DNA of 38,811 bases from Taibaiella sp. (GTDB lineage: Bacteria > Bacteroidota > Bacteroidia > Chitinophagales > Chitinophagaceae): positions 1-38,811 of the forward strand of contig JAIOYR010000034.1 of the NCBI GenBank assembly GCA_021740995.1. Direction: 5' to 3'. Below, piece by piece: positions 1 to 38,811 of the stretch (its first letter is position 1; every line of letters begins with the position of its first letter). The notes beneath the pieces were generated by a model. It was not told where the DNA came from. It made no database searches and saw nothing but the letters and a program-made list of their open reading frames with translations. The position numbers were made by a program, and so were the translations under genes.

Positions 1-4
1 GCGT

Positions 5-27
5 CCCCTCCTTGAAAAAAGGAGGGG
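5..27. terminator. Terminator-like hairpin at window edge
   Basis: A perfect 9-bp stem, CCCCTCCTT (5-13) with AAGGAGGGG (19-27), closes a 5-base loop. It lies downstream of the minus-strand ABC ATPase gene ending at 73, and may also serve a gene beyond the window edge. Neither side carries a clear run of T, so intrinsic termination is uncertain. Confidence 0.45.
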
Positions 28-72
28 AGTTCCTTCATTTTCTGACCTTGTAATTTAGTCATTTATTACTTG

Positions 73-753
73 CTATGGGCGGATATAGCCGTGCAGGGCA
101 AGGTCTTCGGTGTTGTGTATGAATACAGTCTGGCCTTCTTTCATCAGGTATAGTGTATCGCTTACCGATACCAGTTGCTGATACAAATGGTCAGTGATGA
201 TGATGCCCTTCCTTCTTTTTTGTTGCAGCAGCAGCGACTGCAGCCGCTCTACGTGCAGGGGCATGATGTGTGTAAAGGGTTCATCTAGCAGCGAAAAGCG
301 GGTATCTGCCAGCAGTATTACCAACACCGACACCAGCCGCTCCATGCCGCCCGAGAGCTCGTGTATGCGTTTATCTGCCTCCTCTTCTATTTCAGGAAAG
401 TAGCTGAATGCTTCCGTCTTGTCTACATTGTATTGCTGCATTACTTTTTTCACAGATAGACTATGCGGCAGGAATGGTATCTGCGGCAGATAGTTGAGCA
501 GGCGATGCGTGGTGTATGGTGTAGCTATCCTGATACCATTTACAAACACATCGCACGATGCTGCTCGCAGTGTACCAAACACACATTGCAGCATGGTAGA
601 CTTGCCCGAGCCATTGCGCCCCAGCAGCCCTGTGATGCTACCCTTTGCAGCCTGTATGGTTGCGCCCTTCAGTATCTCCTTCTGCCCTATGGACAGAAAA
701 ATATTCTCTGCGCTCATCTGGTCCGGGCTCAGTATATAATTGTTGTTAGCCAT
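73..753 (-). CDS. ABC transporter ATP-binding protein
   Basis: A 226-residue nucleotide-binding subunit expected to sit on the cytoplasmic face and power a small export ABC transporter. Walker A is GRNGSGKST near residues 45-53, the signature is LSGGM, Walker B is SLLDEP and the switch histidine lies in ITDH, so all catalytic motifs are intact. The ATG at 753 is preferred because it begins at the usual distance before Walker A; the frame stays open to 876, but that stretch overlaps the upstream membrane gene and does not resemble the family. It overlaps the end of that gene (729-1028) by 25 bases, suggesting translational coupling. The substrate cannot be told from sequence. Confidence 0.85.
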   Translation of the reverse strand: MANNNYILSPDQMSAENIFLSIGQKEILKGATIQAAKGSITGLLGRNGSGKSTMLQCVFGTLRAASCDVFVNGIRIATPYTTHRLLNYLPQIPFLPHSLSVKKVMQQYNVDKTEAFSYFPEIEEEADKRIHELSGGMERLVSVLVILLADTRFSLLDEPFTHIMPLHVERLQSLLLQQKRRKGIIITDHLYQQLVSVSDTLYLMKEGQTVFIHNTEDLALHGYIRP

Positions 754-1028
754 AACAAGACACAAAATGATACCAGGTCGGCACACAACCAGGTGATGAA
801 CAAAAACGTTTTGGAGACATTCAGATTGTAGTAGTAATAGAATTTGTCGGAGCGGAAAGCCGTGATGAAGTACCATATCAGCACGTCTGTTGCAGCCTTC
901 ATTATCAGTAGTGGCAGCAGCACTTTATCCTGTGCATACAGCCAGCAGCCCGGCAACGAGAGCAAAGCAGGAATAATACAATAATACCTGTAGCAATACA
1001 GGGCTACCTGAAACCTTATGAGATACAT
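729..1028 (-). CDS. Small membrane protein, putative partner of the ABC ATPase
   Basis: A 99-residue hydrophobic protein with about three membrane-spanning stretches (roughly residues 15-35, 40-58 and 75-98) separated by a short tyrosine-rich segment (KFYYYYNLN). I do not recognise a family. The ATG at 1028 is preferred over a TTG at 1100, which would overlap the upstream gene by 50 bases. It sits between another small membrane protein and the ABC ATPase on the same strand with overlapping or near-abutting ends, so it is probably one of two minimal permease subunits. It is much shorter than ordinary ABC permeases; function is inferred from context only. Confidence 0.6.
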   Translation of the reverse strand: MYLIRFQVALYCYRYYCIIPALLSLPGCWLYAQDKVLLPLLIMKAATDVLIWYFITAFRSDKFYYYYNLNVSKTFLFITWLCADLVSFCVLLWLTTIIY

Positions 1029-1050
1029 ACGTAAAAACAATAAGGTAGCG

Positions 1051-1452
1051 CTATATCGTGCCTTGAATAGTTTTAGTAGTTTGTGAGCGAGAGATGCCAA
1101 TATATATCAATGAAATAGCACAAAGGAGCGAAAAATATGTCCATGGGATGCCAAAGGCGAACGTATCGAGCGGGTCTTTAAAATGGGTGCCTGTAAGAAA
1201 CTGAATGAACCAAACCAACTCTACAATGAATATGTACCCAAAAAGAAAAGAAGCTGCGATGCCTATTGTGAGGAACACATACTTATGCCTAAAAATCAAC
1301 GGTAGAAAAAAGGCTGCATTAAAGATGGCATTGTATGCCGTCAATCGTTTGTCGAGCAAATCTGACCCGATATCATAAGCACCCAGACCTGCAAAATAAA
1401 GTGCAGGGATAAGCCAAAAATATTTGAGTGGTATGCGGTTGAGTATTGGCAT
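1051..1452 (-). CDS. Small membrane protein, first gene of the ABC set
   Basis: A 133-residue protein with about four predicted membrane segments (around residues 10-27, 42-55, 60-85 and 103-122) and a polar C-terminus. No family was recognised. It starts with ATG at 1452 and ends 22 bases before the likely start of the next small membrane gene, which in turn overlaps the ABC ATPase; the three form an apparent minus-strand operon. A role as part of the membrane channel is inferred from that arrangement. It diverges from the membrane-protein gene starting at 1617. Confidence 0.6.
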   Translation of the reverse strand: MPILNRIPLKYFWLIPALYFAGLGAYDIGSDLLDKRLTAYNAIFNAAFFLPLIFRHKYVFLTIGIAASFLFGYIFIVELVWFIQFLTGTHFKDPLDTFAFGIPWTYFSLLCAISLIYIGISRSQTTKTIQGTI

Positions 1453-1616
1453 TATGCTATAGTAGTGTTCGACTCAATTTATAACGAAACAAGGTTGAAA
1501 ATATTTTATTTGCTTCAAAAAAATATTGCGCTTTATCAAGGTGTGGATTATTATTTAACAGTGGCGGTAATGTTTGATTACAGAAAATATTGTACTTTTC
1601 ATTGTAAAGCAATTTT

Positions 1617-2246
1617 ATGCAACAGGGCAAAACTGACGAAACACAGGAGGCACTCCGGGAAATGCGAAGTATTATGAGCCGCTCACCAAGACTTATTTCG
1701 CTAAGCGGGTGGAGTGGTATATGGGTTGGGGCTATAGCGCTGGTGGGTGCTTTTGTAGCATATAGCATGCTGCAACAGCCGGGCTACAAGGATATTGGCA
1801 CTACACTATCAGCCACTCCCGAGCATTTCGACAAGTATACGGTACACATTATACTGCTGGGAGTGGTTGTTTTCTCAGCAGCACTTGGCGGCACTATTTA
1901 TTTCAACTATCGCAAGGCAGCCAGGCATGGGCAAGGCATATGGAACGATGCCTCGCGACTTATGCTGGGGCAGCTTTTTTATCCTGTGTTCTCCGGAGGG
2001 GTGTTTTGTCTGCTGTTTATATATCATGGTTGCGGAATGTTTGTAGCACCTACCTGTCTGGTTTTCTATGGATTGGCACTTATCAGCTCCAGCCGGCACA
2101 TATTGTCCGACATCCGCTACCTGGGTATGCTGGATGTGGCGCTTGGCTGCACCGCTATGTTCTTCCCCGGTTTTGGATTGGTTTTCTGGGCTTTAGGCTT
2201 TGGGGTGTTGCATATATTTTATGGAGTGATGATGTGGAGTAAGTAA
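1617..2246 (+). CDS. Integral membrane protein of unknown function
   Basis: A 209-residue protein with a charged N-terminal tail (residues 1-28, containing an EALREMRSIM-type amphipathic stretch) followed by about five or six membrane helices: near 31-50, 74-95, 115-135, 140-157, 170-185 and 188-205. The overall look is that of small conserved Bacteroidota membrane proteins of unknown role that often sit beside a winged-helix regulator, but no regulator is adjacent here. The ATG at 1617 is the first good start and the frame ends cleanly at 2246. Function is unknown. Confidence 0.7.
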   Translation: MQQGKTDETQEALREMRSIMSRSPRLISLSGWSGIWVGAIALVGAFVAYSMLQQPGYKDIGTTLSATPEHFDKYTVHIILLGVVVFSAALGGTIYFNYRKAARHGQGIWNDASRLMLGQLFYPVFSGGVFCLLFIYHGCGMFVAPTCLVFYGLALISSSRHILSDIRYLGMLDVALGCTAMFFPGFGLVFWALGFGVLHIFYGVMMWSK

Positions 2247-2408
2247 GACACCTCCCCTGCCTGTCCAGAAAGCACGTCTGTTCGTTAAAACTGCCTGCAA
2301 TAAGTGGTTATTTTTTCTCTAAAGATTTTGGTGTTGCTGCTATTTTCAACCGGCAGCCAACCCTATTTCCTTTTACGTGTGTCTTTAGTTAATAAAATAC
2401 CACCTTTT

Positions 2409-3389
2409 ATGAAAAAACCCACCCAAAGTTTGTTTGCGCTGGCCATTACGGCAGCCTTATTTGTATCGTCTTGCGGCAAAAATTACGACCCGGGACCAGG
2501 ACCTACGCCTGTTGCTACTAATAAAACTCAGCTAAATAGCCTATTTAAAGAGTTTCGGAGCACACCGGAGATAAAATGTGTAACTGCCGGGATACCACAA
2601 ACAGTAGTATTCTCAAAAGGCACGAAGCTCACCTTCTACCCTAACTCGTTTAAGACAGCGGCCGGAGTCATCATCACCAGCGGCACGGTGTGCCTGGAAG
2701 TGATAGAAATGTACAAGCCGGGAGATATGATAGCCAACCGTGCTACCACCACCGACAACAACAGATTGCTAACAAGCGGAGGGCAGGTAAAAATCCGAGC
2801 TACCAAGGACGGGCAAGAAGTATATGCCAATAAATACGGTATAGGATTCAGGCAGCCCGGGGCATCATCACAGCCTATGATGCTGTTTTATGGCAATACA
2901 AACAATGAAGATTCTGTAACAACATGGACTACCGATACCACTAAAATTAATCGTGGCTCATTTAGTGAATTTACACTTTACGACACCACAGGTTCGGCGG
3001 CTACCCAGGCATGGTATCATCAGTTTGATTCCTGCACCGATTTCAATTGGATAAACTGCGACTATTTTTTTAACAACACTGCCCCCAAAACAAACATTTA
3101 TGTAAGTACAGGCGATGTTGTTTTTAATAAAAGTAATACATCAATATTCATCGTCTTTCCTTCTATTAATGCAGTATCACGTGCATATACAATTCCCGGC
3201 TCTGAAACTTTTACAGGATATAACTTCCCAACAGGATTGGGAGTGAATATAATAATGATGTCAAAGGTTGGCAACGACTATTATTACACGGAGCAAAACG
3301 GACTAACAGTAACTGCCGACATGTCTGTAACTGCCACGCCCACCAAGCAGTCGCTTGACTATATAAAGACAAAGCTAGGTGCATTGTAA
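2409..3389 (+). CDS. Putative lipoprotein, unknown function
   Basis: A 326-residue protein with a type II signal peptide: MKKPTQSLFALA start, hydrophobic core and lipobox VSSC with the lipidated cysteine at residue 22. A GPGPTP linker follows, after which the body is beta-rich and polar, with frequent Thr, Ser and Asn, typical of surface or periplasmic Bacteroidota lipoproteins. A central LTSGGQVKI segment recalls repeat-like adhesion domains, but I cannot name a family. The ATG at 2409 is chosen because the longer frame from 2304 would bury the signal peptide. It stands alone and is followed by a strong terminator at 3425-3464. Confidence 0.75.
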   Translation: MKKPTQSLFALAITAALFVSSCGKNYDPGPGPTPVATNKTQLNSLFKEFRSTPEIKCVTAGIPQTVVFSKGTKLTFYPNSFKTAAGVIITSGTVCLEVIEMYKPGDMIANRATTTDNNRLLTSGGQVKIRATKDGQEVYANKYGIGFRQPGASSQPMMLFYGNTNNEDSVTTWTTDTTKINRGSFSEFTLYDTTGSAATQAWYHQFDSCTDFNWINCDYFFNNTAPKTNIYVSTGDVVFNKSNTSIFIVFPSINAVSRAYTIPGSETFTGYNFPTGLGVNIIMMSKVGNDYYYTEQNGLTVTADMSVTATPTKQSLDYIKTKLGAL

Positions 3390-3424
3390 ACACGCAACAG
3401 TATTAGAAATGAGATGAATTTCAG

Positions 3425-3464
3425 GGATTGACAACTCACAAAAATAAAGTTGTCAATCCTTTTT
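3425..3464 (+). terminator. Rho-independent terminator
   Basis: GGATTGACAACT (3425-3436) pairs perfectly over 12 bp with AGTTGTCAATCC (3448-3459) across an 11-base loop, followed by TTTTT. It ends the lipoprotein transcript and lies just before the stop of the convergent CDGSH gene. Confidence 0.9.
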
Positions 3465-3486
3465 ACAGCAATAGTAAAACTGACGA

Positions 3487-3921
3487 CTACTCATCCTTAA
3501 AGCCGGTACTGATGTGCGAGCCATCGCAGAATGGTTTGTTGGCTGAGGCACCGCAGCGGCAGAAGGCAGTTACTTTGCTCTTGGTGGTTTCATTGCCCTT
3601 GCTGTCTTTTACTTTCAGGTTGCCATATACCATCAGTGGTCCGCTTTTCATCACCTCTACAGCAGTTGTTACTTCGGTTTCGGTATTGCCGGGCGTGGCC
3701 TCGCTGGTAGTGCGCACATAGCTGAGCGCGCCCGATGGGCAGCGGGCTACCTGCTCAATTATCTGCTCGGTGCCGGCTCCCTCCATATTCACCCATGGGC
3801 GGTTGCGCGGGTTGAACACCGATACCAATCCCTTCCAGCATATAGTGGAGTGTACGCATTGGTCGGGCTTCCATATCACGGTTACATCGTCGCGGGTATA
3901 CTGCTTTACTACAGGTTTCAT
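3487..3921 (-). CDS. Fer4_19 and CDGSH-type iron-sulfur protein
   Basis: A 144-residue two-domain iron-sulfur protein. Residues ~1-70 match the divergent 4Fe-4S mono-cluster domain (Fer4_19), with WKPDQCVHSTICWKG and, later, VARCPSGAL supplying the cysteines. Residues ~95-140 are a CDGSH iron-sulfur domain with the signature FCRCGASANKPFCDGSH, which binds a 2Fe-2S cluster through three Cys and one His. Proteins of this architecture are cytosolic and presumed to act in electron transfer or redox sensing; no reaction is established. It stands alone, convergent with the lipoprotein gene. The family call is firm and the role open. Confidence 0.9.
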   Translation of the reverse strand: MKPVVKQYTRDDVTVIWKPDQCVHSTICWKGLVSVFNPRNRPWVNMEGAGTEQIIEQVARCPSGALSYVRTTSEATPGNTETEVTTAVEVMKSGPLMVYGNLKVKDSKGNETTKSKVTAFCRCGASANKPFCDGSHISTGFKDE

Positions 3922-4260
3922 ACGCTGCTCTGCTTTTTAGAAATTCGATACTAATATACCCATTTTTCTGCAACTGCGTTTATACCTATGTCATTAATTC
4001 ATGGCTGAACAGCGCTATATACACAAGAGTAAATTTGGGTTATAAAAACCACACGCATTTTTGCAGGGTATCTTCAGTAAAGACGGGGCTATTCTTCTGG
4101 TGGTTGCTAACTTCTCAACATTGTGCACTTTTCCTTGTAGCGACCGGAATTCAGTCTTTTAAACCACCGGATAATTTATGTTCACGGCAAGCTGAGAAAT
4201 TTTATACGGCAGATTTGGCGTGTAGCCCGGGGGGTGTTTAGTTGAATGGCAATCAGACAG
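3922..4260. other. Intergenic region without recognised gene
   Basis: About 340 bases between the divergently read CDGSH gene start and the 3' end of rsmI. A short open frame exists here but its translation has no coherent protein character. I see no tRNA, strong hairpin or clear promoter box. Confidence 0.6.
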
Positions 4261-4995
4261 TTACGGTTGGTCTATATCCTCTTCCTCTGCGTCCTGCTCA
4301 GCTACATATTTGCCTTTGCGGGCCGGCGCGCCCTCTATCACTATTACTATTTCGCCTTTGGGCGGGTGTTTTTCGTAATGGGCAGATAATGCGGTAAGTG
4401 TATTCGTATTTGTTTCCTCAAACATCTTGGTAAGCTCCCGGCACACTGCTGCCTGCCTGTCGCTGCCAAAGTAAGTAGCCAGCTCATTGAGTGTTTTTAC
4501 CAGCCTGTGTGGCGACTCGTACAATATCACAGTGCGCTGCTCCTCTGCCAGCATTTTGAGCATGGTTTGTCTACCCTTCTTCAGCGGCAGAAAACCCTCG
4601 AATACAAACCTGCTGGCAGGTAAGCCCGACTGTACCAAAGCCGGCACAAAAGCAGTAGCGCCCGGCAGACATTCAACAGGTATATTGTTTCTTACACACT
4701 CCCTCACCAGCAGAAAACCAGGATCAGATATGCCGGGTGTGCCGGCATCTGTAATCAGCGCAAAGACCTTGCCTTCCTGTATCTGCTCTATGAGGTGTGG
4801 CAGCACCTTGTGTTCATTGTGTGCATGATACGGGGTTAGCGGCTTCAGTATACCATAATGCCGCAGCAGCACACCACTGGTGCGCGTGTCTTCGCATAGT
4901 ATCACATCCGCATTGCGCAGTGTCTCCACTGCACGATAGGTGATATCGCCGAGGTTGCCTATAGGCGATGGTACAAGATAAAGGCGCATTGCCAT
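4261..4995 (-). CDS. rsmI: 16S rRNA (cytidine(1402)-2'-O)-methyltransferase
   Basis: A 244-residue S-adenosylmethionine-dependent methyltransferase of the tetrapyrrole-methylase fold that 2'-O-methylates C1402 in the decoding centre of 16S rRNA. Recognisable family motifs in order: LYLVPSPIGNLGDIT at the N-terminus, CEDTRTSGVLL, ALITDAGTPGISDPG in the middle, the PGATAFVPALVQSGLP cofactor-site region and FEGFLP, then YESPHRLVKTL. The C-terminal tail is acidic. Start is ATG at 4995, though ATG at 4989 (MRLYLVP) is equally likely. It lies 82 bases downstream of purS on the same strand and may be cotranscribed. Confidence 0.95.
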   Translation of the reverse strand: MAMRLYLVPSPIGNLGDITYRAVETLRNADVILCEDTRTSGVLLRHYGILKPLTPYHAHNEHKVLPHLIEQIQEGKVFALITDAGTPGISDPGFLLVRECVRNNIPVECLPGATAFVPALVQSGLPASRFVFEGFLPLKKGRQTMLKMLAEEQRTVILYESPHRLVKTLNELATYFGSDRQAAVCRELTKMFEETNTNTLTALSAHYEKHPPKGEIVIVIEGAPARKGKYVAEQDAEEEDIDQP

Positions 4996-5077
4996 AGCAT
5001 CAATTAAAAAAGTACGGGTACATTGTCGCCCCAGTATGCAGTTGTTTCGTTCTTCTGATACAGAAAACGAGCCGTTC

Positions 5078-5329
5078 TTATCCTTCTATAACCGTGAAAT
5101 CGAAGGATTCCATTACCGGATTTGCGAGCAATTTTTTGCAGGCTTCGCGCGCTATGTTTTCGGCTGCCTCCTTGCTTTGCGCCTCTATGTGCAGGTGTAT
5201 CTGCTTGCCTATACGCACATCATTGATGCCGGACAGGCCCAGATTGTGCAGGCTGGTATTTACAGCCTTTCCCTGTGGATCCAGCAATTCTTTGAGTGGC
5301 ATTACGTCTATGTGTGCTATGTATTTCAT
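5078..5329 (-). CDS. purS: Phosphoribosylformylglycinamidine synthase subunit PurS
   Basis: An 83-residue small subunit of the three-protein FGAM synthase (PurL, PurQ, PurS) of purine synthesis; PurS dimers bridge PurQ and PurL and help channel ammonia. The sequence carries the family pattern: LLDPQGKAVNTSLHNLG, the conserved RIGKQIHLHIEA strand and a C-terminal CKKLLANPVMESF segment. Length is standard. The ATG at 5329 is immediately preceded by a 14-bp tandem repeat array that occupies the place of a normal leader, so no Shine-Dalgarno sequence is visible. purE and purK lie elsewhere in the window. Confidence 0.92.
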   Translation of the reverse strand: MKYIAHIDVMPLKELLDPQGKAVNTSLHNLGLSGINDVRIGKQIHLHIEAQSKEAAENIAREACKKLLANPVMESFDFTVIEG

Positions 5330-5332
5330 AAA

Positions 5333-5444
<112 letters not shown>

Positions 5445-5468
5445 ACTTAAATATTAATAATGAAGGAA

Positions 5469-6266
5469 TCATTCTGTTTGTGTTGGCAGGTTTTCCTTTG
5501 GTTGCCGGTGAATGAGGGATAGTATGATATAAAGAACAAATGCAAACGGCACTACAGCTACATGCAGAAAAGGGATAGATATGGCACTGACCACAATGAG
5601 TACAAGCTGCGGCCACGCAGAGGCTATATTCCATTTGGCAGGCATGAGCTTGATAAAGCTGATACGTGAAACCATAAACCAGCACAACAGCCCTATGACC
5701 GCATATATCACCCATTTATTGTGCAGAAAATTGCCGAGTCCCCAGGGGTTGTACCACGCCAGTAAAGGTAAAGAAGCGACAAAAATTCCTACAGCAGGAA
5801 TAGGCATGCCGGTGAAAAACCCTTTATGACCGCCCCCACTTATATTGAACCGTGCCAGCCGCAGTGCCCCAAAACAGGCAATAAGGAAAGCCGGTGCCAT
5901 GCCCAGCATACTTACGTCCATGGCGTTTTTCTCGCTCATCAGCGCATCCCACAAAAACTTGTAAAAAATCATAGATGGTGCCACGCCAAAAGATACTATA
6001 TCGGCAAGGGAATCGAGGTCTTTGCCTATAGGAGAAAACACATTCAATGCCCGAGCCACAAAACCATCGAGCAGGTCGCAGATGGCAGCAATACCTATGA
6101 AAATGCTACCCAGATATATCTGCTCAGCCCCGTATACCCAGTTCCAGGTAGGCATGCCGCCTTCCAGACTCATGCTGGTATATGGCTGCGCAGTAAGTAT
6201 GTAGGCTATGGCGATACACCCGCAAAAAAGATTGCCCAGCGTCAGCAGATTGGGGAGATGCTTCAT
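5469..6266 (-). CDS. pssA: CDP-diacylglycerol--serine O-phosphatidyltransferase
   Basis: A 265-residue membrane enzyme of phospholipid synthesis that makes phosphatidylserine from CDP-diacylglycerol and L-serine. It shows the CDP-alcohol phosphatidyltransferase signature, here GIAAICDLLDGFVARALNV with the aspartates spaced as D-G-x2-A-R-x-D in modified form, continuing to GKDLDSLADIVSFGVAP. MKHLPNLLTLGNLFCGCIAI is the usual N-terminus, so ATG at 6266 is chosen; the frame extends to 6437 but the extra residues do not resemble the family. About seven to eight membrane helices follow. purS lies downstream beyond the tandem repeats. Confidence 0.92.
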   Translation of the reverse strand: MKHLPNLLTLGNLFCGCIAIAYILTAQPYTSMSLEGGMPTWNWVYGAEQIYLGSIFIGIAAICDLLDGFVARALNVFSPIGKDLDSLADIVSFGVAPSMIFYKFLWDALMSEKNAMDVSMLGMAPAFLIACFGALRLARFNISGGGHKGFFTGMPIPAVGIFVASLPLLAWYNPWGLGNFLHNKWVIYAVIGLLCWFMVSRISFIKLMPAKWNIASAWPQLVLIVVSAISIPFLHVAVVPFAFVLYIILSLIHRQPKENLPTQTE

Positions 6267-6412
6267 CGTGTGCCAAAAGTAAGGATTATCGGGGAATGTA
6301 TCAGAGCGTGCGTAGCATTGAAAAATATCGTATATTACAGCGTCTAATACCGATGAAATGCAACTTATTGAATTATGATAAGCATACCAACACGCAATGT
6401 ATCCCGAAATGT

Positions 6413-6442
6413 ATACTATGAATTTTAACAATTTCATAGTAT
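6413..6442. promoter_or_regulatory. Inverted repeat upstream of exporter operon
   Basis: ATACTATGAA (6413-6422) and TTCATAGTAT (6433-6442) form perfect 10-bp arms with a 10-base spacer. Its right arm begins CATAGTATCAATATT (6435-6449), which matches 12 of 15 positions of the palindrome AATAGTATTACTATT found nearby and upstream of purK. It is probably a second operator for the TetR regulator at 10870-11556. Confidence 0.55.
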
Positions 6443-6455
6443 CAATATTCTTTTT

Positions 6456-6479
6456 GATAGTATTACTATCTTATTTTTG
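6456..6479 (+). promoter_or_regulatory. TetR-type operator and -7 box of exporter operon
   Basis: GATAGTATTACTATC (6456-6470) is a perfect palindrome (7-1-7). It is followed at once by TATTTTTG (6472-6479), a perfect Bacteroidota TAnnTTTG -7 box, placing transcription start near 6484 and the GTG start of the ABC gene 13 bases later. A protein bound here would cover the promoter. The same 13-bp core (ATAGTAWTACTAT) recurs at 17129-17141. Confidence 0.65.
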
Positions 6480-6496
6480 TAGACTAATTTTATAAA

Positions 6497-8161
6497 GTGG
6501 CAAAAGAAAAACTAAATACATTCGAGAAATTATTAGATGTACTCAAGTTTGAGAAATCAGAAATCACGTCGGTATACTTTTATTCCATACTCACCGGTTT
6601 AGTGCAGCTATCTTTGCCATTAGGTATACAGTCAATCATTAGTTTTGTATTGGGAGGGGCTATATCTACATCGCTGGTAGTGCTAATTTTTGCAGTAATT
6701 TTTGGCGTTTTCATTTCGGGATTACTGAAGGTAAATCAGATGAAGATTATCGAAAAGGTACAGCAGCAGCTTTTTGTACGTTATTCTTTCCAGTATGCAC
6801 ATACCATACCAAACCTTAGTCTCAAGGAAATAAACAACTATTATTTACCTGAATTGGTAAACCGGTTTTTTGATACCATTTCATTGCAAAAAAGTATCTC
6901 CAAAATATTGCTGGATATACCTGCTGCAACCATTCAGATTATTTTCGGATTGATACTGCTATCGTTCTATCACCCCATATTTATATTTTTTGGCATACTG
7001 TTGTTGGTAGTACTGTTCTTAATACTGAGAATAACGGCAAGCAGGGGCATGCAAACCAGTATAGAGGAAAGTAATTACAAGTATAAAGTTGCGGGCTATA
7101 TACAAGAGCTTGCGAGAGTAATACTAACTATGAAGTTTTCAAGAAACAGCTCGTTGCATATTTCAAAAACAGATGAATATGTAACAGGCTATTTGAAAGC
7201 ACGTACATCTCATTTTAAGATACTGATATTTCAATATTGGACATTAATTACCTTTAAAGTACTGATAGTAGCAGCGATGCTTATTATTGGATCCTTTCTA
7301 TTGGTAAATCAGCAACTGAATATTGGTCAATTCATAGCGGCAGAAATGGTAATTCTTATAGTTATCGATTCTGTAGAAAAGCTTATAATCAATCTCGACA
7401 AGGTTTATGACGTTCTTACATCCATAGAGAAGCTTACCAAAGTTACCGATAAGCCCAAAGAAGAGACAGGCAAAAAATTACTTACAGATGTTGAAAAAGG
7501 CGTTGCAATAACTTTAGACTCCCTTTCATTTGGTTATACACAAGAAAAGAAGATACTGCATAATATATCCCTAAATATACTGCCGGGAGAGCGGGTATGT
7601 ATAATGGGTAAAGACAACTCCGGCAAATCTACTTTATTGAAACTATTTAGTGGCGTGTTTCAGGACTTTGAAGGCACACTTCAGATTAATAATGTACCCA
7701 TCGGAAACTACGACCTTCAATCTCTGAGGGCTAATACCGGAATGATGCTCAACTTTCAGGATATATTTAATGGCACCATTAGGGAAAATATATGTGTGGG
7801 TAACAACTCCATATCAGATGAACGGTTGAATAATCTGGCAAAAATCTTTGGCCTGAAAACGTATATAGACAGCCACAAAGAGGGTTATGAATACATGTTG
7901 CAACCCACAGGTCTGCACTTGTCTGGTAAGGTGATGAAAAAAATATTGCTGATGAGGGCATTAATTCATGACCCGGCAATAGTGCTGCTGGAAGAACCAT
8001 GGCAAGGCATGGAAGACGAGTCTGCGAATAATATAAAAAACTACTTAACAGATAAATCCTTCAATAAAACTGTATTGGTAGTAACCAACGATGAAACTTT
8101 TGCAGCTTCATGCGACAAGGTAATTATTCTGGAAGAAGGGAAAGTAAAAATGAATAACTAG
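6497..8161 (+). CDS. ABC transporter (membrane plus nucleotide-binding domain), degenerate ATPase
   Basis: A 554-residue fused half-transporter: membrane domain with about six helices in residues ~20-300, nucleotide-binding domain from ~335 to the end. It lacks an N-terminal C39 peptidase. It heads an operon with HlyD-like and TolC-like genes, so it should be the inner-membrane pump of a type I-like secretion system. Walker A is intact (GKDNSGKS, 371-378). Other catalytic motifs are not: the signature reads LSGKV (475-479) instead of LSGGQ, Walker B has Glu499 where Asp is expected (VLLEEP), the Q-loop position appears to be Asn (MMLNFQD), and the switch His is Asn531 (VVTND). ATP hydrolysis may be impaired. 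It starts with GTG; no Shine-Dalgarno is obvious. Confidence 0.88.
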   Translation: MAKEKLNTFEKLLDVLKFEKSEITSVYFYSILTGLVQLSLPLGIQSIISFVLGGAISTSLVVLIFAVIFGVFISGLLKVNQMKIIEKVQQQLFVRYSFQYAHTIPNLSLKEINNYYLPELVNRFFDTISLQKSISKILLDIPAATIQIIFGLILLSFYHPIFIFFGILLLVVLFLILRITASRGMQTSIEESNYKYKVAGYIQELARVILTMKFSRNSSLHISKTDEYVTGYLKARTSHFKILIFQYWTLITFKVLIVAAMLIIGSFLLVNQQLNIGQFIAAEMVILIVIDSVEKLIINLDKVYDVLTSIEKLTKVTDKPKEETGKKLLTDVEKGVAITLDSLSFGYTQEKKILHNISLNILPGERVCIMGKDNSGKSTLLKLFSGVFQDFEGTLQINNVPIGNYDLQSLRANTGMMLNFQDIFNGTIRENICVGNNSISDERLNNLAKIFGLKTYIDSHKEGYEYMLQPTGLHLSGKVMKKILLMRALIHDPAIVLLEEPWQGMEDESANNIKNYLTDKSFNKTVLVVTNDETFAASCDKVIILEEGKVKMNN

Positions 8162-8169
8162 TATCTGAC

Positions 8170-9477
8170 ATGCACGATATAAGACATACACTGGAAGGCC
8201 AGTTTACAGAGCAAAAGCTGCAGGCCTTTGATACGGTATATAGGACTGGAAGAAAAAGCAAGATCAAACAGTGGATGCTGGGAACATTCATCACGCTGAT
8301 TGTTATTCTGCTATTGCCATGGACGCAGAATATAAGAACCAAGGGAACCGTGACAACACTGCGGCAGGAACAGCGCCCGCAGGAATTGAACTCTATCATA
8401 GCCGGACGAATAGTAAAATGGTATGTAAAAGAGGGAGACAATGTGAAGCAGGGAGATACTATAGTGAAGCTTGCGGAGATAAAGGATGCATATCTGGACC
8501 CCGAATTGCTAAGCAGGACGCGGGAACAGATTAATGCCAAAAAAGAAGCACTGCTATCTTATGCCAACAAAGTAAGTGCCACAGAATCGCAGATAAATGC
8601 TTTGCAAAACTCGCTGGAACTTAAGCTAAGACAATTGTCGCTAAAGGTGGTAAGCGACAGTATGGATGCGTTTGCAGCAAATAACGAGCTGAAAATAGCA
8701 GAAGAGCAATATCGGAGGCAGCGCATAATGAGAGATAGCGGACTGGCATCGCTGGTGCAGGTAGAACAAAGAAATCAGTCATACCAAAATGCCTATGCAA
8801 AAAAAACCAGTGCAGAGATAAAGTATACCAACACCCGTACCGAGCTGAACCAGGTAGCACAGGAGTATGCTGAAAAAATGTACAAGGCTAAAGGAGAACT
8901 GGCGGCGGCTATAAGTGAGATAGCTACCGGTAACGGCGAAATAGCCAAACTAAACAACCAGTATGCCAACTACGCTATAAGAAATGGCATGTATTACCTG
9001 CTGGCACCCCAAAGCGGACAGGTAACACAGGCTACCAAGGCAGGCCTAAATGAAATCATCAAAGAAGGCGAAAAGATTGTGGAAATAATACCGGTGCAGA
9101 CCGACAAAGCAGTGGAACTATTTGTACGACCAATAGATATACCACTCCTGTCGAAAGGTGAGAAAGTAAGGTTCCTGTTTGACGGATACCCTGCAATCGT
9201 ATTCAGCGGCTGGCCAAATGCATCTTACGGATTGTTTAGCGGCAATATTGTTGCCATCGAAAACTCATTGAGTACGAATGGAAAATTCAGGGTGCTCATA
9301 GCAGAAGACAGCTCCTATAAGCCGTGGCCGCCCACGCTGCGCAATGGTGCCGGCGCTTCCGGTATTGCATTGCTGAATGATGTGCCTGTGTGGTATGAAC
9401 TTTGGCGAAACATCAATGGTTTTCCACCCGATTATTACGAACCTAAAGAAAAGGAAAATGCACAAAAGAAGAAATAG
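8170..9477 (+). CDS. HlyD-family membrane fusion protein
   Basis: A 435-residue periplasmic adaptor that should join the inner-membrane ABC protein to the outer-membrane channel. A short cytoplasmic N-terminus is followed by one membrane helix (residues ~35-55, TFITLIVILLLPW). A lipoyl-type half-motif follows (IAGRIVKWYVKEGDNVKQGD, ~77-96), then a long coiled coil (~115-260) and the second lipoyl half with YLLAPQSGQVTQ near 277-288, and a beta-barrel region. It starts 8 bases after the ABC gene and overlaps the outer-membrane gene by 20 bases, so the three are certainly one operon. Confidence 0.9.
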   Translation: MHDIRHTLEGQFTEQKLQAFDTVYRTGRKSKIKQWMLGTFITLIVILLLPWTQNIRTKGTVTTLRQEQRPQELNSIIAGRIVKWYVKEGDNVKQGDTIVKLAEIKDAYLDPELLSRTREQINAKKEALLSYANKVSATESQINALQNSLELKLRQLSLKVVSDSMDAFAANNELKIAEEQYRRQRIMRDSGLASLVQVEQRNQSYQNAYAKKTSAEIKYTNTRTELNQVAQEYAEKMYKAKGELAAAISEIATGNGEIAKLNNQYANYAIRNGMYYLLAPQSGQVTQATKAGLNEIIKEGEKIVEIIPVQTDKAVELFVRPIDIPLLSKGEKVRFLFDGYPAIVFSGWPNASYGLFSGNIVAIENSLSTNGKFRVLIAEDSSYKPWPPTLRNGAGASGIALLNDVPVWYELWRNINGFPPDYYEPKEKENAQKKK

Positions 9478-10867
9478 AACCATATTCTTATTGTTGTTGA
9501 TGTGCTTTCCTTATCCAAACTATGCTATCGATTCGCTGAAGGTGCTTACGAAAGATGCACTACTGAGCATAGTAAGATCCTATCATCCGGTAGTGGTACA
9601 GGCAGGGTTGCAGGTGAAAAGAGCAGAAGCGGAAATTCAAAAAGCCCGTGGTTCATTTGACCCGACTATAGGAGCAGACCTGAACAGAAAGAGCTTTGAT
9701 GGAAAAGAATACTACAGCTACTTCAACCCGGAAATAGTAATACCCACATGGTATGGGGTAGAAGTGAAAGGTGGACTGGAAGAGATAGGTGGCACAAGAG
9801 TGACCGAAGAAGCAACAATGGGCAAAACCAGCTATGTAGGCGTGAAAGTACCCGCTAACAGCCTGGTATTCGACAAGCGCAGAGCCATGCTGCAGCAGGC
9901 ACAATCTATGGGAGAACTAAGCGTAGCTGAGCGTAGGCTGGCAATAAATGATCTGCTGCTGGATGCCTTGTATGCCTATTGGAACTGGGTAAAGGAATAT
10001 AGGCTTTACAGTATCATATCTAACGTTGTGACGGTAAACGAAGAGCGAATAAAATTTGTAAAGACAGAGTATGAACAGGGGGCAAGACCAGCTATAGATA
10101 CTATAGAAGCATTGGCACAATTACAGTCATTTTATCTGCAACAAAATGCGGCTTTTTTGTCTTTCGCCAATGCAGGACTTGAGTTGTCGAACTATTTGTG
10201 GACTGAAAATAATGCGCCTCTGCTGTGGAGCAATGATATAATGCCTGATACTGACTATCTGGAAAAGGGCATCAACCAGGATGAGGTGCCTGCACTGGAT
10301 GAGCTATTGAGTACAGTATATGCTCATCCCAAAATTCAGGGAATTGGTTTCAAGATTGATTTCCTATCGATAGACAAAAAATTAAAAGCGCAGTATCTGC
10401 TACCAAAATTGAACATCAGTGCCAATATGCTGAATAAGGGATATGCAGTGTCTAATGACTGGTCTGCTACATTTCTGGAGAATAACCATAAGCTGGGAGT
10501 AGACCTGAGTATGCCGCTATTTTTCAGAGAAGCCCGCGGTGGTTACAAAGCAGCGTCCTTAAAGCTGCAGGAGGCTACTGTTGAAAGGTCGCTCACAGAA
10601 TTAGTGGTAGAAAATAAGATAAAAGGATACTACAATGAAATAATGGCCTTAAGACAACAGGTAACTATATTCAACAGCGTGTATATCAACTATCAAAAGC
10701 TATTCACAGGTGAGCGGTTGAAATTTGCAGTGGGTGAGAGTTCTCTATTTATATTGAACAGCCGCGAAAACAAACTGCTTGAAACCAACCAAAAGCTGAT
10801 AGAGCTAAAAGCCAAGTGGCACAAGTCTTATGCCGGATTGTTGTGGTCGGCAGGCACGTTGCAGTAA
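9458..10867 (+). CDS. TolC-family outer membrane protein
   Basis: A 469-residue outer-membrane efflux protein with a signal peptide (MHKRRNRTIFLLLLMCFPYPNYA). The body has the paired helical-hairpin pattern of the OEP family: heptad-rich stretches such as RAEAEIQKARGSFDPTIGAD near the N-terminus and VENKIKGYYNEIMALRQQV in the second half. The ATG at 9458 overlaps the end of the HlyD gene by 20 bases and is chosen because it begins the signal peptide; an earlier in-frame start at 9377 would not. It is the last gene of the exporter operon and ends 2 bases before the stop of the convergent tetR gene. Confidence 0.88.
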   Translation: MHKRRNRTIFLLLLMCFPYPNYAIDSLKVLTKDALLSIVRSYHPVVVQAGLQVKRAEAEIQKARGSFDPTIGADLNRKSFDGKEYYSYFNPEIVIPTWYGVEVKGGLEEIGGTRVTEEATMGKTSYVGVKVPANSLVFDKRRAMLQQAQSMGELSVAERRLAINDLLLDALYAYWNWVKEYRLYSIISNVVTVNEERIKFVKTEYEQGARPAIDTIEALAQLQSFYLQQNAAFLSFANAGLELSNYLWTENNAPLLWSNDIMPDTDYLEKGINQDEVPALDELLSTVYAHPKIQGIGFKIDFLSIDKKLKAQYLLPKLNISANMLNKGYAVSNDWSATFLENNHKLGVDLSMPLFFREARGGYKAASLKLQEATVERSLTELVVENKIKGYYNEIMALRQQVTIFNSVYINYQKLFTGERLKFAVGESSLFILNSRENKLLETNQKLIELKAKWHKSYAGLLWSAGTLQ

Positions 10868-10869
10868 GT

Positions 10870-11556
10870 CTATTTCTTTTTGCTGGAATCTAATGCGCTG
10901 AATACCAGATTATTCAGAAACATAATCAGGTCTGCACATTCCTTTGAGTTGCCGAAATCTGTGAGCCGCGGGAGATGGCTTTTAAAATACAGCTGGTGAT
11001 AAGCGGTTTCTGTAAGTGTACTGGCCAGTGAGTGTGGGAAAGGATAATCAGGTCTGTATTCCTGAAAAATACCGGCTATACGGTGGCAGAGATCTTTATA
11101 AGGCTTAAAGATCATCGCTTTATTATCCTCGGTCACATGTTTGGTGAGATAAGATTTATCACCCTCAGCTATAACAATTTTGTGCAGCACTGACTTGTCG
11201 ATATGCTCCAGGGCAAATTCATCTTTTTCCTGAAATACCAAAAGGTTTATAATAGTATAAATCTTCTCTTTGCTATCTTTCATGTTGTAGGTATGAAATA
11301 TCAGCTGATACTCCATCCAGGTCCAGAACCATGTAATTATATAGGTGAGCAACTTGTGCTTATTCTCAAAGTATCTGTATATACTTGCTTCAGTAGTACC
11401 AACACTGGCAGCAAGTTTTTTAAAGGTAAACTCCTCAAAACCAATATTGTAAATCATGTCAATACCATGCCTGATGATATTCTTGCCGAGTTCTGTAGAT
11501 TCGGGGTCCCGCACGTATAAGCTTGGATTCATTTTTATCTGCAATTGTACTTCCAT
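10870..11556 (-). CDS. TetR/AcrR-family transcriptional regulator
   Basis: A 228-residue regulator. Residues ~20-65 form the helix-turn-helix, including FTFKKLAASVGTTEASIYRYFENKHKLL; the rest is the ligand-binding and dimerisation domain, with no recognisable ligand signature. It is convergent with the exporter operon (stop codons 2 bases apart). Imperfect copies of the palindrome found at the exporter promoter lie upstream of its own start (11598-11612, 11637-11651), so autoregulation and exporter control are inferred. Probable -7 box: TAATTTTG on the minus strand (11587-11580), about 24 bases upstream of the ATG. Confidence 0.88.
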   Translation of the reverse strand: MEVQLQIKMNPSLYVRDPESTELGKNIIRHGIDMIYNIGFEEFTFKKLAASVGTTEASIYRYFENKHKLLTYIITWFWTWMEYQLIFHTYNMKDSKEKIYTIINLLVFQEKDEFALEHIDKSVLHKIVIAEGDKSYLTKHVTEDNKAMIFKPYKDLCHRIAGIFQEYRPDYPFPHSLASTLTETAYHQLYFKSHLPRLTDFGNSKECADLIMFLNNLVFSALDSSKKK

Positions 11557-11597
11557 GATACTGCAATTGATAGCTTTGACAAAATTATGATTAATGA

Positions 11598-11612
11598 AGT
11601 AGTATTATTATA
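11598..11612. promoter_or_regulatory. Imperfect TetR operator copy upstream of tetR
   Basis: AGTAGTATTATTATA agrees at 12 of 15 positions with AATAGTATTACTATT. It lies in the -33 zone of the putative tetR promoter, whose -7 box TAATTTTG is at 11587-11580 on the minus strand. Confidence 0.45.
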
Positions 11613-11636
11613 AAGAATAGATATTATACTGTTAAG

Positions 11637-11651
11637 AATAGTATTACAACT
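11637..11651. promoter_or_regulatory. Operator half-site upstream of tetR
   Basis: AATAGTATTACAACT keeps the left arm and centre (AATAGTATTAC) of the palindrome seen at 6456-6470 and 17128-17142; the right arm has diverged. A further related word, TAGTATCAATA (11666-11676), also occurs in the exporter promoter at 6437-6447. Confidence 0.45.
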
Positions 11652-11670
11652 ACACAAGAAAGTTGTAGTA

Positions 11671-12633
11671 TCAATAATATTGTATAGCCAGCCAATATAC
11701 CGGTAGCCCAATAGTTATGTTGAGCGGAAAAGTTATACCCAGTGCCATTGGTATATACAAGCCGGGGTCTGATTTTGGCGCTGCCTGACGCATAGCTGCC
11801 GGTACTGCTATATAAGACGCGCTGGCAGTGAGTGCTGCAACAAGTAATCTATTGCCCGGCAGGATATCAAAGTGGTGTGTAACAAAGATGGAAGCAATTC
11901 CATTTACAATAGGAATACCAATTGCAAAAAGCGTAACAAACCAACCATAATTTTTGAATGTTCCAAATCGTCTTGCAGCGACCATACCCATTTCCAATAA
12001 AAAAATTGCCAGAAACCCTTTGAAAATATCTGTAGTGAAAGGCTTGATACCCTCTGCACCCTTTACATCTGCTATGATACCGATAACGAGGCTGCCTACT
12101 ATCATAAACACCGAACCATTAGTAAGTGACTCATGGATTATAGAGCGCATACTGTGCGCTTTCTCTGCCTCACTGCCGTATCTGCGCATGAGCATCACTC
12201 CTATCACAATAGCGGGAGCCTCCATCAGCGCCATTGCAGCCACCATGTGTCCGCCATAAGTTACATTTATGGTATCGAGAAACAAAGTAGCAGTAACGAA
12301 CGTAACCGCACTTACAGAGCCATATGTAGCAGCAATAGCTCCTGCATTCTCAATACTCAACTTCCTCTTCAGTATAAAAAATGTGTAGACGGGAACTAAA
12401 GCTGCAAAAAGTATGGAGATAATGAGCGTAACTACGATTTCGTTGTTGAGCCCACTATGCGCCAACTCTTGCCCTCCCTTAAAACCTATGGAAAACAACA
12501 GATATAGCGAAATGAATTTGGAGGTTGAAGCCGGAATTTCCAAATCGCTTTTTACCACAGTTGCCAATATTCCCAATACGAAAAATAGCAGAGTAGGGTT
12601 AGTGAGATTGCTAATTAAAATGCTATAATTCAT
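11671..12633 (-). CDS. SbtA-type sodium-dependent bicarbonate transporter
   Basis: A 320-residue integral membrane protein of the SbtA (former DUF897) family, whose characterised members import bicarbonate with sodium. About ten hydrophobic helices are arranged as two inverted halves. Conserved-looking segments include LFSIGFKGGQELA (residues ~47-59), IAATYGSVSAVTFVTA (~104-119), the glutamate-bearing ALMEAPAIVIGV (~135-146) and SASYIAVPAAMRQAAP (~272-287). No SbtB-like regulator is nearby. The ATG at 12633 lies inside the 3' end of the dihydroorotase gene (11-base overlap), which indicates translational coupling. Substrate is inferred from family; cation/solute specificity could differ. Confidence 0.88.
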   Translation of the reverse strand: MNYSILISNLTNPTLLFFVLGILATVVKSDLEIPASTSKFISLYLLFSIGFKGGQELAHSGLNNEIVVTLIISILFAALVPVYTFFILKRKLSIENAGAIAATYGSVSAVTFVTATLFLDTINVTYGGHMVAAMALMEAPAIVIGVMLMRRYGSEAEKAHSMRSIIHESLTNGSVFMIVGSLVIGIIADVKGAEGIKPFTTDIFKGFLAIFLLEMGMVAARRFGTFKNYGWFVTLFAIGIPIVNGIASIFVTHHFDILPGNRLLVAALTASASYIAVPAAMRQAAPKSDPGLYIPMALGITFPLNITIGLPVYWLAIQYY

Positions 12634-13996
12634 TGTCTGTTTTTTCTGTTTTTATGGTATTATTAAAACTTAATGGCTTCCCCATTATTGATTCATTGAA
12701 CACCCCGTTGTTATATACAATATTACCGTTGACAATTGTTGTACAGACCATAGAACTGAATGTATGCCCGTTAAATGGAGACCAACCACATTTATATAAA
12801 ATATTATTTTCGTTTACCGTCCATTTAGAGTTGAGGTCTACTAAAACAAGATCAGCGTAATAACCTGGTCTAATAAAGCCTCTGTTATGGATTTTATAAA
12901 GTAATGCAGCGTTGTGACTCATTTTATCTACCAATTTTTCTATCGTAATAGTTTTTCTTTTAACCAGCTCGAGCATAGCTACCAAAGAATGCTGAACCAT
13001 TGGTCCACCACTTGGTGCATTCAAATAATCTTTTTGCTTTTCGGCCAAAGTGTGCGGCGCATGATCTGTGCTTACGATATCTATCCGGTCGTCATTCAGT
13101 GCCTCTAAGAGCGCCGACCGGTCATGTTTTGTTTTAATAGATGGGTTCCATTTTATAGCTGTACCAAGTTTTTTATAGTCCTCATCACAAAACCAAAGAT
13201 GATGAATACAGACCTCAGATGTAATTCTTTTTTCTGTTATTGGCAGACCATTTTCGAATAGCTGCGCTTCTTTAGCTGTTGATAGATGAAGAAGATGTAA
13301 TCTGGTTTTATGCTTTTTTGCAAACTGAATAGCCCGATAAGTAGAAATATAGCAAGCCTCTTCACTCCTGATGAGGCCATGCATTTCTATTGGTATTTTA
13401 TCCCCGTATTTACAAATAGCCGCTGCTATATTTCTATCTATAATTTCCTCCTCTTCGCTATGAATTGAGATTATCGAGTCAGAAGAAGAAAATAACTTCT
13501 CCATGAAGTCCGGATTGTTACATAGCATATTGCCTTTGCCGGAGAAATACAGCCCGTCATCAGTAATTGCAGCTATTCTATTTCGGTCCAGTTGCAATAA
13601 ATCACTATAATTGCCGGTACTTATGCCCAGGTAAAATGAGTAATTTGCCAGTGAACTTTTTGAAGCAATTCCTGCTTTTACTTTTAACTGGTCTGCCGTC
13701 ATGGTATTAGGTATAGTGTTAGGCATGTCTATGAAAGACGTCACACCGCCCGCTATTGCCGCTTTTGATTCCGAATAAATATCTCCTTTGTATGTAAGCC
13801 CCGGGTCTCTAAAATGAACATGTGTATCTATTATACCCGGCAATAGGTATTTACCTCTTCCATCAATAACATCATAATCTTTTATTACTCCAAAATGTCC
13901 AATATCCCTGATAAGGTCATCTTCTATTATTATATCTGCGATAAACGATCTGCCCTCGTTTACAATCGTGGATTGTTTAATAATTAGTGGTTTCAT
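12623..13996 (-). CDS. pyrC: Dihydroorotase
   Basis: A 457-residue amidohydrolase of pyrimidine synthesis that interconverts carbamoyl-aspartate and dihydroorotate. Metal ligands sit in DTHVHFRDPG (His59 and His61 in this numbering), and later in SIHSEEEE, LHLLHLST and VSTDHAPHT. AITDDGL supplies an Asp where other amidohydrolases have a carbamylated Lys, as in class I dihydroorotases. Start is ATG at 13996, 2 bases after the tsaC stop; a TTG at 14002 is possible but less likely. An allantoinase-like activity cannot be wholly excluded, but the pattern fits dihydroorotase best. The gene overlaps sbtA. Confidence 0.88.
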   Translation of the reverse strand: MKPLIIKQSTIVNEGRSFIADIIIEDDLIRDIGHFGVIKDYDVIDGRGKYLLPGIIDTHVHFRDPGLTYKGDIYSESKAAIAGGVTSFIDMPNTIPNTMTADQLKVKAGIASKSSLANYSFYLGISTGNYSDLLQLDRNRIAAITDDGLYFSGKGNMLCNNPDFMEKLFSSSDSIISIHSEEEEIIDRNIAAAICKYGDKIPIEMHGLIRSEEACYISTYRAIQFAKKHKTRLHLLHLSTAKEAQLFENGLPITEKRITSEVCIHHLWFCDEDYKKLGTAIKWNPSIKTKHDRSALLEALNDDRIDIVSTDHAPHTLAEKQKDYLNAPSGGPMVQHSLVAMLELVKRKTITIEKLVDKMSHNAALLYKIHNRGFIRPGYYADLVLVDLNSKWTVNENNILYKCGWSPFNGHTFSSMVCTTIVNGNIVYNNGVFNESIMGKPLSFNNTIKTEKTDNEL

Positions 13997-13998
13997 GT

Positions 13999-14964
13999 TC
14001 AAGATTTTGATGCTCTGTTCAATCGGTCATTTATTGACTTCCCTATACCTTCATCAGGTAGTTTTTTAATAACAATAAAATCAAATCCGGATAAATCCAT
14101 TTTATGCATTGCAGCATATAAATTATGCGCGATCTCATACAGGTTTGTAGATTTCCCCAACATTATTTGTTGTACTTCTGGCAGATCAGGGCAATAGGAA
14201 TCATAAGTAATAAGCCCAATATACTTGTCGGAAAATTTGTCAATTATTTCAGATAAATCTATTGACAATATGACGGGTGTTCGGGGAGAATAATGTTTTT
14301 CGAGGTTACCTGGCGCCATTGTTACTTTATGCTCTGAATTTAAAACAACCTCACCTACAATTTGTTCTATCTCTTCTACAGTAATAGATCCCATTCGATG
14401 TAAAACCGGGATGTTATTTTTAAATCCGATTATTGTAGATTCTATACCGGCTTTGCAATGACCACCATCCAGAATATAGGGTATTTTTGATTTCATTTGA
14501 CAAAAAACATGATTGGCAGTAGTAGGGCTGATATACCCGAAAGGATTTGCGCTAGGAGCTGCGAGAGGATAGTTTAATGAGTTCAACAACTCTAAAGCTA
14601 CTGTATGAGCAGGCATCCTGATGGCTATATGAGGCAAGCCCGAAGTAACTATCTCCGGAACCAATTGGCTTTTGGGCAGCAATATAGTGAGAGGTCCCGG
14701 CATAAACTTTTCAATGAGTAATTCGGCTTTGATGTTTACTTCACTTGCCAATTCATAAATAGCTTCCTTGTTGCCTACATGGACTATCAGTGGATTACTA
14801 CTTGGCCTGTTTTTTGCCTTGTATACTTTATTTATAGCAATTTCGCTGAAAGCATTTGCAGCAAGTCCATAGACAGTTTCTGTTGGGATCGCAACAATTT
14901 CTTCATTGTCAAGAAGTTGTTTTGCCCGCGATATGTCTTTTCCTATTTCAGTTCTAAATACCAT
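13999..14964 (-). CDS. L-threonylcarbamoyladenylate synthase (Sua5/TsaC type)
   Basis: A 321-residue enzyme that makes threonylcarbamoyl-AMP from threonine, ATP and bicarbonate/CO2, the first step of the t6A37 tRNA modification. The N-terminal YrdC domain shows IPTETVYGLAANAF, KNRPSSNPLIVHV, PLAAPSANPFGYISPT and GIESTIIGF. After a PGNLEKHYSPRTPV linker comes the C-terminal Sua5 domain (~residues 220-321), so this is the long Sua5 form. ATG at 14964 is preferred to the TTG at 14976. The next gene starts 2 bases after its stop. A promoter lies at 15053-15082. Confidence 0.93.
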   Translation of the reverse strand: MVFRTEIGKDISRAKQLLDNEEIVAIPTETVYGLAANAFSEIAINKVYKAKNRPSSNPLIVHVGNKEAIYELASEVNIKAELLIEKFMPGPLTILLPKSQLVPEIVTSGLPHIAIRMPAHTVALELLNSLNYPLAAPSANPFGYISPTTANHVFCQMKSKIPYILDGGHCKAGIESTIIGFKNNIPVLHRMGSITVEEIEQIVGEVVLNSEHKVTMAPGNLEKHYSPRTPVILSIDLSEIIDKFSDKYIGLITYDSYCPDLPEVQQIMLGKSTNLYEIAHNLYAAMHKMDLSGFDFIVIKKLPDEGIGKSINDRLNRASKS

Positions 14965-14976
14965 TTTTAACTTCAA

Positions 14977-15413
14977 TTAATCCGGCATATGCATAACATG
15001 ATTATTTCGAGATTAGCATTTAACATCTTTATTTGCCTGCTTCTTTAACCTCCAAACTTAGTCCTACACTCAGATGGTCAAAAAATTATTGTGTCACGTA
15101 ATTACTTATCTGTGCAGCTACACAGGCAAAAAAAATTATTGCATGTGGATTTACTCCTTCACCAATTGTCTATTCAAGGATCGTTTTTACTTTGCCAATT
15201 AACTTAAGTGTTATTACACGATGAGCTGCACCAATTTTTTCGTACAGCTGACCCGCTGATTATTAGTACTACCTTTTTGAATATTATCCTTTAAGTTACA
15301 GGAATAATATGCGGTGCAGATTCAGAAAGAAAATAAGCCTCCTTCAAATTTACCTTGTCATTTGGTGTGTTATAATGCATCAAAACATTACCGGTATTTA
15401 CTATTCTGTCCGA
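14977..15413. other. Intergenic region between purE and tsaC
   Basis: About 440 AT-rich bases with no credible open frame. The only structure I can support is the minus-strand promoter at 15053-15082; a further lone -7-like word (TAAATTTG, minus strand, 15352-15345) has no partner. The region breaks the minus-strand run into purK-purE and tsaC-pyrC-sbtA. Confidence 0.6.
15053..15082 (-). promoter_or_regulatory. Promoter for tsaC-pyrC-sbtA
   Basis: On the minus strand, TTTG (15082-15079), an 18-base spacer, then TAAGTTTG (15060-15053) match both Bacteroidota promoter boxes. Transcription would start near 15049, leaving a leader of about 85 bases before the tsaC ATG. Confidence 0.7.
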
Positions 15414-15917
15414 TTACTTAGTTAAATTTGAAAACACATTTAATTGCTGTTTTTTTACTTTTTCTACGTTTTTCTTTTTCATCTCAGCCAGCTTTTTCAT
15501 CAATTTGGGATCGTGTATAGCCAGCATTTGTATAGCCAGCAGACCCGCATTGTGCGCACCATTTACGGCTACTGTAGCTACCGGAATATCATTGGGCATT
15601 TGCACTATAGACAGCAGAGAGTCCCAGCCATCGAGCGAGTTTGCGGATTTTACCGGGACACCTATTACCGGAATAGTAGTAATTGCGGCTATCATACCCG
15701 GCAAGTGGGCAGCGCCACCGGCACCGGCAATAATTATCTTCAATCCCCTTTTTAGTGCGGTTGTGGCATATTCATACATCAGCTCAGGGCTTCTATGTGC
15801 CGACACTACCGTAAACTCAAACTGTATACCGAAAGATTCCAGTATTTCAGCGGCCGGTTTCATTACAGCGGCATCAGAGCTGCTGCCCATTATTATTCCT
15901 ACTGTTGGCTTACTCAT
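15414..15917 (-). CDS. purE: N5-carboxyaminoimidazole ribonucleotide mutase
   Basis: A 167-residue class I PurE that moves the carboxyl group of N5-CAIR to carbon 4 in purine synthesis. The substrate-binding motifs are clear: [16 protein letters not shown] near the N-terminus, [24 protein letters not shown] and [16 protein letters not shown], and the C-terminal [15 protein letters not shown] lysine-rich tail of ~25 residues follows the core. It starts 4 bases after purK on the same strand, so the two consecutive enzymes are cotranslated or tightly coupled. Confidence 0.95.
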
Positions 15918-15921
15918 AATA

Positions 15922-17028
15922 TTAGTTTAGAATGTTTTTTACAGTTGCTATATCTACGATAAGGTTTTCGGTAGTGGATCCGGTGATAGTAACATGGCCT
16001 ATCTTTCGTCCGGGCTTGCTATTGATCTTTCCATAGTAATGCAGGTGCGCATTTGGTCTGCTCCATATCTTAGTAAAATCGTTTGGCTTTCCGTTTTCTA
16101 TTATGTTTATCATACCTACTGCGTTATACAACAACCGGGTGTCGCCAGGCGGATAATTCATTATAGCCCGTATGTGCTGCTCGTATTGGGATGAGGCACA
16201 ACCTTCTATAGTATGATGCCCGCTATTGTGTGGTCGGGGTGCCAGTTCATTTACCAGTAGGATATTGTCGCTGGTTACAAACATCTCTATAGCAAGTATA
16301 CCCACGAGCTCCAGCTCATTTGCAATCTTTATTGCTGTGTTGTATGCTTTATCCTTCAGGTCTTCGCCTATATCGGCCGGACAAATCTGATAGTCGAGCA
16401 GATGTTTTTCATTGTTAAACACCATAGCCACAGCATCATAGCAGGCTACCTCTCCACTTACATTGCGCGACACTATTACGGAAATTTCCTGTTTTATATC
16501 TACCTTCTCTTCCAGTATACAGGGGGCATCAAATGCGTTCTCTACATCCTTCTCTGTGTGTATCATCATCACCCCATTACCATCATACCCGTTTCGCCTG
16601 AGCTTGAGACAGCCCGGTAATTTTGAGCTCTGTTGTTGTAATTCTGCTTTACTGTTAATCAGTATGGAAGGCACAACAGCAATATCGTGTTTCAGTAGAA
16701 ATTCCTTTTGCATGTGCTTGTCCTGCACTATGGCTATCAGTTCCGGAGAGGGGAAAACCTGCTTACCGCTGTCTCTCAGATAAGATAGCGCCTCTGTATT
16801 TACTGCCTCTTTTTCTATTGTAATTATGTCGCACTGTTTGCCGAATTTCACTACATCATCATAATTAAGAGGGTCGGCACAGGTAAATAAATTAGTGTAT
16901 TTTCCCGCCGGGGCGTTTTCGTTTTTGTCCATCACCGCTACATTTATGCCGAAGTCTATTGCTGATTTTATCAGCATGCTACCCAGTTGCCCACCACCTA
17001 ATATTCCTAATTGCATTGTATTGTTCAT
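15922..17028 (-). CDS. purK: 5-(carboxyamino)imidazole ribonucleotide synthase
   Basis: A 368-residue ATP-grasp enzyme that condenses aminoimidazole ribonucleotide with bicarbonate at the expense of ATP, giving N5-CAIR, the substrate of PurE encoded just downstream. [13 protein letters not shown] is the N-terminal nucleotide-fold glycine motif. [16 protein letters not shown] forms the ATP-grasp lid region, and [19 protein letters not shown] is the hallmark C-terminal motif. A probable -7 box and a TetR-type palindrome precede it at 17103-17110 and 17128-17142. Confidence 0.95.
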
Positions 17029-17102
17029 TATATTTTCTTATCGTTTTCTAATTCTCTTTTTAAAAGGGTCTTCCCTATAAACTCTTAAGGAAATAGTTTT
17101 TG

Positions 17103-17142
17103 CAAAGGTACTAAAGCTACCCTAAATAATAGTAATACTATT
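17103..17142 (-). promoter_or_regulatory. purK promoter with TetR-type palindrome
   Basis: TACCTTTG on the minus strand (17110-17103) is a perfect -7 box; the leader would be about 70 bases. The perfect palindrome AATAGTAATACTATT (17128-17142) sits where the -33 element belongs, so a bound repressor would block the promoter. Its 13-bp core is the reverse complement of the one at the exporter promoter (6457-6469). Confidence 0.65.
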
Positions 17143-17218
17143 GCATATTGCAGTATAATATTTTTTTATGGTAATTAATGACTTGAATTGTCTTTTGCCG
17201 AATTTAACGCAGCTCTAA

Positions 17219-17226
17219 TATCTTTG
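17219..17226 (+). promoter_or_regulatory. -7 box directly before the toxin-23-like gene
   Basis: TATCTTTG matches TAnnTTTG and ends 4 bases before the TTG start at 17231; a TTTG lies 21 bases upstream (17194-17197). Transcription would start at or next to the start codon, so the mRNA may be leaderless. Confidence 0.5.
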
Positions 17227-17230
17227 ATGA

Positions 17231-18157
17231 TTGAAACTACCCAAAACACACCTGCTTATTTGTTGCCTCTGGCTCTATAGCTTAGCGGCTAAGGCACAGA
17301 TAGTGTATAGCGCCAACTGGGGTGCGAATGTAGGTGTGGTAGCGGCTCTGGGCAACAGGTTTCAGCGCATTGGGGTTACTTTGCAGGCTTATAATATCTA
17401 CAATTTTGCACAAATAAATGCCGAAGTAAGGGTCTATAGAAATTTCAAAACTTTAGGTCCGCCTTTGCGGTACAATGAATTGGTAACTTCCGCCGGACTA
17501 CTGCTAGGCTATGGCGCTACCCAAACTGAACATAACCCCTTTCTGAGTGTGGTGGGCAACCAAACCCGCTACAGAAGCAGCGTTGGTTATGCGCACAATG
17601 TATACTTCAATAAAATAAAGACAACACAGCGCACGGGCACTATCGCTTTTCAGTTCGGCGACATCAGCATCCTATCTGAGAATGATATTTTTGCCCGCAC
17701 CACTCTCGACAGGTTCCGAACAGGGGCTTTTCTGGTGCAGTACCAGTACAAAAATCGCTATCAGTATGCTATAAACTGCACCATGTGGACCGGGCAGATG
17801 GGCAATAAAGTGACGGGCGATAAAGACTATCCGCATGCCAGCTATATGGATACAACCAATGGTGTACACACCCGGTACTCGCACGGTATGCTGAGTGCAC
17901 AGTTCAGGGTGGCACTGAATGGCGGACAAAACCTGCAGGCAAATGTGGGAATAGATGCAGAGCAGGTAAGAAACACAGTACAGAACCGCCTGATACATGA
18001 TTTGGTTTTCATTCCCCGGAAATGGCACCGACCTAAAAGCTGCGACTTGCCCATGCTGGACACTGCCGGCAATCAATACCTGCACAAAGCTGGCCAAAAA
18101 TTAAAACCAGCCAGGCTATACTGGAATGTTTTTACGGGGGCGGCTACTTTTTATTAG
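17231..18157 (+). CDS. Secreted beta-rich protein resembling polymorphic toxin type 23
   Basis: A 308-residue protein with a cleavable signal peptide (MKLPKTHLLICCLWLYSLAAKAQ). The body is rich in alternating aromatic and polar residues, as in outer-membrane or surface beta structures. Segments such as GDISILSENDI, LDRFRTGAF and YQYKNRYQYAIN recall Bacteroidota proteins annotated as polymorphic toxin type 23; this is from memory, not a search. The start is odd: TTG at 17231 directly follows an in-frame TGA, and an out-of-frame ATG at 17227 would join the frame if one base were missing. A beta-barrel protein without toxin activity is the main alternative. Confidence 0.55.
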   Translation: MKLPKTHLLICCLWLYSLAAKAQIVYSANWGANVGVVAALGNRFQRIGVTLQAYNIYNFAQINAEVRVYRNFKTLGPPLRYNELVTSAGLLLGYGATQTEHNPFLSVVGNQTRYRSSVGYAHNVYFNKIKTTQRTGTIAFQFGDISILSENDIFARTTLDRFRTGAFLVQYQYKNRYQYAINCTMWTGQMGNKVTGDKDYPHASYMDTTNGVHTRYSHGMLSAQFRVALNGGQNLQANVGIDAEQVRNTVQNRLIHDLVFIPRKWHRPKSCDLPMLDTAGNQYLHKAGQKLKPARLYWNVFTGAATFY

Positions 18158-18358
18158 TTGCGTTTACTTACATGTCTGTATCAACCAAATACCATGTAAG
18201 ATAGTTTCTGTTGCAACAGTTTTCTTTGATTTTTGCATTATAACACATTTTGACTTAGTATGTACTTGGAGGTTGCGCAAACATTGCATATTGTCATATG
18301 TGTGGTCTAGTTTGATTTGTATATCTTTAGAAGTATTTTGATAAAACAGAAAAAAGGC

Positions 18359-18736
18359 ATGCCAAAGTTTACAATAATAGATTTAATCAACGGTAAAGAC
18401 GTAATAATTCAATATTACAAGAATGCTAAAGAAATTTGGGAAGAAATCATAAACAGTGATGATTTTTCATCAATTGATAAATTGGTAAAAATGCTTGAGT
18501 TTTCCCAAACAAGATTTGAGAATGAATGTGGTGGAAAATATCTGGGAAGGGAAATCATGGCATTTGTAGGTGTTGGGCAATTTTATAATGATCTTATAGG
18601 ATTTGACAATAACTACGATGATGTAATCAAAGTTAGGGATGCCGTTTCAAAGAGCTATTGTAGCATAGAGTTGAAATGGTATTTTGATAGAGCAATCTAT
18701 CATTTTGGACTAAATGAGGTTAAAAGCATTGACTAA
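18359..18736 (+). CDS. Hypothetical protein, small acidic
   Basis: A 125-residue soluble protein with no signal peptide or membrane segment; I do not recognise the family. It has an acidic helical look (AKEIWEEIINSDDFSSIDKLVKMLEF) and a C-terminal half with GVGQFYNDLIGFDNNYDDVIKVRD. ATG at 18359 is preferred over 18317 because AAAAAGG, a fair ribosome site, precedes it. It lies 201 bases downstream of the toxin-23-like gene and 15 bases upstream of the glycosylase gene. It could be an immunity protein for the former or the first gene of the latter operon; neither is shown. Base use is visibly more AT-rich than the housekeeping genes. Confidence 0.6.
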   Translation: MPKFTIIDLINGKDVIIQYYKNAKEIWEEIINSDDFSSIDKLVKMLEFSQTRFENECGGKYLGREIMAFVGVGQFYNDLIGFDNNYDDVIKVRDAVSKSYCSIELKWYFDRAIYHFGLNEVKSID

Positions 18737-18751
18737 CAAATACATTTTAAA

Positions 18752-19324
18752 ATGGGTGAGAAAAGCAGATTTATTTATGATATGGAAGATTTGAAAGGGG
18801 TTTTTATTACTCCTGCAGACGGTATTGAAAAGCATCCATACGAGCCATTTGTTCCGCCTACTGCTACTGTCCTGATACTGGGTAGTTTCCCAGGAGTTGA
18901 TCAAACAAGGCGTGCTAATAAAGCAGATGAATGGTATTATAGTGCCAAACGAAACCAATTCTGGAAAATTTTGGAGGCTGTATATTCTGTACAACTTAAA
19001 TCGGTAGCTGATAAAATGAGTTTGTTTAATGATGTAGGTATAGCAATTACCGATGTTATTTTAAAAGCAAAAAGAATAAATGATAGCAACTTGGATAATA
19101 ACCTTGAGATTATTGAGTATAACAAAGATGCAATTCAACTTATCATCAATCTAGAAAGAATAAAAACGGTTTATTTTACAAGCCAGTTTGTTCAAAAACA
19201 CTTCTTGAAATTATTTCCCTGGTACTCAAATAGCGAATGTCTTCCATCGCCATCGCCACGCTATGCTAGAATGTCTTTAGGAAAAAAGATAGAAATTTAT
19301 AACCAGAAACTACCCAAAAAATGA
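18752..19324 (+). CDS. Uracil-DNA-glycosylase-superfamily protein (hypoxanthine-DNA-glycosylase-like)
   Basis: A 190-residue protein of the UDG superfamily, which removes deaminated bases from DNA. The first motif region is VLILGSFPGVDQTR (residues ~41-54), followed by WYYSAKRNQFWKILE, which matches the GSFP...YY...RNxFW pattern of the small hypoxanthine/uracil glycosylase branch. A central VGIAITDVILKAKR and the C-terminal LPSPSPRYARMSLGKK (a Ser-Pro-Ser substrate loop) also fit. Substrate is not certain. Its stop overlaps the next gene's ATG (ATGA at 19321-19324). AT-rich composition suggests recent transfer. Confidence 0.75.
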   Translation: MGEKSRFIYDMEDLKGVFITPADGIEKHPYEPFVPPTATVLILGSFPGVDQTRRANKADEWYYSAKRNQFWKILEAVYSVQLKSVADKMSLFNDVGIAITDVILKAKRINDSNLDNNLEIIEYNKDAIQLIINLERIKTVYFTSQFVQKHFLKLFPWYSNSECLPSPSPRYARMSLGKKIEIYNQKLPKK

Positions 19325-20175
19325 TTACTGATCAAGAATCTAATTTTCTTTATTTGGCTGATTCTATTAAAAAAGGCAAATACCAAGATTTTTCAAAAAG
19401 ATTTGAAAATTTACTGATTGATTCAAATATCAATTACGACTGGCTCATAGGCACAAAGGATATTTGGGCAGTTGATTTTATGCCTATCCAAATCAATGAA
19501 AACGAATACATACAATTTGAATATAAACCAGATTACCTCTATACAAAAGCCGAGTTAAATTCAATATCTAATGTAGAAGAAATATGCGAACGCATTGGTA
19601 TCAAAGTAAAAAAATCTGACCTAATTATTGATGGAGGAAATGTGGTAAAGGCTAAAAACAAAGTTATACTATGTGATAAAGTAATTTTTGCAAATCAAAA
19701 CAAGTTTTCAAGGAAAGAGATTGTTAGAGAACTACATAATCTTTTTCAAGTTGAAAAAATATTCTTTGTTCCTCAAGATCCATCTGATATTATAGGACAT
19801 GCTGACGGAATGATTCGCTTTATTGACGATAATCATTTAATTGTCAATGATTATAACTGGGAACATGAAGCGAAAAACAGGCAATTTGTACGTGCATTTT
19901 ATATTGCTTTAGACAACATTGGAATTGAGTATGAAACATTGCCATATAATCCCTATAGTAATAGATCGACATACCATGCTAATGGCATTTACATTAACTA
20001 CTTACAGATGAATAATCTAATTGTACTTCCGAGTTTTGGATTTGTCGAAGATGAAATCGCAAAGAATAAGATGTCAGTTCTTTTCCCTCAATACAAAATT
20101 GAAACAATAGACAGCAGTATTATTGCACTTAATGGCGGTGTTCTCAACTGTATTACTTGGAACATCTATACTTGA
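19321..20175 (+). CDS. Peptidylarginine/agmatine deiminase family protein
   Basis: A 284-residue member of the guanidino-group-modifying enzyme superfamily (agmatine deiminase / bacterial peptidylarginine deiminase, PAD_porph). Catalytic segments are visible in order: GTKDIWAVDFMPIQ with the first acidic residue, LIIDGGNVV, DIIGHADGMIRF with the active His and Asp, and the C-terminal ALNGGVLNCITW with the nucleophilic Cys. No signal peptide, so the enzyme is probably cytosolic; this argues for agmatine or another small guanidino substrate over secreted PAD. Shorter than typical agmatine deiminases (about 340-370 residues). Coupled to the glycosylase gene by an ATGA overlap. Confidence 0.82.
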   Translation: MITDQESNFLYLADSIKKGKYQDFSKRFENLLIDSNINYDWLIGTKDIWAVDFMPIQINENEYIQFEYKPDYLYTKAELNSISNVEEICERIGIKVKKSDLIIDGGNVVKAKNKVILCDKVIFANQNKFSRKEIVRELHNLFQVEKIFFVPQDPSDIIGHADGMIRFIDDNHLIVNDYNWEHEAKNRQFVRAFYIALDNIGIEYETLPYNPYSNRSTYHANGIYINYLQMNNLIVLPSFGFVEDEIAKNKMSVLFPQYKIETIDSSIIALNGGVLNCITWNIYT

Positions 20176-20337
20176 GTTTTGAAAAATTCCGTCAGCAGTA
20201 AAAAAGCGATCCCTTATGAGTGTATCTGCTCGGCGTAAAAACTGCATTTTGTGCAATAAACAACTATTAGGGTTATCTTTCAGTCACCCATGAACCGACT
20301 TTTAGCGGCAAGTGCATTTTTAGAATACTACCATTTT

Positions 20338-21705
20338 TTATACAGACTTGCTGAACAGCGGTTTGTTACTCGCTACATTGCTATTCACCATGTACCTATC
20401 AAAAGCACTGCAGATGTTTCTGATAAAATTTCTGCCTGTTGCAGTAACAGTAACGGTATGCCCATTCATTACTATCAGGCCATCGGAGGCCAGGTCAGTT
20501 AATAATGGCAGCACATATTCATCGATGATATCCATATCGCGCGGGTCGAAAGTGGTTGCTCCCTTGCAATTGATGTCTTTGATGTAGTTGCCAAAACGTT
20601 TGTCCTCTTCGGTCAGGAATATACCCTTATTTACAGGTATGCGCCCACTGTCTAACCGTGCATAGTAGTCATGCAGGCTTTTGTTGTTTTGCACATGTGC
20701 ACCGGGGCTGCTGCTGATGGCAGATACTCCCAGGCCCAGCAGAATATCGGTACTTTGTGTGGTGTATCCCATAAAGTTGCGGTGCAGCCTGCCTTCTTGT
20801 TGCGCCGCATAGAGCTCATCGTGCGGCAATGCGAAATGATCCATACCAATGTCATGGTAACCGGCTTCGGTTAGCAGTTGTTTCCCTTTGAGATACATTG
20901 CCAGCTTTTCACTGGCCGACGGGAGATCATTTTCATCAAACAGTCGCTGGCCTCTGCTGGTCCATGGCACATGTGCATAGCTATAAAAGGCTATTCTGTC
21001 CGGCATCAGCGATATGGTTTGTTCTATGGTCTTAGAAATACTGCCCGTGGTCTGCAGGGGCAGTCCGTAGATCAGGTCGAAGTTGACGGATTTGTAGCCA
21101 ATGTTTCTGGCATTTTCGGTTGCCCGTTTCACATTTTCAAATGGCTGCAACCTGTTTATTATTCTTTGCACCGCTGCATCATTGTCTTGTACACCATAGC
21201 TTACCCTACGAAAGCCGAGGTCGTACAAAGCCTGCAAATGCTCAGGCGTAGTATTGTTTGGATGGCCCTCAAAGCTGAACTCATAGTCTGGCGGTAACAC
21301 AGCTTCATTCAATATAGGCTGAAGCAGGGCCACAAGATTCTGAGGAGAAAAAAATGTAGGTGTCCCGCCCCCGAGATGCAACTCCTTTAAGACAGGCGGC
21401 TGGCCCATCAGCGCTTTGTATTGTTGCCATTCGTTGGCTATAGCTTCCATGTATGGGTGCTCTACACTATGGTTGGTTGTTATGCGCTTGTTGCAGCCAC
21501 AGTAGGTACATAGCGATTCACAAAAAGGAAGATGTATATAGAGACTAATGCCTTTTCCGGTATTGCAATGGTTGTAATCGGCACTGAATACATCCATCCA
21601 TTCCCCGGTATCTATATCCTCCTTCCAGCAGGGCACGGTAGGATAACTGGTGTAGCGCGGTACCGGAACATTATACTTACTTAACAGGCTGGCATCTATA
21701 CTCAC
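20338..21705 (-). CDS. hemN: Oxygen-independent coproporphyrinogen III oxidase
   Basis: A 455-residue radical-SAM enzyme that decarboxylates coproporphyrinogen III to protoporphyrinogen IX without oxygen, so it supplies heme when oxygen is scarce. KYNVPVPRYTSYPTVP opens the protein. The cluster-binding CESLCTYCGC (Cys62, Cys66, Cys69 plus Cys71) follows, then the glycine motif ELHLGGGTPTF and the C-terminal HemN domain. I place the start at GTG 21705 because a TTG at 21726 lies inside the -7 box. The promoter carries an FNR-like box (21754-21767), consistent with induction at low oxygen. Confidence 0.93.
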   Translation of the reverse strand: MSIDASLLSKYNVPVPRYTSYPTVPCWKEDIDTGEWMDVFSADYNHCNTGKGISLYIHLPFCESLCTYCGCNKRITTNHSVEHPYMEAIANEWQQYKALMGQPPVLKELHLGGGTPTFFSPQNLVALLQPILNEAVLPPDYEFSFEGHPNNTTPEHLQALYDLGFRRVSYGVQDNDAAVQRIINRLQPFENVKRATENARNIGYKSVNFDLIYGLPLQTTGSISKTIEQTISLMPDRIAFYSYAHVPWTSRGQRLFDENDLPSASEKLAMYLKGKQLLTEAGYHDIGMDHFALPHDELYAAQQEGRLHRNFMGYTTQSTDILLGLGVSAISSSPGAHVQNNKSLHDYYARLDSGRIPVNKGIFLTEEDKRFGNYIKDINCKGATTFDPRDMDIIDEYVLPLLTDLASDGLIVMNGHTVTVTATGRNFIRNICSAFDRYMVNSNVASNKPLFSKSV

Positions 21706-21723
21706 TTGTGACGATATTTTATA

Positions 21724-21767
21724 CAAAAATAGATTGGCGTCATTAGAAAAATTATGACCAATGTCAT
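21724..21767 (-). promoter_or_regulatory. hemN promoter with FNR-like box
   Basis: The palindrome ATGAC-CAAT-GTCAT (21754-21767) is centred 29.5 bases upstream of TATTTTTG on the minus strand (21731-21724), a perfect TAnnTTTG. Transcription would start near 21719, putting the box about 41.5 bases upstream, the class II position for CRP/FNR activators. Confidence 0.75.
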
Positions 21768-21823
21768 TGTGTATCAGGGTACCGTATTCTATTAGTCTTT
21801 GCTGCGATAGTGCTACTCCGAAT

Positions 21824-21868
21824 CATGACCAAAGTCATGTTTATTCAATAAATATGCTCCGAACTTTG
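21824..21868 (+). promoter_or_regulatory. Promoter of the 601-residue gene with FNR-like box
   Basis: CATGAC-CAAA-GTCATG (21824-21839) is a perfect 16-bp palindrome centred 29.5 bases before GAACTTTG (21861-21868), a -7 box with one mismatch and no -33 element. Start of transcription is expected near 21873, leaving a 42-base leader. Confidence 0.72.
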
Positions 21869-21914
21869 CAGTTTATTAATGTAAAACACAGTTATCAAGA
21901 CGAGAATTAGTACG

Positions 21915-23720
21915 ATGCATACATTTCATATTCCTGTTTTAGGCCTAAGCTATTCTGTAGATACACCATTGAAAGTTGCACGCTACGGCATAGCATCGGT
22001 AGTATCTATCATAGAAGATGAGATGGTAGAGAAAATGAGAGCCTACCATTGCCTGAAAAGCGGAGAACCGTATACTGCAATTACAACAAAAGCAGATGAC
22101 TACAGGGCAAAACGAATAACCGCCTACCTGAACCTGCTGAACAAGCTGGTGCAACAACAATTGCACCAGTTAAGGAGAATGCCTTTTGAGGCAGGAAACG
22201 ATCTGGTGCGCTATTTTGAACTATTGCCGGATAATGACGAAGCGAAAACAGCATACACCGATATGCTGCAGCTTGCCGATGGGGAGGCAAAGAAGCTGCT
22301 GCAACAAGAACTGCGCACAAAAATTGTTGCAGGAGCCATTGATGTAAATATCATGGCGAAAGTGGACAATCTGAGTTTTTCCCCGGACGGAAATCCTTTG
22401 CCTGCAGAATATTCCGATGCACTATCCGCACTCAGAGGTTTTGCCAACAGTGACCTTCAATCTTCTGTAGTACTCTCTGCCGGCTACAATCCCCGACTAT
22501 ACAGCTATCTGGAAAAATTCAATGACTTTTATCCTGATAAAGCGCAACGTCTGATAAAGAAGATTATCCTAAAAGTTAGCGACTACCGCTCTGCGCTGAT
22601 ACAGGGAAAATTACTGGCAAAGAAAGGCCTATGGGTTTCTGAATTCAGAATAGAATCCGGGCTTAACTGTGGTGGGCACGCCTTTGCTACAGATGGCTAT
22701 TTGATGGGGCCCATATTGGAGGAGTTTCGGGAGAAAAGAGCCTTACTGGCAAGCGAGCTGCTGGAACTGTGTAATAAAGCCAATGAGGCAAAAGGCAATC
22801 ATACATTTACCGCAATGCCGCCGCTAAGAATAACAGTACAGGGAGGTATAGGCACAGCAAACGAAGATGAATTTCTAAGAACCTACTATGAGGTAGACGG
22901 CACAGGATGGGGAAGCCCATTCCTGCTGGTACCGGAAGCTACAAATGTAGACAACGACACGCTGCAACAACTTGCCACTGCATCTAAGGAAGATTATTAC
23001 CTGAGTCATGCATCTCCGCTGGGGGTGCCGTTTCACAACTTCAGAAAGAGCACGGCTGAACAACAGCGAAAAGACAGGATAACAAAAGGTAGACCGGGAA
23101 GCCCGTGCTATAAAAAGTTCCTCTCTACAAATACAGAATTTACCTCAACGCCTATTTGCGCTGCGTCAAGGCAATATCAGGACCTTAAGATAAAGGAACT
23201 GGCAGAGAGGAATCTTCCGGCAGACGTATATGAAGCAGAAATGCAGAGGGTTACGGAGAAGGATTGTCTATGTGAAGGTTTATCGGTATCGGCATTGTTA
23301 AAGGGCAATATCAATGTGGCACACAAGCTCACTGCTGTGACTATTTGCCCCGGCCCCAATCTTGCCTACTTCTCCGGCACGTTCACGCTACCGCAAATGG
23401 TGGGACATATTTATGGCAGAGAGCATATACTCAATTCGGTACCCCGCCCAAATATGTTCATTAATGAGCTCAATATATATGTAGACTATCTGAAAAACGA
23501 GATTGAAAAGTGCACGCAGATGCTTAGCCAAAAGCAGGAGTCTTTTTTCAACTCCTTCCGCAACAATCTACTCAATGGAATCAACTACTACAAAGCACTA
23601 CTGCCCGAACTGAAGAAGGAAACAGAAGATTACATCGACCAAATGCTGCTTCAGTTAAACAACTATCAGGAAACGCTGAACACCATGCCGATAGGGTCGA
23701 AAGCACTTGTAGCGCAATAA
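21915..23720 (+). CDS. Uncharacterised cysteine-containing protein, possibly a flavin-type TIM barrel
   Basis: A 601-residue soluble protein that I cannot assign firmly. The N-terminus (GLSYSVDTPLKVARYGIASVVS) and two internal segments, ESGLNCGGHAFATDG (~residues 249-263) and ITVQGGIGTANEDEFLR (~302-318) followed by EVDGTGWGSPFLLVPEATN, resemble the substrate and phosphate loops of nitronate-monooxygenase-like FMN barrels. Extra cysteines occur in SPCYKKF, TPICAAS, DCLCEG and TICPGPN and could hold an iron-sulfur cluster. The last ~90 residues are helical, possibly coiled coil. A flavo-iron-sulfur oxidoreductase used under low oxygen or nitrosative stress is an inference, supported by its FNR-like promoter. 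A PLP decarboxylase follows 224 bases downstream. Confidence 0.7.
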   Translation: MHTFHIPVLGLSYSVDTPLKVARYGIASVVSIIEDEMVEKMRAYHCLKSGEPYTAITTKADDYRAKRITAYLNLLNKLVQQQLHQLRRMPFEAGNDLVRYFELLPDNDEAKTAYTDMLQLADGEAKKLLQQELRTKIVAGAIDVNIMAKVDNLSFSPDGNPLPAEYSDALSALRGFANSDLQSSVVLSAGYNPRLYSYLEKFNDFYPDKAQRLIKKIILKVSDYRSALIQGKLLAKKGLWVSEFRIESGLNCGGHAFATDGYLMGPILEEFREKRALLASELLELCNKANEAKGNHTFTAMPPLRITVQGGIGTANEDEFLRTYYEVDGTGWGSPFLLVPEATNVDNDTLQQLATASKEDYYLSHASPLGVPFHNFRKSTAEQQRKDRITKGRPGSPCYKKFLSTNTEFTSTPICAASRQYQDLKIKELAERNLPADVYEAEMQRVTEKDCLCEGLSVSALLKGNINVAHKLTAVTICPGPNLAYFSGTFTLPQMVGHIYGREHILNSVPRPNMFINELNIYVDYLKNEIEKCTQMLSQKQESFFNSFRNNLLNGINYYKALLPELKKETEDYIDQMLLQLNNYQETLNTMPIGSKALVAQ

Positions 23721-23771
23721 ACTCCGTTGAAAAAGAATTGCGATAAAATAAAGCTGTAATTGTCTTGTCAC

Positions 23772-23868
23772 CACCGGTATTGCGCCAAAGCAGGCGCTGT
23801 GCCGGTGCTGTATAAAAAAACTTTCGCACCCGGTTACAAATCCAGCTGACCACAGCAAATGTAACCGG
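23772..23868 (+). promoter_or_regulatory. Structured leader with competing hairpins before the decarboxylase
   Basis: Hairpin 1 pairs ACCGG (23773-23777) and GCGCC (23782-23786) with GGCGC (23793-23797) and CCGGT (23802-23806). Hairpin 2 pairs CCGGTTACA (23830-23838) perfectly with TGTAACCGG (23860-23868). TGCCGGT (23800-23806) can instead pair with ACCGGCA (23864-23870), which would break both. No U-run follows, so any control would be translational or by processing. Confidence 0.45.
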
Positions 23869-23944
23869 CACCAGACGGTAGACGAAGTAACGCTAAAGTG
23901 AAGAGCTGTTACAAGAGCAATTTTGAAACTTAAGTTCATTTGAA

Positions 23945-25198
23945 ATGAAATACTGGAAAAAGCTATCGCACAAAGAGCAGGACAGAAGAATCACTGATGC
24001 ACTGCAAAAGAACATTAACTACAATGACAATATTCCAATTGGTGTTCCGGTTTCCAAACTGGATCCTACAGTTTTTAATGAGCATGTTTCATTTCTGAAG
24101 GAGGCACCACTGCTTAGGGCATTCATTCAAAACCCTAATCACATAGGCTGTCATACTATGGGCGAATCAGAGCCCTTCTTTGAAGGTACACAAGAGCTGG
24201 AAAAAGAAGTAATTGAGTTGCTGAGTGTGGACCTGCTGAAAGCAAAAGAAAACAGCTGCGACGGCTACATAGCTACCGGCGGCACAGAAGCAAATATTCA
24301 GGCTGCATGGATATACCGAAACTATTTTATCCAAAATTTTGATGCGGGCATAGAAGAAATAGCATTACTGAGCTCCGCAGACACACACTATTCGGTATCG
24401 AAGGCTGCCAATCTTTTGCATATCCGCTCCATAGGGGTGCCGGTTAATGACGACACAAGAATCATTGTACCAGAACTTCTGGACCGTGCCCTAGAGGATG
24501 CTATGAACGATGGGGTAAAGTACTTTATCGTATTCTCGAACATGGCTACTACCATGTTTGGCAGTGTAGATGATCCCGACCTTTTCGCTCAGCACCTTTC
24601 AAAACACGGTGCAGCATACAAAATACATGTAGATGGTGCCTATGGAGGATTTATATATCCTGTCAGTTGCACAAATAGCACTGTCAATTTCCAAAACCCC
24701 AATGTATCTTCTATAACACTGGATGCTCACAAAATGCTACAGGCGCCTTATGGAACAGGGGTATTCCTCGCCAGAAAGGGACTGATAGAATATGTATGTA
24801 CCCGGGAAGCAAAGTATGTAAGCGGAATGGATAGTACACTTTGTGGCAGTCGCTCAGGTACCAACGCTATTGCTGTGTGGATGATACTGTATACCTATGG
24901 AGCACATGGGTGGTATGAGAAAATAAGCAAATTGCAGCTTCGTACAAAATGGCTTTGTGACCGCCTTGATGCAATGAATGTTGGGTATTATCGCCACCCG
25001 GACCTCAATATCGTAACTATCCGGGCAGAATATGTACCCAATGCTATAGCTGTAAAATATGGTATGGTACCGGATACCCACACGAACAAACCCGAATGGT
25101 ACAAAATAGTGATAATGGACCATGTGGATATAGAATATCTTCAGGAATTCATAGCAGACATGAAGGTGCACCACAAAACTGAAGTGTATGCACAATAG
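23945..25198 (+). CDS. PLP-dependent amino acid decarboxylase (group II)
   Basis: A 417-residue fold-type I PLP enzyme of the glutamate/tyrosine/aspartate decarboxylase group. GYIATGGTEANIQA holds the phosphate loop, SSADTHYSVSKAA the ring-stacking His, and HVDGAYGGF the Asp that pairs with the pyridine nitrogen. TLDAHKMLQAPYGTG carries the Schiff-base Lys near residue 263. The substrate cannot be told; it is shorter than classical glutamate decarboxylases. It follows the 601-residue gene on the same strand, separated by a 224-base gap containing two hairpins, so the pair may share the FNR-like promoter. Confidence 0.85.
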   Translation: MKYWKKLSHKEQDRRITDALQKNINYNDNIPIGVPVSKLDPTVFNEHVSFLKEAPLLRAFIQNPNHIGCHTMGESEPFFEGTQELEKEVIELLSVDLLKAKENSCDGYIATGGTEANIQAAWIYRNYFIQNFDAGIEEIALLSSADTHYSVSKAANLLHIRSIGVPVNDDTRIIVPELLDRALEDAMNDGVKYFIVFSNMATTMFGSVDDPDLFAQHLSKHGAAYKIHVDGAYGGFIYPVSCTNSTVNFQNPNVSSITLDAHKMLQAPYGTGVFLARKGLIEYVCTREAKYVSGMDSTLCGSRSGTNAIAVWMILYTYGAHGWYEKISKLQLRTKWLCDRLDAMNVGYYRHPDLNIVTIRAEYVPNAIAVKYGMVPDTHTNKPEWYKIVIMDHVDIEYLQEFIADMKVHHKTEVYAQ

Positions 25199-25350
25199 TA
25201 ACGATAGCTTTTGTTTCTGCAGAGATGACGGCTACACGCAGGGGTGAGTATGCTTACGTTCAACAGGAACAGAATGGATCACCAAAGTAACCGGAACTTT
25301 ACACATAATTACGAAATAGCCGCTGATGACTGCCGTACCGGCCATGCACG

Positions 25351-25593
25351 CTATCGGTCATTCAATCCTATCCCGAACCCAAACATTGCAGCCATCACTG
25401 CGAGGTTTGATATAAGAATGATCTTTTGCACCGCAGGGCGTTCACTCCACTTTTGGTCTACATTAAACGGATCAAAAACCAGTGCTATACCCAGCGAAGC
25501 AGCAGACTGCATGTAATCCTTTTGAAAAAGTCCCTGATACAAACCAAGTGCCAGGAAACCTACGTAGAGTATTTTGTTGATTGGAGATTTCAT
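25351..25593 (-). CDS. Small membrane protein
   Basis: An 80-residue protein with two or three hydrophobic segments (near residues 7-22, 27-40 and 57-75) and the sequence MKSPINKILYVGFLALG at its start. ATG at 25593 gives a natural length; a longer frame to 25686 would run into the AraC gene. The family is unknown to me. It follows the AraC regulator gene by 61 bases on the same strand, and may be its target or operon partner. Confidence 0.6.
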   Translation of the reverse strand: MKSPINKILYVGFLALGLYQGLFQKDYMQSAASLGIALVFDPFNVDQKWSERPAVQKIILISNLAVMAAMFGFGIGLNDR

Positions 25594-25654
25594 GTCTGTT
25601 TTTTTGTACAAAAGAACACGCAATACCCGTCGCGAAATTGTACTATCAGGACAG

Positions 25655-26470
25655 CTATAAAATTTCCCAAACAATTTTATTGTCACCTAATAAACTGACT
25701 TCTTTAAAAAAAAGTTTAGGGTTCTGATTGGTAAGTTTTCTGAATTCACGGATAAAGTAAGATTGATCAGTATAGTTGTGCTCGTAGGTGATGCTGGTGA
25801 GCGATTTGATACCATCAGACTGAATTTTTGAGCGTAGCGCATTTCTGAAGCGGGCTATCCGCTTGTAGTCTGATGGAGAACAAGCCATCATTTTTGTAAA
25901 ATTTCTTTGAAATGTTTTGAAATTCATGTTCAGTTTATCCGCCACATCTGCCACACTGTAGTCATATTCGTTAGTTTCCAGCAAGGCCAGTGCCTGCTCC
26001 ATCTTTACAAACTCCTCTTTTTCTGAGTATACGGACAGCAGAAAGTCTTCGAGAAACTGTAACCTGTTCTCAGAGCTGAATAATTGGTCGCCGGCATTGA
26101 GCCAAAGTTCGCTACCAAAAGGTTGTGAATAATGGGGTGCCACCTGATTAAAATCTTCTCTTAAGAACCTATTTATACCTAATGGTTTAAAGACTATTGC
26201 CACTTCATCTATCGCCCCCTCGCAGTGTACAAAAACAGGATTGGTATATTTTCCCAAAAGTTCTATGCTGCAACTGTTTCCCATGTGCTCTCTTATTGAC
26301 AATCTATGTTCACTTCTACTTATCGATGCACTTTTGAAAAACGAGAGCCCCGTATTGGTGTGCGGAAAGGCAACATGGCTCCACCTATCAGTACTTTCGG
26401 ATCTGAAAAAATAGAAGAAGTCGACATATCGCTCAAGCGTTGCGTGTTTAGGGGCCGTTACCGTCAGCAC
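25655..26470 (-). CDS. AraC-family transcriptional regulator
   Basis: A 271-residue regulator: an N-terminal sensing domain (~1-155) with no recognised ligand signature, then a C-terminal AraC DNA-binding domain. The domain has two helix-turn-helix units, SVADVADKLNMNFKTFQRNFTK and the SITYEHNYTDQSYFIREFRK region (~225-245). It starts with GTG (26470). Targets are unknown; the small membrane protein 61 bases downstream is the nearest candidate. Confidence 0.88.
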   Translation of the reverse strand: MLTVTAPKHATLERYVDFFYFFRSESTDRWSHVAFPHTNTGLSFFKSASISRSEHRLSIREHMGNSCSIELLGKYTNPVFVHCEGAIDEVAIVFKPLGINRFLREDFNQVAPHYSQPFGSELWLNAGDQLFSSENRLQFLEDFLLSVYSEKEEFVKMEQALALLETNEYDYSVADVADKLNMNFKTFQRNFTKMMACSPSDYKRIARFRNALRSKIQSDGIKSLTSITYEHNYTDQSYFIREFRKLTNQNPKLFFKEVSLLGDNKIVWEIL

Positions 26471-26531
26471 AAACTTTATTTGCAGGTAAAGTTACTTATC
26501 ATTACCAATTTTTGGGATTTAGATGGAAGCG

Positions 26532-26581
26532 AAAAAATGAGAAAAGGTGCCATCGCTCTCGCTCTGCGCACCCTTTCTCAT
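26532..26581 (-). terminator. Terminator-like hairpin next to repeat A
   Basis: ATGAGAAAAGGTGC (26537-26550) pairs with GCACCCTTTCTCAT (26568-26581), 13 of 14 bp, with a 17-base loop. Read on the minus strand it is followed by a T run (26537-26532), as an intrinsic terminator would be; TTTT also follows on the plus strand. Confidence 0.65.
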
Positions 26582-26584
26582 TTT

Positions 26585-26629
26585 GTGGACAGCCCCGACA
26601 AATTGTCGAACCGGATGATGGATTTCTTC
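26585..26629 (+). repeat. 45-bp repeat, copy A
   Basis: Begins GTGGACAGCCCCGACAAATT and continues through TGTCGAACCGG to GATTTCTTC. It matches copy B (34380-34424) at 38 of 45 positions without gaps, in the same orientation; both sit directly beside a terminator-like hairpin. The segment CGACAAATTGTCG is itself palindromic. Confidence 0.85.
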
Positions 26630-27070
26630 CGACTGATATATAATCTACGCAGTGTTCTTTAACGATGATTAGATTGACTTAACTTTCATGAGTGATTTGA
26701 AAGATAATTCAACCACACCTTTGACCAACTCTAAAATCCTTCATTATTTAATTGTAAACTAATCTAAATCACTCGTTTCTTTAAACAACTCAACTAAATG
26801 CTGCACACACATTTCAATGAGCGGTTCATACATAAATGCATTTATGTGGATATTTTCTGGAGTCTTAGGTTAACACATGGTACAACCTAATTTCCATTGC
26901 ATCTGACTTAGCGGCCACATAAACCACTTGCATGTGTAAATTTGATCTTGATGCAACAGTTCTGTAAAAATCAAAATTGCGGGTCAATATTATCGTTCTG
27001 AATTTATCATATTATTATAAATAAACCTATTTTAATTTTAATGGCAATAAAAATGGTCGGAATATATATA

Positions 27071-27682
27071 TTAACTCAAGTTCTTTTTAATATTTATTAA
27101 TTTTACTCCTTTAATCGGTAAAATGGTGTTCTCTGTTACTCTTATGTTTGTCTCCGAATGATATTTATATCCTGCAATAATTGAAGCCCATGTTTTTGCG
27201 AATTTCTTACGCCCCAGCATACTATTCATCATTCCAAACATTCTATTTTTCATAGAGTAGTTTAAAGTAGAAGTCAGAATTGTTTTGTCTCCTTTAGCAG
27301 TAAGTCTAAAATCACCGCCCATTGTCTGAATACCTTGAACTTTATAAATACGATAAGCGTTGAATTTTTGGTAGTGCTCTGCTTCATTCCATATCAAGTT
27401 TTCTTCCTCCAATATAGCTCCTTTAAAAGCCTTTGACATTATCATATATCGTTTTGCTCCCACACCCTCATTATACGCTGTAATAACATAAGACGAATCT
27501 ACCGTTGGGCTGTTTTTGTAAATGCCTCCAACATCTTTGAAATTTGCCCATACACTTTCTATTGGAGCATCAATTTCTACCTCCATAGTGATTTCAGTTG
27601 CACTTCTTCCCAATACGGTTGTTTGTGCGGTTGCTGAATTTATTACAAATAATCCAATGAAAATAATTAGTATGTACTTCAT
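27071..27682 (-). CDS. SRPBCC-family protein with signal peptide
   Basis: A 203-residue protein with an N-terminal signal peptide (MKYILIIFIGLFVINSATAQ) followed by a START/Bet v1-like SRPBCC domain, a fold that encloses hydrophobic ligands. EVEIDAPIESVWANFKDVGGIYKNSP is the typical opening of the domain. YSMKNRMFGMMNSML and IIAGYKYHSET align with YSMKNGFFDVMNTLM and IMAGHKLYIET of the upstream gene, so the two are paralogues, one exported and one cytosolic. It follows that gene by 4 bases. The ligand is unknown. Confidence 0.8.
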   Translation of the reverse strand: MKYILIIFIGLFVINSATAQTTVLGRSATEITMEVEIDAPIESVWANFKDVGGIYKNSPTVDSSYVITAYNEGVGAKRYMIMSKAFKGAILEEENLIWNEAEHYQKFNAYRIYKVQGIQTMGGDFRLTAKGDKTILTSTLNYSMKNRMFGMMNSMLGRKKFAKTWASIIAGYKYHSETNIRVTENTILPIKGVKLINIKKNLS

Positions 27683-27686
27683 TTAT

Positions 27687-28199
27687 CTAATTTAATTGTT
27701 TAACAATTGATGTGTCTAATTTGGTTTTTTCGTTTACAATGGCTCCTGTTTCAATATAAAGTTTATGTCCAGCCATTATACCATCTAATAGTTTCGAATT
27801 CATGTTTTTCATCATGAGAGTGTTCATTACATCGAAAAATCCATTTTTCATAGAGTATGCCATAGTACCTGTCAGGGTAGTTTTTTCTCCTTGTCTTCCT
27901 ATAGCTAAATCCAATGCCATTGTATCAATACCTGGCATTTTTTTCAGTTCTTGTACTTCTATTTTGATGTTTTTGCCATCGTTCCATTCCGTTACTTTTT
28001 CTTCGGCACTTGCACCCATCATCGTAAAATCACAATGTCGGGTTGCACCAACTCCTTCTTTTTGTGTAGAAGTAATAAATGATTTACTTACCGCAGGATG
28101 TCCGTGGCAAATGTTACCAAAGTCTGCTAATGCTTTCCAAACTTTGTCTTTTGATTGATTGATTTCAACCTCTCTTTTAATTGTTGTTATTTTTCCCAT
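27687..28199 (-). CDS. SRPBCC-family protein, cytosolic
   Basis: A 170-residue Bet v1-like ligand-binding protein without a signal peptide. The opening REVEINQSKDKVWKALADFGNICHGHP and the later KEGVGATRHCDFTMMG are typical SRPBCC features. It starts 2 bases after the tetR gene and ends 4 bases before its exported paralogue, so the three genes form one operon. A role in binding or converting a hydrophobic compound that also acts as TetR effector is a reasonable inference. Confidence 0.8.
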   Translation of the reverse strand: MGKITTIKREVEINQSKDKVWKALADFGNICHGHPAVSKSFITSTQKEGVGATRHCDFTMMGASAEEKVTEWNDGKNIKIEVQELKKMPGIDTMALDLAIGRQGEKTTLTGTMAYSMKNGFFDVMNTLMMKNMNSKLLDGIMAGHKLYIETGAIVNEKTKLDTSIVKQLN

Positions 28200-28201
28200 T
28201 T

Positions 28202-28789
28202 TTATTTATTTGTTTTTAAATTATTGAATAAAAGTTTCATTGTCGTAAATCCCTTTTTGTTGCTATTGAGACTCTTTGCTCTAGTCAACACACCGTAAAA
28301 TGTAGAATGAAGAAGTGTTGCAATTTCTTTCGAGTCGTAGTTAGGATTTAAGTCTCCTTCTTTTTGTGCCCGTTTAACACAAGGTTCAACTGCATTTATG
28401 ATTTTTTCAAATCCCTTACTTGTTACAGTAGCAATGTTTTCATTTATTGCCCCAAGTTCAGACATCATGTTATTAACCATACAACCCATGTAATTCATTT
28501 GAGGTTGCATTTTGAGCATAACTGAATAAAATTCCTCAAGTTGGTCAATCGCTCTGTCTTTATTATTTGGAGAGAGGATATTGATTATCCTTTCAGTATT
28601 TGACTTGTCAAAACTTTCTAGTGTAGCAAGTAAATAATTCTCTTTATTTTCAAAAGCATTATAAAACGCACCTTTTGTCATGCCAGTAGCTTTGCATATT
28701 TCGTCAAGTCCTACATTCCCGTAGCCCTTTGAACAAAAGAGGGTTAACCCGATTTGTATAACTTTTTCTTTGTCGTGTTTAATATTCAC
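28202..28789 (-). CDS. TetR/AcrR-family transcriptional regulator
   Basis: A 195-residue regulator with the helix-turn-helix GLDEICKATGMTKGAFYNAFENKENYL near residues 27-53 and an all-helical effector domain. It starts with GTG, since no ATG precedes the DNA-binding domain. A 32-bp inverted repeat 22 bases upstream (28811-28842) is the likely operator, implying autoregulation of the tetR-SRPBCC-SRPBCC operon. The -7 box TATATTTG ends only 4 bases before the GTG. Confidence 0.88.
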   Translation of the reverse strand: MNIKHDKEKVIQIGLTLFCSKGYGNVGLDEICKATGMTKGAFYNAFENKENYLLATLESFDKSNTERIINILSPNNKDRAIDQLEEFYSVMLKMQPQMNYMGCMVNNMMSELGAINENIATVTSKGFEKIINAVEPCVKRAQKEGDLNPNYDSKEIATLLHSTFYGVLTRAKSLNSNKKGFTTMKLLFNNLKTNK

Positions 28790-28793
28790 GATG

Positions 28794-28801
28794 CAAATAT
28801 A
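28794..28801 (-). promoter_or_regulatory. -7 box of the tetR-SRPBCC operon
   Basis: TATATTTG on the minus strand (28801-28794) matches TAnnTTTG and is separated by only 4 bases from the GTG start at 28789, implying a leaderless or nearly leaderless transcript. No good -33 TTTG lies at the normal distance; the operator occupies that region. Confidence 0.5.
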
Positions 28802-28810
28802 GTAAAAATA

Positions 28811-28842
28811 ATTTCAAATAGACTAATCGGTCTGTTTGAAAT
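28811..28842. promoter_or_regulatory. 32-bp inverted repeat, TetR operator candidate
   Basis: ATTTCAAATAGAC (28811-28823), spacer TAATCG, GTCTGTTTGAAAT (28830-28842): the arms match at 12 of 13 positions. The core AGAC-N6-GTCT is of TetR-operator type. It overlaps the -33 zone of the tetR promoter. Confidence 0.7.
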
Positions 28843-29074
28843 CATAAAATTAGAAATGATTATTAAAATGATTTTAATTGGTGAGAGTTTTTAGAATTTA
28901 ATAGTCGGTTCGACTTTCCTATGAAGATAAAAAACAAAACCATTGCAGTGCAAGGGTTTTGTAAGAAGTGGAAAAGGGCGGGAATATGTCGAACTTTTTT
29001 GTTGAGGATTTGGAGAGATTTCAGGTTAATATGGGCAAATTTTAACAGCTTGATAGCATCGGTGGAATAACTCA

Positions 29075-29082
29075 TATTTTTG
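29075..29082 (+). promoter_or_regulatory. -7 box of the primase-helicase gene
   Basis: TATTTTTG matches TAnnTTTG and ends 4 bases before GTG 29087. No clear -33 TTTG is present at the usual distance. Confidence 0.45.
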
Positions 29083-29086
29083 CTTG

Positions 29087-32000
29087 GTGGACAGTAATGG
29101 CTTCAATATTAATTTGTTTAATGCTCTATTCCGGGGTAGGGATGACGTATTTGCAAAACGGTGGGAGACCAAAGATAAGAGCGGGTATGCTCCTGCCTAT
29201 GATATTGATTGGAATCAATACTCACTTCACAAAGCATCCGGCGGTACTTTAAAGGATTATCCACATAAAAGCTATTCTAAACTTACAGATGCTGCAATTA
29301 TTGCACATTTGGAAGGCAGCGATGTTGTCGGTATTTATCCGCTTTTAGAAAACGACACTTCATGGTTTCTCGCTGTTGATTTTGATGAAAACAACTGGAG
29401 AACGGAAATCATTAAGTTATTTGAGTATTGTCGTCAACATCAATTGCCCTCATATATTGAACGGTCACGTTCGGGCAATGGTGGTCATTTATGGATATTC
29501 TTTGAAGAGCCCTACCCTGCAATAAAAAGCAGGGCTATTATCAAGGATTTTCTAAAATGTGCAGGGATTGCTATCAAGGCATCAAACAGTACCAGCTTTG
29601 ACCGGATATTTCCTAACCAGGATCAGCACACAGGGAAAGGGTTAGGTAATCTAATTGCCCTGCCGTTTCAAAAGGCCGCTATGGAAAATGGTAATTGCTG
29701 CTTTATTGACCCTCATACTTTTGAACCATATCCTGACCAATTGGGGTTTCTCGCCTCAATACAGAAAGTAGCTACTTCAATATTTGATAAGCTATATACC
29801 GGATTAAATCAAAGCCCTCGTATTGTTGATAAAATCCAAGAACGATTAAAAACAACAAGAGCCGGTATTCAAATATTTTTAGACAACAAAATCACGATAA
29901 GCCGGGATAATCTACCGTCAGAAGTTGTGTTGTTTTTAAGAGAGCATCTCAAAGCAAACAACCCGATTTTTTTCATTAGGAAAGCTACCGGTCAAAACAC
30001 TCATGGCATAGCATCATCTGCTACATTGCTTGAAGAACAAACCGACCGGATAATGTTACCCAGAGGATATATTGGTGCGTTACTCCGGTATTGTAAAGCA
30101 CATAAGCTGGAGTACCAGTTAACCGATCAAAGAACAAAGCTGCCAGAAGTTGACTATGAGCAAAAAGGCCAGCTATACGATTTCCAACAACCAGCCCTTG
30201 CCATAGCCGACAAGAAAGAAATGGGCGTTATTGTAGCACCTCCCGGTTCCGGTAAAACCATTGTTGGACTTTCTATCATAGTGCAAAAGAAACAACCGGC
30301 CCTAATCATTGTTCATCGCAGGCAGTTACTTGATCAATGGATACAGCGGATACAATCATTCTTAGGCATACTGAAATATAAGATTGGCAGAATTACAAAA
30401 GGTCAGGTGGACATTGGTGAACATATAACGGTAGCCATGATTCAAAGTCTTGGTAATGCTGAAGTAGCAAATAAAATAGAAAAGGCTTTCGGCACTATAA
30501 TCATAGATGAGTGCCATCATTTGCCGTCCGATACATACAAGGCTGTTCTGCAACAGTTACACACTTATTACCTGTATGGACTAACAGCTACGCCAATAAG
30601 GAAAAACAAGGATGAGAAAATGATTTTCGCCCAGATCGGCGAAGTGATCCATGAGATAGCCGTTCCCAAACATCACGATAATAATAAGGGCTTGTTCATC
30701 AATATCAGTGATACGGATTTAGATATCCCCTTCAATGCAGCCACTGATAATTTTGAAACGCTCTCAGATATACTTGTCCATGATACCGCCCGAAATGCCT
30801 TGATTGCAGATGATATTAGAACCGAAATAAATAACGGCAAAAGTATCATGGTGCTTACTGAAAGAAAAGCGCATATAGAAATACTGAATCATTTCTTAAA
30901 GCAGGATTGCGAAACCATTACTTTATCTGGCGATGATACTGAAGTAGCAAGGAAAGCAAAAATGAGGCAAATAGAAGATGGTCGTTTCCAGGTATTAATC
31001 ACTACCGGACAGTTTATGGGTGAGGGAATTGATATAGGTGCGCTTGATTGTTTATTTCTGGTTTATCCCTGTTCATTTGAAGGTAAGCTGGTACAGTATA
31101 TCGTCAGGGTGCAGCGAAGTGAGAATGTTCCTGCTATTTATGATTACAGGGACTTGAATATTCCTCATTTGGAAAAAATGTTTCAGAAAAGGAATAAGCA
31201 CTACAATAAGCTGGCTAATTCCGGCATAATAAAAACACACGAAGAATACCTTTTGAGGTTTGAGGAAGACAGATTTTATGTCGGCAGCCAGGCAAACGCT
31301 TATCCAATTTCTGTTCTTGAATTGGGGATGAATATTGATTGCTTTCAAAAAGGAATAGTATGGAAAATCAGGGTATTAAAATACAAGGAAGATGAATGCA
31401 GCATTTTTGCTGAAATTCTCAATTATAATGTAATAATACAGGAAGACATTCAACAGCTTTCATTGTCGTTGCTACCCATTGAGCAAATAAGATTCAGAAC
31501 AATTGATACGGGCGGTATTCTAAAATCTGTAGTTCTGAAAAGAACAGTGGTCACCACGCCCGCTGTCTCGGTATCACTTCCTCCTGTTCCATCAATAGTT
31601 CAATCGTGGGTATTTGAAAAGATCATAAAAATACCGTTTAAAAAAATCTGTTTTGGAAACGGATGTGTTACTATCCCTTTTTATTTATCGGCAATCGGGA
31701 AAGATATTACCATAGAAATACCCAACGATAATGCCAGACCGGAGTTTGAGGCTATTAAGGAATATTTCTCGAAAATCCTGAGAACAAAATCCATTACGGT
31801 AAACATCAGGATAAAGCATGATAAGCAGAACGCTCTTTCTTATGAAGCGAGTTCCGATGAGGTAAATGCAATAAACGGGGAGATCATTGATTCCGTAAGG
31901 TTTGAATTTGTAAGACGGGATTTCAAGAAATTTAAGGGTGATGGAAATGCTAAATCAATCTTGTCCTTTGATGATTTAAAACAGTCGAATCAAAGCATTG

Positions 32001-32422
32001 GCGCATTATTGGAAAATGAAGCTGCGTTGCTCAACGAGGTATTAAAAATGGAATTAGCAAAGCACTTTCTCCAGATCAAATATTTAGCATCAAAGCATGA
32101 AGCCTCAGTTTTAAAACTTCGATTTATTCTACAACCCTTCTCTTTCATTTTCCTGATTGCAGGAGAAAATAAATATCACTTGATCTGGGAAACCCTTGAT
32201 AGTGAAGAAGCAACCTATCTATGGCATATAGCTAAGGATAAAGTTGCGTTACGGGCTGTAATTAAAGAAATAGAAACAAGCCTTAATGAAATGAAACTAA
32301 CAGGCAGGAATTCCTATATCAAAAAAGCACCGGATTATTTTAGCCGGATTATTCACGACTATTCCGATACGAAAAAGGGGTTTGTTGAATGGAAGGGTGT
32401 ATTGGAAGAAAGGCTTATATAG
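29087..32422 (+). CDS. TOTE-type primase-helicase (AEP domain plus SF2 helicase)
   Basis: An 1111-residue protein. Residues ~5-235 match the archaeo-eukaryotic primase domain of TOTE conflict systems: NALFRGRDDVFAKRW, GIYPLLENDTSWFLAVDFD, ERSRSGNGGHLWIFF and RIFPNQDQ. Residues ~355-700 are a superfamily 2 helicase with APPGSGKT, IIIDECHH, GLTATP, TTGQFMGEGIDIG and QYIVRVQR. Homologues I recall have CxKP...KCxxC zinc cysteines between the RGR and YPLL motifs; here the segment is DWNQYSLHKASGGTLKDY, without cysteine. The last ~330 residues match nothing I know. Start is GTG 29087 or TTG 29084; no ATG is available. Presumed role: defence or conflict with mobile DNA. Confidence 0.85.
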   Translation: MDSNGFNINLFNALFRGRDDVFAKRWETKDKSGYAPAYDIDWNQYSLHKASGGTLKDYPHKSYSKLTDAAIIAHLEGSDVVGIYPLLENDTSWFLAVDFDENNWRTEIIKLFEYCRQHQLPSYIERSRSGNGGHLWIFFEEPYPAIKSRAIIKDFLKCAGIAIKASNSTSFDRIFPNQDQHTGKGLGNLIALPFQKAAMENGNCCFIDPHTFEPYPDQLGFLASIQKVATSIFDKLYTGLNQSPRIVDKIQERLKTTRAGIQIFLDNKITISRDNLPSEVVLFLREHLKANNPIFFIRKATGQNTHGIASSATLLEEQTDRIMLPRGYIGALLRYCKAHKLEYQLTDQRTKLPEVDYEQKGQLYDFQQPALAIADKKEMGVIVAPPGSGKTIVGLSIIVQKKQPALIIVHRRQLLDQWIQRIQSFLGILKYKIGRITKGQVDIGEHITVAMIQSLGNAEVANKIEKAFGTIIIDECHHLPSDTYKAVLQQLHTYYLYGLTATPIRKNKDEKMIFAQIGEVIHEIAVPKHHDNNKGLFINISDTDLDIPFNAATDNFETLSDILVHDTARNALIADDIRTEINNGKSIMVLTERKAHIEILNHFLKQDCETITLSGDDTEVARKAKMRQIEDGRFQVLITTGQFMGEGIDIGALDCLFLVYPCSFEGKLVQYIVRVQRSENVPAIYDYRDLNIPHLEKMFQKRNKHYNKLANSGIIKTHEEYLLRFEEDRFYVGSQANAYPISVLELGMNIDCFQKGIVWKIRVLKYKEDECSIFAEILNYNVIIQEDIQQLSLSLLPIEQIRFRTIDTGGILKSVVLKRTVVTTPAVSVSLPPVPSIVQSWVFEKIIKIPFKKICFGNGCVTIPFYLSAIGKDITIEIPNDNARPEFEAIKEYFSKILRTKSITVNIRIKHDKQNALSYEASSDEVNAINGEIIDSVRFEFVRRDFKKFKGDGNAKSILSFDDLKQSNQSIGALLENEAALLNEVLKMELAKHFLQIKYLASKHEASVLKLRFILQPFSFIFLIAGENKYHLIWETLDSEEATYLWHIAKDKVALRAVIKEIETSLNEMKLTGRNSYIKKAPDYFSRIIHDYSDTKKGFVEWKGVLEERLI

Positions 32423-32623
32423 CATTTTTGTGCGAAAACGTCCCTAATTTACAGTTTTTATCAATGTTTCTACTCAGAGCAATTCCTTTGGTTTTTGAAC
32501 AACTTTTAAACAACCACCCTATTTTTTCACAACATTTTAGTGTAAAAAAGCATTGATAATCAATTTGTTACCTATCTTTTGAACTGATTTTTATACACCG
32601 CACAGTCAAAAGTGGCTATTATT

Positions 32624-34267
32624 TCACGTTATTTTGTTTATAAAATACCGGGTAGCCTTTCTTTCTCCGGTCACCCCCAATGTATTATCCTCAACCATAC
32701 TATATAGCTGAGATTTTATCTTCCTGATCGGGATTTCAATACCCACCCTTTGGTGAATATCGCTAACCGAACTATTCGGGTAAACCTTCAAATCCTGAAA
32801 TATCAGTTCCTTTAATCTATGGTCTTCGATTTTCTTAAGGTTCGTTTTGCCTTTAAAATCCGCTTTTCTTAAAAAGTCGGGGTTTAGGTAATATTCTACG
32901 CCCTTTGTCTTCCCCTTGGTTTTCACTAAGCCGAGGTCTATTAACCTGCCCAACCAATCTCTTATTGCATTCGGCTGTTTTAAACTCAGGTTTTTCGAAA
33001 ATTCTATAGCCGACAACGTGGTATGTTGCGCAATTAACCCGAGGCAAATAATTTCTTTCTGGCGAAGCTGGAACTCTTCATTTGCCCGGCTCACCAACTT
33101 GATCACTTCATCCTTAGTAATTCTTTTCCTTATCGTAACGGTTACCCTGTCGTCTCCTTCGGTTACAACCGGTAATTGCTTACCGTTTGAAAGCAGTACC
33201 TCGTACATTTTATCATAGCCGGTGCCTTCACGCTCCATTAGCTTCAGGTCGTAAAATACTTTAGCCAGATGCTCATTACGCCTAACCGTTTTGTGCAGCA
33301 TATTTTCAGGCGTTACTCCCGTGGGTAGCAGGCCGGGATTGTGCATCTCAATTCGGTCGGTATAAAGGTTGATGAAAATATCTCCTCTGGTGGTATATGG
33401 CCGATGCACTAAAGCATTGGCGAGAAGCTCTCGTATTATCTCCTCCTCATAGTTAGGTATGAACTTCCTGAATATGCCATCCGATACTTCTATGCCTTCT
33501 TTCCAGTCCGGTATCTGTGTCCATACGGCTTCTATCATTTCTTTGGGGTTCAGGGAGAAGTCATCCCACACTATTTTGTTTACCCTGCTGCCGCTCTCAT
33601 CATACTTGAAAAACTGGATTACAGTGGCATACAGCAATTTTGCCCGGTCAGTTCGCTTGCCTACCCATAATACACCAAGATTGGTAAGAGAATCTCCTTC
33701 TACCATCAGGTAATAATCAAGTAGTTCATCTGCCGACTTTTCTTTTACGAATGCGGTAACCCTTTCCGATGCCCGAATATCAGCAACAAATTGCTGCATT
33801 TTTTCAGGGTCAACCTCTGTTCTGCGCACGTTGCGTACCAGCTTTGTTTCCCAGATAAACGCAGGCTTGTCGGTAAGTAATCGCATCAGGTCTTCAGGCG
33901 GCAATGGCGTACACTTATCAGATACCCGGTAATAATACCTGCCATCAGTAGTGCTGGCAATCGTGGATAGGCTCTGCATCACTTTTAGTTCTATATACTG
34001 CCCTGCATTTTCTCCGGTTATTATCTCCGCATGGGTAGCCACGTTCACTGTAAGTTCTGAAATTCTTTTTCTTATTTTAGCAGGTAGAGTATTATCAATT
34101 TTTTGACCTACTGGAGCTCCCTTATCATCATCCTCAATGCCGATATAAATTACCCCGCCCCTTGCATTAGCAAAGCATACACAGTCCTTAGCCAACTCAT
34201 TCCAGTCGGCAGAATTGCCGGTTACAATTCTCAATGATTTCTTTTCTATGTGTTGTGTTTCTTCCAT
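32624..34267 (-). CDS. AlbA_2/Schlafen-type ATP-binding protein
   Basis: A 547-residue protein with an N-terminal AlbA_2 (Schlafen) domain, containing LAKDCVCFANARGGVIYIGIEDD, and a GHKL-type ATPase domain around residues 280-375, with RELLANALVHRPY, MHNPGLLPTGVTPENM and EREGTGYDKM. Winged-helix segments follow (about 405-460 and 490-547). Proteins of this type act as transcription regulators or in defence and mobile-element loci; the biochemical role here is unknown. ATG at 34267 is preferred to a TTG at 34276; TATTTTTG on the minus strand (34288-34281) is a likely -7 box. It is convergent with the primase-helicase gene across a 201-base gap. Confidence 0.85.
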   Translation of the reverse strand: MEETQHIEKKSLRIVTGNSADWNELAKDCVCFANARGGVIYIGIEDDDKGAPVGQKIDNTLPAKIRKRISELTVNVATHAEIITGENAGQYIELKVMQSLSTIASTTDGRYYYRVSDKCTPLPPEDLMRLLTDKPAFIWETKLVRNVRRTEVDPEKMQQFVADIRASERVTAFVKEKSADELLDYYLMVEGDSLTNLGVLWVGKRTDRAKLLYATVIQFFKYDESGSRVNKIVWDDFSLNPKEMIEAVWTQIPDWKEGIEVSDGIFRKFIPNYEEEIIRELLANALVHRPYTTRGDIFINLYTDRIEMHNPGLLPTGVTPENMLHKTVRRNEHLAKVFYDLKLMEREGTGYDKMYEVLLSNGKQLPVVTEGDDRVTVTIRKRITKDEVIKLVSRANEEFQLRQKEIICLGLIAQHTTLSAIEFSKNLSLKQPNAIRDWLGRLIDLGLVKTKGKTKGVEYYLNPDFLRKADFKGKTNLKKIEDHRLKELIFQDLKVYPNSSVSDIHQRVGIEIPIRKIKSQLYSMVEDNTLGVTGERKATRYFINKIT

Positions 34268-34341
34268 TCCCTGCAAAAATCAAAAATAAACAAAACACTG
34301 TCTATGTAGTGTACTATTTTAAATGAGCTATTAAGAAGAAT

Positions 34342-34376
34342 AAAAAACCGGGAACATCAGTTCGATGTTCCCGGTT
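34342..34376 (-). terminator. Rho-independent terminator next to repeat B
   Basis: AACCGGGAACATC (34346-34358) pairs perfectly over 13 bp with GATGTTCCCGGTT (34364-34376), loop 5 bases. On the minus strand it is followed by a run of T (34347-34342), terminating the RIC-hemerythrin transcript. Confidence 0.9.
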
Positions 34377-34379
34377 GAA

Positions 34380-34424
34380 GTGGACTCCCCGAACGAATTG
34401 TCGAACCGGTTGATGGATTTTTTC
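34380..34424 (+). repeat. 45-bp repeat, copy B
   Basis: Begins GTGGACTCCCCGAACGAATT, then TGTCGAACCGG and GATTTTTTC. Direct copy of 26585-26629 with 7 mismatches in 45 positions, again immediately right of a terminator hairpin whose own sequence is unrelated to that beside copy A. Confidence 0.85.
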
Positions 34425-34474
34425 AGGAAAATATTCTCATTAAGATCTAAATATGGAATATAACCTGTTAAAGC

Positions 34475-34965
34475 CTAGTGGTTGTCTTTTACCCAAAAAT
34501 GATCTGTCCATTTATGATCTGCGACGCGGCTATTCACGTTTAGCTTGAAACCAATTTCAGCCAATAAGTCATTCGGAATTGGGTTCTGTATATAGTTGAA
34601 TAGTTCGCGTTCATCGAACCGAATATGCAATTCCAGCAGCTTAACAAATTGTTCGCATAACGCCTGGTTTGAATGGCTCTCTCTTATCGATTCCGCCAGG
34701 TTCCTGATCACGCCATGCTCTGACTCAGCCCTGACCCTGAGTGGATGTCGACCTTGAGCAGCGGAAACAAATAACGCTCCTCATCCCTGAAATGTGGCTC
34801 AAGCTCCTGCCTTATAAAAAAAAGAACATAACTGCATATTCGTTTCGGATGAATTTTATTCGTGATTCCGTACCCGATCTTCCACACAAGCTGTAGGCCT
34901 GAATGGTGATCTCTGGAAAGTGTAACTATTGCCGGGTCTCTTTTTATTGGGGTATGTTCATTCAC
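34475..34965 (-). pseudogene. Hemerythrin-like protein, frame broken
   Basis: Two abutting frames (34708-34965, 85 residues; 34475-34711, 78 residues from GTG) make one four-helix hemerythrin. The first carries SRDHHSGLQL and EPHFRDEERYLFPLL. The second carries LHIRFDERELFNYIQ. Between them the second frame, read upstream of its GTG, gives PLRVRAESEHGVIRNLAESI, the missing third helix; so the frames join if one base is restored near 34745-34750 (D-H-P-L). A GTGA stop/start overlap could allow coupled halves instead. The first frame overlaps the RIC gene by 8 bases. A complete protein would bind a di-iron site and possibly NO or oxygen. Confidence 0.8.
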
Positions 34966-35704
34966 GTGTCAGTGTTTCTTCAAGTTTCATTGCTTTTGGG
35001 AACAGGATATTGTTCTCAAGATGTATATGCAGGAACAGATCATCCTGAAATTCCTTCAACTTTCTGTAAGCCACCACATAAGTAGTGCAGCCATCGGGCG
35101 GCGTGGTGAAATTGTTGCTCAATTCTGCTATTCTGAAAAAGCGCTCGCCCTCTGTCACATGCTCATCTTCCATCATGCCTATCGGGTTTGATAATGCCCC
35201 AAAGAAGAAAGGTTTGATGTTATTTGCTCCTTGCCTGACTGCCGCAGCCAGCTTCTTAATAGCAGGAAACAGCACTGTTTCCTCTTTCACCATGTGCTGA
35301 GCCAATTCATGTGCGCACCCTTCAAATAGCGCGAATATCTCTGTCAGTTCGGGATGCTTTGCCCCGTGTACGCTGTTTATTTTGTGCAGGTAGCTCAAAA
35401 GGATCTGGATATTGTCCCTGACATACTTGTGGTGTACCTGTTCTATGTGTGTTGCGAGTTCATCGAGTTGCATGGATCGATACATGTCTTCTTCGATTGG
35501 AATTGTATTTTCCATCTTCTCCATCACCTCTTGCATTATAGCCGAAAAATCAAGATTATTTTCCTTGCAAACATCTTCAAGACGCCTGCCGCCTTTACAA
35601 CAAAAGTCAATACCATACCTCTTAAAGACATCGGCAGCCCTGTAATTTGCGGCAACAATACTTCCTACTGTAATTCCTGTTTCGGTTGCAGTTTCTATGT
35701 TCAT
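34958..35704 (-). CDS. Iron-sulfur cluster repair di-iron protein (RIC/YtfE/ScdA)
   Basis: A 248-residue cytosolic protein that repairs iron-sulfur clusters damaged by nitric oxide or oxidants. Residues ~8-60 are the ScdA_N domain with the vicinal cysteines YGIDFCCKGGRRL (Cys35, Cys36). Residues ~75-240 are a hemerythrin-like di-iron four-helix bundle with His and Glu ligands in THIEQVHHKYV, HELAQHMVKEETVLFP, MMEDEHVTEGERF and HIHLENNILFPKA. It overlaps the hemerythrin start by 8 bases. A degraded FNR-like box precedes it (35760-35773). Confidence 0.92.
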   Translation of the reverse strand: MNIETATETGITVGSIVAANYRAADVFKRYGIDFCCKGGRRLEDVCKENNLDFSAIMQEVMEKMENTIPIEEDMYRSMQLDELATHIEQVHHKYVRDNIQILLSYLHKINSVHGAKHPELTEIFALFEGCAHELAQHMVKEETVLFPAIKKLAAAVRQGANNIKPFFFGALSNPIGMMEDEHVTEGERFFRIAELSNNFTTPPDGCTTYVVAYRKLKEFQDDLFLHIHLENNILFPKAMKLEETLTRE

Positions 35705-35729
35705 CGCTTAGTTATTTATTGGTTCATTG

Positions 35730-35773
35730 CAAAATAACGCCGACTTCTTTGTATGAAATATGTGTAGGCTCAT
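35730..35773 (-). promoter_or_regulatory. RIC promoter with degraded FNR-like box
   Basis: ATGTG-TAGG-CTCAT (35760-35773) keeps 7 of 10 positions of ATGAC-N4-GTCAT. Its centre (35766.5) is exactly 29.5 bases before the first base of TTATTTTG on the minus strand (35737-35730), the spacing seen at the three perfect boxes. Transcription would start near 35725. Confidence 0.5.
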
Positions 35774-35821
35774 ATTCCATAGCAAAAAACAAATCCTATT
35801 GATTTTTAGATGAATTTTCAA

Positions 35822-35867
35822 TTATGACCAGAGTCATAAATCGCTGATCTACAACATGGTACTTTTA
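35822..35867 (+). promoter_or_regulatory. Fasciclin-gene promoter with FNR-like box
   Basis: TTATGAC-CAGA-GTCATAA (35822-35839) is a perfect 18-bp palindrome, centred 29.5 bases before TACTTTTA (35860-35867), a -7 box with one mismatch. Transcription is expected from about 35872, leaving a leader of about 31 bases. Confidence 0.75.
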
Positions 35868-35902
35868 TGTTGTACACTATTATTAACACTTCAATTCCTT
35901 TT

Positions 35903-36469
35903 ATGAAAAAAATTACAGTTCCGCTCATGTTTGCTTTTTGCGTCTTGTCAGCAGCTTGCGGTAATGAAACCACAACTAGTGAAGGAACAACAGGCACTGA
36001 GGCAACGCAAGAAACTGCAACAGGCCAATCGGGCGTACAGGATGATGCCTCGCAAAAGAATGTTGTTCAGATCGCTGTCGGAAGCAAAGATCATACTACT
36101 TTGGTAGCCGCAGTTAAGGCTGCTGAGTTGGTCGATGTTCTAAGCAACACTGGGCCATTTACTGTTTTTGCACCAACAAATGCCGCATTTGACCTACTAC
36201 CAGCAGGAACAGTTGATGGACTCTTGAAACCCGAAAAGAAAGAAGACCTGGCGGATATACTTCAGTATCACGTGTCAGTAGGGGTATATAAGGAAGAACA
36301 GCTACAGGACGGACAGTCTTTGGGTCAAGTAAATGGTAGCAACATTACTATTTCAAAAAAGGACGGGAAGACAATCATAAATGGTAATGCTACAATAGTA
36401 GCATCAATACCTGCTTCAAACGGTATTATTCATGTTATTGACGGCGTATTGCTTCCGCCCAAAAAATAA
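35903..36469 (+). CDS. Fasciclin-domain lipoprotein
   Basis: A 188-residue lipoprotein: signal peptide MKKITVPLMFAFCVLSAAC with lipidated Cys19, a Thr/Glu-rich linker (~20-55), then one FAS1 (fasciclin) domain. The H1 region reads TLVAAVKAAELVDVLSNTGPFTVFAPTNAAF with the hallmark TVFAPTN, and the H2-like end reads NGIIHVIDGVLLPP. FAS1 proteins act at the cell surface or in the periplasm, often in adhesion. In denitrifying and microaerobic bacteria they recur beside nos and cytochrome genes for unknown reasons. ATG 35903 begins the signal peptide. Promoter has an FNR-like box. Confidence 0.9.
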   Translation: MKKITVPLMFAFCVLSAACGNETTTSEGTTGTEATQETATGQSGVQDDASQKNVVQIAVGSKDHTTLVAAVKAAELVDVLSNTGPFTVFAPTNAAFDLLPAGTVDGLLKPEKKEDLADILQYHVSVGVYKEEQLQDGQSLGQVNGSNITISKKDGKTIINGNATIVASIPASNGIIHVIDGVLLPPKK

Positions 36470-36499
36470 GCTCAACTTTGTGGTTAATATTGGTAGAAA

Positions 36500-36527
36500 G
36501 GGGCTGCACTTATCGCAGCCCTATTTT
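36500..36527. terminator. Bidirectional terminator
   Basis: GGGCTGC (36501-36507) pairs with GCAGCCC (36515-36521) around a 7-base loop and is followed by TATTTT. It separates the convergent fasciclin and truncated-hemoglobin genes. Confidence 0.75.
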
Positions 36528-36558
36528 ATGCTACAGACTGGATTTTTTCGTCTGTATT

Positions 36559-36930
36559 CTATTCATCGGCAGGCATGATTTTAATCTGCATCACAGTAGA
36601 TATACTCAATGCTCTTTGTTTCGCTAGCTCTGCTTTTTCTCCTTCAAAAAGCTCGTCTACAGTCTCGATAAAAAGGTTTTGCCATTGATTGAAATGGTCT
36701 TGAGTCAACGGACAACGTTTGTTGATATTCTGGTGCACCTTTAATGGGTTGCCAGAATAGCCGCCAGTGTAGAATAGTGTGTTTTCCCAAAATGAGTACA
36801 TTACCGGAAGGTGGTGTTCCCAATTGACATGCGCAAACATAAACCCAATCACAGGGTCTGCCTTAACTTTCTCATAGAACGTGTCTATCAATAATTTCAA
36901 TTCTCCGTTGCCAAATATGTCAGTTTTCAT
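36559..36930 (-). CDS. Group III truncated hemoglobin
   Basis: A 123-residue heme protein of the 2/2 globin fold, group III. PVIGFMFAHVNWEHHLPVMYSFWENTLF covers helices C-E, and NPLKVHQNI with LTQDHFNQWQNLF contains the proximal histidine region typical of the group. Such proteins bind NO or oxygen and may help nitrosative-stress defence. ATG at 36930 is chosen (MKTDIFGNG); an upstream start at 36990 would overlap the nosY-like gene. It lies 2 bases after that gene, so it appears to be the last gene of a nos operon. Confidence 0.9.
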   Translation of the reverse strand: MKTDIFGNGELKLLIDTFYEKVKADPVIGFMFAHVNWEHHLPVMYSFWENTLFYTGGYSGNPLKVHQNINKRCPLTQDHFNQWQNLFIETVDELFEGEKAELAKQRALSISTVMQIKIMPADE

Positions 36931-36932
36931 TT

Positions 36933-37700
36933 CTAAAGATCTTTTCGGTTGAATTTTTTCAGAGAATATAGTAGCGGCAAAGCTATCCACAGAACCATGA
37001 CAGAAAGTGAAACAATCAGCCCTTTGTCTGTTCCGTAAAACTCTTTGAATACTGCACCAGTATAGCCCATAAGTGCCGACACATCCATTTTAAGCAAAAC
37101 AAGTATGCGCCCGAGATCTATTGGGTTGAGGGCGCTGATACCAATCATTGCTTTCTCCAATGGATAATCTGCAAATTGGAATAGCAGAAATAGCACAAGC
37201 CCATCAAATAGAAGAGAGAAGTATATCCAAAGAAGTATTGCAAACCCGATTCCTTTTGCTTTATCTCTTGTATGCACAGCCGCCAGCATTGCTATAGCAA
37301 CAAATATTACTGAGATCAACAAACCCATGAGCAGCAGCATGAGCCCGGTGGGAGATGGCTCATAAAACAACATGGGTAGACCTGCACCGGCAAAGAATGC
37401 AAGGGACAATGCGCCAGCCAGACCTACGAATATACTCAACCAGATACTGCTTCTTTTTAATGGTTGGCTCACCAGCAATTCAATGAATTCTGAGCTATTA
37501 TATACGTAGATTGTAGAGAATATGACACTAACCAATGGCACTATAAACAGTACCAGGTTCAGCATGCTAAGCAATCCTTTTTGAGTGCTGTCTTCAAGGC
37601 TGAAGACGGTAAACGTGATTGCAAACAAGAATACTGCATAACCCAATACCATCTTGTTGCGCAAAATGTCAAGAAGTATATATTTTATGATCTTTATCAT
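36933..37700 (-). CDS. nosY: ABC transporter permease, NosY type
   Basis: A 255-residue membrane protein with six predicted helices and the NosY-like opening KIIKYILLDILRNKMVLGYAVFLFA. NosY works with NosF and NosD in maturing the copper sites of nitrous oxide reductase NosZ. Segments such as SSEFIELLVSQPLKRSSIWLSIF and LNPIDLGRILVLLKMDVSALMGYTGAVF (~170-200) fit the family. It overlaps nosF by 4 bases (ATGA), and the truncated hemoglobin gene starts 2 bases after it. Confidence 0.88.
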   Translation of the reverse strand: MIKIIKYILLDILRNKMVLGYAVFLFAITFTVFSLEDSTQKGLLSMLNLVLFIVPLVSVIFSTIYVYNSSEFIELLVSQPLKRSSIWLSIFVGLAGALSLAFFAGAGLPMLFYEPSPTGLMLLLMGLLISVIFVAIAMLAAVHTRDKAKGIGFAILLWIYFSLLFDGLVLFLLFQFADYPLEKAMIGISALNPIDLGRILVLLKMDVSALMGYTGAVFKEFYGTDKGLIVSLSVMVLWIALPLLYSLKKFNRKDL

Positions 37701-38407
37701 GACGGCTTATTGGTCATTATTTGTGCAATTGCGCGTGATAATTTTGTTTCTCCTGTTTCTTCTTTCAGCGCATTCAGTGTTTTATATAGCAGTATACTTC
37801 CGTCTTGCATGTACACTATGTCTGAGATAAGTTCATCCAGCTCGCTTAGTATATGTGAGGTGATAAGTATTAGTTTGCCTCTTGCTTTTTCTGCAAGCAC
37901 TTTCTCTTTTAGTATCTCTGATGCTACCGGATCCAGGCCTGCCGTTGGCTCATCCAGTATAAGCACGCTTGCTCCAAATAAAAAGGCGATTGCCGCACTT
38001 ACCTTCTGCATCGTACCTCCAGACAATGTTCTCATTCGCTTGTGATAAAGTGCTTTAAGTGCAAATGCACTGATCAGGTCGTCGTCTATTGTTTTGTTGC
38101 TCTGCCGTATATCAGTGAGCATTTCTATTACTTGGCCAATCTGCATGTTTTCCGGATAGCGCCCTACTTGTGGCATATATCCCACTTCAGACCGGTATTG
38201 CCACCCTGAAGCTACATCTTTCCCCATTACTGTTATTGTACCGGTGTCTGGTACTACCATACCAAGTACACACTTGATAAATGTAGTTTTGCCGCAACCG
38301 TTAGGGCCAATAAGGGCAATACATTGCCCTGAATTGCTGGTAAATGATACTTCATTCAGCACTTTCAGTTTGCCGAAACTTTTATTTACTTTATTTGCCG
38401 ATATCAT
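37697..38407 (-). CDS. nosF: ABC transporter ATP-binding protein, NosF type
   Basis: A 236-residue ATPase, cytoplasmic partner of NosY in copper-site assembly of nitrous oxide reductase. Motifs are intact: Walker A GPNGCGKTT near residues 34-42, signature LSGGTMQKVS, Walker B LILDEPTAGLDP and the switch ITSH. It overlaps nosD by 4 bases upstream and nosY by 4 bases downstream, a tightly coupled arrangement. Confidence 0.92.
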   Translation of the reverse strand: MISANKVNKSFGKLKVLNEVSFTSNSGQCIALIGPNGCGKTTFIKCVLGMVVPDTGTITVMGKDVASGWQYRSEVGYMPQVGRYPENMQIGQVIEMLTDIRQSNKTIDDDLISAFALKALYHKRMRTLSGGTMQKVSAAIAFLFGASVLILDEPTAGLDPVASEILKEKVLAEKARGKLILITSHILSELDELISDIVYMQDGSILLYKTLNALKEETGETKLSRAIAQIMTNKPS

Positions 38408-38811
38408 ATTCTTAATGGTTTCATCAGCGGATGGTTATCTTTCAGTTGCTCCGGAGTGAGGCTCGGTATTACCTTCTCAGACCGGTCCATGAGTGTTGTT
38501 ATCAGGCTACGAAAAAGCATCATTGCAGGCGGGTTTTTTTCGACTACCATGCTGAACATACTTACCGGCCTGTAAGGAATGTCTCCTATTTTATCCTTAT
38601 TCAGATCATAGCCCTCATACTTATCCCAATAGTTATTTTCGAAAGTATTCAGCACTAACGACCCATTAGTCCCTACATCGAATGTATTGCCCCTAAAATT
38701 GTTGTTCTTCAGTACAATCTCCATACAACTGGCTTGTATCTTCAGCCCCCAGCCATTTTCAGTAAAATCATTATTATACATCTCAACCCTGCTAACACCT
38801 TCCAGAAATAT
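38404..38811 (-). CDS. nosD: NosD, copper-site maturation protein (C-terminal part)
   Basis: The frame is open to the window edge, so only the last ~135 residues are present. It shows the end of a right-handed beta-helix (NNNFRGNTFDVGTNGSLVLNTFENN) and the NosD hallmark NYWDKYEGYDLNKDKIGDIPYRPVS. NosD is a periplasmic partner of the NosFY transporter in NosZ maturation. Order nosD-nosF-nosY followed by accessory genes fits the nitrous oxide reductase cluster of Bacteroidota (clade II); nosZ would be beyond the window. Confidence 0.9.
   Translation of the reverse strand: MFLEGVSRVEMYNNDFTENGWGLKIQASCMEIVLKNNNFRGNTFDVGTNGSLVLNTFENNYWDKYEGYDLNKDKIGDIPYRPVSMFSMVVEKNPPAMMLFRSLITTLMDRSEKVIPSLTPEQLKDNHPLMKPLRI

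What the first reader, a model, noticed from the sequence alone, without database searches (positions are those of the whole stretch)
21724..35867. FNR/DNR-like boxes at a fixed distance from the -7 box of four genes
ATGAC-N4-GTCAT palindromes precede hemN (21754-21767), the 601-residue gene (21824-21839) and the fasciclin gene (35822-35839). In every case the palindrome centre is exactly 29.5 bases from the first base of the -7 box, on either strand. A degraded box (35760-35773) keeps the same spacing in front of the RIC gene. The -7 boxes at three of the four are imperfect and -33 elements are missing, as expected for activator-dependent promoters. The fixed geometry implies a class II CRP/FNR-type activator, sensing oxygen or NO.
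Basis: partly seen in the sequence, partly recalled or inferred. Interest (0 to 1): 0.75.

Follow-up and report, generated by a model that had tools for sequence, protein, structure and literature searches.

The report
Low-oxygen switch boxes at fixed distance
Four gene promoters in this Bacteroidota genome carry an activator-binding box at one exact distance from the start signal, and the same box at the same distance recurs at cytochrome oxidase, heme and stress genes of related bacteria, which points to a widespread low-oxygen switch probably run by an unusual two-component regulator.

Summary
Three perfect boxes (ATGAC-N4-GTCAT) and one asymmetric box lie exactly 29.5 bases from the first base of a -7 box. 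Genome-wide, 13 of 24 TGAY-N4-RTCA + TAnnTTTG pairs use this one spacing of 30 allowed; six genus genomes give 56 of 114. Orthologous promoters keep it: hemN 11 of 13 in the genus, fasciclin 7 of 8 (one at +1), RIC 8 of 8, the 601-residue gene 8 of 16. So the 'degraded' RIC box is a conserved asymmetric site. With -7 boxes at -12 to -5 (PMC9723704), the centre lies at -41.5, the class II position. The half-site prefers A or C first (70 of 86), not the T of TTGAT. Best regulator: a receiver-CRP fusion beside the cbb3 oxidase genes, paired with a kinase whose first PAS domain resembles FixL. It occurs in 53 of 99 genomes of the class; those average more boxed promoters. Some genomes without it carry cysteine-type homologues with the same recognition helix. 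A second box 22 bp upstream is common, at nine of nine genus ccoN promoters in view. Signal, binding and direction of control are inferred, not shown.

The parts
21754..21767 (-). class II activator box of hemN, ATGACATTGGTCAT
   Evidence: same spacing in 11 of 13 genus hemN promoters
21724..21731 (-). -7 box TATTTTTG of hemN; predicted transcription start 21719
   Evidence: start inferred from the -12 to -5 placement in PMC9723704
20338..21705 (-). hemN, oxygen-independent coproporphyrinogen III oxidase; likely start GTG 21705 rather than TTG 21726
   Evidence: TIGR00538 435 bits, cut-off 325; start inferred from promoter position and paralogue
21824..21839 (+). class II activator box of the 601-residue gene (CATGACCAAAGTCATG)
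   Evidence: 8 of 16 anchored promoters of this gene family have a box at the same spacing
21861..21868 (+). -7 box GAACTTTG; G in place of T is kept (GANNTTTG) in 8 of 8 boxed promoters of this gene family
21915..23720 (+). 601-residue protein of unknown function, present in part of the genus; no Pfam or NCBIfam match
35822..35839 (+). class II activator box of the fasciclin-domain gene
   Evidence: 7 of 8 genus loci at the same spacing, 1 at one base more; fasciclin orthologue found in all 8
35860..35867 (+). -7 box TACTTTTA of the fasciclin gene; predicted transcription start 35872
35903..36469 (+). fasciclin-domain protein, likely start ATG 35903 (lipoprotein-like signal MKKITVPLMFAFCVLSAACG)
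   Evidence: PF02469; start inferred
35760..35773 (-). asymmetric box of RIC, ATGAGCCTACACAT; distal half-site ATGA, proximal half without the consensus T
   Evidence: 8 of 8 genus loci with the same spacing (three of the eight nearly identical)
35730..35737 (-). -7 box TTATTTTG of RIC; predicted transcription start 35725
34958..35704 (-). RIC/YtfE-type di-iron iron-sulfur repair protein
   Evidence: TIGR03652 225 bits, cut-off 204.7; PF04405, PF01814

Best explanation
The boxes are operators of a CRP/FNR-superfamily activator that works at class II promoters: a dimer centred at -41.5 touches RNA polymerase bound through a weak -7 box without a -33 element. The regulator is most likely the receiver-CRP fusion protein encoded beside the cbb3 oxidase genes (contig C82), switched on by phosphoryl transfer from its operon partner, a PAS histidine kinase whose first PAS domain resembles FixL. 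Low oxygen, or a related redox or NO signal, would activate the kinase. The phosphorylated fusion would bind [A/C]TGA[C/T]-N4-[A/G]TCA[G/T] and switch on cbb3 oxidase, a metal ATPase, hemN, RIC, the fasciclin lipoprotein and further genes, in many genomes its own operon. Many promoters carry a second box exactly 22 bp upstream (-63.5), so two dimers probably bind side by side on one face of the helix. Shown here by computation: spacing, conservation, tandem phasing, presence and neighbourhood of the regulator. Inferred: binding, phosphorylation, signal, direction of control.
For: Spacing peak in own genome (13 of 24) and six genus genomes (56 of 114). Orthologous promoters keep it. In 23 loci around the fusion gene and the C114 island, own and related, 22 of 26 perfect pairs are at this spacing; in 24 loci of other Bacteroidota with the fusion gene, 17 of 38. 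56 control loci give 0 at this spacing in 848 kb, though 48 of them are from other phyla with other promoters, so the control is weak. Fusion architecture: Response_reg, cNMP_binding, HTH_Crp_2. Neighbours ccoNO, ccoG and kinase. The kinase-fusion operon has a box at the spacing in 7 of 16 genus loci. Tandem offset 22 bp: 51 of 71 close pairs in genus and order loci, 18 of 42 in named loci, nine of nine genus ccoN promoters in view. Of 98 other genomes of the class, the 52 with the fusion average 4.9 such promoters, the 46 without 2.0 (Mann-Whitney P 2e-6; per Mb P 1e-4). Recognition helix GTATESLIR lacks the CRP Arg180, and G comes first in 8 of 86 genus half-sites and 3 of 106 in named loci, in line with the Arg180-G3 correlation of PMC1274295. 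The other three CRP/FNR proteins over Pfam's cut-off in this genome have that Arg. PAS1 is closest to FixL among solved structures (E 3e-12); the His200-equivalent is kept in 28 of 28 kinases where the motif was found (9 of 37 had no match to it).
Against: No experiment. A cysteine-type FNR-like protein is also encoded here, beside nirK and probable nor genes; its own gene and hemN2 carry the box at the spacing, and it may bind others. More distant cysteine-type homologues occur in some genus genomes, e.g. G008 at 34%. 33 of the 46 class genomes without the fusion have at least one such promoter and 11 have 4 to 7; 2 of 52 with it have none. Nothing was corrected for phylogeny. Control loci also show some 22-bp pairs (8 of 42). 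The FixL oxygen-contact Arg is Met in this genome's kinase and Arg in 7 of 28 by my reading. Two of 13 genus hemN promoters and all three order-level ones lack the box; half of the anchored 601-family promoters lack it. The ccoN proximal box starts with T and departs from the core (TTGAG).
Confidence: 0.7

Rival explanations
1. The boxes in this window are run by the cysteine-type FNR-like protein of the denitrification island (contig C114), which would sense oxygen or NO through an iron-sulfur cluster; the receiver-CRP fusion is not involved.
For: Protein has CxxCxxC near its start plus two further Cys. It sits beside nirK (TIGR02376, 373 bits, cut-off 296), a heme-copper oxidase-family protein and a c-type cytochrome that are probable norB and norC, and a second hemN; boxes at the spacing precede it and hemN2.
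Against: A close orthologue is in only 2 of the 19 genus genomes searched, this one included, yet the boxes are conserved in genus genomes without it. Its helix has the Arg that goes with G at the first half-site position, which the window boxes lack.
Confidence: 0.17
2. Both regulators read the same boxes: a core low-oxygen regulator plus an acquired FNR that extends control to denitrification.
For: Both kinds of protein are present. Of the 11 fusion-free class genomes with 4 or more boxed promoters, 10 encode a homologue of the CRP part at E 1e-24 or better; of 7 (of 13) fusion-free genomes with none that I searched, 6 have no match. Nine of those 10 homologues have CxxC ahead of the matched part and in six the helix could be read as GTATE[ST]xIR.
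Against: No direct evidence of shared binding; this genome's FNR has the helix GTSRETVTR, not GTATE.
Confidence: 0.3
3. The spacing is a by-product of Bacteroidota promoter composition, not an operator.
For: The -7 box is common; exact boxes are not over-represented in number, and the 3-mismatch count does not exceed its reversed control.
Against: Single-base spacing peak, conservation at orthologous promoters, and 22-bp tandem phasing.
Confidence: 0.02

Closest known systems
Class II CRP/FNR-dependent promoters (E. coli)
   Same: Activator centred at -41.5, weak or missing upstream promoter element
   Different: Here the polymerase element is the Bacteroidota -7 box TAnnTTTG and the half-site is mostly [A/C]TGA[C/T]. 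E. coli geometry is recalled, not tested
FixL-FixJ-FixK cascade of rhizobia
   Same: FixL-like PAS kinase, receiver domain, CRP/FNR output, cbb3 oxidase and heme genes as targets
   Different: Receiver and CRP/FNR output are in one protein; no separate FixJ and FixK step
FNR/ANR/DNR (TTGAT-N4-ATCAA)
   Same: Same palindrome layout (5-N4-5) and similar targets
   Different: First half-site base mostly A or C; the fusion protein has no FNR-type cysteines
HcpR of delta-proteobacteria (TTGAC-N4-GTCAA, PMC1274295)
   Same: TGAC-N4-GTCA core
   Different: Outer base and target genes differ; the HcpR2 motif given for most HcpR2 genomes, Bacteroides among them, is GTAAC-N4-GTTAC

Membership tests
CRP/FNR superfamily regulator (fusion protein, C82) | cNMP_binding fold plus Crp-type HTH | tested here: met
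   PF00027 76 bits and PF13545 52.5 bits, both over cut-off; many CRP structures match profile positions about 146-350
CRP/FNR superfamily regulator (fusion protein, C82) | cAMP binding | not tested
   -
Response regulator | receiver domain with phospho-acceptor Asp | tested here: met
   PF00072 105 bits; D52 invariant in 21 sequences
FNR subfamily (fusion protein) | iron-sulfur cysteines | tested here: not met
   No cysteine among the invariant columns of 21 fusion proteins; the only nearly invariant one, C51, is next to the receiver's D52
FNR subfamily (C114 protein) | N-terminal cysteines plus one near residue 112 | tested here: inconclusive
   C9, C12, C15, C103, C114 present, but C-x2-C-x2-C differs from the recalled E. 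coli pattern; NCBIfam Fnr model 72 bits, cut-off 228
FixL | heme-binding PAS: proximal His and distal Arg | tested here: inconclusive
   His equivalent in 28 of 28 kinases with the motif (37 examined); distal Arg is Met in this genome, Arg in 7 of 28 by my reading
Class II activator site | centre at -41.5 from the transcription start | tested here: inconclusive
   Fixed 29.5 bases to the -7 box; start sites not mapped here, placed through passages of PMC9723704
DNR/NnrR NO regulator | TTGAT or TTGCG half-site | tested here: not met
   First base of 86 genus half-sites: A 46, C 24, G 8, T 8
DNR/NnrR NO regulator | NO sensing | not testable with these tools
   -

The most novel reading that the evidence does not exclude
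Bacteroidota have a widespread low-oxygen regulon with one conserved box and one DNA-reading head mounted on two different sensors: in some lineages an iron-sulfur FNR, in others a FixL-like kinase feeding a receiver fused to the FNR-type output. Sensors were swapped while box, spacing and targets stayed, and paired dimers 22 bp apart (-41.5 and -63.5) form the strong version of the promoter.
Probability: 0.42. Interest if true: 0.75.

Novelty: new variant of a known kind. Interest (0 to 1): 0.62.

Why it matters
Bacteroidota are abundant in soils, waters and guts (general knowledge), yet my ten paper searches returned no account of this box or this regulator. A box, an exact spacing and a candidate two-component pair make the question directly testable with one deletion and one RNA-seq. 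The fusion would be a FixL-FixJ-FixK cascade shortened to two proteins, and a natural case of sensor exchange on a conserved regulon.

Tried and rejected
Plain box count as proof: rejected, exact boxes are not in excess and the 3-mismatch pattern does not exceed its reversed control. 'Degraded RIC box': rejected, conserved. DNR/NnrR and HcpR as source of the motif: half-site differs. C28:39094 HTH hit as a CRP: it is an ArsR-like protein with a short, below-cut-off match. My first half-site count (36 hand-picked sites, no T first) left out the ccoN proximal boxes, which start with T, and mixed in sites at other spacings; I replaced it by an automatic count and lowered confidence from 0.72 to 0.70. 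On reading again the helix is known for six of ten homologues only; I lowered the novel case from 0.45 to 0.42. Structure of the 601-residue protein: tool switched off, function left open. Prior-art searches that returned no description of this box or regulator: (most subscription papers are not held). Papers: PMC1274295, PMC13370916, PMC8510549, PMC4558063, PMC4999443 and PMC9723704 seen as passages (of the last also the outline with abstract); all others as search listings only.
Full report
Observation. The genome is a 3.91 Mb draft in 151 contigs; the window is contig C115. Exact ATGACN4GTCAT occurs 6 times, 3 of them here. That the organism is a Bacteroidota follows from its nearest named relatives and its -7 boxes; the tools gave no name.

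Chance. The number of exact boxes is not in excess (6, against 8 for the reversed control), and with three mismatches allowed box plus -7 box is below its reversed control (63 against 86). The excess is in the geometry. In six genus genomes 56 of 114 listed matches are at this spacing, 12 and 12 at one base less and more, and 9 at eleven bases more.

Conservation. hemN: 11 of 13 genus genes (own paralogue included) have box plus -7 box within one mismatch at this spacing, with spacings 10-35 scanned; the only hit at another spacing is a second -7 match behind the same G005 box. G013, G012 and three order-level hemN have none. RIC-fasciclin interval: eight genus loci, all with a fasciclin orthologue (71-100% identity). 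The fasciclin box is at the spacing in seven and one base longer in G003. The RIC box, ATGA-N7-CA[T/C], is at the spacing in eight of eight; three are nearly identical. 601 gene family: 8 of 16 anchored promoters, each with GANNTTTG as -7 box.

Position. In Flavobacterium psychrophilum the TAnnTTTG box lies at -12 to -5 from mapped starts (PMC9723704, passages). That places the box centre at -41.5, the class II position of CRP/FNR activators (established knowledge). The same paper reports strong induction of cbb3 oxidase, and induction of heme synthesis enzymes, under oxygen limitation, in line with the targets here.

Regulon. In this genome the box at the spacing precedes, among others, ccoNO, the metal ATPase operon, a conserved 127-residue gene, the kinase-fusion operon, hemN and hemN2, the FNR-like gene, a PAS kinase, a Usp-family gene, a fatty acid desaturase and a PhyH-family gene; it also precedes genes with no evident link, such as an EGF-like lipoprotein, a surface-repeat-like protein and a carbohydrate-binding protein, some of which may be chance. 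The 127-residue gene has the box in eight of eight loci in view (seven at the spacing, one a base shorter). Ten boxed genes of named Bacteroidota loci, chosen by me, include five Usp proteins, one S30AE ribosome hibernation-type protein, pyruvate phosphate dikinase, a BON protein and a P-type cation ATPase; one had no family.

Regulator. Five Crp-type HTH matches exist in this genome, four over the cut-off: the C114 cysteine-type FNR-like protein, the C82 receiver-CRP fusion and two short CRP-like proteins; the fifth is ArsR-like. The fusion has Response_reg, cNMP_binding and HTH_Crp_2 domains and a strongly conserved recognition helix GTATESLIRTL. Its operon partner is a PAS histidine kinase whose first PAS domain is closest to FixL among solved structures (E 3e-12). 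The pair lies next to ccoNO, ccoG and fixH-like genes in this genome and in 8 of the other genus loci fetched (G002, G004, G007, G009, G010, G011, G013, G014), and in one of the two G016 loci. Fusion orthologues occur in named Dyadobacter, Jiulongibacter, Flavobacterium, Winogradskyella, Aquimarina, Aequorivita, Maribacter and Sphingobacterium records (best 80 of a capped list) and in 53 of 99 genomes of the class, own included. Genomes with the fusion have more boxed promoters. In 24 fusion-bearing loci outside the genus 17 of 38 perfect pairs are at the spacing and 9 at 44 bases. Of 56 other loci of the same scan, 8 titled as Bacteroidota groups, none has a pair at the spacing; three pairs occur at other spacings.

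Tandem boxes. The 44-base class is mostly a second box 22 bp upstream of the first. Offsets of exactly 22 bp make up 51 of 71 close pairs in genus and order loci, 18 of 42 in named loci and 8 of 42 in the control loci. Nine of nine ccoN promoters in view in the genus, own included, have the pair; the proximal one is the imperfect TTGAG-N4-GTCAT. No second box 22 bp upstream is seen at the window's own promoters (by eye).

Sensor exchange. All 11 fusion-free class genomes with 4 or more boxed promoters were searched: 10 encode a homologue of the CRP part at E 1e-24 or better, G078 only a weak one. Of 7 (of 13) fusion-free genomes with none, 6 have no match. Nine of the ten best homologues have CxxC ahead of the matched part (all but G049). 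The helix could be read in six (G031, G111, G033, G049, G091, G061) and is GTATE[ST]xIR in each; in the other four my pattern missed it. On a tree of 77 CRP parts the cysteine-type and receiver-type proteins lie on two sides of one branch (support 97/100), with eight unlabelled proteins split between the sides and four label changes in all; long branches are flagged. The root is by midpoint, so the direction of exchange is unknown.

Which regulator? Arg180 of CRP goes with G at the third consensus position (PMC1274295, passages), which corresponds to the first half-site base here by my alignment. The fusion lacks that Arg. First bases of 86 half-sites from 43 genus sites (own and G010 left out) are A 46, C 24, G 8, T 8; of 106 in named loci A 59, C 34, T 10, G 3. 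The other three regulators have the Arg. A close orthologue of the C114 protein occurs in 2 of 19 genus genomes, so it cannot explain conservation across the genus; more distant relatives exist in some (G008), and sites may be shared.

What is not shown. No binding, phosphorylation, expression or start site was measured for this organism. Related genomes are not independent. The genome is a draft with 4.6% estimated contamination, and some paralogue contigs could be strain variants.

Noticed in passing
21915-25198 and contigs C114, C103: The 601-residue gene (invariant Cys and CGG motifs, no family match) has two further copies in this draft, both reaching a contig end; the C114 copy lies near hemN2 and decarboxylase fragments.
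   Followed up: partly
35600-36469 and L047 8900-9538 (C151): A second RIC-fasciclin locus: fasciclin 97% identical to the window's over 143 residues, RIC only 70% identical, contig ends inside fasciclin. Mosaic paralogue or strain variant.
   Followed up: partly
L044 4736-11728 (C114): Denitrification island: nirK with a cytochrome c domain, probable norB and norC, FNR-like gene. GTGATGTAAATCAC in the divergent interval has no -7 box at the usual spacing.
   Followed up: partly
genus genomes: A smaller second spacing peak 11 bases (about one helical turn) further out: 9 of 114 matches. Unexplained.
   Followed up: no
29084-32422: Large protein with TOTE conflict-system primase and helicase domains, a candidate defence element.
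   Followed up: no
L042 11582-11965: Conserved 127-residue protein without Pfam match, boxed in eight of eight loci in view: a candidate core member of the regulon.
   Followed up: partly
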